Shown piece by piece: positions 1 to 56,020 of a DNA stretch of 56,020 nucleotides (the stretch's first letter is position 1; each line of letters begins with the position of its first letter). Location: positions 1 to 56,020 of the forward strand of contig JAAZXC010000004.1 of NCBI GenBank assembly GCA_014240365.1. Reading direction: 5' to 3'. The translations under genes and the position numbers were made by a program. The notes under the pieces were generated by a model, which worked only from the letters and a program-made list of their open reading frames with translations, had not been told where the DNA came from and did no database searches. The stretch is from Acidimicrobiales bacterium. Lineage in GTDB: Bacteria; Actinomycetota; Acidimicrobiia; Acidimicrobiales; MedAcidi-G1.

Positions 1-1
1 C

Positions 2-175
2 GCCGTAGCCGCCGCCTGGATCTACGCCGCCTACGGCGACACTGTCGTCTGGGTAGCTACTGCGATCTCTATGGCGACGCTGCTGGCCATCGGTGCCATA
101 CTCACCCGTCCAGAGGACCGGCAGCTGGTCCGCCCCGGGGTTCCATCCGATCCGACCAGGAGACCATTCCAATGA
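2..175 (+). CDS. C-terminal end of a membrane transporter (partial)
   Basis: The open frame enters from the left edge and ends at the TGA overlapping the ATG of the next gene (ATGA). The visible 57 residues contain one hydrophobic helix (about residues 12-35, with the run VVWVATAISMATLLAIGAIL) followed by a short charged, proline-containing tail. That is the usual ending of a multi-pass transporter such as an MFS permease. The stop/start overlap implies translational coupling to the aminotransferase gene that follows, so the two may once have worked on the same amine or amino acid. Family assignment rests on one helix and is only a guess. Confidence 0.5.
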   Translation, partial: AVAAAWIYAAYGDTVVWVATAISMATLLAIGAILTRPEDRQLVRPGVPSDPTRRPFQ

Positions 176-1377
176 CAAGCGCCCTGCTCCACCCGTTCTC
201 CCCACCGGCCATGCCCGAGGGCGACTTCATCGACATCGTCCGCGGCGAGGGCTCGCTCGTCTACGACGCCGCCGGCAAGGACTATGTCGACGCCATGGCC
301 AACCTCTGGCTCTGTCAGGTCGGCCACGGTCGCACCGAGATCATCGACGCTGTCACCTAACAGATGCACAAGTTGGAGGCGTACAACACCTACGCTCCGT
401 TCACCAATGGGCCGGCCTCGCGGGTGGCCGACATGATCGCTGAACGGTCCCCGCACCCCGATGGGAGGGTGTTTCTAGGCTGCTCCGGATCCGAGGCGGT
501 CGACACGGCCCTCAAGATCGCCAGGCTGGTCCAGCAGCGCCGAGGCCAGGGGGGACGCCAGGTAATCGTGAGGCGCACCAACGGCTACCACGGCACCAAC
601 TTCGGCGGCACCTCAGCGCAGGGCATCGCCCCCAACCGCGAGGGTTGGGGCGACCTGGTCCCCCACTTCGTGGAGGTACCCCACGATGACCTGGAAGCCG
701 CTGCTTCGATCTTCGCCGACCAGGGCGATCGCATCGCTGCCGTGCTGACCGAGCCGCTCCAGGGCGCAGGAGGCGTGTTCCCGCCGGTGGACGGATACCT
801 GGAGGGCCTGAGGCGCCTCTGCGACGACAACGGGGCACTGCTCATCTTCGACGAGGTGATCTGCGGGTTCGGCCGGACCGGAGAGTGGTTCGGCGCCCAG
901 ACCTTCGGCGTCACCCCGGACCTGATCACCTTCGCCAAAGGCGTCACCTCCGGATACCTCCCGTTGTCGGGCGTGATCCTCTCGCGCAGTGTCTCAGAGG
1001 AGTTGGAGGAACCCGGTTTCCTGTTGCGCACCGGCTACACCTACTCGGGCCACCAGGCATCGTGCGCTGCCGGCATAGCGAACCTTGAGTTGATGACCGA
1101 AGAAGGACTCGATACGCGTGCCATCCACGTGGGCGAACAGCTCCAGGAGGGCCTCCGGGCCCTGCAGTCCGATGGTCTCATCGAGTCCTGGCGGGGGATG
1201 GGCGCCGTCTACGCCGCCGAGCTGGGTCGCGACTCCATCCCGGTGCGAAACGAGATCCTGGCCAACGGGGTCATAGTGCGACCCATAGGTACGTGCCTGG
1301 CGATCTGCCCACCGCTGGTCATCACCGACGACGAGGTCGGCCGGGTGATCGACACAATGGCGGCGGCCCTGCGATAG
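172..1377 (+). pseudogene. Class III aminotransferase interrupted by an in-frame TAA
   Basis: The two halves (172-357 and 361-1374) are in the same reading frame, separated only by a TAA at 358-360. Together they give a normal-length (about 400 residues) PLP-dependent class III (omega) aminotransferase. Visible family marks are the N-terminal LVYDAAGKDYVDAMANLW and VGHGR segment, the CSGSEAVDTALKIAR cofactor-phosphate region, the FDEVICGFGRTG segment with the PLP aspartate, and TFAKGVTSGY with the Schiff-base lysine at codon 256. The expected residue at the stop is probably Glu (DAVT-E-QMHKLE), so a single G to T change explains it. Without readthrough the product is 62 residues. Reinitiation at the ATG at 364 could give a 337-residue protein lacking the N-terminal segment. 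Either a recent pseudogene, a readthrough gene or a sequence error. It is coupled to the upstream transporter by an ATGA overlap. Confidence 0.75.
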
Positions 1378-1382
1378 GGGCG

Positions 1383-1400
1383 GGACAGGGCCGTATCCGG
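1383..1400. terminator. Weak hairpin between convergent genes
   Basis: A short GGCCG-tatc-CGGCC stem-loop lies between the end of the broken aminotransferase gene and the end of the convergent Lrp gene. The stem has only 5 pairs and no T-tract follows, so this is a low-confidence termination site. Confidence 0.25.
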
Positions 1401-1407
1401 CCACCGT

Positions 1408-1899
1408 TCAGCCGGTTCCCCATGAGAACGTCAGCTTCTCCATCTTCAGGATCGAGAACACCTCGGTCGAGGCCACGCCGTCAATGGAGCGGATCCGGTC
1501 GTTGACCAGCGCCAGGAGGGCCGCGTTGTCCTCGCAGAGCACCTCGGCCAGGACGTCGAAGCGACCGGCGGTGATCAGCACGTACTCGGCCTCGACCAGC
1601 TCCGCCACCGCCGCGGCGACAACCCTGACGTCGCCGACCACCGTGATGCCGACCATGGCCTGCGTGGTCAGGCCCAGGCTGAGCGGGTCCGTGACGGCCA
1701 CAATCTGCATGACACCCCGCTCGGTGAGGCGGTTGACCCGCTGGCGAGCTGCTGCCTGCGACAGGCCGACCTTTGGTCCCAGCTCGGCGTACGACATGCG
1801 ACCATCCACCTGCAGTTCTGAGATGATCGCCCGGTCCACGTCATCGAGCGGGAAGACCTCGCTACGGTCCGCGTCCTTCGCTCCAACCAGCTTGTTCAC
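1408..1899 (-). CDS. Lrp/AsnC family transcriptional regulator
   Basis: A 163-residue protein with the standard Lrp/AsnC layout: an N-terminal winged helix-turn-helix (about residues 18-65, LDDVDRAIISELQVDGRMSY then the GLSQAAARQRVNRL recognition helix), followed by an RAM/ligand-binding ferredoxin-like domain (about 75-155, with TAGRFDVLAEV). Such proteins sense amino acids or related amines and often control transport and transamination genes. It overlaps the upstream aminotransferase gene by 4 bases (ATGA) and is the last gene of the pot-aminotransferase run. It is therefore the obvious local regulator of that operon and possibly of itself. The ligand cannot be read from the sequence. Confidence 0.93.
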   Translation of the reverse strand: MNKLVGAKDADRSEVFPLDDVDRAIISELQVDGRMSYAELGPKVGLSQAAARQRVNRLTERGVMQIVAVTDPLSLGLTTQAMVGITVVGDVRVVAAAVAELVEAEYVLITAGRFDVLAEVLCEDNAALLALVNDRIRSIDGVASTEVFSILKMEKLTFSWGTG

Positions 1900-3263
1900 A
1901 TGCCCACCTCCGCCATGGCCTCGGTGAGGGCCTGCCGGAGCTTCGAGGTGATCTCGGAGAACTCGTCCGGTCCGGCGATGAGCGGCGGCGAGAGCTGGAT
2001 GACCGGCTCGCCCCTGTCGTCGGCCCGGCAGATGAGACCCAGTTCCAGCAGCCGGTTCGAGAGGAAGCCCCGCAACAGGTGCTCGCGCTCCTCATCGTTG
2101 AACGAAACCCGGTCGGTTCGGTCCTTCACCAGCTCGATGCCGTAGAAGTAGCCGGCACCCCGGATGTCACCGACGATGGGCAGGTCGGCCAGGTCATCCA
2201 GGGCTGCACGGAATGCCGACTCGTTGGTCCGAACGTGTTCGAGGACGTTCTCGTCCTCGAAGATCTTCAGGTTGGCCAATGCCACAGCGCAGCTGACCGG
2301 GTGGCCGGCGAAGGTGATGCCGTGCAGGAACGACTCGCCGGTACCCACGAAAGGTTCGGCCACCTTGTCGCTCACGAGCATCGCGCCGAGGGGCGCGTAG
2401 CCGGAGGTGAGACCCTTGGCGCAGGTGATCATGTCCGGCTGGTAGCCGTAGCGCTCGCACCCGAACATGTACCCGATCCGACCGAAGGCGCAGATCACCT
2501 CGTCGGAGACGAGCAGCACGCCGTACCGGTCACAGATCTCGCGCACCCGCGCCCAGTAGCCGGGCGGCGGGGTGAAGCAGCCTCCAGCGTTCTGGACCGG
2601 CTCCAGGAAAACAGCGGCGATCGTCTCGGGTCCTTCCCGGAGGATGGCCTCCTCGATCGCGTCGGCGGCATGCAAGGTGCAGTGGGGGTCGTGCTGACAG
2701 GTCGGGCACCGGTAGTGGTTGGTCTCGGGCACCTTGACGGCGCCGGGGACCAGCGGTTCGAACACGGTCTTGATGGAGTCCAGGCCTGTGATGGACAGGG
2801 CCCCCATGGTGGTGCCGTGGTAGGCGAGGTTGCGGCTGATGACCTTGACGCGGTCGGGCTGGCCCTTCAACTTGAAGTACTGGCGTGCCAGCTTCCACGC
2901 CGACTCGACAGCCTCGGAACCGCCGGTGGTGAAGAACACCCGGTTCAGGTCGCCGGGAGCCAGCTCTGCCAGCTTCGCCGCCAGCTCGATGGCCGTCGGG
3001 TGGCCGTAGGTCCAGATCGGGAAGTAGCCGAGCGTCGCCGCCTGATCGCCGGCAGCCCGGGCCAGCTCGGGCCGGCCGTGGCCAAGCTGGCTGACGAAGA
3101 GGCCCGAAAGGCCGTCGAGGTAACGGTTGCCCTCGGCATCCCAGACGTGACAACCCTGGCCTCGTTCTATGACGCGGGTTCCGTCAATGTCGTTCTTGAG
3201 GACCGAGAAGTGGCCCCAGAGATGCCTCTCGGCCAGTTCCGCCAACCGCCTGTGTTCGCTCAT
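1896..3263 (-). CDS. Class III PLP aminotransferase (omega-amine/polyamine type)
   Basis: A complete 455-residue class III aminotransferase. Landmarks are VWDAEGNRYLDGLSGLF, FFTTGGSEAVESAWKLAR, YHGTTMGALSITG, FLEPVQNAGG, LVSDEVICAFGRIG with the PLP aspartate, and TCAKGLTSGYAPLGA with the Schiff-base lysine at 283. A cysteine-containing loop (YRCPTC, then CTLHAADAIEEAI) sits before the central beta-strand and is seen in related transaminases. These enzymes move the amino group of putrescine, other omega-amines, beta-alanine or taurine onto pyruvate or another oxo acid. Placement directly after potABCD argues for a polyamine or similar amine as substrate. Tpa-type taurine:pyruvate activity is the main alternative, since an xsc gene lies at the far edge of the window. 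It overlaps the Lrp gene by 4 bases. Confidence 0.9.
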   Translation of the reverse strand: MSEHRRLAELAERHLWGHFSVLKNDIDGTRVIERGQGCHVWDAEGNRYLDGLSGLFVSQLGHGRPELARAAGDQAATLGYFPIWTYGHPTAIELAAKLAELAPGDLNRVFFTTGGSEAVESAWKLARQYFKLKGQPDRVKVISRNLAYHGTTMGALSITGLDSIKTVFEPLVPGAVKVPETNHYRCPTCQHDPHCTLHAADAIEEAILREGPETIAAVFLEPVQNAGGCFTPPPGYWARVREICDRYGVLLVSDEVICAFGRIGYMFGCERYGYQPDMITCAKGLTSGYAPLGAMLVSDKVAEPFVGTGESFLHGITFAGHPVSCAVALANLKIFEDENVLEHVRTNESAFRAALDDLADLPIVGDIRGAGYFYGIELVKDRTDRVSFNDEEREHLLRGFLSNRLLELGLICRADDRGEPVIQLSPPLIAGPDEFSEITSKLRQALTEAMAEVGM

Positions 3264-3344
3264 CGTCTGTTCTCCACATCGTGTGATCGTGATCGGGCCT
3301 GACCGGCTGAAGCCGCCAGGTGCCTCAGGTTCGTCCGCCCGGGA

Positions 3345-3379
3345 GTGGGGCGGGAGCGCTCCGTGCGCCCCCGCCCCAC
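3345..3379 (-). promoter_or_regulatory. Very stable hairpin just after potD
   Basis: Two 15-base arms, GTGGGGCGGGAGCGC and GCGCCCCCGCCCCAC, pair at 14 of 15 positions around a 5-base loop. It starts about 22 bases after the potD stop and precedes the aminotransferase start by about 80 bases. No T-run follows on the transcribed strand. It is thus either a 3'-end-stabilising and processing hairpin that raises the binding-protein message, or a partial terminator reducing expression of the aminotransferase and Lrp genes. Confidence 0.7.
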
Positions 3380-3401
3380 CGGCCCGGAAGGGAGGGCGGT
3401 C

Positions 3402-4508
3402 CTAGCCGCGTGCCCGTGTCAGGGCATCGGTGAACTCGATCTCGAAGTCACCGGTGTCCCTGATGAACTCAAGACGCTTCATCGTCTCTGCCGACGGGTA
3501 GATGATCTGGTTGTCCAGAACCTCCTGGTCGATGAACTCCTCGGCAGCCCCGTTCGGGCTGGCATACCAGTTGAAGTTGGTCAGCTGGGCACCGTTGTGG
3601 GCGTCCAGCAGGAAGTTCATGAAGGCGAACGCCGTGCACGGGTGCGGGGCATCAGCCAGGACGGCCATACCGTCCACCCAGATCGTGCCTCCCTCGTCGG
3701 GTACGAAGTAGGTGTACTCGCTCTCACCCTCCTCGAAGTCCCACAGGAAGTTGCCGCTGTAGCCGTGGCCGACGATGGTCTCACCGCTGACGACCAACTC
3801 GCTGTACTGATCGGAGTCGAACGCCGCGAGGCGACCGACTGCGTCGGCGAGGACCGCCTCGGCCTCAGCCAGCTCGTCGACTGACGTCGAGTTCAACGAG
3901 TAGCCCAGATACTTGAGCGCTGCGCCCACGGTCTCCCGTGGATCGTCCAGCAGGGTGATGGCACCGTCCAGCCCGTACTGCTCGGCCAGGTCGGCGTCAA
4001 ACAGCAGGCCCCAGGTCAGTGGCACGTCACCGGTCACCCCGAGGTCGACACCGACACCGGTGGTTCCCCACTGGTAGGCCGATGTGTACGTGCTGCCCGG
4101 ATCGAAGGGCGGGTCAGCGAACTTGTCTGCGATGTTGGACCGGTTGGGAACCGCCGCAACCTGAACCGGCTGGATCATCGCCTCTGAGATGAGGATCGAG
4201 ATCATGTAGTCGGACGGAACAATCATGTCGTAGCCGGATCCGCCGTGCTCCACCTTGGCGAACATCTCCTCGTTGGACGGGTAGAAGTCCTCGATGACCG
4301 AGACCCCGAACTCATCCTGGAACGCCGCGATCAGGTCAGGGTCCATGTACTCGGACCAGTTGAAGAACGCCAGATCGCCGTCGGTCTCCCCGAAAGCGCA
4401 CTGCTTGAAGGCCGAGGCCTCGTCGGCGTCGCTTCCACATCCGACGGCCACGACGCTGATCACCCCCAGCAGGGCTACCGCTCGCATCCACTTCCTCATA
4501 TCTTTCAC
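3402..4508 (-). CDS. potD: Polyamine-type ABC transporter substrate-binding lipoprotein (PotD family)
   Basis: A 368-residue extracytoplasmic solute-binding protein. The N-terminus has a basic start (MKDMRKWMR), a hydrophobic stretch and a lipobox ending VAVGC at residue 24, so the mature protein should be a lipoprotein anchored outside the membrane. The mature start LAFFNWSEYMDPDLIAAF and the segment GYDMIVPSDYMI are typical of the spermidine/putrescine-binding PotD/PotF family, as is the later YSGNFLWDFEEGE region. It should deliver polyamine, or a related amine or betaine-like ligand, to the PotB/PotC channel. It overlaps potC by 4 bases and is followed by a strong hairpin, an arrangement often used to make more binding protein than membrane subunits. 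The exact ligand is not decidable from sequence alone. Confidence 0.92.
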   Translation of the reverse strand: MKDMRKWMRAVALLGVISVVAVGCGSDADEASAFKQCAFGETDGDLAFFNWSEYMDPDLIAAFQDEFGVSVIEDFYPSNEEMFAKVEHGGSGYDMIVPSDYMISILISEAMIQPVQVAAVPNRSNIADKFADPPFDPGSTYTSAYQWGTTGVGVDLGVTGDVPLTWGLLFDADLAEQYGLDGAITLLDDPRETVGAALKYLGYSLNSTSVDELAEAEAVLADAVGRLAAFDSDQYSELVVSGETIVGHGYSGNFLWDFEEGESEYTYFVPDEGGTIWVDGMAVLADAPHPCTAFAFMNFLLDAHNGAQLTNFNWYASPNGAAEEFIDQEVLDNQIIYPSAETMKRLEFIRDTGDFEIEFTDALTRARG

Positions 4509-5362
4509 CTTTCCTCCCTCCCCGAGCCAGTTGCTCGGGAGAACACCAGCGATGCCAGCACGAGGCTGATCGACGCCGTCAACATCACGACCGACACGGA
4601 GTTCACGAGAGGGCTGACGCCCTTTCTCAACATGCCGAACACGTACACGGAGATCGGGGTGGCGCCTACAGCCGCCACGAAGCTGGAGACGACGACGTCA
4701 TCCAGCGAGATGGTGATCGCCAGGAGGGCACCACCGATCACGCCCGGCATGATCTGCGGAAGCGTGACCCGCCGAAACGCCTGCCACCGGTTTGCATAGA
4801 GGTCGGCCGCCGCCTCCTCCATGGAGGCGTCGAGGTTGGCGAGGCGTGCCCGTACGACCACCGAGACAAACGAGATGTTGAAGGCCACATGGCTGAAGAC
4901 CAGCTTCTCCAGGCCAGACGTGAGGTCTATGCCGGGGATTACGTTGAACCACTCGGCCGTCTCGCCGAAGAACACGAGCATCATCACGGCCATGGTGACG
5001 TCGGGAATGATGATCGGGAGGTAGAGAACCGCATCGAAGGCCTTCTGGCCCCACCATCGGAAGCGTTCCAGGGCCAGGGCGCTGGCGGTGCCGAGTACCA
5101 CGGCTATGACCGTGGAGAAGAGGCATACCTTGACCGACACCCAGATCGACTCCTGGACGTTGTCGTTGTCCAGGAATGCCTCATACCAGCCGAAGGTGAA
5201 GCCCTTCCAGTTGCCCACCGCGTTGCTGTCGTTGAACGAGAAGATGAACAGGACCACGATGGGCGCGTAGAAGAAGACGAAGACGAGCAGCGAGTGGCCG
5301 CGCAACCACCATCTGGAGAACCCCTGGGGCTCAGCGGTCGACCTGGCGACGCCCTTGTTCAC
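4505..5362 (-). CDS. potC: Polyamine-type ABC transporter permease PotC
   Basis: A 285-residue integral membrane subunit with about six hydrophobic helices, beginning GHSLLVFVFFYAPIVVLFIF. The permease coupling region (EAAADLYANRWQAFRRVTLP, then GVIGGALLAITISLDD) contains the EAA loop that contacts the ATPase. The SLDDVVVSSF motif is typical of PotC/PotI. It forms the translocation channel with PotB. Its gene overlaps potB upstream and potD downstream, each by 4 bases, so all are translated as one coupled unit. Confidence 0.93.
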   Translation of the reverse strand: MNKGVARSTAEPQGFSRWWLRGHSLLVFVFFYAPIVVLFIFSFNDSNAVGNWKGFTFGWYEAFLDNDNVQESIWVSVKVCLFSTVIAVVLGTASALALERFRWWGQKAFDAVLYLPIIIPDVTMAVMMLVFFGETAEWFNVIPGIDLTSGLEKLVFSHVAFNISFVSVVVRARLANLDASMEEAAADLYANRWQAFRRVTLPQIMPGVIGGALLAITISLDDVVVSSFVAAVGATPISVYVFGMLRKGVSPLVNSVSVVMLTASISLVLASLVFSRATGSGREER

Positions 5363-6279
5363 AGGTTCTTCGCTCCGGACCGGAAGTACAGCAGGGTGCC
5401 GAGCAGCATCACAGCCAGCACAACAACGGAGACGGCCGCTCCGACCGGGCCGTTCCGAGCGGACAGGAACTGCAGCACGATGTAGCTGCCCAGCAGGCCC
5501 TCCTTGTTGCCTCCCAGGATCGCCGGTGTGACATAGGCGCCGAAGCTCGGAATGAACACCAGGATCGAGCCGGCTATCACCCCCGGCTTGGACAATGGCC
5601 AGACCACGCGCCGGAATGCACCCCAGCCATTGGCGTAGAGGTCCCGGGCCCCTTCCACGAGGCTCCAGTCGATCCGCTCGATGGCCGCGTACAGGGGCAG
5701 GACCATGAACGGCAGGTATCCGTATACCAACCCAAGGATCACCGCGCTGGTGGTGAACAGGATGCGGCCGTCGCTGAGGCCGGTGGCCTGGACCATCTGC
5801 GTCACCAGCCCGTCACTGTCCAGCAGGACCCTCCAGGCATATGTACGAATAAGGAAGTTGGACCAGAACGGGATCATGATCCCGATGAGGAGCAGGTTGC
5901 GCGTGACAGCGCTGCGCGTGGAGATGAAGTAGGCCAGCGGGTAGGCCAGCAGGATGCAGATGACCGTGGTCAGCGCTGCCACCCAGAGGGACCGCCACGC
6001 AACCGTGAGAACGATGTCGTCTCCGAGGCGGGCATAGGCGTTGAGGTTCCAGTCCCGGAGTTCCGTCCGGCCGCTGCGGGTCCGGGTGGCGAACGAGTAG
6101 GCGACGACTATCCCCAGGGGGATGACGAAGAAGATCAGCAGGTAGAGGATGGCCGGCAGGCCGAGCAGGAACCCCTGGCGGGCCTTTGCCCGCTCGGCCT
6201 GGCGTTCCAGCCCCGGCGTCGCCAAAGGGGATGGATCGTCCACGCCGAGTTCCTCGTCAGGCGGAGCCGTGACGGACAT
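5359..6279 (-). CDS. potB: Polyamine-type ABC transporter permease PotB
   Basis: A 306-residue inner-membrane permease. After a charged N-terminal tail of about 35 residues the first helix (GLPAILYLLIFFVIPLGIVV) is followed by a periplasmic loop and further helices. WSNFLIRTYAWRVLLDSDG and the EAA-like GARDLYANGWGAFRRVVWPL segment are PotB/PotH signatures, and IPSFGAYVTPAILGG is the conserved late helix. It is the heterodimer partner of PotC. The start codon shares a base with the potA stop (TGATG), indicating tight coupling. Confidence 0.93.
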   Translation of the reverse strand: MSVTAPPDEELGVDDPSPLATPGLERQAERAKARQGFLLGLPAILYLLIFFVIPLGIVVAYSFATRTRSGRTELRDWNLNAYARLGDDIVLTVAWRSLWVAALTTVICILLAYPLAYFISTRSAVTRNLLLIGIMIPFWSNFLIRTYAWRVLLDSDGLVTQMVQATGLSDGRILFTTSAVILGLVYGYLPFMVLPLYAAIERIDWSLVEGARDLYANGWGAFRRVVWPLSKPGVIAGSILVFIPSFGAYVTPAILGGNKEGLLGSYIVLQFLSARNGPVGAAVSVVVLAVMLLGTLLYFRSGAKNL

Positions 6280-7376
6280 CAGCCGGTTACCACCGCGGCG
6301 TATCCGGGTTCGAACGACACCGTTACGTCGTCTCCGACGTCACGCCGGTCCATGGCCAGGGTGGCTGGACAACGGACCTCTAGATGCATCCAGTCGATGC
6401 CGATTCCATAGACGATCGCGTTGCCCAGGTAGGTGACCGTCTCCACCCGGCCCTCCAGGTGGTGGAGGCCCGGAGGTGCCTCGCCACGACGATGCACCGT
6501 GAGGCGCTCCGGTCTGACGGTCACAGCCACGGCTTCGCCCGATGGCTGATCAGATGGCAGGCGGAGGCGCTGGCCGTTGGCCAGGACCACCTCGTCGGCC
6601 GAGGCCACCGTTGCCTCCAGGAAGTTGCTCTGTCCTATGAAGCCGGCCACGAACCGGGTGGTGGGTCGTTCGTAGATGGCCTCCGGTGTGTCCACCTGGA
6701 GCAGGCGACCATCGTGCATGACGCCGATCCGGTCGCTCATCGTGACCGCCTCCTCCTGATCGTGGGTCACGTAGACAAAGGTGATCCCGACCTCGCGCTG
6801 GAGGTTCTTCAGCTCGTACTGCATCTGCTGGCGGAGCTTCAGGTCCAGAGCACCCAGCGGCTCGTCCAGAAGGAGCACCTCTGGCCGGTTCACGAGCGCC
6901 CTGGCGAGGGCGACGCGTTGCTGCTGGCCTCCGGAAAGCTGCCCGGGCTTGCGATGGGCCAGGCTGCCCATCTCCACGAGCTGGATGGCCCAGTCGATCA
7001 GATCGGCACGCTCTTCGGCCGGGACCTTGCGCATCTCCAGGCCGAATCCGATGTTCTTCGCCACCGTCATGTGGGGGAAGAGGGCGTAGTTCTGAAACAC
7101 CGTGTTGACGGGTCGTTTGTTGGGCGGCCGTAGCCCCATCTCCTCACCGTGGATCCGGATGGAACCGGCGGTCGGGAGCTCCAGGCCGGCGATCATGCGG
7201 AGGGTGGTCGTCTTGCCGCAGCCTGATGGACCCAGTAGCGAGAAGAACTCGCCGTCGTCGATCGTGAGATCGAGGTTGTCCACTGCTGTGACCTCGGTAC
7301 CCGACCGGTCCCCGAACCGCTTGACGACTCCGTGAAGCTCCACCGCCGTTCGCGGCCCGTCTGTTGTGTCATGCAT
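6279..7376 (-). CDS. potA: Polyamine-type ABC transporter ATPase PotA
   Basis: An ATP-binding subunit of 365 residues using the ATG at 7376, which has a GGAGG 10 bases upstream. An in-frame start at 7430 exists but adds a glycine-rich tail and lacks this signal. Walker A is GPSGCGKTT (about residues 49-57), followed by the Q-loop ([11 protein letters not shown]), the [15 protein letters not shown] signature, Walker [13 protein letters not shown] and the switch histidine in THDQEEA. A C-terminal TOBE domain (VRPERLTVH onward) is typical of PotA/UgpC-type importers. It powers uptake through PotB/PotC and is the first gene of the operon. A 9-base dyad lies upstream, between it and the divergent oxidoreductase gene. 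Confidence 0.93.
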
Positions 7377-7455
7377 CGACTCAGGTCCTCCCCCTGCCTC
7401 ATCGACTCCCCCACCCGCAGGCATTACCATCCGGGATGTGCCGGATGCTACTGAT

Positions 7456-7486
7456 TTCGTCGTACCCGTGCCAGCCCTACGACGAA
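7456..7486. promoter_or_regulatory. Perfect 9-base inverted repeat, likely operator between divergent pot and oxidoreductase genes
   Basis: TTCGTCGTA at 7456-7464 is perfectly mirrored by TACGACGAA at 7478-7486, with 13 bases between. It lies 80-110 bases upstream of potA and 68-98 bases upstream of the divergent FAD oxidoreductase. The two arms are one helical turn-pair apart (22 bases centre to centre), as expected for a dimeric regulator. The Lrp protein of the operon is one candidate binder; this is inference. A second small dyad, TTGTA-N7-TACAA, follows at 7494-7510. Confidence 0.6.
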
Positions 7487-7553
7487 TTCAGTCTTGTATG
7501 TCTGTTACAACGATCTTTTCCGTCGTTTCCCACACCCGACCGGTGAGAGCGTC

Positions 7554-8972
7554 ATGAGCGCAGAGGCGATCGCGACTCTGGCACTTGCCGAAACCCGACC
7601 GGAGGTGTTCTGGCTGGATCGGCCCGAGCGACCGGAGCCGTCTCCATGTCTGGACACCGATCTGAACGTCGACCTCGTCGTCGTGGGTGGTGGCTTCACC
7701 GGGCTCTGGACGGCGCTGACCGCCATAGAAGCCGACCCCGGCAGGTCGATCGTCGTCCTGGAGGCCGACACCATTGCCTTCGGCGCATCCGGACGCAACG
7801 GTGGCTTCTGCGAGGCCTCGCTCACCCACGGGCTCGAGAACGGCGTCGGCCACTGGCCCGCCGAAGTCGACAAGCTCCTCCACCTCGGCGACGGGAACCT
7901 GCAGGGACTACTCGACGCCATAGACCGCCACGACATCGGCTGCTCACCGGAACCGACTGGTGCACTGAACGTGGCAGTCACCCCGTGGCAGGCCGACTCC
8001 CTGGTCGACAGCGCCTCGCTCCACGAGGCACACGGCATGTCCGTGACCCTGCTGGATGCCGCGTCCACCCGCTCCCAGGTGAACTCACCCACCTACCTGG
8101 GCGGGGCCTGGCACCCCGACGGCGTGGTGATGCTGGATCCGGCGAGGCTGGCCTGGGGCCTGCGACGCGCTGTCGAATCACTCGGGGTGCGATTCTTCGA
8201 GAACACGCCGGCGCGATCGATCGAGGCCATAGGTGGGGGTGGGCCCACAGGCGTCCGGATCCGAACAGACGCCGGTGCGGTGACCGCCAGGCGCGCCGTG
8301 GTGGCCACGAACGCGTTCCGCCCACCGATCCGTCGCATCCGCCGTTACGTCGCACCTGTGTACGACCACGTACTGGTCACCGAACCCCTCTCGGCCGACC
8401 AGTTGTCCGCCATCGGATGGTCGAACCGCCAGGGGCTCTCCGACATGGGAAGCCAGTTCCACTACTACCGCCTCACCGCCGATGATCGGATCCTCTGGGG
8501 CGGCTGGGATGCCCTCTACCACTTCGGCAACCGGGTCGGCCCGGCGGTCGAGCACAGCCCGGGAACCTCCCGGATGCTGGCCACCCACTTCTTCGAGACG
8601 TTCCCCCAGTTGGAGGGCCTCTCATTCACCCACAGGTGGAGTGGACCCATTGCCACCACCAGCCGGTTCACCTGCGCATGGGGGACCAGCCACAACGGGG
8701 CCGTCGCATGGGCAGCCGGGTACACGGGCCTCGGCGTGGCTGCCAGCCGCTTCGGTGCGCGGGTCGCCCTCGACCTCGTCGATGGTCGCGCCACCGAACG
8801 TACCGAACTCGAAATGGTGCGCAGGTCGCCGTTTCCGTTCCCGCCCGAGCCGCTGCGCTGGCCGGCAATCCAGATCACACGCCGGGCCATTCAGCGATCC
8901 GACCAGCGCGACGGGAAACGCGGACCGTGGCTGGCCCTTCTGGACAAGTTCGGAATCGGCTTCGACAGCTGA
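7554..8972 (+). CDS. FAD-dependent amine/amino-acid oxidoreductase (DAO family, PuuB-like)
   Basis: A 472-residue flavoprotein using the ATG at 7554; an in-frame upstream ATG at 7494 would add 20 unlikely residues and run into the regulatory dyads. The N-terminal dinucleotide-binding fold is clear (VDLVVVGGGFTGLWTAL, about 40-56) and is followed by the GASGRNGGF flavin contact at about 80. The C-terminal half has WSGPIATTSRF and a late glycine-rich turn, GYTGLGVAASRFGA. This layout fits D-amino-acid-oxidase-fold enzymes such as gamma-glutamylputrescine oxidase (PuuB) and glycine or sarcosine oxidases, which oxidise a C-N bond to an imine. It is divergent from potABCD and only 20 bases before a homologous oxidoreductase. 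A role in oxidising the imported amine is inferred from location. Confidence 0.85.
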   Translation: MSAEAIATLALAETRPEVFWLDRPERPEPSPCLDTDLNVDLVVVGGGFTGLWTALTAIEADPGRSIVVLEADTIAFGASGRNGGFCEASLTHGLENGVGHWPAEVDKLLHLGDGNLQGLLDAIDRHDIGCSPEPTGALNVAVTPWQADSLVDSASLHEAHGMSVTLLDAASTRSQVNSPTYLGGAWHPDGVVMLDPARLAWGLRRAVESLGVRFFENTPARSIEAIGGGGPTGVRIRTDAGAVTARRAVVATNAFRPPIRRIRRYVAPVYDHVLVTEPLSADQLSAIGWSNRQGLSDMGSQFHYYRLTADDRILWGGWDALYHFGNRVGPAVEHSPGTSRMLATHFFETFPQLEGLSFTHRWSGPIATTSRFTCAWGTSHNGAVAWAAGYTGLGVAASRFGARVALDLVDGRATERTELEMVRRSPFPFPPEPLRWPAIQITRRAIQRSDQRDGKRGPWLALLDKFGIGFDS

Positions 8973-8992
8973 CAAGACATAGGTTCTCGGCC

Positions 8993-10432
8993 ATGTACCC
9001 CCGACCGGATGTAGCACCCGGCGACGCCACCGAAGACCCCCGGTACCGGATGGTGTCGCTCTGGCACGACACGGTGCCCGGCTCGTTCGCCCCCCGCACG
9101 GCTCTGCCCGGCGACCGGGACGTCGACGTGGCCATCGTGGGCGCCGGCTACACCGCGCTGTGGACCGCGTACCACCTGCTCCGCCTGGACCCGACGATCC
9201 GGGTGGTGGTCCTGGAACGGAAGGTCGCCGGCTACGGCGCCTCGGGTCGCAACGGTGGATGGGCGCTCGGCGAGTACAGCATCAGCCCCATGGACTGGGC
9301 GGCCCGTGCCGGCACCGGTGCCGCACTCCGCCAGATGCGCGCCCTGTACGACGCCATCGACGACATCGGGCGGGTGGCCGAGGCCGAAGGCATCGACTGT
9401 CATTACGCCAAGGGCGGCTGGATCGATCTGGCCCGAAGCCCGGTCCAGGCCCAGCGGATCGCCGCCGGGGTCCGTGCACGACATGACCTGGGCCTCTCGG
9501 CCGACGACGTCCGCTGGGTGGGCGCCGACGAGGCCCGCCGGTTCTGCAATGCCACAGATGTGGTTGGCGGCTGGTTCAACGCGCACGTCGCTGCCATCCA
9601 CCCATGCCGACTCGTACGGGGGCTGGCCGAAGTGGTCGAGAGCCTCGGCGGGACCATCCACGAGGAGACCGCCGTCCTCTCGATCGAACCGGCGGACGGT
9701 TCCGGATCGGCCCGTGTGGTGACCGACAGGGGAACGGTCCGAGCCGAGGTCGTAGTGCGCGCCACCGAGGGCTACACCCGGGACCTCGCCGGTCACCGCC
9801 GCACCATCGCCCCCGTCTACTCCATGATGGTGGCCACCGAGCCGCTGTCGGCTGACGTCTGGGACGAGATCGGCCTGGCTGATCGCCCCACCTTCGGAGA
9901 CGGTCGGAACCTCATCATCTACGGCCAGCGGACCGCCGACGGCCGCCTCGCCGTAGGCGGTCGTGGTGCCCCGTACCGGTTCGGCTCGAAGCTGGTTTCC
10001 ACCACCGGCGCCCACCACCCGATCCACGACGCGGTGGAGGCCACCATCCGACAGATGTTTCCCATGGTCGGCGACGCCGCGATCACCCACCGGTGGGGTG
10101 GCGTGCTGGGCCTCTCCAGGGACTGGACGCCGTCGGTCGGCCTGGACAGGGCTACCGGCACGGCGTGGGGAGGCGGCTACGTGGGCGACGGCGTGGCCAC
10201 CGCCAAGCTGGCCGGCCATACCATTGCCGAACTGATCACCGGGACCGGGAGTGAACGGACCGACCTGCCATGGGTCGACCACCTGGCCCGGAAGTGGGAA
10301 CCCGAGCCGTTCCGCTGGATCGGCATCAACGCCGGCCTCCGCCTGGCGGCGAGTGCCGACCGGGCCGAGGCCAGGACCGGCCGCCCGACCCGCCGGATCG
10401 ACTGGTTGAACCGCCTCCTCCGACGTTCCTGA
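8993..10432 (+). CDS. Second FAD-dependent oxidoreductase of the DAO family
   Basis: A 479-residue protein starting at the ATG at 8993; the open frame extends further upstream but that part lies inside the preceding gene in another frame. It has the Rossmann-type VDVAIVGAGYTALWTAYHLL start (about 44-63), then GYGASGRNGGWALGE, and a C-terminal THRWGGVLGLSRDW and GGGYVGDGVATAKLAG flavin-binding end. It is a paralogue of the preceding gene in overall design. Tandem pairs may form a hetero-oligomer or act on successive substrates. The context (pot transporter, aminotransferase) suggests amine or N-methyl amino-acid oxidation; the substrate is unknown. Confidence 0.85.
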   Translation: MYPRPDVAPGDATEDPRYRMVSLWHDTVPGSFAPRTALPGDRDVDVAIVGAGYTALWTAYHLLRLDPTIRVVVLERKVAGYGASGRNGGWALGEYSISPMDWAARAGTGAALRQMRALYDAIDDIGRVAEAEGIDCHYAKGGWIDLARSPVQAQRIAAGVRARHDLGLSADDVRWVGADEARRFCNATDVVGGWFNAHVAAIHPCRLVRGLAEVVESLGGTIHEETAVLSIEPADGSGSARVVTDRGTVRAEVVVRATEGYTRDLAGHRRTIAPVYSMMVATEPLSADVWDEIGLADRPTFGDGRNLIIYGQRTADGRLAVGGRGAPYRFGSKLVSTTGAHHPIHDAVEATIRQMFPMVGDAAITHRWGGVLGLSRDWTPSVGLDRATGTAWGGGYVGDGVATAKLAGHTIAELITGTGSERTDLPWVDHLARKWEPEPFRWIGINAGLRLAASADRAEARTGRPTRRIDWLNRLLRRS

Positions 10433-10476
10433 GCGTCGCCCAGAGCGCACGGGGGCCGCAGGCGTGGAAGCATCGG

Positions 10477-11409
10477 GTGGTGCCGTACTTCCCCAGGCCG
10501 TCGGGCGTCATCGTGCTCCTCGCGATGCTCGGCTCGGCCTGCAGCACGGGCGTGGGCACGCAGGAGTCTGGTGTCACGCCGACGACCGTCGCCACGGTCA
10601 CGGTCACGACAGTGGTCGCGGCCTCGATCGCGACCACAGAAGTTGCGCCCCCGGTCACCACCACTGAGGTTCCATCCTCGGTTCCGACCACGGAGGTGGC
10701 GCCCACCACCTCTCCGCCGACGGTGGCGCCAGACCTCTGGCCGGAGTCGGTCCTCGCCATTCCGGAGGTGGACGACGAGCCGCACCGCGATGGCTACGAC
10801 CGTGACGAATGGGGGCGCTGGTCCGATGACGACGGGGACTGCCTGAACACCCGCCACGAGGTGCTCATGTACGAGGCGACCGCCTCGCCGTTCCTACGCG
10901 ACGACGGCTGCCTGGTGACCGGAGGCAGCTGGTTGGCCGCCTTCACCGGCACGATCGTGGAGGACCCCCGCACCCTCGACGTCGACCACTTCGTCCCGCT
11001 GGCCAATGCCTACCGGTCCGGTGGATGGAAATGGGACCGGGATACGAAACGGCGTTACTTCAACGACATGGCCGATCCCCGTCACCTCATCGCCGTAACC
11101 GCCTCGGCCAACCGCTCCAAGGGCGACCGCGGCCCCGAGGACTGGACACCACGGGGATACGCCGAACCGGACGCCGCTCCGGATGCCATGACCGACTGCA
11201 TGTACGCCGACACATGGCTCGACATCAAGGTCCGCTGGGTGCTCACCGTCACCTCCGCCGAGCTCGCCGCGCTCATCCGGATGCTCGCCACCTGCGACGG
11301 GGACCCCGATGCACAGATCGCATCCGTGCCGACAATCAGTCTCGGTGAACCAATCGACCTCGGTGAACCAATCGACCTGGGCGACCCCATCGACCTGGAA
11401 CGCCCCTGA
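10477..11409 (+). CDS. Secreted lipoprotein with an HNH endonuclease-like (DUF1524) domain
   Basis: Best read from the GTG at 10477 (or the next GTG at 10480), giving about 310 residues. It begins with a hydrophobic export signal (SGVIVLLAMLGSACS) and a cysteine near residue 24, suggesting a lipoprotein. A Thr/Val/Pro-rich low-complexity linker of about 60 residues follows. The globular part carries DVDHFVPLANAY and then ASANRSKGDRGPEDW, the pattern of the HNH/DUF1524 nuclease family common in actinomycetes. The protein ends in three near-identical six-residue repeats (GEPIDL, GEPIDL, GDPIDL). A surface or periplasmic nuclease, perhaps for DNA scavenging, is plausible but untested. Start codon uncertain. 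Confidence 0.75.
   Translation: MVPYFPRPSGVIVLLAMLGSACSTGVGTQESGVTPTTVATVTVTTVVAASIATTEVAPPVTTTEVPSSVPTTEVAPTTSPPTVAPDLWPESVLAIPEVDDEPHRDGYDRDEWGRWSDDDGDCLNTRHEVLMYEATASPFLRDDGCLVTGGSWLAAFTGTIVEDPRTLDVDHFVPLANAYRSGGWKWDRDTKRRYFNDMADPRHLIAVTASANRSKGDRGPEDWTPRGYAEPDAAPDAMTDCMYADTWLDIKVRWVLTVTSAELAALIRMLATCDGDPDAQIASVPTISLGEPIDLGEPIDLGDPIDLERP
11341..11394 (+). repeat. Three 18-base tandem repeats at the 3' end of the HNH gene
   Basis: Two exact copies of an 18-base unit (CTCGGTGAACCAATCGAC, at 11341 and 11359) are followed by a diverged third copy at 11377. They encode L-G-(E/D)-P-I-D in frame. The exact identity of the first two copies at codon wobble positions points to a recent slippage duplication. 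Confidence 0.85.
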
Positions 11410-11410
11410 G

Positions 11411-11475
11411 CCGGGAACCGCCGATCACGCCGGGAGGCCAGGAGGCCGCGTCGGGCACCTCCACCCAGTTCCCGG
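11411..11475. terminator. Inverted repeat between convergent HNH and coxM genes
   Basis: CCGGGAAC at 11411-11418 is mirrored by GTTCCCGG at 11468-11475, just past the HNH stop. The 49-base spacing is long for an intrinsic terminator, and no T-tract is present. The 96-base intergenic stretch holds nothing else I can support. Confidence 0.3.
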
Positions 11476-11505
11476 GCCGACCCGCGGCAGTCCCGGTACC
11501 GGCCC

Positions 11506-12321
11506 CTACCTGCCGGCGACTGTGAGTGCCCGGGCGGTCAGGACCCGCGCCAGGTGCTCCCTGTAGGGGCCATCAGCCTGGTTGTCGGTCGGCGGTTCGG
11601 TGCCGTCCGCGGCGCTCGCCGCAGCGTCAGTCGCCGAAGCGCCACCTGCCAGGGCCACCTCCACCGCCGTGGCCCGCAGCGGCGTGGAGGCCATGTTCAC
11701 AAGCGACACGCCGGCGCCGCCCTCGGCCACCACCACCCCGACGATGGCCCAGTCCTGGGCCCGTCGGTTGAACTTCTGGTATGACCATCCACCGGTCGAG
11801 ACCGGCACGTGCACCTCGGTCAGGACCTCGTCGACTCCCAGCACCGACTCCAGGAAGCCGGTGAAGAAGTCGGTCGCCGCGACCTCGCGCGTACCGCCGG
11901 GGCCTGCGACCACCAGCGTCCCTCCGAGGGCCAGCACGGCCGCCGGCAGGTCCGACGCCGGATCGGCGTGGGCCAGCGAACCACCCAGGGTGCCCCGGTG
12001 GCGCACCGCCGGATCGCCCACCAGCGAGGCCACGTGGGCCAGCAGCGGACAGGCCGCCGCCAGTTCCACCGAGTGCTCCAGCGTGCTGTGGGTGGTCAGG
12101 GCACCTATCGAGACCGTGTCGCCCTCCACCGAGATGCCGACCAGGTCGGTCGCCCGACCCACGTCCACCAGCACCGTGGGCGTGGCCAGTCGGAGCCTCA
12201 TGAGCGGCACCAGGGACTGGCCACCGGCCAGCAGCTTGGCCTCATCGCCGTGCTCGACGAGCGCAGCGATCGCGGCCTCGGCCGAGTCGGCCCTGACGTA
12301 CTCCACCGCCGCCGGGATCAT
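11506..12321 (-). CDS. coxM: CO dehydrogenase-like molybdo-hydroxylase, FAD (medium) subunit
   Basis: A 271-residue subunit of the CoxM/CutM family. It carries the two flavin-binding signatures of the family: AGGQSLVPLMRLRL near residue 32 and TLGGSLAHADPASDLPA near 110. It passes electrons from the 2Fe-2S subunit to an acceptor through FAD. Its start overlaps the coxL stop by 4 bases, giving the order S-L-M seen in form II clusters. No maturation genes (coxDEFG) are visible in the window. The physiological substrate is probably not CO; see the large subunit. Confidence 0.9.
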   Translation of the reverse strand: MIPAAVEYVRADSAEAAIAALVEHGDEAKLLAGGQSLVPLMRLRLATPTVLVDVGRATDLVGISVEGDTVSIGALTTHSTLEHSVELAAACPLLAHVASLVGDPAVRHRGTLGGSLAHADPASDLPAAVLALGGTLVVAGPGGTREVAATDFFTGFLESVLGVDEVLTEVHVPVSTGGWSYQKFNRRAQDWAIVGVVVAEGGAGVSLVNMASTPLRATAVEVALAGGASATDAAASAADGTEPPTDNQADGPYREHLARVLTARALTVAGR

Positions 12322-14699
12322 GGCGAACCTCCCGCCGCCTCGATGGCTCGTCTCACGGTCATCGGTGAGGCCGGCATCCTCACGTCCGTGATCCCCATGG
12401 GCCGCAGAGCGTCCACCACGGCGTTCATCACGGCCGGGGTCGACGCAATGGTCCCGGCCTCGCCGACGCCCTTCACGCCCATCGGGTTAGTGGGCGACGG
12501 CGTCACCGTGTAGTCCAGCTTCATATCGATGCACTCGGCGGCGGAGGGAACCAGATAGTCGGCCAGATTGGACGACCGGAGCTGGCCGTCGGCGTCGTAG
12601 ATGGCCTCCTCCCAGAGGGCCTGAGCCACGCCCTGGACGATGCCGCCATGCAGCTGGCCCTCCACGATCATCGGGTTGATCTGGTTGCCGCAGTCGTCCA
12701 CCGCCGCGTAGTCGATCAGCTCGACGGCCCCGGTCTCCTCGTCCACCTCGACAACGGCTATGTGGGTTCCGAACGGGAACACGAAGTTCCCCGGGTCCCA
12801 GGTGACCTGGGACTCCAGGTTGGGTTCCATGCCGTCGGGAAGGTCGTGGGCGGTGAAGGCGCCGAACGCCACGGCGGCCAGCGGGACCTCCTTGTCCGGG
12901 CTGCCCTTCACCGTGAAGGTGCCGCCGGCGAAGTCCAGGTCGTCGGAGTTGGCCTCCAGCATGTGGGCCGCGATGGCCCGGGCCTTGTGGATGACCTTCT
13001 CGGTGGCCATCCAGAGCGCGGTCCCGCCCACCGACAGCGATCGGGACCCGTAGGTGTCCATGCCCAACGGGCTGATCGCCGTGTCGGAGTGCAGCACCTC
13101 GACGTCGTCGGGATCCACCCCCAGCTGGTCGGCCACGATCATCGACCAGGAGGTCTCATGGCCCTGGCCCTGGGGCGTGGCACCCGTGACCACCTGGACC
13201 TTGCAGGTCGGCAGGATCCGGACGGTGGCCGACTCCCAGCCGCCGGCGCCGTAGTTGAGGGCAGCCAGCGTCCGACTGGGCGCGAGGCCGCACATCTCGA
13301 CGTATGACGAGATGCCCATTCCCAGGTGCATGGTCGACCCTGCGGCCCGGCGCTCGGCCTGCTCCGCCCGCCGACCATCCCAGTCCATGAGCTCCTTGGC
13401 CCGGTCCAGGGTCGGCTGGTAGTTGCCCGAGTCGAAGATCAGGCCGGCCGGGGAGTCGTACGGGAACTTCTCGGTCGGGATGAAGTTCCGGGACCTGATC
13501 TCGTCCTGGCCCACGCCGACGGCCACCGCCAGGGCGTCCATGGCCCGTTCGATCGCGTATGTGGCCTCCGGTCGACCGGCACCCCTGTAGGCGTCGGTCG
13601 GCGTCAGGTTGGTGAAGACGCTCCGACAGGTGAACGAGTAAACGGGCACGTCGTAGAGGCCGTGGTAGAGGAACGCGCCGAGCAGCGGTACGCCGGGGGC
13701 CACCAACTGCAGGTACGCCCCCATGTCGGCCAGGAGGGTGGCGCGCACGCCCGTCAGCTTCCCGTCGGCGTCGGCGGCCAACTCGATCGTCTGGCGCTGG
13801 GCCCGACCCTGGATGGTCGCCGTGGCGGCCTCGGTACGGGTCTCGGTCCACCGCACCGGCACGCCGTGGCGGTTGGCCAGCGTCATACAGACCAGCTCCT
13901 CGGCGTAGACGTTCAGCTTGCAGCCGAATCCACCGCCCACGCTCGGGGCCACGACCCGCAATTTCTGCTCCGGCACGCCCAGGGTGAGGGCAGCCATCAC
14001 CTTCAGCACGTGGGGGATCTGGGTCGACGAGTAGAGCGTCATGTCCCCGTTGTGCGGGGCCGGCACGACGGCCACGCCGCGGGTCTCCATCGGCGCGGGG
14101 ATGAGCCGCTGGTGCACGTATGTCTCGGTCACGTGGTGGACGGCATCCTGGAAGGCGGCGGCGACGCCGTCAGGGTCCGGCGTGAGCTCCCAGTCGTAGG
14201 CGATGTTGGTTCCGCAGTCCTCGTGGATGACCAACCTGTCGCTGGCGGCGTCCCGCACGTCGACGACGGCCTCCAACGGTTCGTAGTCGACCACCACTCC
14301 CTCTAGGCCGTCGGCAGCCGCGTAGCGCGATGTGGCCACGACCACGGCGACGGCATCGCCCGCGAAGTTGGCCTTGCCCACGGCCAGGGGCAGGTGGGGA
14401 GGGTTCTTCATGTCATCAGTGACCGGCCAGGCACAGGGCAGAGGTCCGGCCCAGTCGCCCTCCAGGTCGGCACCCGTGTAGACGGCGACCACGCCGTCGG
14501 TCGCCAGTGCGGCCGAGGTGTCGATGGCACCGATGCGGGCGTGGGCGTGCGGGCTGCGGACGAGCGCTATCCACAACGCTCCGGGGAGGTGCAGGTCGTC
14601 GATGAACTTGGACTCCCCGGTCAACAGGGCCGGATCCTCCTTGCGGAGTCGGGGAATGCCAACGATGCTGCCGGCGAATGGACTCATGGTGTCGGTCAT
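12318..14699 (-). CDS. coxL: Form II CO dehydrogenase-like molybdenum hydroxylase, large subunit
   Basis: A 793-residue protein of the xanthine oxidase/CO dehydrogenase large-subunit family that binds the molybdenum-cytosine dinucleotide cofactor. The active-site loop reads AYRGAGR at residues 370-376. That is the form II signature; genuine CO oxidisers of form I have AYxCSFR with the copper-binding cysteine. GGGFGCKLNVYAEE and the GVGEAGTIASTPAV motif with the catalytic-base glutamate are present. The enzyme therefore probably hydroxylates an aldehyde or N-heterocycle rather than CO. It follows coxS by 10 bases and overlaps coxM by 4. Confidence 0.92.
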   Translation of the reverse strand: MTDTMSPFAGSIVGIPRLRKEDPALLTGESKFIDDLHLPGALWIALVRSPHAHARIGAIDTSAALATDGVVAVYTGADLEGDWAGPLPCAWPVTDDMKNPPHLPLAVGKANFAGDAVAVVVATSRYAAADGLEGVVVDYEPLEAVVDVRDAASDRLVIHEDCGTNIAYDWELTPDPDGVAAAFQDAVHHVTETYVHQRLIPAPMETRGVAVVPAPHNGDMTLYSSTQIPHVLKVMAALTLGVPEQKLRVVAPSVGGGFGCKLNVYAEELVCMTLANRHGVPVRWTETRTEAATATIQGRAQRQTIELAADADGKLTGVRATLLADMGAYLQLVAPGVPLLGAFLYHGLYDVPVYSFTCRSVFTNLTPTDAYRGAGRPEATYAIERAMDALAVAVGVGQDEIRSRNFIPTEKFPYDSPAGLIFDSGNYQPTLDRAKELMDWDGRRAEQAERRAAGSTMHLGMGISSYVEMCGLAPSRTLAALNYGAGGWESATVRILPTCKVQVVTGATPQGQGHETSWSMIVADQLGVDPDDVEVLHSDTAISPLGMDTYGSRSLSVGGTALWMATEKVIHKARAIAAHMLEANSDDLDFAGGTFTVKGSPDKEVPLAAVAFGAFTAHDLPDGMEPNLESQVTWDPGNFVFPFGTHIAVVEVDEETGAVELIDYAAVDDCGNQINPMIVEGQLHGGIVQGVAQALWEEAIYDADGQLRSSNLADYLVPSAAECIDMKLDYTVTPSPTNPMGVKGVGEAGTIASTPAVMNAVVDALRPMGITDVRMPASPMTVRRAIEAAGGSP

Positions 14700-14709
14700 C
14701 TCGAACCCC

Positions 14710-15168
14710 TCACTCGCTGGCTGCCAGGACGGCCCTGACGATGTTCTGATAACCGGTGCAGCGGCAGAGGTTGCCCTCTAGGCCAATCCGGACACCGGCC
14801 GCATCCAGGTCGTCGTACTCGTCGACCAGCGACACGGCAGCCATGACCATTCCCGGAGTGCAGTAGCCGCACTGCAGGGCATGGCACTCGTGGAAGGCCT
14901 GCTGCATGGGATGCAGGCCATCGGCGGTGGCCAGCCCCTCGATCGTCGTCACCTCGGCGCCGTCCACCTGGGCGGCCAGCAGAGTGCAGGACTTGGCCGA
15001 CCGGCCGTCCACCAGCACGGTGCACGCGCCACACGAACTGGTGTCGCAACCGATGTTGGTGCCTGTCAGGCCCAGGTCATCGCGCAGGTAGTGCACCAGC
15101 AGCGTGCGTGGTTCGACGTCGTCGGAACGCCCGGTTCCGTTGACGGTGACGGAGACCTCCATCTCCAA
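14710..15168 (-). CDS. coxS: CO dehydrogenase-like molybdo-hydroxylase, 2Fe-2S small subunit
   Basis: A 152-residue CoxS-type iron-sulfur protein. The N-terminal plant-ferredoxin-like cluster is bound by [15 protein letters not shown] and a later cysteine (KSC). The C-terminal alpha-helical cluster is bound by [12 protein letters not shown] and [12 protein letters not shown]. Both sets of four cysteines are intact. It carries electrons from the molybdenum site of CoxL to the FAD of CoxM. It is the first gene of the S-L-M operon. The next Met (15162) is an alternative start. Confidence 0.93.
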
Positions 15169-15284
15169 CCCCCTCGTGTCCCCGGACGGGTCGTCGCAAC
15201 GCCATCGGTGCGATCCCCGAGTCCGCCCGGATCCCCAATGGTCGCGCGTCTACCGGTCGAGCGCCACCGACGCGCCCGCGGCTG

Positions 15285-15304
15285 GGCCTGAGGCCGATCA
15301 GGCC
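15285..15304 (-). terminator. Stem-loop across the end of the glutaredoxin gene
   Basis: GGCCTGA-GGCCGA-TCAGGCC forms a perfect 7-base stem with a 6-base loop. The TCA of the right arm is the (complemented) stop codon of the glutaredoxin-like gene. The remaining 115 bases up to coxS hold no gene and should contain the cox promoter, but I could not pick one out. Confidence 0.45.
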
Positions 15305-15552
15305 TGCTGGAGGTGCGCCACCAACTGGTCGGGCGGCGGGTTGGCGTAGGCCGTACCGCCGACCATCACCGTGGGCACGGTCTCGTTGCCGTCGTTCACC
15401 GATCGGACGAACTCGGCCGCCTCCGGTTCCTCCCAGATGTTGTGGAGTTCCGGGCGGATCCCGGCCGCATCCAACGCCTCGAGGAGTCGTTGGCAGAAGC
15501 CGCAGAGCGGGCGCCAGTAGACGACGAGCCCTTCGGTTGTCGGTTCGCTCAC
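15298..15552 (-). CDS. Glutaredoxin-like / mycoredoxin-like thiol-disulfide protein
   Basis: An 84-residue thioredoxin-fold protein with the redox motif CGFC at residues 17-20 (WRPLCGFCQRLLEAL) and the cis-proline loop VPTVMVGG. Size and motif match mycoredoxin-1-type glutaredoxins of actinomycetes, which reduce mycothiol-mixed disulfides. The cytosolic partner would then be mycothiol. Its start overlaps the TetR gene stop by 4 bases, so the regulator and the thiol protein are co-translated. Confidence 0.85.
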   Translation of the reverse strand: MSEPTTEGLVVYWRPLCGFCQRLLEALDAAGIRPELHNIWEEPEAAEFVRSVNDGNETVPTVMVGGTAYANPPPDQLVAHLQQA

Positions 15553-16184
15553 CTGGTCTGTCCTCCGGGTTCGAGCACGGCCACGAGAGCCGATGCGAGG
15601 TGGCCCGCCAGTCGATCACGCTGCGGCGACCCGAGCAGCACCGGGTTGTTCAACCCCTGCCCCATCACCACGATTACGTCGGCCAGCTCTGCCGTGTTCC
15701 CATCGGTTATCCGACCGGCCGCCTGGCCGAGCTGGACGAAACGGTGGTTGCGCGAGCGGGCGTCGGCCTCGTGTACTCGGTAGGACTCCCGGAGCACCCG
15801 GCTCTCGGGCAATCGGGCCAGGGCCGAGCGCATCACCAGGGCCTCGTCGGTGAAGACCTCTAGGAGGCCATCGACCATGGCCCGCAGGGTGGCCTCGAGA
15901 CCGTGGTCCAGCAGGTGTTCGACGGTCAGCACGGCACCTGCGCAGACCAGTCGGTCCAGAACCGAGTCGAAGGCCGCTGCCAGCAGGCCGTCGCGCCCCT
16001 CGGGGAAACGGTTGTAGATGGTGGCCACGCTCACCCCCACGTCGGTGGCCACCTGTTCCACCGTGAAGGCACCTTCGGAACGCAGGCGGGCAACGGTCGC
16101 GTCCACGACGACCCGTCTGGTCCGCTCCGACCTCCCGACCGGTGCGTCACCATCGGGATCTCCAACCGACCTTGTCATGACCAT
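15549..16184 (-). CDS. TetR family transcriptional regulator
   Basis: A 211-residue repressor-type protein with an N-terminal TetR helix-turn-helix (about 22-70: TRRVVVDATVARLRSEGAFT, then VATDVGVSVATIYNRFPEGR) and a helical ligand-binding C-terminus. It is divergent from the flavoprotein gene at 16245 across a 60-base AT-rich gap containing an imperfect dyad. Control of that five-gene catabolic run and of its own coupled glutaredoxin gene is the likely role. The inducer is unknown; acyl-CoA or aromatic ligands are common for TetR proteins next to acyl-CoA dehydrogenases. Confidence 0.9.
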   Translation of the reverse strand: MVMTRSVGDPDGDAPVGRSERTRRVVVDATVARLRSEGAFTVEQVATDVGVSVATIYNRFPEGRDGLLAAAFDSVLDRLVCAGAVLTVEHLLDHGLEATLRAMVDGLLEVFTDEALVMRSALARLPESRVLRESYRVHEADARSRNHRFVQLGQAAGRITDGNTAELADVIVVMGQGLNNPVLLGSPQRDRLAGHLASALVAVLEPGGQTR

Positions 16185-16209
16185 GACTCTAGGTCACTTG
16201 TAGTTCTAT

Positions 16210-16247
16210 TTGCTTATTCTTGAAGTGTCTTCTAGTTTTGACCCATG
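16210..16247 (+). promoter_or_regulatory. Predicted leaderless promoter for the HsaA-like gene, with overlapping dyad
   Basis: TTGCTT (16210-16215), a 17-base spacer and TAGTTT (16233-16238) resemble a sigma-70-type promoter. The -10 hexamer ends 6 bases before the ATG at 16245, so transcription would begin at or next to the start codon, and no ribosome-binding site is present. An imperfect mirror, CTAG..CACTT (from 16189) and AAGTG..CTAG (to 16235), brackets this promoter and may bind the TetR protein. Confidence 0.5.
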
Positions 16248-17396
16248 GTCGACCTCCTCCAGCAGGCCCGTGGAATCGGGCCGTCCCTCGCCAGCCGATC
16301 GGAGCAGATCGAGGCCAATCGGACCCTCCCCGACGACGTCGTCGCCGACCTCACCGATGCAGGCCTCTTCCGGATGTTCACACCGACAGGCCTCGGAGGC
16401 CCCGAGGTCGACGTGGCGACCGCCATCGACGTGATCTCCGAGGTGTCGCGCCACGACGGGGGCGCAGGCTGGTGCGTCATGATCGCCGGCACCACGTCGC
16501 TGCTGGCCGGATTCCTGGACGAAGCACACGCCCGTGAGATCTACGGCCCGGCCGACTCCTGCACCGGCGGCTACGCGGCCCCGGTCGGCACCGCACGCAT
16601 CGTCGACGGCGGCCTGCGGGTCACCGGAACATGGGCCTGGGGATCAGGCACCCGGCACTGCACCTGGATCGGCGGCGGCGCACGCATCGTCGGCGCCGAC
16701 GGCTCGCCCCTGCGACGCGACGACGGCCTATACGCCCCGTTCGTGTTCTTCAACCGGGCCGACGTCGAGCACCTCGACACCTGGCACGTCACGGGACTCG
16801 CCGGCAGCGGTTCGGCCGACTACCGGGTCGCCGACGCCTTCGTCCCCGAAGGTCGATGGACGCAACTGATGACAGCGACCCCACGGCTCGACGGGCCCCA
16901 GTGGCGCTTCCCCTTCTACGGGGTGCTGGCCATGGGCATCGCCGCCGTCTCCATCGGCCTGCTGAATGGCGCCGTCGACCGGTTCGCCGAACTGGCCACC
17001 TCGAAGAAGCCCGAGGGTTCCGGCCGAACCCTCTCGGAGCGATCAACGGGACAGGCCGTCGTCTCCAGCGCCGAGGCGACCGCACGCTCCACGCGGTCGT
17101 TCCTCCACGATGTGATTGGCGAGGCCTGGACCACGGCGGAGGCCGGCGACCCGCTCACCATCGAGCACCGAAGGAGTCTGCGGCTGGCCGCATGCGACTC
17201 AGCCCAGCGCTGTGCCGATGCCCTCACGAACCTTCAACGAGAAGCAGGCGGTGCAGCGGTCTACCTCAGGGAGCCACTCCAGCGGATGGTCCGCGATGGC
17301 CAGGTGGCGGCCACACACGCCATGGTCGCCCCCCGGATCCACGAGTTGACAGGCCGACTCAGGTTCGGGCTGGACACAGACACCACCCTCCTGTGA
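16245..17396 (+). CDS. Acyl-CoA dehydrogenase-fold flavoprotein (HsaA/group D monooxygenase-like)
   Basis: A 383-residue protein with the acyl-CoA dehydrogenase fold: N-terminal helices (LPDDVVADLTDAGLFRMFTP), a middle beta domain (GGLRVTGTWAWGSGTRHCTW) and a C-terminal four-helix bundle. The motif set (PTGLGGPEVD, SRHDGGAGWCVMIAG, and a late ACDSAQRCADALTNLQREAGG) is closer to reduced-flavin-dependent monooxygenases such as HsaA, DszC or HpaB-like proteins than to true CoA dehydrogenases. It may hydroxylate an aromatic or sterol-derived substrate with FMNH2 from a reductase such as the nearby nitroreductase-family protein. First gene of a five-gene plus-strand run; appears leaderless. Confidence 0.8.
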   Translation: MVDLLQQARGIGPSLASRSEQIEANRTLPDDVVADLTDAGLFRMFTPTGLGGPEVDVATAIDVISEVSRHDGGAGWCVMIAGTTSLLAGFLDEAHAREIYGPADSCTGGYAAPVGTARIVDGGLRVTGTWAWGSGTRHCTWIGGGARIVGADGSPLRRDDGLYAPFVFFNRADVEHLDTWHVTGLAGSGSADYRVADAFVPEGRWTQLMTATPRLDGPQWRFPFYGVLAMGIAAVSIGLLNGAVDRFAELATSKKPEGSGRTLSERSTGQAVVSSAEATARSTRSFLHDVIGEAWTTAEAGDPLTIEHRRSLRLAACDSAQRCADALTNLQREAGGAAVYLREPLQRMVRDGQVAATHAMVAPRIHELTGRLRFGLDTDTTLL

Positions 17397-17406
17397 GGTA
17401 GGGACG

Positions 17407-18531
17407 ATGGACTTCGCCCTACCAGCCCACGACGACCCCCGACGCCTCGAGGTGCGCGCCTGGCTGGCCGACCACCCGTCACCGTCGCGCAGCGACCTCG
17501 CCGAGGGCGGATTCATCGCCCCCCACTGGCCCCGTCCGTGGGGCCGCGATGCGGACGCCGAGGCCCAGCTCATCATCGACGACGAGTTCGCAACAGCCGG
17601 CGTTGTCATCCCGGGCGCGTCGATCGGCGTGGGTTGGGCCGGCCCGACGATCATCGCCGGTGGGACCGAGGCCCAGAAGGACCGGTTCCTTTCACCCATG
17701 CTCGACGACACGGAGGACTGGTGCCAGCTGTTCAGCGAACCGGAGGCCGGATCGGACCTGGCATCGCTCCGAACCCGGGCCGTCCGCGATGGCGACTGCT
17801 ATGTGGTGAACGGTTCGAAGCTCTGGTCGACGCGAGCCGATGTGACCGACTGGGGAATCCTCCTCGCCCGCACCGCGGACGACGGCCCACCACAGCACGG
17901 CATCTCCTACTTCCTCCTGGACATGACCACCCCGGGTATCGAGGTCCGCCCGATCATCGAGATGACCGGCGGCAGGCACTTCAACGAGACCTTCCTGACC
18001 GACGTCCGCATCCCCGTCGAGCACCTGGTCGGAGCCGAAAACGAAGGCTGGCGCCTGGCCAAGGTGACGCTGGCCAACGAACGGGTCTCGCTCTCTGAGG
18101 GCGGCGTGCTGTGGGGACGCGGGCCCGACGACGACACGGTCCTGGAACGGATGCGGTCGTTCGACTGCGACGACCCGGTACTCAGGCAACGCATCTCGGA
18201 CCTCTACACCGAGATGGTGATCCTGAGATTACTCAACCGTCGGATCATGAGCGCCAAGGTGACCGGCGATGACCCCGGTCCGCTCTCGTCGGTCCGCAAG
18301 GCCATCGGCGACGAGCACGGGCAGAAGGCCATGTCGCTGGTGAAGGATCTGGAGGGTCCGTCCACGATGCTGGACGGGCACTACCCCTACGAGGAGCACG
18401 ACGACCCCTGGGCCTGGGGTCACTACTTCTCACCGGCACTCACCATCGGCGGCGGCACCAGCGAGGTGCAGCGCAACATCATCGGCGAACGGCTCCTGGG
18501 GCTTCCCCGGGAACTCCGGCCCGCCACCTGA
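17407..18531 (+). CDS. Acyl-CoA dehydrogenase
   Basis: A 374-residue acyl-CoA dehydrogenase. CQLFSEPEAGSDLASLRTRA is the flavin/substrate signature and VNGSKLWSTRADVTDWG the middle-domain strand. SPALTIGGGTSEVQRNIIGE is the C-terminal ACAD signature. The N-terminal helical domain is short. It oxidises an acyl-CoA to the 2-enoyl-CoA with electrons leaving via ETF. It starts 10 bases after the preceding gene and precedes an enoyl-CoA hydratase, so the two should catalyse consecutive beta-oxidation steps. The acyl chain is unknown. Confidence 0.9.
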   Translation: MDFALPAHDDPRRLEVRAWLADHPSPSRSDLAEGGFIAPHWPRPWGRDADAEAQLIIDDEFATAGVVIPGASIGVGWAGPTIIAGGTEAQKDRFLSPMLDDTEDWCQLFSEPEAGSDLASLRTRAVRDGDCYVVNGSKLWSTRADVTDWGILLARTADDGPPQHGISYFLLDMTTPGIEVRPIIEMTGGRHFNETFLTDVRIPVEHLVGAENEGWRLAKVTLANERVSLSEGGVLWGRGPDDDTVLERMRSFDCDDPVLRQRISDLYTEMVILRLLNRRIMSAKVTGDDPGPLSSVRKAIGDEHGQKAMSLVKDLEGPSTMLDGHYPYEEHDDPWAWGHYFSPALTIGGGTSEVQRNIIGERLLGLPRELRPAT

Positions 18532-18568
18532 CCCTCCAACCGACGTACGACAGACCACGGGAGCGACC

Positions 18569-19360
18569 ATGACCGACTTCGAGTACCTCCACCTCGACCG
18601 GGACGGCGACGTGCTGGTGGTGACCATCGACAAGCCCGACGACCACCTCAACAAGGTCGACGAGCAGATGCACCACGAGCTCACGCACCTCTTCAAGCAC
18701 CTACGCAACGAACGCGAGGCTCGGGCCGTCCTGCTGGCCGGCACCGATCGGGCCTTCACCGCCGGCGGCGACTTCGGCTGGTTCCCGGATTTCGCCAAGC
18801 CCGGCTACGCCGCCGACATCCGCCTGGACGGCAGGGCCATCGTGTGGGATCTGCTGGACCTGCACCTTCCACTCGTCTGCGCCGTGACCGGCCACGCCAT
18901 GGGACTCGGGGCCAGCATCGCCCTGCTCTCCGATATCACGGTCATGTCCGAGACTGCGCGCCTCGGCGACCCCCACGTAAGGGTCGGCATCGTGGCCGGT
19001 GACGGTGGCACCATTGCCTGGCCGCTTGCCCTCGGCCCGCAGATGGCAAAACGGTTCCTGCTGACCGGGGACCCGGTGACGGCCACCGAGGCAGTCCGGA
19101 TGGGCCTCATCGTGGAATCGGCGCCTGACCCCGCTGCATGCATCGAAGCCGGCATGGCATGGGCGAAGCGCCTGGCCGCCGGTGCACCCCAGGCGGTCCA
19201 GTTCACGAAGCAGGCGGTGAACGCCTGGATCAAGCAGACCTGTGGCCCTGCCTTCGACCTGTCGACCGCCCTGGAGACCGTGACCTTCGGCTCCGAGGAC
19301 TTCGCCGAAGCGCTGTCGGCCCTGGCCGAGAAGCGCGAACCCCGGTTCACCGGGAAGTAG
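18569..19360 (+). CDS. Enoyl-CoA hydratase/isomerase (crotonase family)
   Basis: A 263-residue crotonase-fold protein. The first oxyanion-hole segment is GTDRAFTAGGDFGWF and the second is GHAMGLGASIALLSDITVM. The DPHVRVGIVAGDGGTIAWPL region holds the positions of the usual catalytic glutamates. Here the stretch reads GDGG, so one acidic position may be Asp rather than Glu, as in other divergent family members. It likely hydrates the enoyl-CoA formed by the upstream dehydrogenase. It is 37 bases downstream of that gene, with a GGGAG ribosome-binding site. Confidence 0.88.
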   Translation: MTDFEYLHLDRDGDVLVVTIDKPDDHLNKVDEQMHHELTHLFKHLRNEREARAVLLAGTDRAFTAGGDFGWFPDFAKPGYAADIRLDGRAIVWDLLDLHLPLVCAVTGHAMGLGASIALLSDITVMSETARLGDPHVRVGIVAGDGGTIAWPLALGPQMAKRFLLTGDPVTATEAVRMGLIVESAPDPAACIEAGMAWAKRLAAGAPQAVQFTKQAVNAWIKQTCGPAFDLSTALETVTFGSEDFAEALSALAEKREPRFTGK

Positions 19361-19373
19361 AGAGGAACCACCG

Positions 19374-20060
19374 ATGACATTCGAGACAGGACAGGCACGG
19401 GGAAACGGGATCGGGCTGCTGGACGGCCTGATGACCAACCGGGCCATGCGCCGCTACTCCGACGAGCCAGTGGCCGACGAGGACATCTGGACCTGCCTGC
19501 AGGCGGCCGTCCAGGCGCCCAGCGGCGGCAACATCCAGCCCTACCAGTTCGTGGTCGTGCAGGACCCGGAACTACGTGCCGGCCTGGCTGAGATCTACCG
19601 CCGGGGCTGGGCGCGCTATGAGCCGGCCATCGCTCCTGCCGAGTTCCCCAACGACACGGCACGCGACGCCTGGGGGCGAAACAACCGGGCCACCGTGCAC
19701 CTGGCCGAGAACCTCGAGCACGTACCCGTGATCGTCCTCCTGCTCATGCCGTCCATCGACATGACGGTCCACGACGAGGAGGGCCCCATGCCCGTCGGGC
19801 CCACCCACGCCTCGGTGTACCCGGCCATCCAGAACTTCATGCTGGCCGCCCGCTCGCTGGGCCTCGGAACGGCAATGACAACCCTTCACCGCATCTACGA
19901 GGACGACGTGCGCTCGCTGCTAGGCATCCCCGAGCGCTACGAGGTGCTGTCCCTATTGCCGCTCGGGCACCCGACCGGGAAGTGGGGGGTGGCCCCCCGG
20001 TACCGCGGTGCCGAGAGGATCACCTCATGGGATGCCTTCGGGGAGAAGCGCACGCCTTGA
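19374..20060 (+). CDS. Nitroreductase-family FMN oxidoreductase
   Basis: A 228-residue protein with the nitroreductase fold. It begins with TNRAMRRYSDEPV (phosphate-binding Arg-Arg), followed by the FMN contact QAPSGGNIQPYQFVVV and a late SLGLGTAMTTLH segment that closes the flavin site. Such proteins reduce nitro groups, quinones or free flavin, or break down FMN. Here it could supply reduced flavin to the HsaA-like enzyme four genes upstream. An AGAGGA ribosome-binding site precedes the ATG. It overlaps the next gene by the bases TTGA. Confidence 0.88.
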   Translation: MTFETGQARGNGIGLLDGLMTNRAMRRYSDEPVADEDIWTCLQAAVQAPSGGNIQPYQFVVVQDPELRAGLAEIYRRGWARYEPAIAPAEFPNDTARDAWGRNNRATVHLAENLEHVPVIVLLLMPSIDMTVHDEEGPMPVGPTHASVYPAIQNFMLAARSLGLGTAMTTLHRIYEDDVRSLLGIPERYEVLSLLPLGHPTGKWGVAPRYRGAERITSWDAFGEKRTP

Positions 20061-20989
20061 GCGCGCCCCGGCCGACCCCGATAAGGGTCGGGCTGTCAAT
20101 CCCCCCGGCCGGGTTCGCCACCCACGACCAGGCGGTGTCATACGTCCATTCAGCCGCAGAGGCCGGCCTGGACCACCTGGTCACCGCCGACCACATTGCA
20201 TTCCATGGCGGCCGGGGACGGGACGGCCTCATGACCGTGTCGTGGCTGGCTGGCCTGCATCCATCGATCGGCGTCTACGTCGGCGTCTACCTCCTGGCGC
20301 TGCGCCACCCGGTCGCCGTCGCCCGCCAGGTCTCGACGCTGGCGGAGCAGGCCCCCGGCCGCCTCACCTTCGGGATTGGCGTGGGTGGGGAGGACCGCCA
20401 CGAGATGGAGGTGGTCGGGGTCGACCCGGCCACCCGCGGGCGCCGCACCGACGAGGCGCTCGACGTGCTGCGGCCGCTGCTGGCAGGCGAGACCGTCGAC
20501 CACCATGGCGAGTTCTACGAGGCCCCGGACGTGTCGGTACTGCCTGCCCCATCCCCACCAGTGCCGATCACGGTGGGCGGTCGCTCCAATGCCGCCGTCG
20601 AACGGGCCGGCCGACGCGGCGATGGCTGGCTGGCCTCATGGTGCTCCCCCGGGCGCTTCGCCGAAGGCGTGTCCCTCGCCGAGGCGACAGCCGCCGAGGC
20701 CGGGCGAACCGGCGTGTCGTGGCGGCACGGCTACCAGGTCTGGGTGGGTCTGGGTGACAACCCCGCAGAGGGCACTTCGCTCCTTGGCTCCGCCATGGAG
20801 AAATTCTACGGCGCTCCCTGGTCGGCCTTCGAGAGGTACTCCCCGGTCGGGACCCCCGCCCAGATCGCCGACTGGCTCCGCCCGTTCGTGGAGGCAGGCG
20901 CCGTCGACTTCAACCTCGCCCCCATCGCCGCCACCGATGCCGAACGCGTGGCCGGAGCAGCCGAGATCCGCCGCCTCCTCATCGCCTGA
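20057..20989 (+). CDS. LLM-class (F420-dependent-type) oxidoreductase
   Basis: A 310-residue luciferase-like TIM-barrel protein. It matches the bacterial-luciferase/F420 family: GLSIPPAGFATHDQ, then HLVTADHIAFHGG, RLTFGIGVGGEDRHEME and PVPITVGGRSNAAVERAGR. These proteins use reduced F420 or FMN in the cytoplasm. I chose the TTG at 20057, which overlaps the upstream TGA (TTGA) and has GGGGAG 11 bases before it. An ATG at 20027 inside the nitroreductase gene is the alternative. It ends the five-gene run that begins with the HsaA-like gene. Substrate unknown. Confidence 0.85.
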   Translation: MSAPRPTPIRVGLSIPPAGFATHDQAVSYVHSAAEAGLDHLVTADHIAFHGGRGRDGLMTVSWLAGLHPSIGVYVGVYLLALRHPVAVARQVSTLAEQAPGRLTFGIGVGGEDRHEMEVVGVDPATRGRRTDEALDVLRPLLAGETVDHHGEFYEAPDVSVLPAPSPPVPITVGGRSNAAVERAGRRGDGWLASWCSPGRFAEGVSLAEATAAEAGRTGVSWRHGYQVWVGLGDNPAEGTSLLGSAMEKFYGAPWSAFERYSPVGTPAQIADWLRPFVEAGAVDFNLAPIAATDAERVAGAAEIRRLLIA

Positions 20990-21010
20990 ACGGTGTAGGT
21001 ACCTCAGGCG
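20983..21010. terminator. Bidirectional stem-loop at the LLM/permease convergent junction
   Basis: CGCCTGA (20983-20989) and TCAGGCG (21004-21010) form a perfect 7-base stem that contains the stop codons of both convergent genes. The 14-base loop holds the whole intergenic region. Confidence 0.4.
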
Positions 21011-23085
21011 ACGGGGGCAGGAGCTCCTGGGGCCGGCATGACGTCCTCCGGGCCGACGATGGTGAGTTGGTCGTCGGATTCCAACACCAGGCTGTCGTCG
21101 ACCAGCAGCGGCACGCCGAACCGGGTCACCGCAGCCACCTCCACCCCCTCGGGGAGGTCCAGGCCCCCCACCCGTCGACCAATGAGGTCAGCGTCGCGCC
21201 CCTCCGGCAGCAGTGCGTACTGACAGACGGCCCAGCCCGGCAGGAGCGAGGACTTCACCTCGGCCTCCGTGGTGGCCAGGCCGCAGGCTCGGGCGCCGGA
21301 GTGGAGGAACCCAGCCAGCTCGCCGGCCAGGCGCAGGGACCGACCCGGGTCCGACGACGTGCCGGCCAGGAAGAACAGGGCGTTCACCAGCTCGCCGGAC
21401 CCGCCCCAGGCAGCCGGAATCCGGATCCCCGCAGCGGCACGCACGATGACCAGCTGATCGGTCTGGATTGCGTCGAAGAGTGCCACCGGCGTGGCTGTGG
21501 GGTGATCGTCCGACGGCTGGATCCAGAGCGACCCCGTCTCCAGGAACCGCTCGGTGACGAGCTCCGTCGGCACGCCAATGCGGTCCGACAACACAGCCGC
21601 CGCACGGGCCGCAGCCTCCGTGATGTCCGTGCCGGCCGGCACGGACAGGACCACCGCTCGGGCAATGAGGCCCGGATAGTCGTCAACCGATCGCAGGCCG
21701 TGCCCGGCCATCGCAGCGCTGATCTCGCGTTCCAGGGTCTCATCTACTCCCCGGCCCCAGCGGCGGAACACGTGGCGGATGGCCCCGGCCCGATCGGTCC
21801 GCGGGGTGGCGTAGAGGTGGTGCCACGCCCAACCCAGGGCGGACACGACGACCACGAAGACCAGGGCGGAGACCCCCAGGCGCACGATCAGGTAACCCGA
21901 GATGGCCATGCCGGCGAGTTGGGTGAACGGGTACAGGGGCGACCGGAAGGCCGGTGCGTACGACCTGATCTCCGATGCACGCAGCACCAGCACGGCCAGG
22001 TTCACCAGACCCAGGGTGAGGAGTACGAAGGCGCTGGCCAACTTGGCGATTGACTCGATATCGAAAGCCACGACGACGAAGGCAATGGCCGCCCCTGTCA
22101 TGACGACACCGACGACCGGGGTGCCGAACCGGCTGAGGGTTCCCATCCGTGCCGGTAGGAGGCCATCGCGAGCCATTGCCATCGGATAGCGGGCAGCGGC
22201 CAGGATCCCGGCGTTCACCGCCGAGGAGAAGGCGGCCAGTGCCGCCACCACGACCAGCCAGACGCCGACCTTCGGAAGGATCGCCTGTGCAGCGGTGTGG
22301 ACGGGGGCCAGGTCACCGTGCAGCACGTCAGGTGGCACCAGGGCGACGACGACCAGGACACCGAGTGTGTAGAGCGCCGTGGCGGTGGCCAACGAGAGGG
22401 CCATACCCAACGGGATGCGGTGCGAGGGATCCTCCACCTCCTCGGCTGCACTGGCCACCTTGGTGAGGCCGCCAAACGACACGAACACCAGGCCGACCAC
22501 GGTGGCGATCCCGGATACCCCCGTGGTGAAGAACGGGTCCAGGTTCGAGCCGTCAAAGCCGCGCGAGGCGGTCTCCGCCAGCCCTTCGACGATGAACCAG
22601 GCCATTGCACCCAGCACCACCACCACCAGGACCAGCTGCAGCGAGGCGCTGGCCTTGGACCCCACCACGTTCACCAGGGTGAACATGGCTATGAGCACCA
22701 GAGCGAGAACCGTGGCGTTCACGTCCAGGATCAGCACCAGGTAGGCAGACATGCCAACCATGGCGAAGGCGTCCTTGAGTACCAGCGAGAGCCAGGTGCC
22801 GAACCCGGCAACGGTTCCCACCGCCGGGCCCAGAGCCCGCTCCAGGAAGTAGTAGGCGCCACCGGCCTTGGGTAGCGCCGTGGCCAGCTCCGACACGCTG
22901 AGCATTGCCGGTACGGCCAGCAGGCCCGCCAGCAGGTAGGCCAGCGCCGCCGCCGGCCCGGCCTTCGCGGCGGCGATACCCGGCAGCAGGAACAGTCCGG
23001 AGGAGAGCATCGCCCCCGTCGAGAGGGCGAAGACGTGCCGGAGCCCCAGCGAGCGGGTCAGCCGGCCATGGTTGCCCTTTCCCAT
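21004..23085 (-). CDS. APC-family amino acid/amine permease fused to EIIA-like and TrkA-C-like domains
   Basis: A 693-residue fusion. Residues 1 to about 425 form an APC-superfamily permease with about 12 helices (FALSTGAMLSSGLFLLPGIA at helix 1, LPKAGGAYYFLERALG, then FVSFGGLTKVASAAEEVEDP). A cytoplasmic part follows. About residues 450-605 resemble a PTS EIIA type-2 domain (VALFDAIQ, then NALFFLAGTSSDPGRSLRLA). About 615-685 look like a TrkA-C ligand-sensing domain (LIGRRVGGLDLPEGVEVAAV, then DDQLTIVGP). In the EIIA-like part the position of the phosphorylated histidine is Asp538. It probably imports an amino acid or amine under allosteric control by the soluble domains. Neighbours are convergent or separated by 100 bases, so it is its own unit. 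Confidence 0.85.
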   Translation of the reverse strand: MGKGNHGRLTRSLGLRHVFALSTGAMLSSGLFLLPGIAAAKAGPAAALAYLLAGLLAVPAMLSVSELATALPKAGGAYYFLERALGPAVGTVAGFGTWLSLVLKDAFAMVGMSAYLVLILDVNATVLALVLIAMFTLVNVVGSKASASLQLVLVVVVLGAMAWFIVEGLAETASRGFDGSNLDPFFTTGVSGIATVVGLVFVSFGGLTKVASAAEEVEDPSHRIPLGMALSLATATALYTLGVLVVVALVPPDVLHGDLAPVHTAAQAILPKVGVWLVVVAALAAFSSAVNAGILAAARYPMAMARDGLLPARMGTLSRFGTPVVGVVMTGAAIAFVVVAFDIESIAKLASAFVLLTLGLVNLAVLVLRASEIRSYAPAFRSPLYPFTQLAGMAISGYLIVRLGVSALVFVVVVSALGWAWHHLYATPRTDRAGAIRHVFRRWGRGVDETLEREISAAMAGHGLRSVDDYPGLIARAVVLSVPAGTDITEAAARAAAVLSDRIGVPTELVTERFLETGSLWIQPSDDHPTATPVALFDAIQTDQLVIVRAAAGIRIPAAWGGSGELVNALFFLAGTSSDPGRSLRLAGELAGFLHSGARACGLATTEAEVKSSLLPGWAVCQYALLPEGRDADLIGRRVGGLDLPEGVEVAAVTRFGVPLLVDDSLVLESDDQLTIVGPEDVMPAPGAPAPVA

Positions 23086-23166
23086 CCGGGTGACCCTAGG
23101 CGACGTCCGACCGAAGCCCCGTAGGGCCGGGGCCGGATCCAGAGCCGGAGGCGGGGCCGGCGACCG

Positions 23167-23183
23167 TCAGGGCTACTCCCTGA
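23167..23183 (-). terminator. Short hairpin after the epoxide-hydrolase-like gene
   Basis: TCAGGG-ctact-CCCTGA is a 6-base perfect stem immediately after the stop of the hydrolase gene. It lies in the 99-base gap that must also contain the permease promoter. No T-run is visible. Confidence 0.35.
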
Positions 23184-23184
23184 A

Positions 23185-24165
23185 TCAGGAGCAGGCGTCC
23201 AGGAAGTCCAGCAGAAGGGCGTTGACCCCTGCAGCGTCCTCCTGCTGCATCCAGTGACCTACGCCCGGCAGGACCACCGAATCGTGCAGTCCCGGCAGGG
23301 TCTCGGGGTAGCGGGCGATGCTGCCGGCTCCCCAGATGGTGGGGCCGTCCTTCTCCCCACCGATGTAGAGCGACGGCTGGTGGATCGGCGCCTCACGCCA
23401 GGCCCGCAGGTCGACCCAGTCGTGGTCCACGCAGCGGTAACGATTCAGGCCGCCCGAGAACCCGGCCCTGGCGAACTCCCCGACGTAGAAGGCGAGGTCG
23501 TCGACGCCCTGCCATGCCAGCGGACCCGTCGGATAACGGAATCGGTCGTCGAGGCGGCCACCGGCGGAGACGGCAAAGCCGGCCGGTTCCCCCGGGAGCG
23601 GTGGCGGTGCATCACCCGATGCGCTGAAGATCATCCCCTCCAGCCAGCGGGCCGGATCGGTGCCGATCTCCGCCTCGGCCACGCCGGGTTCCTGGAAGTA
23701 CTCGATGTAGAACGTGTCGTCGCCGCCCATCATCCGGAACAGGTCGGTGGGTCGGAACCCGTTGGGCGGGGTATAGGCGACGCTCAACAGGGCGACCGCC
23801 CGGAACACCTCCGGGCGCAGCAGCGCCGCCGTGCTGGCGATCGGCGACCCCCAGTCGTGACCCACGATCACGGCCCCGTCCCCACCCAGAGCCTCGACCA
23901 CCCCCACGCAGTCCCCGACCAGGTCGACCAGGCGGTAGGCGTCCACCCCGGTGGGGCACTCCGACGACCCGTAGCCCCGAACGTCGATCGCCACGGCCCG
24001 GTAGCCGGCCGCCGCCACCGCCGGAAGCTGGTGACGCCACGAGTACCACGACTCCGGGAAGCCGTGGACGAAGAGCACCATCGGACCCTCACCCACCTCG
24101 GCCACGTGGATACGGGTACCCCGTGCGTCCACGTCATGGCGAACCAGACCCTCTATCTCCATCAT
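23185..24165 (-). CDS. Alpha/beta hydrolase, epoxide-hydrolase-like
   Basis: A 326-residue alpha/beta hydrolase read from the ATG at 24165, which overlaps the upstream dioxygenase stop (ATGA). The oxyanion motif is HGFPESWYSWRHQLP, the nucleophile elbow is GHDWGSPIA with Asp as nucleophile, and the late histidine is in LPGVGHWMQQED. Asp nucleophile plus HGFPESW is the pattern of soluble epoxide hydrolases; fluoroacetate or haloalkane dehalogenases share it. It is the third gene of an overlapping set with an HD oxygenase and a GBBH-like dioxygenase. Its part in that pathway is not obvious: neither TmpA nor TmpB chemistry needs it. Confidence 0.85.
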   Translation of the reverse strand: MMEIEGLVRHDVDARGTRIHVAEVGEGPMVLFVHGFPESWYSWRHQLPAVAAAGYRAVAIDVRGYGSSECPTGVDAYRLVDLVGDCVGVVEALGGDGAVIVGHDWGSPIASTAALLRPEVFRAVALLSVAYTPPNGFRPTDLFRMMGGDDTFYIEYFQEPGVAEAEIGTDPARWLEGMIFSASGDAPPPLPGEPAGFAVSAGGRLDDRFRYPTGPLAWQGVDDLAFYVGEFARAGFSGGLNRYRCVDHDWVDLRAWREAPIHQPSLYIGGEKDGPTIWGAGSIARYPETLPGLHDSVVLPGVGHWMQQEDAAGVNALLLDFLDACS

Positions 24166-25277
24166 GGTGTGCTGCCTTCCGTCGGGTTCCCGATACTGCC
24201 GTGTACCCAGTCCCGATCCAGGTAGCAGCCCTGCAGGTACCGGTCCGGGTCGGACTCCCCCGCCCGACCGTGGAGGACCCGTTGGTTGTCGAACACCAGA
24301 CACTCGCCCGGCGACAGCGTGAACCGGTACTCCATTTCAGGGCGGTGCAGAAGATTTGCAAAGGACCGGTACGCCTCGTAGAAGCCGGACATCTCCGCGT
24401 ACGCCATGTCGAACGGTGCGGCCGACCGGTTGTTGTAGCTGACCGCCAGCACCACCCCACGGTCGTCCACCTCGATGACGGCTGCCCGGTTCCGGAGGTC
24501 GAAGCCGTCACCCCTCCACCGGAACGGCACCCTGTGGCCGGACAACATGTCGAAGGCACCCCGATCCTCGCTGCGCAGCGTCTCGGCTGCGCTGAAGCCG
24601 TCGACAAGCACGGTCACCCCGCCGGCCTGACTGGCCACGAGGCAGTGGAGGAGCTGGATCCCGGGCACCGGCCGCCGGTACGGGTTGTCGGTGTGCACGT
24701 TCAGCGCCCGCGGCGTGAACGCCAGGTTCACCGGCTCGGCCTCGGCTCGAACGTGGAACACCTCGCCGTAGTTGGTCTCCCTTATCGGCCCCCAGATCCC
24801 GGCTACTTCAGCAATTGACGGACCCGTCGGTTCGTGACCAGATGCCAGGCCATGAACGATCGCCAGGCCGTCGCGCACGAGGGCGGCAGTCGCAGCCGAC
24901 CTCGCCGACGGGTCGTCACGCCGTGACCACGCCAGCCGGCACGGGTCGAGGTCAGCCGCCAGCCATGGCACCGCCTCCGGGGAGCCGCGCTCCAAGCCGT
25001 CGTAGCGGTGTGCCTCCAGCCATTCGGCTTCGAAGGTGCTAACCACCCCATCCGGTCCGAACTCCACGCACAGACGACCGTCGACCACCTCGGCCGACGT
25101 GATCACCACCTCGTCCGCCAGCTCCGAGATGTCGAACAGGCGCTGGTCGTTGACCACGTCACGCGAGGCGTCGTCGCGTGCATTGTCCCGCAACCAGATT
25201 GCGTGGAACCTGGCAGGACCGTCCGCCAGGTCCAGGGTCAGCACGTCGGGCCGCAGCGCCGTGACATGGAGGCCCAT
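24162..25277 (-). CDS. Gamma-butyrobetaine-hydroxylase-like Fe(II)/2-oxoglutarate dioxygenase (TmpA candidate)
   Basis: A 371-residue protein starting at the ATG at 25277, whose bases overlap the stop of the HD gene (TGATG). The open frame continues upstream, but that region is coding in the HD gene. Residues 1-100 form the GBBH N-terminal domain (FHAIWLRDNARDD). Residues 105-360 form the TauD/GBBH catalytic fold. The iron site is HTD at His195/Asp197 (LNVHTDNPYRRP) plus a distal histidine near 336 (FDNQRVLHGR). The zinc cysteines of classical GBBHs are replaced by Ala33, Asp35 and Ser38. GBBH homologues paired with HD-family oxygenases are known to be TmpA, which hydroxylates N-trimethyl-2-aminoethylphosphonate. 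The alternatives are gamma-butyrobetaine or trimethyllysine hydroxylase. Pairing favours TmpA, but this is inference. Confidence 0.85.
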   Translation of the reverse strand: MGLHVTALRPDVLTLDLADGPARFHAIWLRDNARDDASRDVVNDQRLFDISELADEVVITSAEVVDGRLCVEFGPDGVVSTFEAEWLEAHRYDGLERGSPEAVPWLAADLDPCRLAWSRRDDPSARSAATAALVRDGLAIVHGLASGHEPTGPSIAEVAGIWGPIRETNYGEVFHVRAEAEPVNLAFTPRALNVHTDNPYRRPVPGIQLLHCLVASQAGGVTVLVDGFSAAETLRSEDRGAFDMLSGHRVPFRWRGDGFDLRNRAAVIEVDDRGVVLAVSYNNRSAAPFDMAYAEMSGFYEAYRSFANLLHRPEMEYRFTLSPGECLVFDNQRVLHGRAGESDPDRYLQGCYLDRDWVHGSIGNPTEGSTP

Positions 25278-25819
25278 CACAGGCGGAATTCCAGCGAATC
25301 CAGCAGCGGGCGCCATTCGTCGAGCGCCGGAATGTCCAGGTCGGCGACCTTGCCGCCATCGTCGAAGGACCGGAGGGTAAGGGCATCGGCTGCGAACGCC
25401 TCGGCCTCGAACGCCTCGGCCTCGGTGGCCGACATGGCACCCCCCTGGAGCCTCAAGGTCCCCACCGATGCCGGGCTGAGCTGCTCCTCGTAGGCCGGGT
25501 CCACGAAACATCGGAACCGCTTGGCCGCGACGTGCAGCCGGACAGGCTCGCTGACCGCCGCCACGAACCGTTCGGCCAACCAGGCTCCTCCCGTCGTGCC
25601 GTGGTCGGTAACCCCGAACTCCGAGTCCGGCTCGGCCAGGAAGTGCCCGACGTCGTGGAGCAGGGCCGCCAGCACGAGGGCGTCGGACGCACCGGAGGCC
25701 CCGGCCAGTGCCGCTGCCTGCAGGGCGTGCTGCTCCATGGAAACCTGCTCTGCGTAGTTGTTCCCACCAGCGGCGGCGAACAACCCCAGGACCTCGTCCG
25801 TGACGTGCATGACGCGCAT
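25277..25819 (-). CDS. HD-domain mixed-valence di-iron oxygenase (PhnZ/TmpB-like)
   Basis: A 180-residue HD-superfamily protein. Candidate metal ligands in order are His31 (SMEQHALQAA), His55-Asp56 (ALLHDVGH), His59 or His73, His96 (VRLHVAAKRF) and an acidic pair at 153-154 (FDDGGK). The upstream Tyr22 and Glu24 (NNYAEQVS) recall the Tyr/Glu gate of PhnZ, and LQGGAMSATEAEAF is a segment shared by that family. PhnZ and TmpB cleave the C-P bond of 1-hydroxyphosphonates with O2, giving phosphate plus glycine (PhnZ) or glycine betaine (TmpB). Family members are often misannotated as phosphohydrolases. It is first in an operon with the GBBH-like gene, as expected for tmpB-tmpA. An in-frame Met at residue 4 is an alternative start. 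Confidence 0.8.
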   Translation of the reverse strand: MRVMHVTDEVLGLFAAAGGNNYAEQVSMEQHALQAAALAGASGASDALVLAALLHDVGHFLAEPDSEFGVTDHGTTGGAWLAERFVAAVSEPVRLHVAAKRFRCFVDPAYEEQLSPASVGTLRLQGGAMSATEAEAFEAEAFAADALTLRSFDDGGKVADLDIPALDEWRPLLDSLEFRL

Positions 25820-25841
25820 TCTGCCCGCTGGGGAAGCCCGT

Positions 25842-25868
25842 GGCGAGCTCGCCTAGATTCGACTCGAA
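25842..25868. promoter_or_regulatory. Two adjacent palindromes in the divergent HD-oxygenase / acyl-CoA dehydrogenase gap
   Basis: GGCGAGCTCGCC (25842-25853) is a perfect 12-base palindrome, and TTCGA-C-TCGAA (25858-25868) is a second perfect dyad five bases on. TAGATT at 25854-25859, between and touching them, fits a plus-strand -10 element for the acyl-CoA dehydrogenase gene. These are probable operators for the divergent pair. Confidence 0.5.
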
Positions 25869-25908
25869 CCCGCCCCCAGAGGGCGCCGCCAAGCACTAGG
25901 ACGCACCC

Positions 25909-27231
25909 ATGGCAATCGGCCCCGGCCTACACATCGAGGATCCCACCGACCCGTCCCTGGACCTCACAATGTCCGAGGGCGCACGCCCCATCTACGACCG
26001 GGTACGGGCCTTCATTGCCGACGAGGTGGAACCGGTCACCCTGGAGTTCCATCAGCTGGGCGCTGAACGGACCGACCACTGGGGCTACCACCCGGGCCAG
26101 ATGGACATCCTGGACGGCCTCAAGACCAAGGCCCGCGAGGTCGGACTCTGGAACCTCTTCCTCCCGGACGCCGAAACCGGTGAGGGCCTCTCGAACCTGG
26201 ACTACGCCTACATCGCATCCGAGCTGGGCAAGAATCCCCTCGCCTCTGAGAGCCTCAACTGCTCGGCGCCTGACACCGGCAACATGGAGGTCCTTGAGCG
26301 GGTCGGCACCCCGGAGCAGAAGAAGCAGTGGCTGGAACCACTGCTGAACGGTGAGATCCGCTCCGCCTACGCCATGACCGAACCCGACGTGGCCTCCTCG
26401 GACGCCAAGACCCTTGCCTGCCGGGCGGTCCTGGACGGCGACGAGTGGGTAATCAACGGCACGAAGTACTACATCTCAGGAGCGGGTGACCCTCGCTGCA
26501 AGATCATGATCACGATGCTGCAGACCAGCCCCGATGGTCCGCCGCACCGTCGCCAGTCGCAGATCCTCGTGCCCATCGACACCCCCGGCGTCACCGTCGA
26601 CCACCCGATGCAGGTCTTCGGCGACGACGACGCCCCGCACGGCCACATGCACATCACCTTTACCGACGCCAGGGTGCCGGCCTCGAACATGCTGCTGGGT
26701 GAGGGCAGGGGATTCGAGATCTCCCAGCTCCGCCTCGGCCCCGGCCGTATCCACCACTGCATGCGGTCCATCGGAGCCGCCGAGCGGGCCATCGAGCTGA
26801 TGTGCCGCCGGGGTCTCCACCGTGAGGCGTTCGGCAAGCCGCTCGCCCACCTGGGCAAAAACATGGAGGTCATAGCCAGGGCCCGGATCGAGATCGAGGC
26901 GATGCGGCTCATGGTCCTGAGGGCAGCCAAGGCCATGGACACCATGGGCAACGCCGAGGCCCGTGTGTGGATCAGCGCCGTGAAGGCCATGGTTCCGGAG
27001 AAGGTCTGCCAGATCATCGATGCCGCCATCCAGATCCACGGCGCCACCGGCGTCTCGCAGTGGACGCCGCTGGCAGGCATGTACACACGCCAGCGGACCC
27101 TCCGCCTGGCCGACGGCCCGGACGAGGTGCACCACTTCGTCGTCGCCCGGTTCGAGCTGAACCGCTACCAGGACGGCCCGGGCGAGGTGCCCATGCTGAA
27201 CGCAACCGGCCCGGTCTTCTCAGCACCGTGA
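25909..27231 (+). CDS. Acyl-CoA dehydrogenase (long FadE-like/ACAD11-like type)
   Basis: A 440-residue acyl-CoA dehydrogenase. The flavin signature is YAMTEPDVASSDAKTLACRA, the strand INGTKYYISGAGDPRCKIMI lies in the middle domain, and the C-terminal bundle includes GRIHHCMRSIGAAERAIELM and QIHGATGVSQWTPLAGMYTR. The longer N-terminus (about 50 residues before FIADEVEPVTLEFH) and the DPRCKIMI segment are typical of the ACAD10/11-like subgroup, which also acts on unusual or hydroxylated acyl-CoAs. It is divergent from the HD-oxygenase gene and 43 bases before the alkyl sulfatase. The fatty acid from alkyl-sulfate cleavage is a reasonable source of substrate. Confidence 0.92.
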   Translation: MAIGPGLHIEDPTDPSLDLTMSEGARPIYDRVRAFIADEVEPVTLEFHQLGAERTDHWGYHPGQMDILDGLKTKAREVGLWNLFLPDAETGEGLSNLDYAYIASELGKNPLASESLNCSAPDTGNMEVLERVGTPEQKKQWLEPLLNGEIRSAYAMTEPDVASSDAKTLACRAVLDGDEWVINGTKYYISGAGDPRCKIMITMLQTSPDGPPHRRQSQILVPIDTPGVTVDHPMQVFGDDDAPHGHMHITFTDARVPASNMLLGEGRGFEISQLRLGPGRIHHCMRSIGAAERAIELMCRRGLHREAFGKPLAHLGKNMEVIARARIEIEAMRLMVLRAAKAMDTMGNAEARVWISAVKAMVPEKVCQIIDAAIQIHGATGVSQWTPLAGMYTRQRTLRLADGPDEVHHFVVARFELNRYQDGPGEVPMLNATGPVFSAP

Positions 27232-27274
27232 TCCGGCCTCACGCCAGCTAGGCCGACAACCACCAGGAGACCCG

Positions 27275-29197
27275 ATGACGGATGACCCGCGCTCCCGCAA
27301 GCCAGCCACCACCCACACCCGGGCCGACCTCGATGCCTTCGCTGCGACCCTGCCGCCCGACGACGGCACCGATGCTGCCAACGTCGCCCGGGGCTTCATC
27401 GCGACCAGGACCGAACCGGTCATCCAGAAGTTGGTCCCCAACCCGTGGCAGCCCGTCACCTGGGACCTCTCGGCGTCGGACTTCGTGCATGCCCCATGCC
27501 CGGAGACCGTCAACCCGTCTCTCTGGCGCCAGGCAGGCTTCAACGCCCAGCACGGCCTCTACGAGATCATCGACGGCTTCTACCAGGTGCGTGGCTTCGA
27601 CACCTCCAGCATCACGTTCATCCGTGGCGACGTCGGCTGGGTGGTCATCGACCCGCTGACCACCACCGAGACCGCCACCGCCGCCTACGAGCTCGTCACC
27701 GAACACCTGGGCGAACGACCGGTCACGGCCGTGATCTACACCCACTCCCACGTCGACCACTACGGCGGCGTGCTGGGCGTGGTCGACCGGGCCCGGGTGG
27801 AGTCCGGCGAGGTTCCGGTCGTGGCCCCGGAGGGATTCCTGCACGAGGCGGTCGCCGAGAACGTGGTCGCCGCTCCCGCCATGGGTCGCCGGGCCACCTA
27901 CCAGTTCGGGATGCTTCTGCCGGCCGACGAGCAGGGCCACGTGGACCAGGGACTGGGCAAGGGGGTCCCCACCGGGTCCTCGGCACTGGTGGCTCCCACC
28001 ATCGAGATCACCGAGACCGGCCAGGAGCTCGTGCTGGACGGCATCCGGATCGAGTTCCAGCTCACCCCGGAATCCGAGGCACCGGCCGAGATGCACTTCT
28101 ACTTCCCGGACCGCCGGATCCTCTGCATGGCCGAGAACTGCACCGGCACCATGCACAACGTGCTCACCCTGCGCGGCGCGCTCGTGCGCGACGCCCTCAT
28201 GTGGAGCCGCTACATCGACGAGGCCATGGACCGTTGGGGCGACGTCACCGACGTGGTCTTCGCCAGCCACGGCTGGCCCCACTGGGGAGCCGAGGCATGC
28301 AACGGCTACCTCACCCGCCAGCGGGACCTCTACCGCTGGCTCCACGACGAGGCCATGCGCCTGGCCAACAGGGGCCTCACGCCGAACGAGATCTCGGCGG
28401 CCATCGACCTGCCGCAGGGCCTCTGGGATGACTACCTCTGCCACGGCTACTACGGCACGGTCAGCCACAACGTCCGGGCGGTGTACCAGCGGTACCTCGG
28501 CTTCTACGACGGGCACCCGTCCAGCCTCGATCCCTACGAGCCGGTCGAGGCTGGGCGGCGCTACGTCGACTTCATGGGTGGCATGGACCGCCTCCTTGAA
28601 CAGGCCCATGCCTCCTACGAGGCCGGAGACCACCGCTGGGTGGCCGAGGTGCTGCGCCACGCCGTGTTCGCCGACCCGACCTGCGAAGAGGCCCGCCTGC
28701 TACAGGCCGACGCCTTCGAACAGCTCGGCTACCGGGCTGAGTCAGGCCCGTGGCGCGACATCTACCTGACCGGCGCACAGGAACTGCGTAGCGGACCCAT
28801 CGATGTCCCGGCCATCCAACGTCCGAAGGGCGAGGTCCTCCGGGGCATGAGCCTCCAGCAGATCTTCGACTTCCTGGCTGTCCGCCTGGACGGTCCCGCA
28901 GTCGTGTCGCTCGGCCACCTCTCCGTCGACTGGCTCCTACCCGATGTCTCCGACACGGTCAGGGTGGAGCTCTCCAACGGAACCCTGCACTCGCTCCCCG
29001 GAAGCACGCACGCATCGCCAGATGCCACGGTCACCGGTGATCGGACGGCGCTGGAGGACATGATCGCCACGGGCACCCCGTTCGCCGAGGTGGTGGAATC
29101 CGGAGCGATCACCATCACCGGCGACAGTGAACGGGTGCTCGCCCTGTTCGCAAGCCTGACCGACTTCCCGCTCTTCTGGAACGTCATCGAGCCGTAG
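27275..29197 (+). CDS. Alkyl sulfatase, metallo-beta-lactamase type (SdsA1/BDS1-like)
   Basis: A 640-residue protein of the class of zinc alkyl sulfatases. The N-terminal metallo-beta-lactamase domain has THSHVDHYGG (His157, His159, Asp161, His162 as metal ligands), and the later AENCTGTMHNV and FASHGWPHWG segments complete the site. A helical dimerisation domain (about 415-525) and a C-terminal SCP2-like lipid-binding domain (about 530-640) follow. It hydrolyses alkyl sulfate esters to sulfate and the alcohol. The enzyme family is often exported, but the N-terminus here is hydrophilic, with no obvious signal peptide. Downstream of an acyl-CoA dehydrogenase, it supports growth on sulfated surfactants or natural alkyl sulfates. 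Confidence 0.93.
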   Translation: MTDDPRSRKPATTHTRADLDAFAATLPPDDGTDAANVARGFIATRTEPVIQKLVPNPWQPVTWDLSASDFVHAPCPETVNPSLWRQAGFNAQHGLYEIIDGFYQVRGFDTSSITFIRGDVGWVVIDPLTTTETATAAYELVTEHLGERPVTAVIYTHSHVDHYGGVLGVVDRARVESGEVPVVAPEGFLHEAVAENVVAAPAMGRRATYQFGMLLPADEQGHVDQGLGKGVPTGSSALVAPTIEITETGQELVLDGIRIEFQLTPESEAPAEMHFYFPDRRILCMAENCTGTMHNVLTLRGALVRDALMWSRYIDEAMDRWGDVTDVVFASHGWPHWGAEACNGYLTRQRDLYRWLHDEAMRLANRGLTPNEISAAIDLPQGLWDDYLCHGYYGTVSHNVRAVYQRYLGFYDGHPSSLDPYEPVEAGRRYVDFMGGMDRLLEQAHASYEAGDHRWVAEVLRHAVFADPTCEEARLLQADAFEQLGYRAESGPWRDIYLTGAQELRSGPIDVPAIQRPKGEVLRGMSLQQIFDFLAVRLDGPAVVSLGHLSVDWLLPDVSDTVRVELSNGTLHSLPGSTHASPDATVTGDRTALEDMIATGTPFAEVVESGAITITGDSERVLALFASLTDFPLFWNVIEP

Positions 29198-29237
29198 ACC
29201 CGGTCCCCGGGCAGCCACAGTAGCGATACCGCTCTGT

Positions 29238-30425
29238 TCAGGAATCCAGCCCGGAGCGCAGCTCAGCACCGTGCTGGTCGTTGGTGGGCGGTCGGCGCCT
29301 GACCATCGGAGGCGTCGCCGACATCCGGATGGGCGACCGCACGGACCTGAATTCGCCGTCACCATCATCGAACACGTCGACCGGGTCCAGGCCCAGTTCG
29401 GCCGCATCGATGAACGCCTCGCGCACCGTGTTGATCGGGCCGGCCGGAATGCCACCGGCACGCAGGCGCTCCAACCAGGCCTCCGTGGTGCCGGTGGCCA
29501 GGACCGACTCGATCTGGACCTCCAGCTCGTCGGCGTGTCGTATCCGAGACCCGTTGTCGCAGAAGCGGGCGTCGGCCAGCCAGTCGTCTCGGCCCAGGAC
29601 CACGCAGAATTTCTCCCAGAGGGCCGGGCTGGCGGCTGCCACGGCCAGCACGCCGTCCGACGTGCGGTACGGCTGGTACGGGACGATCGACGGGTGCCGG
29701 TTGCCCTGCCTACCCGGATCGACGTCGGCCACGACATGCCCCGAGCCGACGTTCAGCAGGCCCGCCAGGGCCGACCCCATGAGCGAAACCTCCACGTGCT
29801 GGCCCAGACCGGTCCGGTGGCGTTCCTCGATGGCGGCCAGGATGGCGATCACGGCGTAGAGACCGGTCAGGTTGTCCACCATTGCCGACCCGACCTTGGT
29901 CGGCTCGCCATCGGCCTCGCCCGTGATCGACATCACCCCGCTCATGGCCTGGACCAGGAAGTCGTAACCGGCCAGGCGGGCGCCTGCCCCGGTGCTGCCG
30001 AACCCCGTGATCGAACAGGTGACCAGGTCGGGACGCCCGGCGGCCAGCGCCCCGCGGTCCAGGCCGAAGCGTTCCATGGTCCCCACCCGGAAGTTGTCGA
30101 CCACGACGTCGGCGCCCAGCGCGATCCTGCGTGCCACGGCGAGGTCGGCGGCATCCCGGAGGTCCAGTGCGATGCTCCGCTTGTTGCGGTTCAGGCCCAG
30201 GTAGTAGGTGCTGGTCGCAGCATCCCCCTCGCCCCACCACGGCGGGCCCCAGGTGCGGGTCTCGTCTCCCACACCAGGCTGCTCGACCTTCACCACGTCG
30301 GCGCCGAGGTCACCCAGCACCATCGTGGCCATGGGCCCCGCCAGCACCCGGCTGAAGTCGGCTATCCGGAGGTGGCCCAACGCACCGGTATCGGCACGCT
30401 GATAGTCATCGAGGCTGTCCGGCAC
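29238..30425 (-). CDS. CaiB/BaiF-family (class III) CoA transferase
   Basis: A class III CoA transferase of 395 residues when read from the GTG at 30425. An upstream in-frame start at 30488 would place the palindromic operator inside the gene and adds a poorly conserved tail, so I prefer the GTG, though no strong ribosome-binding site is visible. Family marks are ADFSRVLAGPMATMVLGDLG, VVKVEQPGVGDETR, LALDLRD, VVVDNFRVGTMERFGLD, and MVDNLTGLYAVIAIL with the catalytic-type Asp. Such enzymes move CoA between carboxylates; carnitine/betaine CoA transferase (CaiB), formyl-CoA or 2-hydroxyacid transfer are known roles. Divergent from an MttB-family gene, so a betaine-type acid is plausible. Confidence 0.88.
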   Translation of the reverse strand: MPDSLDDYQRADTGALGHLRIADFSRVLAGPMATMVLGDLGADVVKVEQPGVGDETRTWGPPWWGEGDAATSTYYLGLNRNKRSIALDLRDAADLAVARRIALGADVVVDNFRVGTMERFGLDRGALAAGRPDLVTCSITGFGSTGAGARLAGYDFLVQAMSGVMSITGEADGEPTKVGSAMVDNLTGLYAVIAILAAIEERHRTGLGQHVEVSLMGSALAGLLNVGSGHVVADVDPGRQGNRHPSIVPYQPYRTSDGVLAVAAASPALWEKFCVVLGRDDWLADARFCDNGSRIRHADELEVQIESVLATGTTEAWLERLRAGGIPAGPINTVREAFIDAAELGLDPVDVFDDGDGEFRSVRSPIRMSATPPMVRRRPPTNDQHGAELRSGLDS

Positions 30426-30432
30426 GAGCGGG

Positions 30433-30475
30433 AGTCTCGCAGCGGCGGCACGACACGGCAATGCGAGAGTCTCGC
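30433..30475. promoter_or_regulatory. Palindrome GCGAGAGTCTCGC plus half-site between CoA transferase and MttB-family genes
   Basis: GCGAGA-G-TCTCGC at 30463-30475 is a perfect 13-base dyad. The half-site AGTCTCGC recurs at 30433-30440, 35 bases away. Both lie in the divergent gap between the CoA transferase start (30425) and the methyltransferase start (30534), the expected place for a shared operator. The regulator is not evident in the neighbourhood. Confidence 0.55.
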
Positions 30476-30533
30476 TTGCCTTCAGCACCGATCACGGCAA
30501 GCATCCGACGGTGCGAACCGAGCCTGTACACCT

Positions 30534-32081
30534 ATGACCGACACGAGCACGGTCCAACCACAGCGCGGGGTCCGGCAAGGTCGGGACGCCCGCGCAGCGA
30601 AACGCCGTACCCGGGTCCAGAGGTGGCTTCCCGAGTTGGAGCGCAGGATCCCCTGGGTGGACCTGCTCGACGAGGAGCAGGTCAAGAGGATCCATGACGC
30701 CTCCATGGACATCATCGAGGAGGTGGGCGTCGAGTTCAGGTGCGACGACGCCATCGGTATGTGGCGTGCGGCCGGGGCCGACGTTGACGGTGTCACCGTG
30801 CGCATCGACCGCGAGCACCTGATGTCGCTCGTCGGCACCGCTCCCTCCTCGTACACGATGGTGGCCCGCGACCCGGCCCACACGGTCACGGTCGGCGATG
30901 GCAGGACCATCTTCACCCCCTCCTACGGCGCCCCGTACGTACTGGACCTGGACGGCGTCCGTCGCCCAGGCACCCTTCAGGACTTCCGTAACTTCACGAA
31001 GCTGAACCACCTGTCGCCGGCACTGCACATGTCGGGTGGGGTGGTCTGCGAACCGATGGACGTACCGGTCCCGAAGCGGCACCTCTACATGACGGAGAGC
31101 CTCCTGAAGTACTCGTCCAAGCCGTTCATGGGGGCGGTCACCTCCATGGACCGAGCCGAGGACAGTCTGCACATGGCGGGGATCGTGTTCGGCCAGGACT
31201 TCGTTCGCGAGACGACCGTCATGACCTCCCTGGCCAACGCCAACACTCCCCTGGTCTGGGACAAGACCATGCTGGACAGCGTCCGGGTCTTCGCTGCCGC
31301 CAATCAGGCCACGCTCTTCAGCCCGTTCGTGCTCGGTGGCGCCTCCACGCCGGCCTCCACGGTCGGGGCGGTCATCCAGGTCAACATCGAGGCCCTCACC
31401 GGCGTGGCCTTCTCGCAGCTGGTCCGTACGGGTGCCCCTGCCCTCTACGGCCAGTGGCTGTCCACCGTTTCGATGCGTACCGGCGCCCCCCAGGCCGGCA
31501 CGCCTGAGATCTGCCACATGAACCTGCTCACCGCCCAGATGGCCCGCCACTACAACCTTCCGTCGCGTTGCAGCGGCTCGTGCACGAGCTCCAAGATGGT
31601 CGACGCCCAGGCCGGCTACGAGGCGGCCCGCAACATGTACGGCGTAATCATGGCGGGCACGAACTTCGTCCTCTCGACCACCGGCTATCTGGAGAGCGCC
31701 ATGTGCCAGAGCTACGCCAAGTGGGTCCTGGACAGTGAGCAGTTGGAGCTCATGTACCGGCTGGGCAGCGGGGTCTCGTTCGACGGCCTGGACGAGGTGC
31801 TGGACTCGATGCGCTCGGTGCCGGCGGGTGGCCACCACCTCGGTACGGAGCACACGCTGGCCAACTTCCAGACCGCCTTCTCGATGCCTGAGATGATGAA
31901 CAGCGACAACTACGAACAGTGGTTGGCCGACGGGTCGCAGGGCGCCGAGGAGCGGGCGGCCGCCAGGTGCCGCCAGATGCTCGACGAGTACGAGGAACCG
32001 GCGCTGGACGACCACATCCGCGAAGAACTCGACGACTACGTGGCTCGTCGTGATGCCGAACTGCCCGACCTGGTCACCTGA
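30534..32081 (+). CDS. Trimethylamine methyltransferase (MttB)-family protein, non-pyrrolysine
   Basis: A 515-residue MttB-superfamily protein from the ATG at 30534; the open frame continues upstream but that stretch lies in the antisense of the CoA transferase gene. A TIM-barrel methyltransferase core is recognisable in ASMDIIEEVGVEFR, LHMSGGVVCEPMDVP and KMVDAQAGYEAARNMYG. Where true MttB has the amber-encoded pyrrolysine, this protein reads CSGSCTSSK (Cys346-Cys350) with no in-frame TAG. Non-Pyl members such as MtgB demethylate glycine betaine or other quaternary amines, passing the methyl to a corrinoid protein. No corrinoid protein or its activator is visible here. No ribosome-binding site is obvious. 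It begins a co-directional run with a DapA-family lyase and an aldehyde dehydrogenase. Confidence 0.85.
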   Translation: MTDTSTVQPQRGVRQGRDARAAKRRTRVQRWLPELERRIPWVDLLDEEQVKRIHDASMDIIEEVGVEFRCDDAIGMWRAAGADVDGVTVRIDREHLMSLVGTAPSSYTMVARDPAHTVTVGDGRTIFTPSYGAPYVLDLDGVRRPGTLQDFRNFTKLNHLSPALHMSGGVVCEPMDVPVPKRHLYMTESLLKYSSKPFMGAVTSMDRAEDSLHMAGIVFGQDFVRETTVMTSLANANTPLVWDKTMLDSVRVFAAANQATLFSPFVLGGASTPASTVGAVIQVNIEALTGVAFSQLVRTGAPALYGQWLSTVSMRTGAPQAGTPEICHMNLLTAQMARHYNLPSRCSGSCTSSKMVDAQAGYEAARNMYGVIMAGTNFVLSTTGYLESAMCQSYAKWVLDSEQLELMYRLGSGVSFDGLDEVLDSMRSVPAGGHHLGTEHTLANFQTAFSMPEMMNSDNYEQWLADGSQGAEERAAARCRQMLDEYEEPALDDHIREELDDYVARRDAELPDLVT

Positions 32082-32119
32082 GACGGCGACAGCCCACCGA
32101 TAATCCCGAGGAATCCGAC

Positions 32120-33151
32120 ATGACCACCACCAACGGCACCGCCCCGGAACCGCCGCTGCTACACGGCGTGTGCGCCGCCATGTGCAGCCCGTTCGACGAC
32201 TCCGGCGAGTCGCTCGACGAGGGGCGACTGCGTGACCACGTCGAGAGCCTCCTCGACGCCGGCATCCACGGCCTGGTGCTGGCCGCCGGCACCGGCGAGT
32301 TCGCCTTCCTCTCGACCGACGAGAAACGCCGCGTCTTTGAGATCGGCATCGAACAGGTGGCAGGCCGCATCCCGGTCATCTGTCAGACGTCGGCGATAAC
32401 CACCGTGGACGCCATAGAGAACTCCCGGGCTGCAATCGACCTGGGAGCCAGCGCCGTGATGGTCCTCCCCCCGTACTTCGAGGGGCCGTTCGAACGCGGG
32501 GTCATGTACCACTACGAGAAGCTGGCGCGGGCCATCGACGCCCCCATCGTCCTCTACAACATCCCCGCACAGTCCGGCTTCGACATCACCCCGGACCTGT
32601 ACCGGAAGCTCATAGCCATGGAGAACATCGACTACATCAAGGACTCGACAGGCGACCTGATCCGCATCCAGCAGTTGCTGGGCATAGGCGGCCACGTGCT
32701 CTCCGGAACCGATCCACTGGCCCCGTACGCCCTCATGGCCGGTTCAGCAGGCTGGATCTGGGGCGCCGCCAACGTCATGCCGCACGAGTGCGTGGCCCTC
32801 TACGACCACATCACCGCCGGTCGCCACCTCGAGGCACTCGAACTCTGGAACCGGATGCTGCCAGCCAACCTGTTCTTCTGGGACAACGCCGTGGACGCCG
32901 AGTACAACGTGGCGGTCAAGACGGCCACCAACATGGTCGGCCGGCCGGTGGGCCCGTGCCGTCGCCCGGTAATGCCCATGACCCGCCGGGGTCGCGTATC
33001 GCTGAGCGCTGCCCTCTCCACGCTGCCGACCAATCGGGTGGACCGTGACCGCCTGGTGTTCCGGGAATGGGACGATGAACGCGACTGGCTGGTACGCATG
33101 ACCGACCGGGCAGGAGTTGGCAGGACGATCCCGACGAGGAGCACCCGATGA
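32120..33151 (+). CDS. Dihydrodipicolinate synthase (DapA)-family class I aldolase/lyase
   Basis: A 343-residue TIM-barrel lyase of the DapA/N-acetylneuraminate lyase family. The Schiff-base lysine is Lys174 (NIDYIKDSTGD) and the tyrosine of the proton relay is in VLYNIPAQSG. The GTGEFAFLSTDEKRRVFEI segment replaces the strict DapA GTTGE sequence, so a catabolic role (deaminase, dehydratase or aldolase on a 2-oxo acid) is more likely than lysine synthesis. It has an extended C-terminus, about 40 residues longer than DapA. It overlaps the aldehyde dehydrogenase by 4 bases, so its product may be the aldehyde substrate of that enzyme, as in hydroxyproline or sugar-acid pathways. Confidence 0.87.
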   Translation: MTTTNGTAPEPPLLHGVCAAMCSPFDDSGESLDEGRLRDHVESLLDAGIHGLVLAAGTGEFAFLSTDEKRRVFEIGIEQVAGRIPVICQTSAITTVDAIENSRAAIDLGASAVMVLPPYFEGPFERGVMYHYEKLARAIDAPIVLYNIPAQSGFDITPDLYRKLIAMENIDYIKDSTGDLIRIQQLLGIGGHVLSGTDPLAPYALMAGSAGWIWGAANVMPHECVALYDHITAGRHLEALELWNRMLPANLFFWDNAVDAEYNVAVKTATNMVGRPVGPCRRPVMPMTRRGRVSLSAALSTLPTNRVDRDRLVFREWDDERDWLVRMTDRAGVGRTIPTRSTR

Positions 33152-34644
33152 CCACCGACCTTGCAGATCCGACGGCCCTGGCGGCATCCGTGCAGCCACC
33201 GACGCGGGCCCTCATCGGGGGCCGCAGCGTGGAGTCGGCCAGCGGACGGACCTTCGCCACCCTGAATCCGGCCACCGGTCGCGAGCTGGCCCAGGTCTCC
33301 GAGTGCGATGCCACAGACGTGGATCGTGCCGTCGCCGCGGCACGGGTCGCCTTCGAGGAGGGACCCTGGGGTCGCATGGCGCCCGCTGACCGCAAGCTGT
33401 TGCTGCTGCGGTTCGCCAGCCTGGTGGAGGCCCACACCGACGAGCTCGCCATCATCGAGACGCTGGAGGGAGGCAAGCCGATCAGCGACTGCTCGGGGAT
33501 CGACGTCCCCGACCTGGTGATGACCCTGCGTTGGCATGCCGAGGCGTGCGACAAGCTCTACGACCAGCTCTCGCCGTCAGGCCCCGGCAAGGTCGGGATG
33601 GTGGTCCGCGAGCCCGTCGGTGTGGTCGGCGCCGTGCTGCCCTGGAACTACCCGCTGATGATGGCCGGCTGGAAGATCGGCCCGATCCTGGCGGCCGGCA
33701 ACACGTGCGTAGTGAAGCCGGCGGAGCAGACCTCCATGTCGACCATCCGGGTGGCCGAACTAGCGGTCGAGGCCGGGATCCCGGACGGCGTCCTGAACGT
33801 GGTCCCGGGGTTCGGCGAAACGGCCGGCGCAGCGATCGGACTGCATCCGGACGTGGACTGCGTTGCCTTCACCGGATCCACCGAAGTGGGGCGCCACTTC
33901 CTCCGCTACTCGGCCGACTCCAACCTCAAGGAGGTACTGCTGGAATGTGGCGGCAAGAGCCCGGTCATAGTCATGGCCGACGCCGACGACCTGGATGCGG
34001 CGGCAACAGGAATCTGCGAGGGGATCTTCTGGAACGGAGGCCAGAACTGCAGCGCCAACTCACGGCTCATCGTCCAGCGCTCGGTCCGCGACGAGCTCAT
34101 GGAGCGCATCGCCGAACGCAGCAGGGACTGGGTGGTGGGCGACCCCCTGGTGCCAGAGACGACCGTGGGAGCCATGATCGAGGAGACCCACATGGACAAG
34201 GTGCTGGGCCACATCGCGGACGCTCACGCAGCCGGCTCTACGTGTGCCGTCGGTGGCAACCGGGTGCGCGTGGAGAGCGGTGGGTGGTTCGTGGAGCCCA
34301 CCGTCTTCACGAACGTGGATCCCTCCAGCCGCCTGGCCCGCGAGGAGGTCTTCGGACCGGTCCTGGCTGTGACCACCTTCGACACGCCAGAGGAGGCCAT
34401 CCGTCTTGCCAACGACACCGACTACGGGCTGGCCGCCACCATCCACACCACCGACCTTCGCACCGCCCACCTGGCGTCACGGGCCATCCGGGCCGGAACG
34501 GTCGCCGTGAACTGCTATGGCGAAGGCGACATCACCACGCCCTTCGGCGGGTTCAAGCAGTCGGGCTTCGGTGGCCGGGACAAATCAATCGCGGCCCACG
34601 AGCAGTACACCGAGCTGAAAACCATCTGGATGGACCTTTCCTGA
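33148..34644 (+). CDS. NAD(P)-dependent aldehyde dehydrogenase, PuuC-like
   Basis: A 498-residue aldehyde dehydrogenase with all family marks: PWNYPLMMAGWKIGPILAAG, FTGSTEVG, the general-base Glu in LLECGGKSPVIV, the catalytic Cys in GGQNCSANS, and EEVFGPVLAV. The C-terminal TPFGGFKQSGFGGRDKSIAA followed by TELKTIWMDL closely resembles PuuC, the gamma-glutamyl-gamma-aminobutyraldehyde dehydrogenase of the putrescine pathway. Betaine-aldehyde and 2-oxoglutarate-semialdehyde dehydrogenases are alternatives. It overlaps the DapA-family gene and is 33 bases before another DAO-fold oxidoreductase, which could provide the aldehyde. Confidence 0.92.
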   Translation: MTTDLADPTALAASVQPPTRALIGGRSVESASGRTFATLNPATGRELAQVSECDATDVDRAVAAARVAFEEGPWGRMAPADRKLLLLRFASLVEAHTDELAIIETLEGGKPISDCSGIDVPDLVMTLRWHAEACDKLYDQLSPSGPGKVGMVVREPVGVVGAVLPWNYPLMMAGWKIGPILAAGNTCVVKPAEQTSMSTIRVAELAVEAGIPDGVLNVVPGFGETAGAAIGLHPDVDCVAFTGSTEVGRHFLRYSADSNLKEVLLECGGKSPVIVMADADDLDAAATGICEGIFWNGGQNCSANSRLIVQRSVRDELMERIAERSRDWVVGDPLVPETTVGAMIEETHMDKVLGHIADAHAAGSTCAVGGNRVRVESGGWFVEPTVFTNVDPSSRLAREEVFGPVLAVTTFDTPEEAIRLANDTDYGLAATIHTTDLRTAHLASRAIRAGTVAVNCYGEGDITTPFGGFKQSGFGGRDKSIAAHEQYTELKTIWMDLS

Positions 34645-34677
34645 TGGCAGTCCGCTGATCGGACGGGGGAGGCCACG

Positions 34678-35997
34678 ATGGGTGCCGTCACGCTCCTGCC
34701 CAGGTACGACCGGAACAACGGCTGGTTCGAGACCCTGACCGAGGTGCCACCGGCCGCACCGCTCTCCGGTCCCACGAAAGCCGACGTGGTCGTCGTGGGC
34801 GCCGGTTTCACAGGACTGGCGGCCGCCCGCAGGCTGGCCGAACTGCGTCCGGACGCCCACATCCTCCTGTTGGAGGCCGGACGCATCGGCAACAGCGCAG
34901 CGGGACGGTCGTCGGGGTTCGGCATCGACCACGCCCACAACGTCCGATCCAAGGGCTTCGCCGACACCGTCGAATTCGAGAAGCAGCAGATCGCCCTGAA
35001 CCGGGTCGGCCTCTCGTACCTCGAGGAGGCGGTGACCACCCACGGCATCGACTGCGACTGGTCGTGGACAGGCAAGACCCATGCCGCCTGTACCGACCGG
35101 GGCGCCCGGGACCTGAAGCACTTCGCCTCGACCCTGGACCGGATCGACGAGCCGTACGAACTGCTGGAGGCCGACGCCATGGTCGACCGGCTAGGTATCG
35201 ACTACTACCACCAGGGCCTCCACACGCCGGGAACCGCGCTCATGCAACCCGCTGCCCTCTGTCGGGGGCTGGCGGCCACCCTGCCGGACAACGTGGTGGT
35301 CCATGAGGAGACCCCGGTGACCTGGCTGGACGCTGGACCACCCCACGAACTGTGGACCGACGGGGGCAGCGTGCGAACCCCCGAAGTGCTCTTGGCCAAC
35401 AACGGCTTCCTGGCCGGGTTCGGCTTCTACCGAAAGCATCTCATCCCGGTCGTCACGTGGGGCTCGATGACCCGACCGTTGACCGCCGAGGAGTCGGCCT
35501 CCATCGGCGGACATCGCACCTGGGGGGTGATCCCGGCCGCCCCGTCGGGCACCACGGTGCGCCGCCTGGCCGACGGCCGGATTCTCGTACGAAACGTCTA
35601 CTCCTACAGCCGCCACTCACTGGCCGGAGGGCGCCGCCGCCAGCGGGCCGCCCGGTCCCACCGGAAGGCCTTCGAGGCTCGTTTCCCCGGCCTCACCGAC
35701 GTGCCGTTCGAGTACACGTGGGGCGGGGCGTTGAGCATGGCCCGCAACGGCGAACCGGTCTTCGGGACGCTGGCCGACGGCATCTCGGCCGCCGGCGTCC
35801 ACAACGGCACCGGGCTGAGCAGGGGCACCATCTGTGGGAAGTTGATCGCCGAGATGATGAGCGGCGAAGGCTCCGACCTTCTGGACGCCATGCTCGGTCG
35901 GGGCCGACCCAACCGCAACGTGCCCGACCCGGTCCTCGGGTGGGGCGTTGACCTGTACGCCCGCCGGCTGCGACTGCAGTCCGGTCTCGAAATGTGA
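34678..35997 (+). CDS. FAD-dependent oxidoreductase of the DAO family (third copy)
   Basis: A 439-residue flavoprotein preceded by a strong GGGGGAGG ribosome-binding site. It has ADVVVVGAGFTGLAAARRLA (about 36-55) and GNSAAGRSSGFGIDHA at the flavin. The C-terminal YTWGGALSMARNGEPVFGTL and NGTGLSRGTICGKLIAE close the fold. It is more similar in plan to PuuB than to sarcosine oxidase, and sits directly after a PuuC-like dehydrogenase. Oxidation of a gamma-glutamylated or N-methylated amine to an aldehyde or imine would fit. Substrate not identified. Confidence 0.87.
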   Translation: MGAVTLLPRYDRNNGWFETLTEVPPAAPLSGPTKADVVVVGAGFTGLAAARRLAELRPDAHILLLEAGRIGNSAAGRSSGFGIDHAHNVRSKGFADTVEFEKQQIALNRVGLSYLEEAVTTHGIDCDWSWTGKTHAACTDRGARDLKHFASTLDRIDEPYELLEADAMVDRLGIDYYHQGLHTPGTALMQPAALCRGLAATLPDNVVVHEETPVTWLDAGPPHELWTDGGSVRTPEVLLANNGFLAGFGFYRKHLIPVVTWGSMTRPLTAEESASIGGHRTWGVIPAAPSGTTVRRLADGRILVRNVYSYSRHSLAGGRRRQRAARSHRKAFEARFPGLTDVPFEYTWGGALSMARNGEPVFGTLADGISAAGVHNGTGLSRGTICGKLIAEMMSGEGSDLLDAMLGRGRPNRNVPDPVLGWGVDLYARRLRLQSGLEM

Positions 35998-36025
35998 CCC
36001 GGACTCCCGACCAATGAGGAACCCC

Positions 36026-36814
36026 ATGATCGATCCTTCGACTGGCCCGTCAATTGAACCACCGCCTGGCCCTCGGGTCGCCCTGGTGACCGGGGCGACG
36101 TCGGGCATCGGCCGGGCGTGTGCCCTGCGGCTTGCTGCCGACGGCTTCACCGTGGTGGTGGGCGGCCGTGATGCCAGCCGGGCCGCCGCCGTGGTGGCCG
36201 AGATCGAAGCCGCCGGAGGCACGGCATCGACCGCGCTGGGCGACGTAGCCCTGCCGGGCTACGGCGACGGAGCCGTCGCCTCGACGCTGGCTGTCCACGG
36301 GCGCCTCGACGTGCTGGTCAACGCTGCGGGCGTCATCACCCGGTCCGACGCCGAGGGCACCACCGACGAGGAATGGCACCGGGTCATGTCCACCAACGTG
36401 GACGGCCTGTTTCGAACCAGCCGGGCCGCTCTCCCTGCCCTGCGAGCCTCCGGTGGCGGGGCCATTGTGAACATCAGCTCCACCAACGGACTGGTCGGCG
36501 TGCCCGGCCTCGCTGCCTACTGCGCCTCCAAGGGGGCAGTCACCAACCTCACCCGGGCCATGGCGTTGGATCACGCCCACGAGGGCATTCGCGTCAACGC
36601 TGTCTGCCCGGGTGCCGTGGACACCCACATGCTGTACTCGGAGCGTGGCACCAGCATCGAGGAGGTGCGATCCATGAACATCGGCGGTATTCCCGAGGGC
36701 CGGATCCCCGGTGGCGATGAGATCGCCCACATGGTCTCGTTCCTGGCCGACGACCGTTCCCGGCACGTCAACGGCGCCAACATCAGCGTCGATGGCGGTT
36801 ACACCGCGGCATGA
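36026..36814 (+). CDS. Short-chain dehydrogenase/reductase
   Basis: A 262-residue SDR read from the ATG at 36026, 5 bases after an AGGA ribosome-binding site; the ATG at 36014 lacks one. The cofactor motif TGATSGIGRA follows the start, VNAAG and the catalytic set Ser (NISSTNGLVG), Tyr and Lys (AYCASKGAVTNLTRAM) are all present, and DGGYTAA ends the protein. It is 28 bases from both neighbours, consistent with one transcript. A secondary alcohol of the pathway is the probable substrate, not determinable here. Confidence 0.9.
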   Translation: MIDPSTGPSIEPPPGPRVALVTGATSGIGRACALRLAADGFTVVVGGRDASRAAAVVAEIEAAGGTASTALGDVALPGYGDGAVASTLAVHGRLDVLVNAAGVITRSDAEGTTDEEWHRVMSTNVDGLFRTSRAALPALRASGGGAIVNISSTNGLVGVPGLAAYCASKGAVTNLTRAMALDHAHEGIRVNAVCPGAVDTHMLYSERGTSIEEVRSMNIGGIPEGRIPGGDEIAHMVSFLADDRSRHVNGANISVDGGYTAA

Positions 36815-36842
36815 GCGACGACCGGGAAGGGACGGCTCCGAG

Positions 36843-37652
36843 GTGACGGGTCGGGCGACGGGCCGGATCGTGGTGGTCACCGGAGGCGCTCGGGGCATCG
36901 GGCGAGCCATCGTGGACCGGTTCGCCGCCGAGGGCGCCACTGTGGTCATCGGCGACCTGACCGACCCGGGTGAGCTGTTCCTTCAGAGTGACGTCGCTGC
37001 GGGCCTCGCGGTGGCCGGCCACCGCGAGTGGGTGCCCCTGGACGTCACCGACGAGATTTCGATCCTGGCGTTCTCCGAGTCGGTGGCCGCCGCCCACGGC
37101 GGCGTCGACGTGCTGGTAAACAACGCCGGGATCATGGACACCCGGGCCCTCGCCGATGAGACGGTGGCAGGCTGGGACCTCACCATGGCCGTCAATCTGC
37201 GGGGGCCGTTCCTCATGGCCAAGCACCTGGTGCCCCTCATGGAGGGCCGTGCCGATCCGGCCATCGTGAACATCGGCTCCATCGAGGGGCTGGGGGCCAA
37301 CACCTTTCACTCCTCGTACGCGGCCTCCAAGGCCGGCGTGCACGGCCTCACCCGTGCCCTGGCCGTCGAGCTCGGTCCGGCGGGAATCCGCTGCAACGCC
37401 GTGGCCCCCGGCTGGATCGACACCGAACTGAACCGGGGCTACGTCGACAAGCACCCGAATCGGGAGCAGGCGGTGGCCGACCTGGCCTCGCTACACCCGG
37501 TGGGTCGGATTGGCGACCCCACCGATGTGGCGGCCACCGTGTCCTGGCTGGCCAACCCGGACGCCGGCTTCGTAACCGGCCAGGTGGTCACCGTGGACGG
37601 TGGTCGCATGACCCGCCTGCCCATCCCCGCCTCGCTGGCCGACGACGCCTGA
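36843..37652 (+). CDS. Short-chain dehydrogenase/reductase (second of a tandem pair)
   Basis: A 269-residue SDR from the GTG at 36843, after a GGGAAGGGA stretch. It has VTGGARGIGRAI, VLVNNAGIM, Ser in NIGSIEGLGA, Tyr and Lys in SSYAASKAGVHGLTRAL, and ends with TGQVVTVDGGRM. It differs clearly from the preceding SDR, so the pair is not a recent duplication. The two may act on different hydroxyl positions or form a hetero-oligomer. It is the last gene of the run that starts with the MttB-family protein. Confidence 0.9.
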   Translation: MTGRATGRIVVVTGGARGIGRAIVDRFAAEGATVVIGDLTDPGELFLQSDVAAGLAVAGHREWVPLDVTDEISILAFSESVAAAHGGVDVLVNNAGIMDTRALADETVAGWDLTMAVNLRGPFLMAKHLVPLMEGRADPAIVNIGSIEGLGANTFHSSYAASKAGVHGLTRALAVELGPAGIRCNAVAPGWIDTELNRGYVDKHPNREQAVADLASLHPVGRIGDPTDVAATVSWLANPDAGFVTGQVVTVDGGRMTRLPIPASLADDA

Positions 37653-37676
37653 ACCGGCCGACGTTCAGCCCTCCGC

Positions 37677-38297
37677 CTACCGGTCGGGGTTATTCCAAAC
37701 GATCAGCACGGCGTTGCCACCGACCGCCGGATCCTCCATGTAGTCGGGGATTGCCCCCAGGGCCTCGAAACCGTTCTCCAGCTGGAAGCTGAGGGTCGGG
37801 TCGTAGAGCCGCCCCGCCGTCACCTCCTTCACGTACTCGTCGGCCGACATCGCGTCGATGTGGTCGGCGTAGCCGGGGATCACGCCTCCGGCCACGATCC
37901 CGGCCTTCCCGAGGCTCCGCACCACCTCCTTGCGCCGCGCGTAGAGCTGCTGTCCGATACCAAGGCGCCGGTAGCCGGGATCGACTGCGATCGTCACCCC
38001 GTAGTACCAGTCGGCGTCGGCCCGGTGGTTGCCACAGGAATTCTCCCCGACCAGGTCGTCCAGGCAGTGGTGGGGCTCGTCGAAGTCGAAGTCGATGAGG
38101 ATCCCCACGCCCATGCCGACGGGCCTGTCTCCGTCGAGAGCCACGAAGCCACCCTCTGGGAAGGTCCCGCAGAGGATGCGGATGTCGTCGACGCTGAGCA
38201 GGTCGACCATTCCGGCCGTCGGGAAGGCCGCCCGTTCGATGGCAGCCAGCTCTTCGGCCCAGCGTTCATGGATCGGCGCGTAGGTGATCTCGGGCAT
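37677..38297 (-). CDS. GNAT-family N-acetyltransferase
   Basis: A 206-residue GNAT protein. The acetyl-CoA pyrophosphate loop is in VDPGYRRLGIGQQLYARRKE, with the preceding strand YYGVTIAVDPGY and a longer C-terminal part that ends in the NGFEALGAIPDYM strand typical of the fold. The acceptor is unknown; small amines or amino acids are typical. It lies 4 bases downstream of the C45 hydrolase gene on the same strand, and the two are likely co-transcribed. Confidence 0.82.
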   Translation of the reverse strand: MPEITYAPIHERWAEELAAIERAAFPTAGMVDLLSVDDIRILCGTFPEGGFVALDGDRPVGMGVGILIDFDFDEPHHCLDDLVGENSCGNHRADADWYYGVTIAVDPGYRRLGIGQQLYARRKEVVRSLGKAGIVAGGVIPGYADHIDAMSADEYVKEVTAGRLYDPTLSFQLENGFEALGAIPDYMEDPAVGGNAVLIVWNNPDR

Positions 38298-38301
38298 CGG
38301 C

Positions 38302-39411
38302 TCAGGTGACCAACGGGACGTGGACGTACTCGTTGTGGCTGGGCAGGCCCCACACCGCCCAGAAGTCCAGGGTGCTAGGGCGCATGACCACCGCTCCGCT
38401 GGATTCGATGTGGAACGGCTCCCGGGATACCTGGCAGATGGCCCCCTCGTCGCGGGTCACGGCCATCAGGACGTGCTCGTCAATGCCGTCGCGGTCCAGC
38501 AGCTCAAGAGCCCTGGCCCGACGCCGAGTGGAACTGTCCTTCAGGACCTCGTTCTTCGGGGCCTCCCGGGCCACCGCCTCGGCCCACAGGGCGTGGTTGG
38601 TGTGAACGAGGGCGTCGTCGTCGAGCGCGACGGTGGGTCCGGCCGTCGGGAAGGCCTCGATCATGTGGCCCTCCCCGCTGGCATCGAACACCAGGAAGCT
38701 GTGGGCACCGGCCAGGTCGGCGGCGAGGATCGCATCGCGGGCCGCTGCCGCCGAGTCCTGCAGCAGGGCATCTCGCACGACCGAGGTCCACATGACGCCC
38801 GGGCATCCATCGGTGGCGACGAGGTTGTTGATCCCCACGCACACCCCGGCCTCGTTCATCCCGATCTGTCCGACGCACCCCGTGGTGGTGAACACCAGCG
38901 CCGCCGGGCCGCCGTCGGGCCGGATCCGGAGAAGCACCACGTGCTGCGTGGCGCTGTCGTGCATATCCCAGGTCTGGCCGTAGAAGCCCTGCCCATCGCA
39001 TCGGTGGTCCGGGACGATGAACGCCGTGCAGTCGTCCTCGACCACCTCGTCGGGATGTGGTCCTCCGACCACTGCACGCACGGTGTCCACGAAGTCGGTG
39101 AAGCCGCCGACCACGACAGCCTCCTCGGGCGTGATCCCGGCACCTTCGGCAATGCCGCACATCTCGGCGTAGAGGCTGGGCGAATGGGCCTCGTGGGCCG
39201 GAAGGCAGGAACGGGCGATGTCGAGGACGTCGCCACGGCCGATCTCACCGCCTGCCCAGAACTCGGAGCCAGCCAGCCGGACACGCTCAGCGGCATATGT
39301 CCGGATCTCCTCGGCGTGGGCCGCTCCGTGGGCGTTGCCCATCGCCGCCGGGCTGCCGGCCAGGTCCAGGATCCGCATCGGGGGTCGTCTCACTGCGTCA
39401 GTCTTACCCAT
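38302..39411 (-). CDS. C45-family Ntn-hydrolase (isopenicillin N acyltransferase-like)
   Basis: A 369-residue protein read from the ATG at 39411; the ATG at 39378 (MRILDLAGSP) is the alternative. It matches the C45/acyl-CoA:6-aminopenicillanate acyltransferase fold. The pro-segment precedes the nucleophile in VVEDDCTAFIV, so autocleavage before the Cys (about residue 128) would free it as the N-terminal nucleophile. The core GQTWDMHDSA, FTTTGCVGQIGMNEAGVCVG and NHALW follows. Relatives act as amidases, acylases or transfer enzymes on small N-acyl compounds. With the neighbouring GNAT it could process N-acylated amino acids or amines. A dyad over the predicted -10 element lies just upstream. 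Confidence 0.8.
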   Translation of the reverse strand: MGKTDAVRRPPMRILDLAGSPAAMGNAHGAAHAEEIRTYAAERVRLAGSEFWAGGEIGRGDVLDIARSCLPAHEAHSPSLYAEMCGIAEGAGITPEEAVVVGGFTDFVDTVRAVVGGPHPDEVVEDDCTAFIVPDHRCDGQGFYGQTWDMHDSATQHVVLLRIRPDGGPAALVFTTTGCVGQIGMNEAGVCVGINNLVATDGCPGVMWTSVVRDALLQDSAAAARDAILAADLAGAHSFLVFDASGEGHMIEAFPTAGPTVALDDDALVHTNHALWAEAVAREAPKNEVLKDSSTRRRARALELLDRDGIDEHVLMAVTRDEGAICQVSREPFHIESSGAVVMRPSTLDFWAVWGLPSHNEYVHVPLVT

Positions 39412-39455
39412 CGCCCACTCGTGAGCAAGCGTTTCATTCGTAACCTCATGCTTGG

Positions 39456-39472
39456 ACAACGATTTTAGTTGT
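39456..39472 (-). promoter_or_regulatory. Dyad embracing the -10 element of the C45 hydrolase promoter
   Basis: On the minus strand ACAAC-TAAAATC-GTTGT (17 bases) places a TAAAAT -10-like hexamer (39462-39467) inside a perfect 5-base inverted repeat. Transcription would start near 39455, about 45 bases before the chosen start. A repressor bound to the dyad would block the promoter. No clear -35 element is visible. Confidence 0.4.
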
Positions 39473-39495
39473 GACCGTAGGTGTAGATGGGTGAT

Positions 39496-42400
39496 TCAGT
39501 CGTCACCAGCGCTGACGAGGTTTCCGAAGCGGTGCAGCGTCCGACTCACCGCCTGCTCGCGTAGGTAATGGCGAAGCTCGAGACGACCGCTGGCCGTGAC
39601 GGCTTCGTCGACCAGGTCCACCTCGGCGGCAATGGCCGCCCGGCGGATCAGTTCGGACACGAACCCCACAGAGCGGATCCGACCGAACCGGTGGGCGCTC
39701 AACGTGCCGGCAAACGTGGCGTCGTCATCAACCGTCGCCCGGCTCACCAGCGGCACCACCCCACAGCGTGCCGACGCCGCCATGACCCGGTCCAGCTCGG
39801 CGGTAGTCGCACCGGGCCCGACCCGCACGATCAGGTCAGGGAAGGGCCGGTAGCGAAGTATGTTCGCCTCGCAGAACAGGCCCGTCGGATCGTGCGAAAC
39901 CCCGTAGTGGTCCTCCCACCAGGCATCGTCGGCAATGGCCAGCTCGTCAGCGTCCACCTCGGAGAGGTCCCTGGCCGGCGCCCATGTGCCGAGCTGCAGT
40001 AGGTAGTCGGGACCACCGGCCTTGGCGCCCACACCGACCGACGACCTCTTCCAGCCCCCGAAAGGCTGGCGCTGCACGACGGCGCCGGTGATGGCCCGGT
40101 TCACATATGCGTTGCCTACCTCGACGGCGTCGAGCCATGCATCCACCTCGGCCGGGTCCAGGGAGTGAATGCCTCCGGTCAACCCGTAGTCCACGGCGTT
40201 CTGGACCTCAATGGCCTCGGTCAGGGTCTCGACGGCAATCAGGCCCAGGACCGGTCCGAAGTACTCGGTGCGATGGAACTGCGAACCGGCACGCACCCCC
40301 ACCTTGATTCCCGGCGTCCACACCCGGCCGTCGGCATCCAGGCGGCGCGGCTCGAGCAGCCACTCCTCGCCGGGGGCCAGCACGGTCAGGGCATCGAGCA
40401 GTTTGCCGACCGCCGGGGCCACGAGGGGGCCGAACACCGTGGCCGGATCGGTGGCGGGACCTACCTGCAGGGAGGTCGCCGCATCCACCACCTGCCTCAG
40501 GAACCGCTCGTCGGTGGCGACCGGACCCACGAGGATCCCCAGGCTGGCCGCCGAACACTTCTGGCCCTGATGGCCGAACGCCGAGCGCACGAGGTCTGCA
40601 GCCGCCAGGTCCAGGTCGGCCTGGGGGGTCACGACCAGGGCGTTCTTGCCGCTGGCCTCGGCGAAGAGCCGCATGTTCGGGTCCCAGCAGCGGAACAGGT
40701 CGGCCGTCTCATGCGAGCCCGTCAGGATCACTCCATCGACCGTGGTCACCAGTCGGCGGCCGACCTCGTCGTCGGGGGTGCGGACGAACCTCAGCACGTC
40801 GGCCGGGACGCCGGCGGCCCAGCAGGCCTCGGCCACGATCTCGGCGCAACGGGGCGTCTCGGGAGCCGGCTTGAACACGACCGCGTTGCCCGCAGCGAGG
40901 GCAGCCAGCGTCCCGCCCGCCGGTATGGCCACCGGGAAGTTCCACGGCGGGATCACGGCCACCACACCCAGCGGGGTGAAATCGGCGCCGTTGATGCGTT
41001 CCAGCTCCGTCGCACGTTCCGCGTACCACCGGGCGAAGTCGACCGCCTCTCCGATCTCCGGATCCGCCTCGGCAACCGTCTTGGAGGCCTCGTGCATCAT
41101 GGCCAGGAGCAGGTCGTCGTGTCGGGCCACCAGCTCGTCGGCGACACGACGCAGGACATCGCGCCTCTCGGAGGCTCCACGGGCGGCCCAGCCGGCCTGG
41201 GCGGCACGTGCCGTAGCGACCTCGGCATCGATCCCGTCGATCGTGGAGGTCAGCTTGGTCCGTACCGGTTCTAACGCCCTTGCCGCCAACAACTCCAGGC
41301 GGCGGCGGGTGGCCGGAAGCGTCGGGTCACCGTCTGGCTGGTTTCGGAACCGCCCAGCACCATCGGGTGGCGCCTCGGCCTCCCGGCGGGGCAGGTCACC
41401 GACCTTCCAACGGTCGGCCACCGCCGCACGAAAGCACCCGGCCTGCTCCTCGAAGTCTGATGTGCCCGGATGCAGGGTGAACAGGTGGTGGAGGAAGTTC
41501 TCCTCGGAACTGTTCTCCTCGAGGCGGCGGAATAGATAGCTGACGGCAACGTCGAAGTCGTCGCGTCCCACGATCGGCGTGTAGAGCAGAAGGCCACCGG
41601 CCTCACCCCTGACCACACGGGCCTGGGACGGCGCCATGCCCTGGAGCATCTCGAACTCCACCCTGTCGGCCACGCCACGCGCCTCGGCCAGCAGATGGGC
41701 CCAGGCCACGTCGAACAGGTTGTGGCTGGCCAGGCCGATGCGGACGGAGTGGGCGTGGACGGGCCGCAGGGCCCAGTCCACGCACCTCTTGTAGTTGGCA
41801 TCCACCTCCGCCTTGGACCCGTACGGCGCCAGCACCCACCCGTGTACCGCGGCGTCGACCCTCTCCATTGCCAGGTTGGCTCCCTTGACGAGCCTGACCT
41901 TCACCCCACCCCCGCCGGCACTGGACCGGGTAGCGGCCCACGTCGTGATGCGCTGGAGTGCCCCGAAGGCCTCAGGTAGGTAGGCCTGCAGCACGATCCC
42001 GGCGTCCAGGCCCGTGAGGTCGGGTTCGTCCAGCAGTTCCATGAAAGCCCGGAGGGTGACCTCCAGGTCCCGGTGCTCCTCCATGTCGAGGTTCACGAAG
42101 GTGGTCCCACCGGTCTCCGTGGGCGCTGCCGCAGCTGCCCGGTACAGGACCCGGAGCCGATCCTTGACGCGCTCCAGGGTGTGGTCGAACGCCCACATGT
42201 TGAGCTGGCTGGCAATGGCCGAGACCTTCACCGAGACGTAGTCGACGTCCGGATCCCGGATCAGGTCGAGTGTGCGCTCGAAGCGACGGGAGGCCTCGCC
42301 CTCGCCGAGTACGGCTTCGCCCAGGAGGTTCACGTTCATGGCGTAGCCGTCAGAGCGACAGCGCGACAGGTGGTCGTGCATCGGCCCCGGGGCGGCGTCC

Positions 42401-42855
42401 ACCACCATGTGGCCGACCAGCTGTCGGAGCCGACGGCGGGCCAGCGGCATGACAAGCCGGGGCAGGGATGGTGCCAGCCGGGCGCCGACCTGGAGCATGA
42501 GGCGGTCCACAGGGCCCAGGAACGACGGCAGGTCACGGTCGGTGACGAGCTTCACCAGCTGCTCGGCGGCCAGAACGTCGTGGCGGTGTCGGGCGACCCT
42601 GTCCACGAATCGCATCGTGAACCCGATGCCGCCCGGATCGGCGATGATCGCCCTCATCCTGTCGGTGGAACGGCGCTCGGCGGACGTCTCGGTCGAGTGG
42701 GCCTGGGTCAACCAGCGGGCCACGACCGCCACGGCGTCTTCGGCCAGGGCGTCCGGATCGACATGCCTGCCCGCCCGCTCCGCCGCCGGGGCGCCACCAT
42801 CGGGACCGTGTCCGACTGCATCGGAATCACAGCGACGCTCTCGGGTCATGGCCAT
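39496..42855 (-). CDS. putA: Bifunctional proline dehydrogenase / pyrroline-5-carboxylate dehydrogenase PutA
   Basis: A PutA of about 1119 residues read from the ATG at 42855 (the ATG at 42849 is equally possible; longer frames overlap the divergent gene). The N-terminal half is the FAD-binding proline dehydrogenase TIM barrel, with SVKVSAIASQLNMWAF, FVNLDMEEHRDLEVTL, GVKVRLVKGANLAMER and RVEFEMLQGMAPSQ. The second half is an aldehyde dehydrogenase: PPWNFPVAIPAGG, ILTGSHETAD, FAEASGKNALVV, GQKCSAA and EYFGPVLGLI. It oxidises proline to glutamate in two channelled steps, feeding electrons to quinone. A C-terminal tail of about 130 residues is longer than in minimal PutA. No ribbon-helix-helix DNA-binding domain is present, so regulation must be in trans, probably by the divergent PAS-AraC protein. 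Confidence 0.93.
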   Translation of the reverse strand: MAMTRERRCDSDAVGHGPDGGAPAAERAGRHVDPDALAEDAVAVVARWLTQAHSTETSAERRSTDRMRAIIADPGGIGFTMRFVDRVARHRHDVLAAEQLVKLVTDRDLPSFLGPVDRLMLQVGARLAPSLPRLVMPLARRRLRQLVGHMVVDAAPGPMHDHLSRCRSDGYAMNVNLLGEAVLGEGEASRRFERTLDLIRDPDVDYVSVKVSAIASQLNMWAFDHTLERVKDRLRVLYRAAAAAPTETGGTTFVNLDMEEHRDLEVTLRAFMELLDEPDLTGLDAGIVLQAYLPEAFGALQRITTWAATRSSAGGGGVKVRLVKGANLAMERVDAAVHGWVLAPYGSKAEVDANYKRCVDWALRPVHAHSVRIGLASHNLFDVAWAHLLAEARGVADRVEFEMLQGMAPSQARVVRGEAGGLLLYTPIVGRDDFDVAVSYLFRRLEENSSEENFLHHLFTLHPGTSDFEEQAGCFRAAVADRWKVGDLPRREAEAPPDGAGRFRNQPDGDPTLPATRRRLELLAARALEPVRTKLTSTIDGIDAEVATARAAQAGWAARGASERRDVLRRVADELVARHDDLLLAMMHEASKTVAEADPEIGEAVDFARWYAERATELERINGADFTPLGVVAVIPPWNFPVAIPAGGTLAALAAGNAVVFKPAPETPRCAEIVAEACWAAGVPADVLRFVRTPDDEVGRRLVTTVDGVILTGSHETADLFRCWDPNMRLFAEASGKNALVVTPQADLDLAAADLVRSAFGHQGQKCSAASLGILVGPVATDERFLRQVVDAATSLQVGPATDPATVFGPLVAPAVGKLLDALTVLAPGEEWLLEPRRLDADGRVWTPGIKVGVRAGSQFHRTEYFGPVLGLIAVETLTEAIEVQNAVDYGLTGGIHSLDPAEVDAWLDAVEVGNAYVNRAITGAVVQRQPFGGWKRSSVGVGAKAGGPDYLLQLGTWAPARDLSEVDADELAIADDAWWEDHYGVSHDPTGLFCEANILRYRPFPDLIVRVGPGATTAELDRVMAASARCGVVPLVSRATVDDDATFAGTLSAHRFGRIRSVGFVSELIRRAAIAAEVDLVDEAVTASGRLELRHYLREQAVSRTLHRFGNLVSAGDD

Positions 42856-42891
42856 GCCTACATCGTCGGGATCGGAGTGTTCAGGGTCTTG

Positions 42892-42910
42892 TACGATCCG
42901 CGCACACATG
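42892..42910 (+). promoter_or_regulatory. -10-like element and near-leaderless start of the PAS-AraC gene
   Basis: TACGAT (42892-42897) ends 10 bases before the ATG at 42908, so transcription would begin a few bases before the start codon. No ribosome-binding site is visible. The putA start on the other strand is only 53 bases away, so this short gap must hold both promoters and any operator. Confidence 0.35.
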
Positions 42911-43666
42911 ACCCCGATTTCGGACAAATCACCGGCGGAGACCCCGCCGGGTGGCCCATCTGACCACGGCTGCCCCCCGGAACTGCTCGAGCTGTTCGAC
43001 GCCCTCCCCAACGTGATGTTCTGCTGGAAGGGCCCCGACGACCGGTATGTGGCCGTCAACCATGCATTCGTGAGGCGTTCTGGCCGGACCGACCGGCGCG
43101 ATGTCGTGGGGGCCCGTGCCGTCGACCTGTTCCCCGGGACGCTCGCCGAGCGCTACGAGGATCAGGATCGCCAGGTGTTCGCCGATGGTGAGGCGCTCCG
43201 CGACGAGCTGGAGCTGATCCGCCGTCCCGACGGCTCCACCGGCTGGTACCTGACCACGAAACTCCCGGTGGTGCGTGAGGGCGAGGTGGTCGGCCTGGTC
43301 AGCGTGAGTCGCGACCTGGAGACACCCAGCGATGAGGGCATTGCCATGGAGTCGTTGACCCGTGTGGTGGAACTGGTCCACGCCCCGGCCGACGGGGCCC
43401 TCAAGGTGGCCGACCTGGCCACGGCAGCCGGCTGCTCCGAAGGCCAGCTGGAACGACGGATGAAGAAGGTGTTCGGCCTCACAGCCACGCAGTACGTGCT
43501 GCGCGTCCGGGTGGACCGGGCAGCCGACCTACTGGTCGATACCGACCAGCCGATCGCAGACATCGCCGTTGAGTGCGGGTTCTCGGACCAGGCGAACCTG
43601 ACCCGCCTGTTCGGACGCCTGATCGGCGAGACCCCGGCGAAGTTCCGGGCGGCCAGGAACGCCTGA
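42908..43666 (+). CDS. PAS-domain AraC-family regulator, divergent from putA
   Basis: A 252-residue protein. An N-terminal PAS domain (about 24-140: LFDALPNVMFCWKGPDDRYV, then RAVDLFPGTLAERYEDQDRQ and WYLTTKLPVVREGEVVGLVS) is followed by an AraC/XylS DNA-binding domain with two helix-turn-helix units (about 160-250: VADLATAAGCSEGQLERRMK and IADIAVECGFSDQANLTRLF). PAS-AraC fusions of this form activate neighbouring catabolic genes in response to ligand or redox state. Its divergence from putA, 52 bases apart, makes it the candidate proline or redox-responsive regulator. It lacks the usual cupin ligand-binding domain of AraC proteins. Confidence 0.87.
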   Translation: MTPISDKSPAETPPGGPSDHGCPPELLELFDALPNVMFCWKGPDDRYVAVNHAFVRRSGRTDRRDVVGARAVDLFPGTLAERYEDQDRQVFADGEALRDELELIRRPDGSTGWYLTTKLPVVREGEVVGLVSVSRDLETPSDEGIAMESLTRVVELVHAPADGALKVADLATAAGCSEGQLERRMKKVFGLTATQYVLRVRVDRAADLLVDTDQPIADIAVECGFSDQANLTRLFGRLIGETPAKFRAARNA

Positions 43667-43679
43667 GCCGACTCAGGCG
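43660..43679. terminator. Bidirectional terminator-like stem between convergent genes
   Basis: CGCCTGAG-CCGA-CTCAGGCG is a perfect 8-base stem with a 4-base loop. It contains the stop codons of both the PAS-AraC gene (43664-43666) and the convergent small gene (43673-43675). Confidence 0.55.
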
Positions 43680-44008
43680 GCGGAGCGCTCCACACGGATC
43701 GGCACGCCGAGTTCCCACAACCCGAGGGCATCGGCGAGCGGTACCGGTCGGTGCACCTCTCCGTTGTGGTTCACGCCGTAGAGCTCGGTAGAGACGTCGT
43801 CCCCATCGGCCCGGAGCAACACCGAGTAGACATCGTGGAAGGCCTTCAGGCGTCGCTCTGCGCCGCGGATGTTGGGCCTGGCCGCGACTACGAGGGTCGA
43901 CGCGGTGGACGAGTCGCCGAAGCTCAGGACCGAACCCAGATCGTTGGACTCGACCGACTTCACGATTCCGGTCGCTGCCGGTGTGCTGGACTTCGTGGTG
44001 GTTGCCAC
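43673..44008 (-). CDS. Small protein of unknown function (111 residues)
   Basis: Read from a GTG at 44008 with a strong GGAGG seven bases upstream, which decides the start. The product is 111 residues, acidic to neutral, with a Ser/Thr-rich N-terminus (about 1-15), then a likely alpha/beta part (IVKSVESNDLGSVLSF, then RLKAFHDVYSVLLR and ELYGVNHNGEVHRP). It has no signal peptide, membrane helix or cysteine. I do not recognise the family. The end LGLWELGVPIRVERSAA suggests a compact, complete protein, and the gene lies convergent to the PAS-AraC gene and divergent from psuG. Confidence 0.7.
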   Translation of the reverse strand: MATTTKSSTPAATGIVKSVESNDLGSVLSFGDSSTASTLVVAARPNIRGAERRLKAFHDVYSVLLRADGDDVSTELYGVNHNGEVHRPVPLADALGLWELGVPIRVERSAA

Positions 44009-44125
44009 CAGGGCGCCTCCTGCATCTGTGGACTTGCTGATTCTACCGGCACTCCCTCCCCACCCCGACCGCATGACCCTGATCCCGACCTTCAATCCGA
44101 CCGACCCAGCAGCCAGACTGGAGCC

Positions 44126-45085
44126 ATGACGGATCGGATTCAGGCAACTGGCCACCTCCTGGTGGCCGACGAGGTCTCCGAGGCACTCGCAGCGGGCCGC
44201 GCTGTGGTGGCCCTGGAGTCCACGATCATCAGCCACGGGATGCCGTATCCGGACAATGTCTCGACGGCAATGGCATGCGAGGCGGCGGTCCGCGAGGTAG
44301 GTGCGGTGCCGGCGACGGTCGCTGTTATCGACGGGGCCCTGCGGGTCGGCCTCGCCGGCAACGAGGTCGAAATGCTGGGCCTTGCCGGCGAGGTGGCCAA
44401 GGTGAGCCTCCGCGATCTCGGCTGGGTGCTGTCCGGCGCCGGGGTGGGAGCAACGACGGTGGCAGCGACCATGCACGCTGCGGAACTTGCCGGCATCCGG
44501 GTGTTCGCCACGGGCGGCATCGGTGGGGTCCACAGGGGCGGCGAACTCGACGTATCCGCCGACCTGACGGCGCTGGGAACGATTCCGGTGGCGGTGGTCT
44601 GCAGCGGCCCCAAGGCGGTGCTGGACGTGGCCCGGACCGTCGAAGCCCTCGAGACGCTCGGTGTGCCGGTTATCGGCCAGGGTGTCGACATGCTGCCCGA
44701 GTTCTGGACCCGCGGCACCGACCTGCCGGTGAGCGCCAGGTCCGATGACGCGACACGTACAGCCGCCATCCTCGATGCCCACTGGGGTTGTGGCCTCACC
44801 ACCGGCGCCGTGGTGGCCAACCCCATCCCGGTGGGGCACGAGTTGGACCGGGACATGATCGCCGCGGCGATCGAGTCAGGCCTCGCAGCCGCCACCGCCC
44901 GGGGTGTACGGGGCCGCGATGTCACGCCGTTCCTGCTCACGCACGTCGCAGCGGCCACCGACGGCCGGAGCCAGGTGGCCAACATGGCGCTGGTGCGCGA
45001 CAACGCCGCCGTCGCCGGCCGCATAGCCGTGGCGCTGTCCGCCCTACGTGCTTCCCCGGATACTCGGGAGAGGGGCCCGGGGTGA
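44126..45085 (+). CDS. psuG: Pseudouridine-5'-phosphate glycosidase
   Basis: A 319-residue PsuG. Recognisable family blocks are VALESTIISHGMPYP with the catalytic Glu, PATVAVIDGALRVGL, ATGGIGGVHRGGE, VCSGPKAVLDV and GVDMLPEFWT, and the end TPFLLTHVAAATDGRS. The enzyme reversibly cleaves the C-glycosidic bond of pseudouridine 5'-phosphate to uracil and ribose 5-phosphate in the cytoplasm. The usual partner, the kinase PsuK, is not beside it. Instead its TGA overlaps the GTG of a YtcJ-like amidohydrolase. The ATG at 44126 is preceded by GGAG. Confidence 0.92.
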   Translation: MTDRIQATGHLLVADEVSEALAAGRAVVALESTIISHGMPYPDNVSTAMACEAAVREVGAVPATVAVIDGALRVGLAGNEVEMLGLAGEVAKVSLRDLGWVLSGAGVGATTVAATMHAAELAGIRVFATGGIGGVHRGGELDVSADLTALGTIPVAVVCSGPKAVLDVARTVEALETLGVPVIGQGVDMLPEFWTRGTDLPVSARSDDATRTAAILDAHWGCGLTTGAVVANPIPVGHELDRDMIAAAIESGLAAATARGVRGRDVTPFLLTHVAAATDGRSQVANMALVRDNAAVAGRIAVALSALRASPDTRERGPG

Positions 45086-46692
45086 CGCCGGGCGGGGTGA
45101 TCCTCACCGGGGGAATCATCCATCCGATGCTCGCCGGCGACACCACCACCGCCGAGGCGGTACGCCTCGATGGTCGTCGCATCACACACGTCGGGAGCCT
45201 CGGGGATGCCCGCTCCCTCGGTGACGCCGACATGGTGGACCTCGAGGGTGCGTGCCTGATGCCGGGGTTCGTCGACGCCCACACCCATCCTCTGATGCAC
45301 GGGCAGTGCGGGAGCTGGGCCGACCTGTCCATGGCCTCCAGCGTGGACGAGGTGCTGAAGCTGATGGGCGAGCACTCACGGCTGGAGGCCCGGACCGGTC
45401 CTGTCCGCGGCTTCGGCTACGACCACCACAGGCTCGCCGAGGGCCGGCACCCGACCGCGACCGAGCTGGACCGGGTGGCCGACGACCGGACCGTGATGGC
45501 CATGCACGTCAGCGGGCACGGCTTCTCAGTCAACTCCCACGGCCTCACCGAAGCGGGAATCACCGCCGACACCCCGACCCCCACCGGTGGCCTCATCGGC
45601 CACGACACCGCTGGACTACCCGACGGCCGGATCTTCGATGCCGCCTGCGACCTCCTAACCGGTGTGGACGGCGTGAAGGTCGGCAACCACGGACCGAACC
45701 TCCACCTTCCGGACCACCCGGACGACCTGGCCCTGATGCTCGATGCCGCCCAGGAGGAGTTCCTCGCCGCAGGGATCACCTCGGTCGGCGACTGCCAGGT
45801 GACCGGACGCGAGATGCGGGCCTTCCTCGCCGCCCGCGATGCCGGTCGCCTCCGCCTGCGCGTCACCATGTACGTGCTCTCCAGCCATGTCGATGCCCTC
45901 CGCCGCCTTGGCCTCGACTCCCGACTGGGCGACGACCTCCTGTCCTTCGGTGGGGTCAAGCACTACGCAGACGGTGCGCTCACGGGCGGTACCGCCTACC
46001 TCCCGTGTGGTTGCGGCGCCACCCACGGCTACCTGTACCACGAGGAGGGCCGCCTTGAGGACCTGCTGGCAGCTTCGGCTTCAGCCGGCCTCCAGACCGC
46101 CACGCATGCCCAGGGGCCCGATGCCATCCAACTGGTTCTCGATGCCCTGGACCGCCTGCCTCCCGACCCGGGGCTGCGCCACCGCATCGAACACTGCGGA
46201 TTCCCCACCGACGAGCAGCTCGTGACGATGCGACGCCTCGGGATCGTCCCGGTACCCCAACCCACCCAGGTCCACCTCTACGGCGAGGGCGTACGGAACG
46301 ACCACCCGGATCTGGCTGATCGCATGTACCCGTCGGGTCTGATTGCCGACGCCGGCCTGCCGGTGGTCCTCTCGTCGGATGCACCGGTGACAAACCCGGA
46401 TGTGCTGCTGGCCTGCTGGGCCGCCGAGACCCGGATCACGGCAGCCGGCCGGGTGCTGGGCGAGGCCTGCCGGATTACCCGCCGGATGGCGTTCGAGGGT
46501 TACACCCTGGGCGGGGCCCATGCCCTGCGCCGTGATGACGTGGGCTCACTCACCCCGGGCCGCCTGGCCGACCTGGCAATCCTGGACGCCGACCCGTTCA
46601 GCGTCGCCACCGACAGCCTCCCGGACGTGTCGGTCACCGGGACATGGGTCGATGGCCGCCCAGCCTGGACCCGCTCAAGGGGACTGGCGTAG
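45082..46692 (+). CDS. YtcJ-like metal-dependent amidohydrolase
   Basis: A 536-residue amidohydrolase from the GTG at 45082, which overlaps the psuG stop (GTGA) and follows GGGAGAGGGG. It has CLMPGFVDAHTHPLMHG with the HxH metal site, FGGVKHYADGALTGGTAYL carrying the lysine position, GLQTATHAQGPDAIQLVLDA and RIEHCGFPTDEQLV with further His ligands, and SSDAPVTNPDVL with the catalytic Asp. Ends in a composite-domain strand, GRLADLAILDADPF. The YtcJ family hydrolyses cyclic or linear amides, but substrates are poorly known. Coupling to psuG suggests action on a base-derived or nucleoside-derived amide, which is inference only. Confidence 0.88.
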   Translation: MTPGGVILTGGIIHPMLAGDTTTAEAVRLDGRRITHVGSLGDARSLGDADMVDLEGACLMPGFVDAHTHPLMHGQCGSWADLSMASSVDEVLKLMGEHSRLEARTGPVRGFGYDHHRLAEGRHPTATELDRVADDRTVMAMHVSGHGFSVNSHGLTEAGITADTPTPTGGLIGHDTAGLPDGRIFDAACDLLTGVDGVKVGNHGPNLHLPDHPDDLALMLDAAQEEFLAAGITSVGDCQVTGREMRAFLAARDAGRLRLRVTMYVLSSHVDALRRLGLDSRLGDDLLSFGGVKHYADGALTGGTAYLPCGCGATHGYLYHEEGRLEDLLAASASAGLQTATHAQGPDAIQLVLDALDRLPPDPGLRHRIEHCGFPTDEQLVTMRRLGIVPVPQPTQVHLYGEGVRNDHPDLADRMYPSGLIADAGLPVVLSSDAPVTNPDVLLACWAAETRITAAGRVLGEACRITRRMAFEGYTLGGAHALRRDDVGSLTPGRLADLAILDADPFSVATDSLPDVSVTGTWVDGRPAWTRSRGLA

Positions 46693-46708
46693 CGAAGCCG
46701 TCCGCCGG

Positions 46709-48385
46709 TCAGCCGGTCTGGCCCTGTCGGCGTGCCGCCTCGACGGTCAGGCGTGGGTTCAGCTGGTCGGTGGAGGTGATGAGGTGCAGCAGGGCTCCGG
46801 TGGGCGACGCCATGGCCCGCTCGAACGCAGGGGCGAACCCGTCGGTCGCCGTCACACGTTCGGCGTGCATGCCGTAGGCGCCGGCCAGGACCACGAAGTC
46901 GGGGTTGACGAGGTCGGTTGCCGAGACCCTTCCGGGGTGGTGCAGCTCCTGGTGCATCCGGATGGTCCCCCACGATGAGTTGTCCACCACCAGCACGATG
47001 GGCCGGGCATCGGCCTGCATGGCTGTGCCCAGTTCCTGGAGGTTCATCTGGATGTCGCCATCGCCGGCGAAGCAGATAACGGTCCGGTCAGGATCGGCGA
47101 CCTTGGCGGCCACGGCGGCCGGCAGCCCATAGCCCATCGTCCCGTTCTGCGGGGCCAGCAGCCGGGCGTCGGCACCGTAGAGGAGGAACTTGTTGGGCCA
47201 GATCGAGAAATTCCCAGCCCCGTTGGTGACCACCACGTCGGCCGGAAGGCGCTGGCGCAGCCATCCCGTCACCTCGCCCATGTCCAGGTCACCCAGTTGG
47301 GGTGGGCAGTCCAGGGTCTCGAGGAAGGCGGCCCGGCGCTGCACCCGCCAGTCGGCCCAACGGTCGGTTGCAACCGACCGCATGGTGGCGAAGGCACTAC
47401 AGGCTGCGTTGGAGCCGGCGTTGACCGTCACCTCGGCAGCCACCACCTTGCCGAACTCGAAGGCCGAGGCGTGTACGTGGACGATCCGCTGGCCATCGTT
47501 GGCCTCCCCATCGGTCCCGAACAGGCTGCAGACCCCGGTGGTCATCTCCCCGAACCGGGCCCCGATCGCCACGACGACGTCAGCATCCACCAGCGTCTGG
47601 CGCACGACGGGTGGCATGCCCACGCCAGCCTCGCCGACGTAGTGGTCGTCTGTGTTGTCGAACAGGTCGTGGCGTCTGAAGGTCACCACCACCGGCAGGT
47701 CGAACCGGGTTGCGAGGTTGCCCAGCGCCATCCGCCCGTCGGTGGTCCAACCTCCCCCGCCGATGAGGAGCACGGGTCGCTCGGCGGCGGCCAGCACGGC
47801 GTGCAGCGCGTCGATGTCGTCGGCGGACGGGGACCGCTCTTCGACCTGGACCGGTGGTCCGGGTTGCGTGGTGGCCTCCTCCCGTAGGACGTCCTCAGGT
47901 AGTGACACCACCACCGGGCCCGGGCGACCCGTCATCGCCACCGTGAACGCCGCCTCGACGATCCTCGGTAGGTCGTCGGCCGAGTCCACCTCGACCACCC
48001 ATTTGGCCAGGTCGTCGAAGAACGACGTGTACTCGATCTCCTGGAAGGCTTCCAGGCCTCGATGGGGCCTACCCACCTGCCCCACGAAGAGGATCATCGG
48101 CGTAGAGCCCTGGTCGGCCGTGTGCACACCAATGGAGGCGTTCGTCGCACCCGGCCCCCGCGTCACGAAGCAGATCCCCGGGCGTCCGGTGAGGCGTCCC
48201 CAGGCCTCGGCCATGTAGGTGGCACCGCCCTCCTGGCGACAGGTCACGAACCGGAGCCGGTCCTCGACATCGTGGAAGGCATCCAACACCGCCAGGTAGC
48301 TCTCGCCTGGAACGCCGAATGCCGTGTCGACCCCCTGGGCCAACAGGCAGTCGACGAGGAGCTGGCCCCCCGTCCGTTCGGTCAT
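46709..48385 (-). CDS. Thiamine pyrophosphate-dependent enzyme, acetolactate synthase-like
   Basis: A 558-residue TPP enzyme. The first domain holds the activating Glu (VTCRQEGGATYMAEAWGRLT), the central domain has the FAD/nucleotide-type fold (AERPVLLIGGGG), and the last binds TPP and Mg2+ (ICFAGDGDIQMNLQELGTAM, then VVDNSSWGTIR). It is shaped like acetolactate synthase large subunits, but no regulatory subunit (ilvN) follows and the TPP loop has DNSSWG. It could be a decarboxylase or ligase of 2-oxo acids (oxalyl-CoA, benzoylformate or glyoxylate types) rather than IlvB. Its start overlaps the small membrane protein gene by 4 bases. Confidence 0.88.
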   Translation of the reverse strand: MTERTGGQLLVDCLLAQGVDTAFGVPGESYLAVLDAFHDVEDRLRFVTCRQEGGATYMAEAWGRLTGRPGICFVTRGPGATNASIGVHTADQGSTPMILFVGQVGRPHRGLEAFQEIEYTSFFDDLAKWVVEVDSADDLPRIVEAAFTVAMTGRPGPVVVSLPEDVLREEATTQPGPPVQVEERSPSADDIDALHAVLAAAERPVLLIGGGGWTTDGRMALGNLATRFDLPVVVTFRRHDLFDNTDDHYVGEAGVGMPPVVRQTLVDADVVVAIGARFGEMTTGVCSLFGTDGEANDGQRIVHVHASAFEFGKVVAAEVTVNAGSNAACSAFATMRSVATDRWADWRVQRRAAFLETLDCPPQLGDLDMGEVTGWLRQRLPADVVVTNGAGNFSIWPNKFLLYGADARLLAPQNGTMGYGLPAAVAAKVADPDRTVICFAGDGDIQMNLQELGTAMQADARPIVLVVDNSSWGTIRMHQELHHPGRVSATDLVNPDFVVLAGAYGMHAERVTATDGFAPAFERAMASPTGALLHLITSTDQLNPRLTVEAARRQGQTG

Positions 48386-48567
48386 TCCGTCGACCGGTCC
48401 CGTCGCCGGGTCGGGCGCCCACGCCCTACCAGGAACAGCACGCAGGCGACCAGGAACAGCAGCGAACCGATGATGAAGAGCGGGTCACCGGCCCGAATCG
48501 AGCCCGCGGTGAAGAACACCGCACAGGCCACGAACAACCACCAGCTCATCCCCTCGGTGTCACGCAT
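48382..48567 (-). CDS. Small membrane protein with two helices
   Basis: A 61-residue protein with two clear hydrophobic helices (SWWLFVACAVFFTAGSIRAG and PLFIIGSLLFLVACVLFLVG), joined by a short loop, and a basic Arg-rich C-terminus. The 4-base overlap with the TPP enzyme downstream argues that it is real and co-expressed. I do not recognise a family; a YrhK-like small membrane protein is possible. Any functional link to the TPP enzyme is unknown. Confidence 0.75.
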   Translation of the reverse strand: MRDTEGMSWWLFVACAVFFTAGSIRAGDPLFIIGSLLFLVACVLFLVGRGRPTRRRDRSTE

Positions 48568-48670
48568 CCAGACAGCCTGCCAGCCGCGCCGACCGGACGG
48601 CGACGCCGCGCCACCGCCGGGCTACCGTCAACATCCACCGCCGACAGACGGCCGGGCTTAGGAGCGACCT

Positions 48671-49414
48671 GTGGATCTGGGACTTTCGGGAAGGACGGCA
48701 CTGGTTACCGGTGCATCCAGTGGCCTGGGGCTGGCGACGGCACGGGCGCTGGCTGCTGAGGGCGTCCGGGTGGCCCTCGTTTCGCGTTCGGCCCAGAAGT
48801 TGGCCGCAGCCGTGGCCACAGTCGACGGCGACCCGATCACCGCCACGGCAGACCTGTCGGACGACCCGTCGATCGAGGCCATGCTGGCCGAGGTCACGGC
48901 GGCCCTGGGCCAGGTCGACATCCTGGTGGCCAACGCCGGCGGCCCACCGCCGGGGGGCTTCGCCTCCACAGACCTGGAGACCTACTCCCTGGCCCTGCAG
49001 TTGAACCTGCTGTCCACGATCCGGATGTGCAAGGAGCTGGTCCCGGCGATGCAGGAACGCTGTTGGGGACGGGTGATCGCCATCACCTCGTCCACCGTGC
49101 GCGAGCCCAGCCCGGTACTCATCCCGTCGACCACGGCCCGTGCCGGCCTGACCGGCTTCCTCAAGACGATGGCCACCGAGGTGGCACCCGACGGGGTGAC
49201 CGTCAACTCGGTCCAACCGGGCCCGCACGCCACGGCTCGCCTGGCCGAGATCTACGACGACCTGGAGGCGGTGGCGGCCAGCGTGCCGGTGCGCCGTCTC
49301 GGCGACCCCGACGACTTCGGTCGGGTCGTGGCCTTCCTCTGCTCCGAGTCGGCCCGGTCGATCACCGGAGCAGCGCTGCCGGTGGAGGGCGGCTCGCTCC
49401 GGGCCATCCAGTAG
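48671..49414 (+). CDS. SDR-fold protein with replaced catalytic Tyr and Lys
   Basis: A 247-residue SDR-family protein starting at a GTG with GGAG seven bases upstream. The cofactor part is intact (LVTGASSGLGLATARALA, VANAGG). In the catalytic block the pattern Tyr-xxx-Lys is replaced: after ITSSTVREPSPVLIPS the sequence reads STTARAGLTGFLKTM, so Ser and Arg sit at the Tyr and Lys positions. This is a known SDR subgroup (ISS..VREP.P..L..S..RA) often annotated as FabG-like. Its reductase activity may be lost or altered. The end, VNSVQPGPHATARLAEI, is also characteristic. Convergent to the ArsI-like gene. Confidence 0.88.
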   Translation: MDLGLSGRTALVTGASSGLGLATARALAAEGVRVALVSRSAQKLAAAVATVDGDPITATADLSDDPSIEAMLAEVTAALGQVDILVANAGGPPPGGFASTDLETYSLALQLNLLSTIRMCKELVPAMQERCWGRVIAITSSTVREPSPVLIPSTTARAGLTGFLKTMATEVAPDGVTVNSVQPGPHATARLAEIYDDLEAVAASVPVRRLGDPDDFGRVVAFLCSESARSITGAALPVEGGSLRAIQ

Positions 49415-49433
49415 GCGGCCGGGGCGGCCGCCT
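49413..49433. terminator. Bidirectional terminator-like stem
   Basis: AGGCGGCC-GGGGC-GGCCGCCT is a perfect 8-base stem with a 5-base loop occupying the whole gap between the SDR gene and the convergent ArsI-like gene. Confidence 0.55.
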
Positions 49434-49864
49434 CAGCCGCAGCAGGTCGTGTCGGATCCCGGGGCGGAGTGCCGCCCGACCACGACGCTGTCCATCTGGT
49501 CGGAGTCCGCAGTCTTCACGTACCACTCCCAGCGGAGGTCGTCAGGCGCATCCAGCCACGTCTCGGTCTTCTCGGCGTAGCAGCACTCGGTGTCGTCGAC
49601 GCCCGTGGTCTCCAGGCCGGCGTCGGCCAGACGGGCCTCGGCGGCCACCACCTCGGCGGCGGTGCCGACCTCCACGCCCAGGTGGTTGATGGTGCCTCCA
49701 CCACCCGGCTTCTCGAACAACACCAGCTTCAGCGGCGGATCGTCGATGGCGAAGTTGGCGTAGCCGGGCCGCACCTTGGCCGGACCGGTTCCGAACATCG
49801 AGGAATAGAAGTCGATGGCCTCGTCGAGGTCTCCGACGTCGATGGCCAGCTGCAGTCTGCTCAT
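49433..49864 (-). CDS. ArsI/CadI-like VOC metalloprotein
   Basis: A 143-residue vicinal-oxygen-chelate protein. Predicted metal ligands are Gln5 (SRLQLAIDV), His61 (GTINHLGVEV) and Glu113 (RWEWYV). A vicinal cysteine pair at Cys94-Cys95 (DTECCYAEKTETW) matches the arsenic-binding cysteines of the C-As lyase ArsI and the cadmium-induced CadI. A second pair, Cys141-Cys142, ends the protein (TTCCG). ArsI splits methylarsonous acid to arsenite with O2. No ArsR regulator or arsenite pump is next to it, so the role in resistance is suggested by homology only. Confidence 0.85.
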   Translation of the reverse strand: MSRLQLAIDVGDLDEAIDFYSSMFGTGPAKVRPGYANFAIDDPPLKLVLFEKPGGGGTINHLGVEVGTAAEVVAAEARLADAGLETTGVDDTECCYAEKTETWLDAPDDLRWEWYVKTADSDQMDSVVVGRHSAPGSDTTCCG

Positions 49865-49890
49865 GGGTGCTCCCTCTGCTCGAGGCCAGT

Positions 49891-50976
49891 CTACGAACCG
49901 GCGGTCACCTCGGCGAGCGTGGCCAGAAAGCGGTCGTTCTGGGCCGGTGTCCCGATCGTGACCCGCATCCCCACACCGGGGAACGGCCGGACCACCACGC
50001 CCCGCTTCTCCATCTCGGGGAAGACCACGTCGGTCCGCGACCCGAGTGGCAGGTACACGAAGTTGGCGTGGGCGTCGGGTAGGTCCCAGCCATCTGACCG
50101 CAAGGAGGCCACCACCCGGTCACGCTCGGCGGTGATCGAATCGACCACCGCCTGCACCTCGTCACGGGCCGCTATCGCAGCCAGCGAGGCCACCTGGGCG
50201 AGGTGGTTGACCGCGAAGGCGATCAGGACCTTGTCCAACTCGATGACCACATCGGGGTCGGCAACCGCGTAACCGGTTCGCAGGGCGGCCAGGCCGAAGG
50301 CCTTGGAGAAGGTCCGCAGCACCACCACGTTCGGATGGTCAGGCTGCAGGTCGGTAATCGGATCACCCAGATCGGCGGTCACGAACTCCCGGTAGGCCTC
50401 GTCCACCACGACCAGCACGTCGTCGGGGACCTGCTCGACCAGACGACGGAGCTGGTCCACATGGACGGCCGTGCCGGTCGGGTTGTTGGGGTTGGCCAGC
50501 AGCACCAGCTTCGTCCGATCGGTAACCGCCGCTGCCACCGCCTCGAGGTCGAAGGTGTGGTCCACGAGGGGCACCGTCACCTCCACCCCACCGGTGAGCT
50601 GTACGTCGATGGGGTAGGCCTCGAACGAGGGCCACGGGTAGACGACCTCGTCGCCCGGGTCCACGTAGGCCAGCAGGAGCTGTTGGAGGAGGCCCACGGA
50701 CCCACAGCCGGCCGCCACCCGGTCCACATCGACGTCCAACCAGCCGGCGATGGCCGCTCGGAGATCCGCCGCCCGGTGGTCGCCGTACCGGTTCACGTCG
50801 CCGGCAGCGGCGGCGACGGCCGCCACGACGGCAGGCACGGGCGGGTACGGGTTCTCGTTGGACGCCAACTTGATGGCGTCGGTGATCCCGTGCTCGTCCT
50901 CGGCCTGGGCTGTCGACTTTCCAGGCCGGTAGCTGACCATGGCGGCCACGGCTGGCCTTACGCGTCCGACGCTCAC
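49891..50976 (-). CDS. hisC: Histidinol-phosphate/aromatic aminotransferase family (HisC-like)
   Basis: A 361-residue class I/II PLP aminotransferase of the HisC family. It has IKLASNENPYPPVPAV at the start, VVYPWPSFEAYPI, LANPNNPTGTAV, VDEAYREFV with the PLP Asp/Tyr, and LRTFSKAFGLAALRTGY with the Schiff-base lysine. Histidinol-phosphate:2-oxoglutarate transamination, or phenylalanine/tyrosine transamination, is expected. The usual his operon is absent and the gene overlaps a GlcD-type oxidase by 4 bases, so an aromatic or other catabolic transaminase is possible. Confidence 0.85.
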   Translation of the reverse strand: MSVGRVRPAVAAMVSYRPGKSTAQAEDEHGITDAIKLASNENPYPPVPAVVAAVAAAAGDVNRYGDHRAADLRAAIAGWLDVDVDRVAAGCGSVGLLQQLLLAYVDPGDEVVYPWPSFEAYPIDVQLTGGVEVTVPLVDHTFDLEAVAAAVTDRTKLVLLANPNNPTGTAVHVDQLRRLVEQVPDDVLVVVDEAYREFVTADLGDPITDLQPDHPNVVVLRTFSKAFGLAALRTGYAVADPDVVIELDKVLIAFAVNHLAQVASLAAIAARDEVQAVVDSITAERDRVVASLRSDGWDLPDAHANFVYLPLGSRTDVVFPEMEKRGVVVRPFPGVGMRVTIGTPAQNDRFLATLAEVTAGS

Positions 50977-52433
50977 TGGTGGGCACCTCCCTCGGGGTGG
51001 ACCGGCACGGCGACGACACAGTGGGCGCCGCGTCCCGGGTTGAACATGTCGTCGGGGTCGAGTGCCTTCTTGACACGCCGCATCAGATCCAACTCGACCT
51101 CGGATTTCTGCCCGGCCAGTCGGACCAGCAGGTCCTGGCCCACACCGTGCTCGGCGCTGATGGTCCCGCCGAGACTCCAGATCAGCTCGTCCACCGCCGC
51201 CGTGGTCACCGCCACCAGGTCGGGCGCCAGGCGTCCGCCCCTCTCCAGGGACGGAAGCACGTAGACGTGCAGGTTGCCGTCGCCGAGGTGGCCGAACGAG
51301 AAGACGACGGCGTCAGGCCCGCAGAGGTCGGCGGCAATGGCCTCGACGCCACGCTGGAACTCGACGATCCGGTCGATCGGCACGGCGGCGTCGAACTTGG
51401 CCCCCTTGCAGTCGATGAGGGTCTCCGGGGGGAGCTCGTCGCGAAGCCGCCACAGATTCTCCTCCTGGGCGGCCGTATCGGCCACGACGGCGTCAAGCAG
51501 CAGCCCTGCCTCCACCGCCTCGCCCAGGAACCGGGTGACCTTGTCGTCCACGGGGGCACTGCCGGACAACCGGGCCAGTAGGTACCAGTCGGACACCGTC
51601 GTGATCGGTCGGGCAATACCGATCTCGGAGACCGCTGCGGCCAACCCCATCTCGGGGACCAACTCGAAGGCGGTCAACCCACCGTGGTCGATCGCACACG
51701 CCCGGCCGTAGAGGTCGTTCACCTGCCCCAGGTCGGAGATTGCAGCGAACATCGACCGGTGGTGGTCCTGACGGGGATACAGCTTCAGGACGACGGCCGT
51801 CACCACGCCGAGTGATCCCTCCCCTCCGATGAACAGGTGCTTCAGGTCGTAGCCGGTGTTGTCCTTCCGTAGGGCCCGGAGACCATCGAAGGCACGGCCA
51901 TCGGCCAGCACGGCGCTTAGGCCCAGCACGTTGTCCCGGGTGGAGCCGTAGCGCAGGACATTCAGGCCACCGGCGTTGGTGGAGACCGCCCCACCGACGG
52001 TTGCCGTCCCCCGTGCCCCCCAGTCCATGCCGAGCTGGCGATCCACCCCCGCCGCAGCCTCCTGTACCTGCTCGATGGTGCAACCGGCCTCGGCTGTGAT
52101 GGTGAATCGTGCCGGGTCCACCGAAAGGACCCTGTTCAGGCGCGAGGTGGAGAGAAGCACCGACGGTCTGTCGCTGGTCGGCACCGACCCACCGGACAGT
52201 GACGTGTGCCCACCCTGGGAGACCACGGCCACGCCGGCCCGGGCAGTCGCGCGCACGACGGCCTGCACCTCGGCGACAGTTGCGGGTCTCGCTATGAGGA
52301 TCGGGGTGCCGGAGTAGGCGCCCCTCCAGTCGACGGTCAGGCCGGGCGCATCGGCCGGGTCCAGCCAGCCACCGGGACCCAACAGGTCCCGCAGCTCGTC
52401 GGCCAGCTGGTCTGGAACATCGGGGCCGCTCAT
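50973..52433 (-). CDS. FAD-linked oxidase, GlcD/D-lactate dehydrogenase type
   Basis: A 486-residue flavoprotein. The N-terminal FAD-binding domain (about 40-215) has ILIARPATVAEVQAVVRATA, VVSQGGHTSLSGGSVPT and GTATVGGAVSTNAGG, and the C-terminal FAD-oxidase domain carries AVVFSFGHLGDGNLHVYVL, then GTISAEHGVGQDLLVRLAGQ. It oxidises a 2-hydroxy acid such as D-lactate, glycolate or D-2-hydroxyglutarate. It overlaps the HisC-like gene and starts just after the 3' end of an oxidoreductase gene that lacks a normal stop. Confidence 0.9.
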   Translation of the reverse strand: MSGPDVPDQLADELRDLLGPGGWLDPADAPGLTVDWRGAYSGTPILIARPATVAEVQAVVRATARAGVAVVSQGGHTSLSGGSVPTSDRPSVLLSTSRLNRVLSVDPARFTITAEAGCTIEQVQEAAAGVDRQLGMDWGARGTATVGGAVSTNAGGLNVLRYGSTRDNVLGLSAVLADGRAFDGLRALRKDNTGYDLKHLFIGGEGSLGVVTAVVLKLYPRQDHHRSMFAAISDLGQVNDLYGRACAIDHGGLTAFELVPEMGLAAAVSEIGIARPITTVSDWYLLARLSGSAPVDDKVTRFLGEAVEAGLLLDAVVADTAAQEENLWRLRDELPPETLIDCKGAKFDAAVPIDRIVEFQRGVEAIAADLCGPDAVVFSFGHLGDGNLHVYVLPSLERGGRLAPDLVAVTTAAVDELIWSLGGTISAEHGVGQDLLVRLAGQKSEVELDLMRRVKKALDPDDMFNPGRGAHCVVAVPVHPEGGAHQ

Positions 52434-53961
52434 TGGCTGGAACTCTAGGACAGCCGTCCCCGTGGCGATCCCGTCCGCCGTGGTGACCCGCCGGCGGGCA
52501 GACCCAGGGGCAGTTGGAGTTGCGGTCCCCGAACGTCGTGCCGTCGGCGTAGCGCCCCAGCGTGAACGGTCGCAGTTCGGAGGGCTTCTCCCCGTGGACC
52601 AGCATCGAGGCGGTCAGCTTCCCCACACCGATCATCTTGAACCCGTGGTTGGAGTCCGCGATGACGAAGGCGTTGTCGGCCACGTGGTCGAAGATCGGCA
52701 CGTTGTCGGGGGTGAAGGCGCCGATGCCGCCGTTGCGACGCTGCTTGAAGTACGGCTCCAGGTCCTCGAAACGTTCGAAGAGCATTCCGAGGGTCCGGCA
52801 GTAGTACTCGGGGAACCAGTCGTCGGCCTGGTACGCGTCGCTGAGGTGTCCGTAGGGGTCCACCTCGGCTTCCGGTCCCATTCGGATCGGGATGGTCCCG
52901 CCCTGAAGGCCCGGTGCGCCCACACGCTCGGCGGCGTACCTCGTGTACGTGTAGACGTGGTCCTGGATCATCTCGCCATCACGTCCGTAGACGGGCGTGT
53001 TCATCAGCTCGACGTGCAGCACAGGGCCGTCGCGCCCGTCGGCGGTGCGGTAGTCGACGCCCGGCGGCAGGAACACCTCGCCCTCCAGCAGACGCCAGTA
53101 GGTCCACATGGCCATGTCCACCTCGACGTGGCCGTCGGGGTAGGTGACGTCCAGACTGGACGGGCCACCCAGCCACTCCCAGTGCTTCGGCGTCCATGCG
53201 CCGGCACCCACCACCACCTGCTCACACTGGATCCGACCCGCGGTCGTCTCCACGGCGGCGACCGATCCGGAGGCGTCCAGGTCGTATCCGGTGACCGCCA
53301 CGCCGTAGACCCGCTGCACCCCGAACTGGCGGCACTTCTGGTCCAGGCCCCACATGACCATGTGGGTGCCGGCGTAGCCGGACCTGTGCTCGTGCAGGAC
53401 CACGTCGCAGTTCGCGGTCTTGAAGTCGGGCCAGAGTCCCTTCAGGAACCGGTGGGCGTCAGCACCCGAGTAGAGGTCAGAGGGATACCCGCTGGCGATC
53501 TGCGATTCGTTCAGCCGTAGGTAGTCCTCGGCCTGGTTCTCCTCGCCGATCGACACGTAGCCGACCTGCTGGAAGCCGAAATTGATGGGATCGGACTCCC
53601 ACACCTCGACGCTGGCTCGCAGGATGGCGTGTAGCGGGCCGGTCATGTACAAGTTCCGTATGCAGCCACAGGCCAGGCCGGTCGCCCCGGCACCCGGACC
53701 GGCCTTGTCGATGAGGACGACGTCGGAGCCTCTGCCCTTCCCCGTGCGTTCCAGTTCCATGGCCAGGTGGTACGCCGTGGACAGGCCGTGGATGCCGGCG
53801 CCCACGACCACGAAGCGGGCCGAGGATGGAAGCGGTGCCGCGTCGTGGATCGGAACCACAGGCGGGTTCTGCATCACGCCGTCCACGATGGACGGGGACG
53901 GCCGGTCCATAAACGGGTACCACTGGTTCTGACCTTCTGCCGGCCGACCGATGTTCGTCAC
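51493..53961 (-). CDS. FAD-dependent oxidoreductase (DAO family) with a lost stop or 3' frameshift
   Basis: The recognisable enzyme is 487 residues, from the GTG at 53961 (GGAGA eight bases upstream; an earlier GTG at 53988 has no such site) to about 52501. It has FVVVGAGIHGLSTAYHLA, GPGAGATGLACGCIRN and IADSNHGFKMIGVGKLTASM, resembling sarcosine oxidase beta and dimethylglycine dehydrogenase-like proteins. The natural end ...FGDRNSNCPWV is followed by TGC instead of a stop, so the frame runs another 335 codons to 51493, entirely out of phase through the GlcD-type gene. A TAG in another frame at 52445-52447 lies 11 bases before that gene. Either a stop-loss (TGA to TGC) or a frameshift is implied; the tail is not expected to be functional. 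Confidence 0.75.
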   Translation of the reverse strand: MTNIGRPAEGQNQWYPFMDRPSPSIVDGVMQNPPVVPIHDAAPLPSSARFVVVGAGIHGLSTAYHLAMELERTGKGRGSDVVLIDKAGPGAGATGLACGCIRNLYMTGPLHAILRASVEVWESDPINFGFQQVGYVSIGEENQAEDYLRLNESQIASGYPSDLYSGADAHRFLKGLWPDFKTANCDVVLHEHRSGYAGTHMVMWGLDQKCRQFGVQRVYGVAVTGYDLDASGSVAAVETTAGRIQCEQVVVGAGAWTPKHWEWLGGPSSLDVTYPDGHVEVDMAMWTYWRLLEGEVFLPPGVDYRTADGRDGPVLHVELMNTPVYGRDGEMIQDHVYTYTRYAAERVGAPGLQGGTIPIRMGPEAEVDPYGHLSDAYQADDWFPEYYCRTLGMLFERFEDLEPYFKQRRNGGIGAFTPDNVPIFDHVADNAFVIADSNHGFKMIGVGKLTASMLVHGEKPSELRPFTLGRYADGTTFGDRNSNCPWVCPPAGHHGGRDRHGDGCPRVPANERPRCSRPAGRRAAGPVGSRWLAGPGRCARPDRRLEGRLLRHPDPHSETRNCRRGAGRRARDCPGRRGRGLPGWAHVTVRWVGADQRQTVGASLHLAPEQGPFGGPGTIHHHSRGRLHHRAGTGGCGGGGSPARHGLGGTGDGNRRWGGLHQRRWPECPALRLHPGQRAGPKRRAGRWPCLRWSPGPTEGQHRLRPEAPVHRRGGITRRGDGRRPEAVSPSGPPPVDVRCNLRPGAGERPLRPGVCDRPRWVDRLRVGPRDGVGRSGLRDRYCPTDHDGVRLVPTGPVVRQCPRGRQGHPVPGRGGGGRAAA

Positions 53962-54070
53962 GTTGGGTTCTCCTGCCAATGGCCACACCCGGCGTCGTCA
54001 CCGAGAAGTGGCCGGACCAGCGCAGTCTGCCGTCCGACGGGCCTGTAGGAAAGCCCCCAGCCGATCAGGT

Positions 54071-54847
54071 TCAGCCCGTACCGTAGACGGCGCCGCCGTC
54101 GACCTTTATGACTGAACCGGTGGTGAACGACGAGGCATCGCTCGCCAGGTACAGCGCCGCTCCGACGATCTCGTTCACATCGCCGGCCCGTTGCAGGGCG
54201 AGGTTCCGTTTGAACACCTCGTGGGCGCTCTCGGGCCAGTGCGTCGAGATGTCGGTCAGGAACGGGCCGGGCTGCAGGCAGTTGACACGCACCGTCGGTC
54301 CGTAGGCGCGGGCGAAGGATTCGGTCAGGGAGTGCACGCCGGCCTTGGCCGCCCCGTAGACCGCCTCGATGGGTGTGGGCGCCGAGGCCGACACGGAGCT
54401 CACGTTGATGATCGACCCTCCCCCGGCGGTCACCATCCGCTCCCCGATCGTGGCCGAGAGTCGGAAGGTGCCACGCAGGTTCACGGCCAGCGTCTTGTCG
54501 AAGAGGGCCTCGCTGACCTCTGCCAGCGACGGGTAGAGCGGCGAGCTCCCAGCGTTGTTGACCAGCACGTCGCACCGGCCGAAGGTGTCGTAGACGGCCT
54601 CGGTGAGGGCGTCGCACTGCTCCCAGTCGCCCACGTGGCAGGCGACAGGGAGGGCCCGACGTCCTGTCGCTGCTGACACCTCTGAGGCCAGGGCCTCACA
54701 GGCGTCAAGCTTGCGGCTCGCTATGACCACATCAGCCCCGCACCTGGCGAATGCCTCGACCATCGCCCTACCCAGTCCGCGGCTGCCACCGGTCACGACG
54801 ACGACCCTGTCGGCGAAATCGGTCAGTTGGTCCTCTGGTGTGGTCAT
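54071..54847 (-). CDS. Short-chain dehydrogenase/reductase
   Basis: A 258-residue SDR with all core motifs: VVVTGGSRGLGRAMVEAFA, VLVNNAGSS, Ser in NVSSVSASAPTP, and Tyr/Lys in AVYGAAKAGVHSLTESFARA. The end, FTTGSVIKVDGG, is typical of the classical family. It is 109 bases upstream of the FAD oxidoreductase on the same strand, so they may share a transcript. Substrate unknown. Confidence 0.92.
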   Translation of the reverse strand: MTTPEDQLTDFADRVVVVTGGSRGLGRAMVEAFARCGADVVIASRKLDACEALASEVSAATGRRALPVACHVGDWEQCDALTEAVYDTFGRCDVLVNNAGSSPLYPSLAEVSEALFDKTLAVNLRGTFRLSATIGERMVTAGGGSIINVSSVSASAPTPIEAVYGAAKAGVHSLTESFARAYGPTVRVNCLQPGPFLTDISTHWPESAHEVFKRNLALQRAGDVNEIVGAALYLASDASSFTTGSVIKVDGGAVYGTG

Positions 54848-54975
54848 CGAGCAGCTCCTATCCGGCTATCGGAAGATCCAAGTCTGACAGTCGGCCCGGA
54901 GGCGGACCCGGGTCGGGGCTCCACCTAGGGTCTGACCATGTCCGACGAACGGATGCCTGGTGGGGGACTCGATCA

Positions 54976-55515
54976 ATGACCGATGGCTTCGATATCCGTG
55001 GCGTAAACCACCTGGCGCTGGTGTGTCGGGACATGGCGGCGACGGTGGCGTTCTACGAGGGCATCCTGGGCATGCCGCTCATCAAGACCATCCAGTTGGG
55101 TGGTGGCGCCGGCCAGCACTTCTTCTTCGACTGCGGGGGCGGCAACTCGCTGGCCTTCTTCTGGTTTCCCGACGCTCCGCCAGCCGCCCCGGGCATAGCC
55201 ACGCCTGCCGACCGGCCGGACCGTGGCGCCATCCAGTCGGCCCACGGCTCCATGAACCACGTGGCGTTCCACGTGCCGGCCGATGCCATCGACGGCTACG
55301 TGGGGCGACTCCGCGATGCCGGGGTGGAGTGCTCGGAGGTCATGAACCACGACGACTCCGAGTGGGGCGTTGCCCGCGACGCCCACGACGGGGTGTTCGT
55401 GCGTTCGGTCTACTTCCGGGACCCCGACGGGATCCTCCTGGAGTTCGCCGCCTGGACCCGTGGCCTGGGTCCCGACGACGTGTCCCACGATCCTGCGGTA
55501 GCCACCAGCGACTGA
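54976..55515 (+). CDS. Glyoxalase/VOC-superfamily protein
   Basis: A 179-residue protein with two beta-alpha-beta-beta-beta modules. Metal-site candidates are the His in RGVNHLALVCRD, the His in SMNHVAFHVPAD and the Glu in PDGILLEFAAW. Such proteins are lactoylglutathione-lyase-like enzymes, dioxygenases or resistance proteins. The ATG at 54976 follows a run of Gs and overlaps the stop of an upstream 13-codon frame (54938-54979). Function not determinable further. Confidence 0.85.
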   Translation: MTDGFDIRGVNHLALVCRDMAATVAFYEGILGMPLIKTIQLGGGAGQHFFFDCGGGNSLAFFWFPDAPPAAPGIATPADRPDRGAIQSAHGSMNHVAFHVPADAIDGYVGRLRDAGVECSEVMNHDDSEWGVARDAHDGVFVRSVYFRDPDGILLEFAAWTRGLGPDDVSHDPAVATSD

Positions 55516-55536
55516 GAGCCGCCGCCCACCGGGCGC

Positions 55537-56020
55537 TCAGACGAAGTCGGAGTACTGCTCCAGATGGCGCACCGGCGTTGACAGGGCGTCCTTGCGGAAC
55601 GGGTCGCCCAGTTCCTTGGTGCACATGATCTCGATGACGGTGGTCCGGCCTTCGTTCATCTGGGCGTCGATCGCCGCCTCAAGGGCCGGACCGACCTCGT
55701 CCAACTGGTCCACGCGGACCCCGTCGGCACCCATGGCCCGTGCAATCTCGGAGTAGTCCTCGCCGCCGTCCAGCTCACCGGCCACGAACCGGCGACCGTA
55801 GAAGTCGACCTGGTTCTTCTTCTCGGCGCCCCACTGACGGTTGTGGAACACCACAGCCGTGATGGGGATGCCGTGGCGGACAGCAGTCATGGTCTCAACC
55901 ATGCTCATTGCCCATGCGCCGTCGCCCGCATACGAGACGGCCGGACGCTCGGGTGCCGCAGCCTTGGCACCGATGATGGTCGGTAGGGCGTATCCGCAGT
56001 TCCCCCAACTCATGGCTGCG
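55537..56020 (-). CDS. xsc: Sulfoacetaldehyde acetyltransferase, C-terminal part
   Basis: Only the last 161 codons are visible; the gene continues past the right edge. The sequence carries the TPP-binding and C-terminal marks of Xsc: WGNCGYALPTIIGAKAAAPE, YAGDGAWAMSMVE, NRQWGAEKKNQVDFYGRRF and VIEIMCTKELGDPFRKDALS. The enzyme uses phosphate and TPP to split sulfoacetaldehyde into acetyl phosphate and sulfite, the desulfonation step of taurine, isethionate and other C2-sulfonate breakdown. The partner phosphotransacetylase and the sulfonate uptake genes, if present, lie outside the window. Confidence 0.93.
   Translation of the reverse strand, partial: AAMSWGNCGYALPTIIGAKAAAPERPAVSYAGDGAWAMSMVETMTAVRHGIPITAVVFHNRQWGAEKKNQVDFYGRRFVAGELDGGEDYSEIARAMGADGVRVDQLDEVGPALEAAIDAQMNEGRTTVIEIMCTKELGDPFRKDALSTPVRHLEQYSDFV

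Follow-up and report, generated by a model that had tools for sequence, protein, structure and literature searches.

Two overlapping minus-strand genes in the window analysed here (the whole 56,020-nucleotide stretch of an Acidimicrobiales metagenome-assembled genome) probably encode an acidimicrobial variant of the TmpB-TmpA pair. The two enzymes would oxidatively cleave a quaternary aminoalkylphosphonate, for which N,N,N-trimethyl-2-aminoethylphosphonate (trimethyl-AEP) is the best candidate. That the pair cuts phosphate from a nitrogen-containing phosphonate is very probable, and trimethyl-AEP would be the likeliest substrate.

Location, junction and gene order

The TmpB-like HD-domain oxygenase (P0001, 180 aa; 25277..25819, minus strand), expected to hold a mixed-valent di-iron site, adjoins and overlaps the TmpA-like Fe(II)/2-oxoglutarate dioxygenase (P0002; 24162..25280, minus strand), and both open reading frames lie where the preliminary description had put them. 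The junction reads TGATGG and offers the dioxygenase gene two candidate starts, ATG at 25277 (1-nt overlap, TGATG) and GTG at 25280 (4-nt overlap); the latter is the better candidate, because an ATG or GTG at the 4-nt overlap is available in all but two of the 15 relatives retrieved, the exceptions being L113 and the fused L116. A third, epoxide-hydrolase-like gene overlaps tmpA in the window, as had also been described.

A TmpA-type dioxygenase gene stands alongside the HD gene, in reversed order (B-A) compared with the known TmpA/TmpB, at all 16 loci. The pairing is conserved: the genome scan found an HD relative at 79 of its best 80 loci, and a full-length one is present in 15/17 genomes of one acidimicrobial genus. 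Both proteins are encoded by one open reading frame in L116/L028 and, separately, in L160; a distant relative adds a phosphodiesterase-like domain. Contigs of the nearest relatives in the public scan belong to Acidimicrobiaceae, Acidimicrobiia or Acidimicrobiales, and the source organism is presumably marine. HD relatives also occur in 24 plasmid records, each at <60% identity.

The pair and an acyl-CoA dehydrogenase gene are separated by a short, divergent intergenic stretch (25820..25908), which presumably holds the promoter of the pair. An alignment of 15 loci showed scattered conservation only in this stretch, with no Pho-box-like motif upstream of the pair evident by eye, and Rfam gave no matches across the window at gathering scores.

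The TmpA-like dioxygenase

Among solved structures the dioxygenase matches TmpA with 279.5 bits (6npb, E=3.3e-82), human gamma-butyrobetaine hydroxylase (GBBH) with 130.8 bits, and DfmD with 99.2 bits. The NCBIfam equivalog models gave 351.9 bits for TmpA (NF049936; cut-off 400) and 281.8 bits for GBBH (TIGR02409; cut-off 414.75), both under cut-off. Of ten genomes chosen for holding TmpA loci, nine reached the TmpA cut-off, the exception being the fused clade member G479. The protein is of the TauD/GBBH type, as the preliminary description had recognised, and stands closer to TmpA than to GBBH both by profile score and in the tree. In this tree the 46 TmpA rows cluster apart from GBBH, DfmD, and paralogs, with support of 87/86 (below the 95/80 mark); two dioxygenases with HD neighbours, L160 and L233, are not part of this cluster and sit in a poorly supported region.

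Aligned with TmpA, the dioxygenase keeps the iron facial triad HxD...H, with the His-x-Asp ligands (HTD) at 24687..24695 and the distal His (VLHG) at 24270..24272, and the residues predicted to bind phosphonate, namely the Asn corresponding to TmpA N187 (24726..24728) and the Asn-Arg corresponding to N287 and R288 (24426..24431), all on the minus strand [roles in TmpA according to PMC9296572]. All three phosphonate residues are present in 16/16 rows of the window clade. R288 is found beyond it in 7/7 sister-genus rows and 22/22 other TmpA rows, and in just two of 16 chosen paralogs (L209, L213); Ala occupies the position in GBBH, and the Arg is also absent from DfmD. In the sister genera N287 is replaced by Ser (7/7 rows). 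What we take, from work on BBOX, to be the positions of the aromatic cage are retained, with Tyr190 replaced by Phe in every window-clade row (16/16).

The TmpB-like HD-domain oxygenase

The sole solved-structure matches of the HD protein are TmpB (6npa; 101.6 bits, E=4.1e-28) and PhnZ (82.9 bits). Its NCBIfam scores are 185.7 bits for HD-domain phosphonate oxygenases (TIGR03276; cut-off 214.6) and 139.0 bits for the TmpB equivalog (NF049941; cut-off 300), again under cut-off. The di-iron ligand set H...HD...H...H...D, aligned with 6npa and 4mlm, comprises His31 (25727..25729), His55-Asp56 (25652..25657), His73 (25601..25603), His96 (25532..25534), and Asp153 (25361..25363), all on the minus strand; the PhnZ/TmpB-like ligand spacing noted earlier is thereby borne out, and the LQGGAMS block is likewise seen in the sequence. 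The AlphaFold model (pLDDT 93.9) has the predicted fold of PhnZ/TmpB: Foldseek gave ten matches at E <0.001, every one of them to PhnZ or TmpB (TMq 0.81–0.89), PhnZ chains ranking over TmpB chains, and phosphohydrolase and MIOX folds are matched at E >0.1 only.

PhnZ and TmpB carry a YxxE lid [according to PMC8177086]. The substrate-gating lid of the window protein is shortened to Tyr22-x-Glu24 (YxE; 25748..25756, minus strand), as in 16/16 clade rows, and resembles that of acidimicrobial HD proteins paired with PhyH-type enzymes. Because the YxE lid is common to these proteins, a partner swap is suggested by sequence, in which a TmpA-type gene would have been joined to an HD gene of the PhyH-paired lineage. 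The first HD tree speaks against such a swap, placing the protein in a clade with TmpB (support 97/89). The constrained-tree test speaks for it: an all-Acidimicrobiia HD grouping had a likelihood 32 log units higher, and all TmpA-paired rows as one clade (L030 and L233 included) scored 14.5 units worse (AU p 0.189, not rejected). A reduced set of 77/95 rows, without long or short rows (L160, L030, L145, L234, L235, L136, L233, L101, PhnZ) and with near-copies thinned (L103, L108, L114, L115, L110, L245, L238, L241, L225), speaks against it again, TmpB kinship being better by 21.7 units (alternative not rejected, AU p 0.062). The balance appears to favour kinship with TmpB without deciding it; the grouping anticipated in the preliminary description is favoured by the first tree and the reduced set, and opposed by the higher-scoring constrained grouping.

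Proposed reaction and uptake

For substrate, product, uptake, and lid function we infer the following course. The phosphonate would enter the cell, perhaps via an ABC transporter of the PhnC/D/E type whose genes are located away from the pair. The TmpA-like enzyme would hydroxylate C1 using Fe(II), 2-oxoglutarate, and O2, with the trimethylammonium group lodged in the aromatic cage while the equivalents of N187, N287, and R288 hold the phosphonate. At the mixed-valent di-iron site of the HD enzyme a second O2 would then serve to break the C-P bond, and phosphate and, presumably, glycine betaine would be released. The lid tyrosine would cap the O2-binding iron until substrate binds, as in PhnZ/TmpB, though the lid is one residue shorter.

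Genes resembling phnC/D/E do lie elsewhere in the genome, PhnC and PhnE scoring above their equivalog cut-offs and PhnD below (125.3 of 261.1 bits). The PhnD-type family PF12974 occurs in 34/37 family genomes, including the pair-less G005 and G011, and is missing from the pair-bearing G030 and G034. We rejected the idea that a PhnD-type protein tracks the pair, since this distribution does not follow it, and a dedicated transporter is therefore not supported. No phosphonate-specific transporter or regulator adjoining the pair was recognised, and a search for PhnJ in 18 genomes, for which E. coli served as positive control, found none.

Alternative explanations

Best matches to TmpA and TmpB, the phosphonate residues, the dioxygenase tree, the pairing, and the fusions in two relatives sustain the TmpB-TmpA identity proposed in the preliminary description; the equivalog shortfalls (351.9/400 and 139/300) do not, and its trimethyl-AEP substrate is a prediction. 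Against the identity we also count the change of Tyr190 to Phe, the placement of L160 and L233, the likeness of the lid to PhyH-paired proteins, the constrained tree, the Foldseek ranking of PhnZ, the PhnD shortfall and the distribution of PhnD-type proteins, and the fact that no phosphonate-specific transporter or regulator was recognised next to the pair. As judged from sequence, the pair is a divergent lineage, set apart by the missed equivalog cut-offs, the reversed order, and the YxE gate. A rather unlikely, more novel reading is that the phosphonate oxygenase pairs of Acidimicrobiia form a lineage of their own, which would either use some substrate different from trimethyl-AEP or pass the hydroxylated intermediate directly between fused active sites; its marks would be the reversed gene order, the shortened O2-gating lid, and the single-chain HD-dioxygenase of some members.

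It is rather unlikely that the pair carries out these two steps on a different phosphonate, be it AEP, its mono- or dimethyl form, or some other phosphonobetaine. Both proteins score under their equivalog cut-offs, Phe replaces Tyr190 in 16/16 rows, the lid is shortened at the amine-contacting Glu, and Ser replaces N287 in 7/7 sister-genus rows, all of which would suit such a substrate; however, neither the aromatic cage nor any of the three phosphonate ligands is lost in the window, and among solved enzymes TmpA scores best by far.

We regard as very improbable that the MttB-like, CaiB-like, and epoxide-hydrolase-like (EH) genes form, together with the TmpB-TmpA pair, one larger operon for betaine/carnitine, even with neighbours syntenic across the genus and tmpA overlapped by the third gene in the window. 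In G011, where the pair is absent, ACADc, alkylsulfatase, CaiB, MttB, DapA, EH, and permease are all retained (20 window genes were compared; ACADb, further away, and some genes past the stretch retrieved likewise gave no match). In 13/15 relatives tmpA is separated from the next gene by a PIN/RHH toxin-antitoxin pair, no EH was found in L113, and different neighbours surround the pair in L119–L125. The link drawn earlier from a betaine product to the MttB-family and CaiB-type genes is contradicted by G011, which retains those genes without the pair, and the toxin-antitoxin genes that intervene in most relatives do not support it either. We rejected the interval downstream of tmpA in these relatives as the site of a pathway gene; it contains a PIN-domain ORF (PF01850, 47.9 bits, over the cut-off of 23.6) and an ORF resembling a ribbon-helix-helix antitoxin (PF22513, 24.0 bits, under the cut-off of 27), both absent only from L103 and L104.

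Automatic annotation would read the two genes as a GBBH and an HD phosphohydrolase that have nothing to do with each other. The Pfam labels TauD and HD (HD under its cut-off) and the CaiB-like and acyl-CoA dehydrogenase genes nearby might suggest as much, but this reading is hardly credible: the GBBH model gives 281.8 bits vs 351.9 for TmpA, the dioxygenase has Arg288, the HD protein matches only TmpB and PhnZ among solved structures, with phosphohydrolase/MIOX folds only at E >0.1, and both enzymes are fused in relatives.

Significance and comparison with known systems

Oxidative phosphonate use at sea is counted with phnZ/tmpB models. The pair scores under the curated cut-offs used by annotation pipelines, and an HD relative is carried by 15 of the 17 genomes of the genus. 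A marine phnZ survey (PMC9381506) reported 72% alphaproteobacterial sequences and some Cyanobacteria; its main text nowhere mentions Actinobact, Acidimicrob, or tmpB, and our literature search found no work joining Acidimicrobi- with phosphonate and phnZ. The short lid offers a naturally occurring case for testing how the di-iron site is protected in HD oxygenases. The fusions, should they be confirmed, would be single-chain enzymes available without engineering.

With TmpA/TmpB of Leisingera caerulea (6NPB/6NPA) the window pair has in common the enzyme families, the Fe ligands, N187/N287/R288, and adjacency; it differs in gene order (B-A, theirs A-B), in the lid (YxE, theirs YxxE), in a stretch between HD motif and third His that is four residues shorter, and in scores under the equivalog cut-offs. 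The dioxygenase is 39–45% identical to proteobacterial homologues among the best 80. PhnY is a PhyH-type hydroxylase. PhnY/PhnZ (2-AEP) and PhnY*/PhnZ1 (methylphosphonate) share the HD-oxygenase family and the two-step logic with the window pair, whereas their hydroxylases are PhyH-type and that of the window is TauD/GBBH-type; an acidimicrobial PhyH partner matches NF052437. BBOX (gamma-butyrobetaine hydroxylase) has the family, the Fe ligands, the aromatic cage, and two Asn in common with the window dioxygenase, but Ala in place of Arg288 (130.8 vs 279.5 bits). DfmD, whose substrate is that of TmpA according to PMC9296572, shares the superfamily, but has Ser at the N187 position and, as aligned, either Pro or Thr at that of R288 (99.2 bits). 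PhoF of Fonsecaea multimorphosa, a fungal PhnY-type fusion (PhnY-PhnZ) acting on AEP and APP according to PMC10574752, resembles the fusions of L116/L028 and L160 in joining hydroxylase and HD oxygenase in one polypeptide; in these relatives, unlike PhoF, the HD domain comes first and a TmpA-type domain follows, whereas in the window the two genes are separate.

Gene pair, gene order and fusions

The HD-domain oxygenase ORF (180 aa) occupies 25277-25819 on the minus strand and is overlapped by the dioxygenase ORF, which runs on the same strand from GTG 25280 or ATG 25277 to 24162; the window sequence bears out both ORFs, the way they overlap and the motif blocks named in the preliminary description. 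A start codon at the place of the 4-nt overlap is also available in 13 of 15 fetched relatives, the exceptions being L113 and the fused L116. Full-length HD relatives were found in 15/17 genomes of the genus and in 9/20 genomes of the family's other genera.

A scan of public genomes returned 318 stretches encoding dioxygenase relatives, and among the best 80 of these an HD relative is present in 79 loci. The HD gene comes first in all 16 window-clade loci (the window, 14 same-genus genomes, and G032, a genome of another genus), whereas the dioxygenase gene leads in L119-L125, the seven loci of the sister genera, and in L030-L102 wherever an HD match exists (72 of 73 loci). For one HD gene of the sister-genus group (L118 of genome G025, 9748-10275), a TmpA-like gene was not found in the fetched stretch. 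Acidimicrobial HD oxygenases with a PhyH protein encoded upstream occur in L126-L153 and L155-L156; the top match of the PhyH protein of L130 is methylphosphonate hydroxylase NF052437, at 260.3 bits (cut-off 500).

HD protein and dioxygenase form a single 563-aa frame without a stop in L116 (same contig as L028). In L160 (706-2928; contig C111 of G067, which belongs to another family of the same taxonomic order) one open frame, cut by the contig end, encodes three domains: phosphodiesterase/nucleotide-pyrophosphatase-like (PF01663), HD oxygenase and TmpA-like. This architecture hints that the first step may be hydrolysis of a phosphonate ester. Each fusion is known from a single MAG, and where genes overlap, as in L116, one wrong base in the assembly could be enough to join them.

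Identity of the dioxygenase

The proposed likeness to TmpA rather than to gamma-butyrobetaine hydroxylase (GBBH) was borne out by profile search. Seven PDB sequences matched at E <=0.01, headed by TmpA (279.5 bits) and followed by three human GBBH forms (130.6-130.8 bits), DfmD (99.2 bits) and two weak others; NCBIfam gave the same ranking, with 351.9 bits for the TmpA model (cut-off 400) vs 281.8 for GBBH (cut-off 414.75). The tree gathers 46 TmpA rows in one clade (87/86), separate from GBBH, DfmD and the paralogs, and within it the window clade is supported at 100/100. The dioxygenases of L160 and L233 lie outside the TmpA clade in a poorly resolved region. The TmpA row of L030, of dioxygenase-first order, adjoins the window clade (91/97); the record title, Mesoflavibacter sp. 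isolate ih5, seems doubtful for that chromosome.

Phosphonate ligands of TmpA are N187, N287 and R288, with N191/N293 as counterparts in human BBOX [according to the accessible part of PMC9296572]; numbering was verified on 6npb, whose chain has a constant offset of 6, and on 4bg1, which gives N191 and N293 directly. The window dioxygenase has N, N and R at these TmpA positions. Arg288 is kept in 16/16 window-clade rows, 7/7 sister-genus rows, 22/22 other TmpA rows (including L046, a locus without an HD match), and L160 and L233; it occurs in 2 of 16 paralogs (L209, L213), which were chosen from the stronger matches, weaker ones being left out. The N287 position is Ser in 7/7 sister-genus rows, and the aromatic-cage position Tyr190 is Phe throughout the window clade.

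Identity of the HD protein

The six metal ligands all have aligned counterparts in TmpB and PhnZ. An AlphaFold model (pLDDT 93.9) matched ten PDB chains at E <0.001, all PhnZ or TmpB, with PhnZ ranking first; MIOX matched at E 1.3. TmpB and PhnZ cannot be told apart by the modelled fold. By sequence, four PDB matches were obtained at E <=1, namely TmpB (101.6 bits) and three PhnZ sequences (82.3-82.9 bits). NCBIfam scores were 185.7 bits for TIGR03276 (cut-off 214.6), 139.0 for TmpB (300) and 134.9 for PhnZ1 (300). TmpB outscores PhnZ in the PDB search and PhnZ1 in NCBIfam, but no NCBIfam cut-off is reached; since every curated cut-off is missed for both proteins, the NCBIfam pipeline would leave the pair unnamed as TmpA/TmpB.

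In the first HD tree, the window clade, the sister genera, L160 and 25 proteobacterial rows join TmpB (97/89), with L030 and L233 outside. Descent with the PhyH-paired acidimicrobial HD proteins is the alternative: when the window clade and sister genera were forced to group with these, the constrained tree gained 32 log units on the same data set. After removal of long rows (77/95 rows kept), the free search gave the TmpB grouping, 21.7 units better, with an AU p of 0.062 for the alternative. Of the two groupings expected from the preliminary description, that of the dioxygenase with TmpA apart from GBBH was recovered, and kinship of the HD protein with TmpB is favoured rather than demonstrated.

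PhnZ and TmpB carry a YxxE loop, whose Tyr sits on Fe2 until substrate pulls in Glu [as described in the accessible part of PMC8177086]. The window motif, Y22-A-E24, is shorter by one residue, with the Glu-to-first-His distance unchanged; we infer a lid function for it. Over the 95 HD rows scored, YxE was found in 16/16 window-clade and 8/8 sister-genus rows; other TmpA-paired rows have YxxE (26/28) or YxE (L160, L233); the acidimicrobial PhyH-paired group, including L154, has YxE in 24/27, YxxE in two and one unscored; the remaining 16 rows have YxxE (7), YxE (5), YxxxE (2) or other motifs (2, one a truncated PhnZ row). By these counts YxE is common across the HD family and not peculiar to the window pair.

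Genomic neighbourhood

Genes for ACADc (an acyl-CoA dehydrogenase), alkylsulfatase, CaiB, MttB, DapA and aldehyde dehydrogenase flank the pair on one side, and EH (epoxide-hydrolase-like) and APC permease genes on the other, syntenic across the genus; EH was not found in L113, nor CaiB and ACADb (another acyl-CoA dehydrogenase gene) in L116, and shorter stretches end early. The link to the MttB and CaiB neighbours that had been drawn through a betaine product was not supported. G011 (94% complete) lacks the pair and retains both flanks, so the neighbours are kept where the pair is missing; ACADb was not found there. The 1,265 bp from ACADc to EH in G011 (L169, 9676-10940) include toxin-antitoxin-like ORFs as well as a short segment that matches relatives around the start of their HD gene. 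In 13/15 relatives (L105-L117) an interval of 744-803 bp with a PIN-domain ORF and a ribbon-helix-helix antitoxin-like ORF separates tmpA from the next gene; it is missing from the window, L103 and L104. These two observations leave a joint betaine operon unsupported. In G005 (85% complete), the other genome of the genus that lacks a full-length HD relative, no close ACADc match was found.

The APC permease gene downstream of the pair and EH, on the same strand (21004-23085) and also retained in G011, encodes an amino-acid permease that carries a TrkA_C domain at its C-terminus. An ABC transporter (3402-7430; SBP_bac_8, two permeases, ATPase with TOBE_2) lies near two class-III aminotransferase genes. 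The top NCBIfam match of an FAD oxidoreductase (34678-35997) is TIGR03329, putative aminophosphonate oxidoreductase, at 129.9 bits, far under the 632.8 cut-off. The window's genome has four MttB-family genes.

A 5.5-kb contig of this genome holds PhnD-, PhnC- and PhnE-like genes, scoring 333 bits for PhnC (cut-off 266.1), 232 for PhnE (216.7), 179.7 for TIGR01098 (112.05) and 125.3 for the PhnD equivalog, which missed its cut-off of 261.1. PF12974 proteins occur in 34/37 family genomes irrespective of the pair; PhnJ was found in 0/18 genomes. A second PhnE-like gene (L257, contig C3 of G000, 3762-5502) seems by eye to be split, its other part lying on the opposite strand past a kinase-like ORF, possibly through rearrangement or misassembly.

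Comparison with known systems

An acidimicrobial lineage with the HD gene first, the short lid and bacterial HD-TmpA fusions were not found in the literature searched (including accessible parts of PMC12263773 and PMC9381506), which is weak evidence of absence, as most subscription papers fell outside its scope. The TmpA/TmpB pathway itself is already known: C1 hydroxylation comes first, and a di-iron enzyme then splits the C-P bond oxidatively, yielding phosphate and glycine betaine [as given in the accessible parts of PMC10574752 and PMC8177086]. The presence of both genes, their residues and their pairing are demonstrated here. We infer the substrate and product of the window pair from this precedent, by analogy with which it would carry out the same two steps, C1 hydroxylation and then oxidative C-P cleavage.
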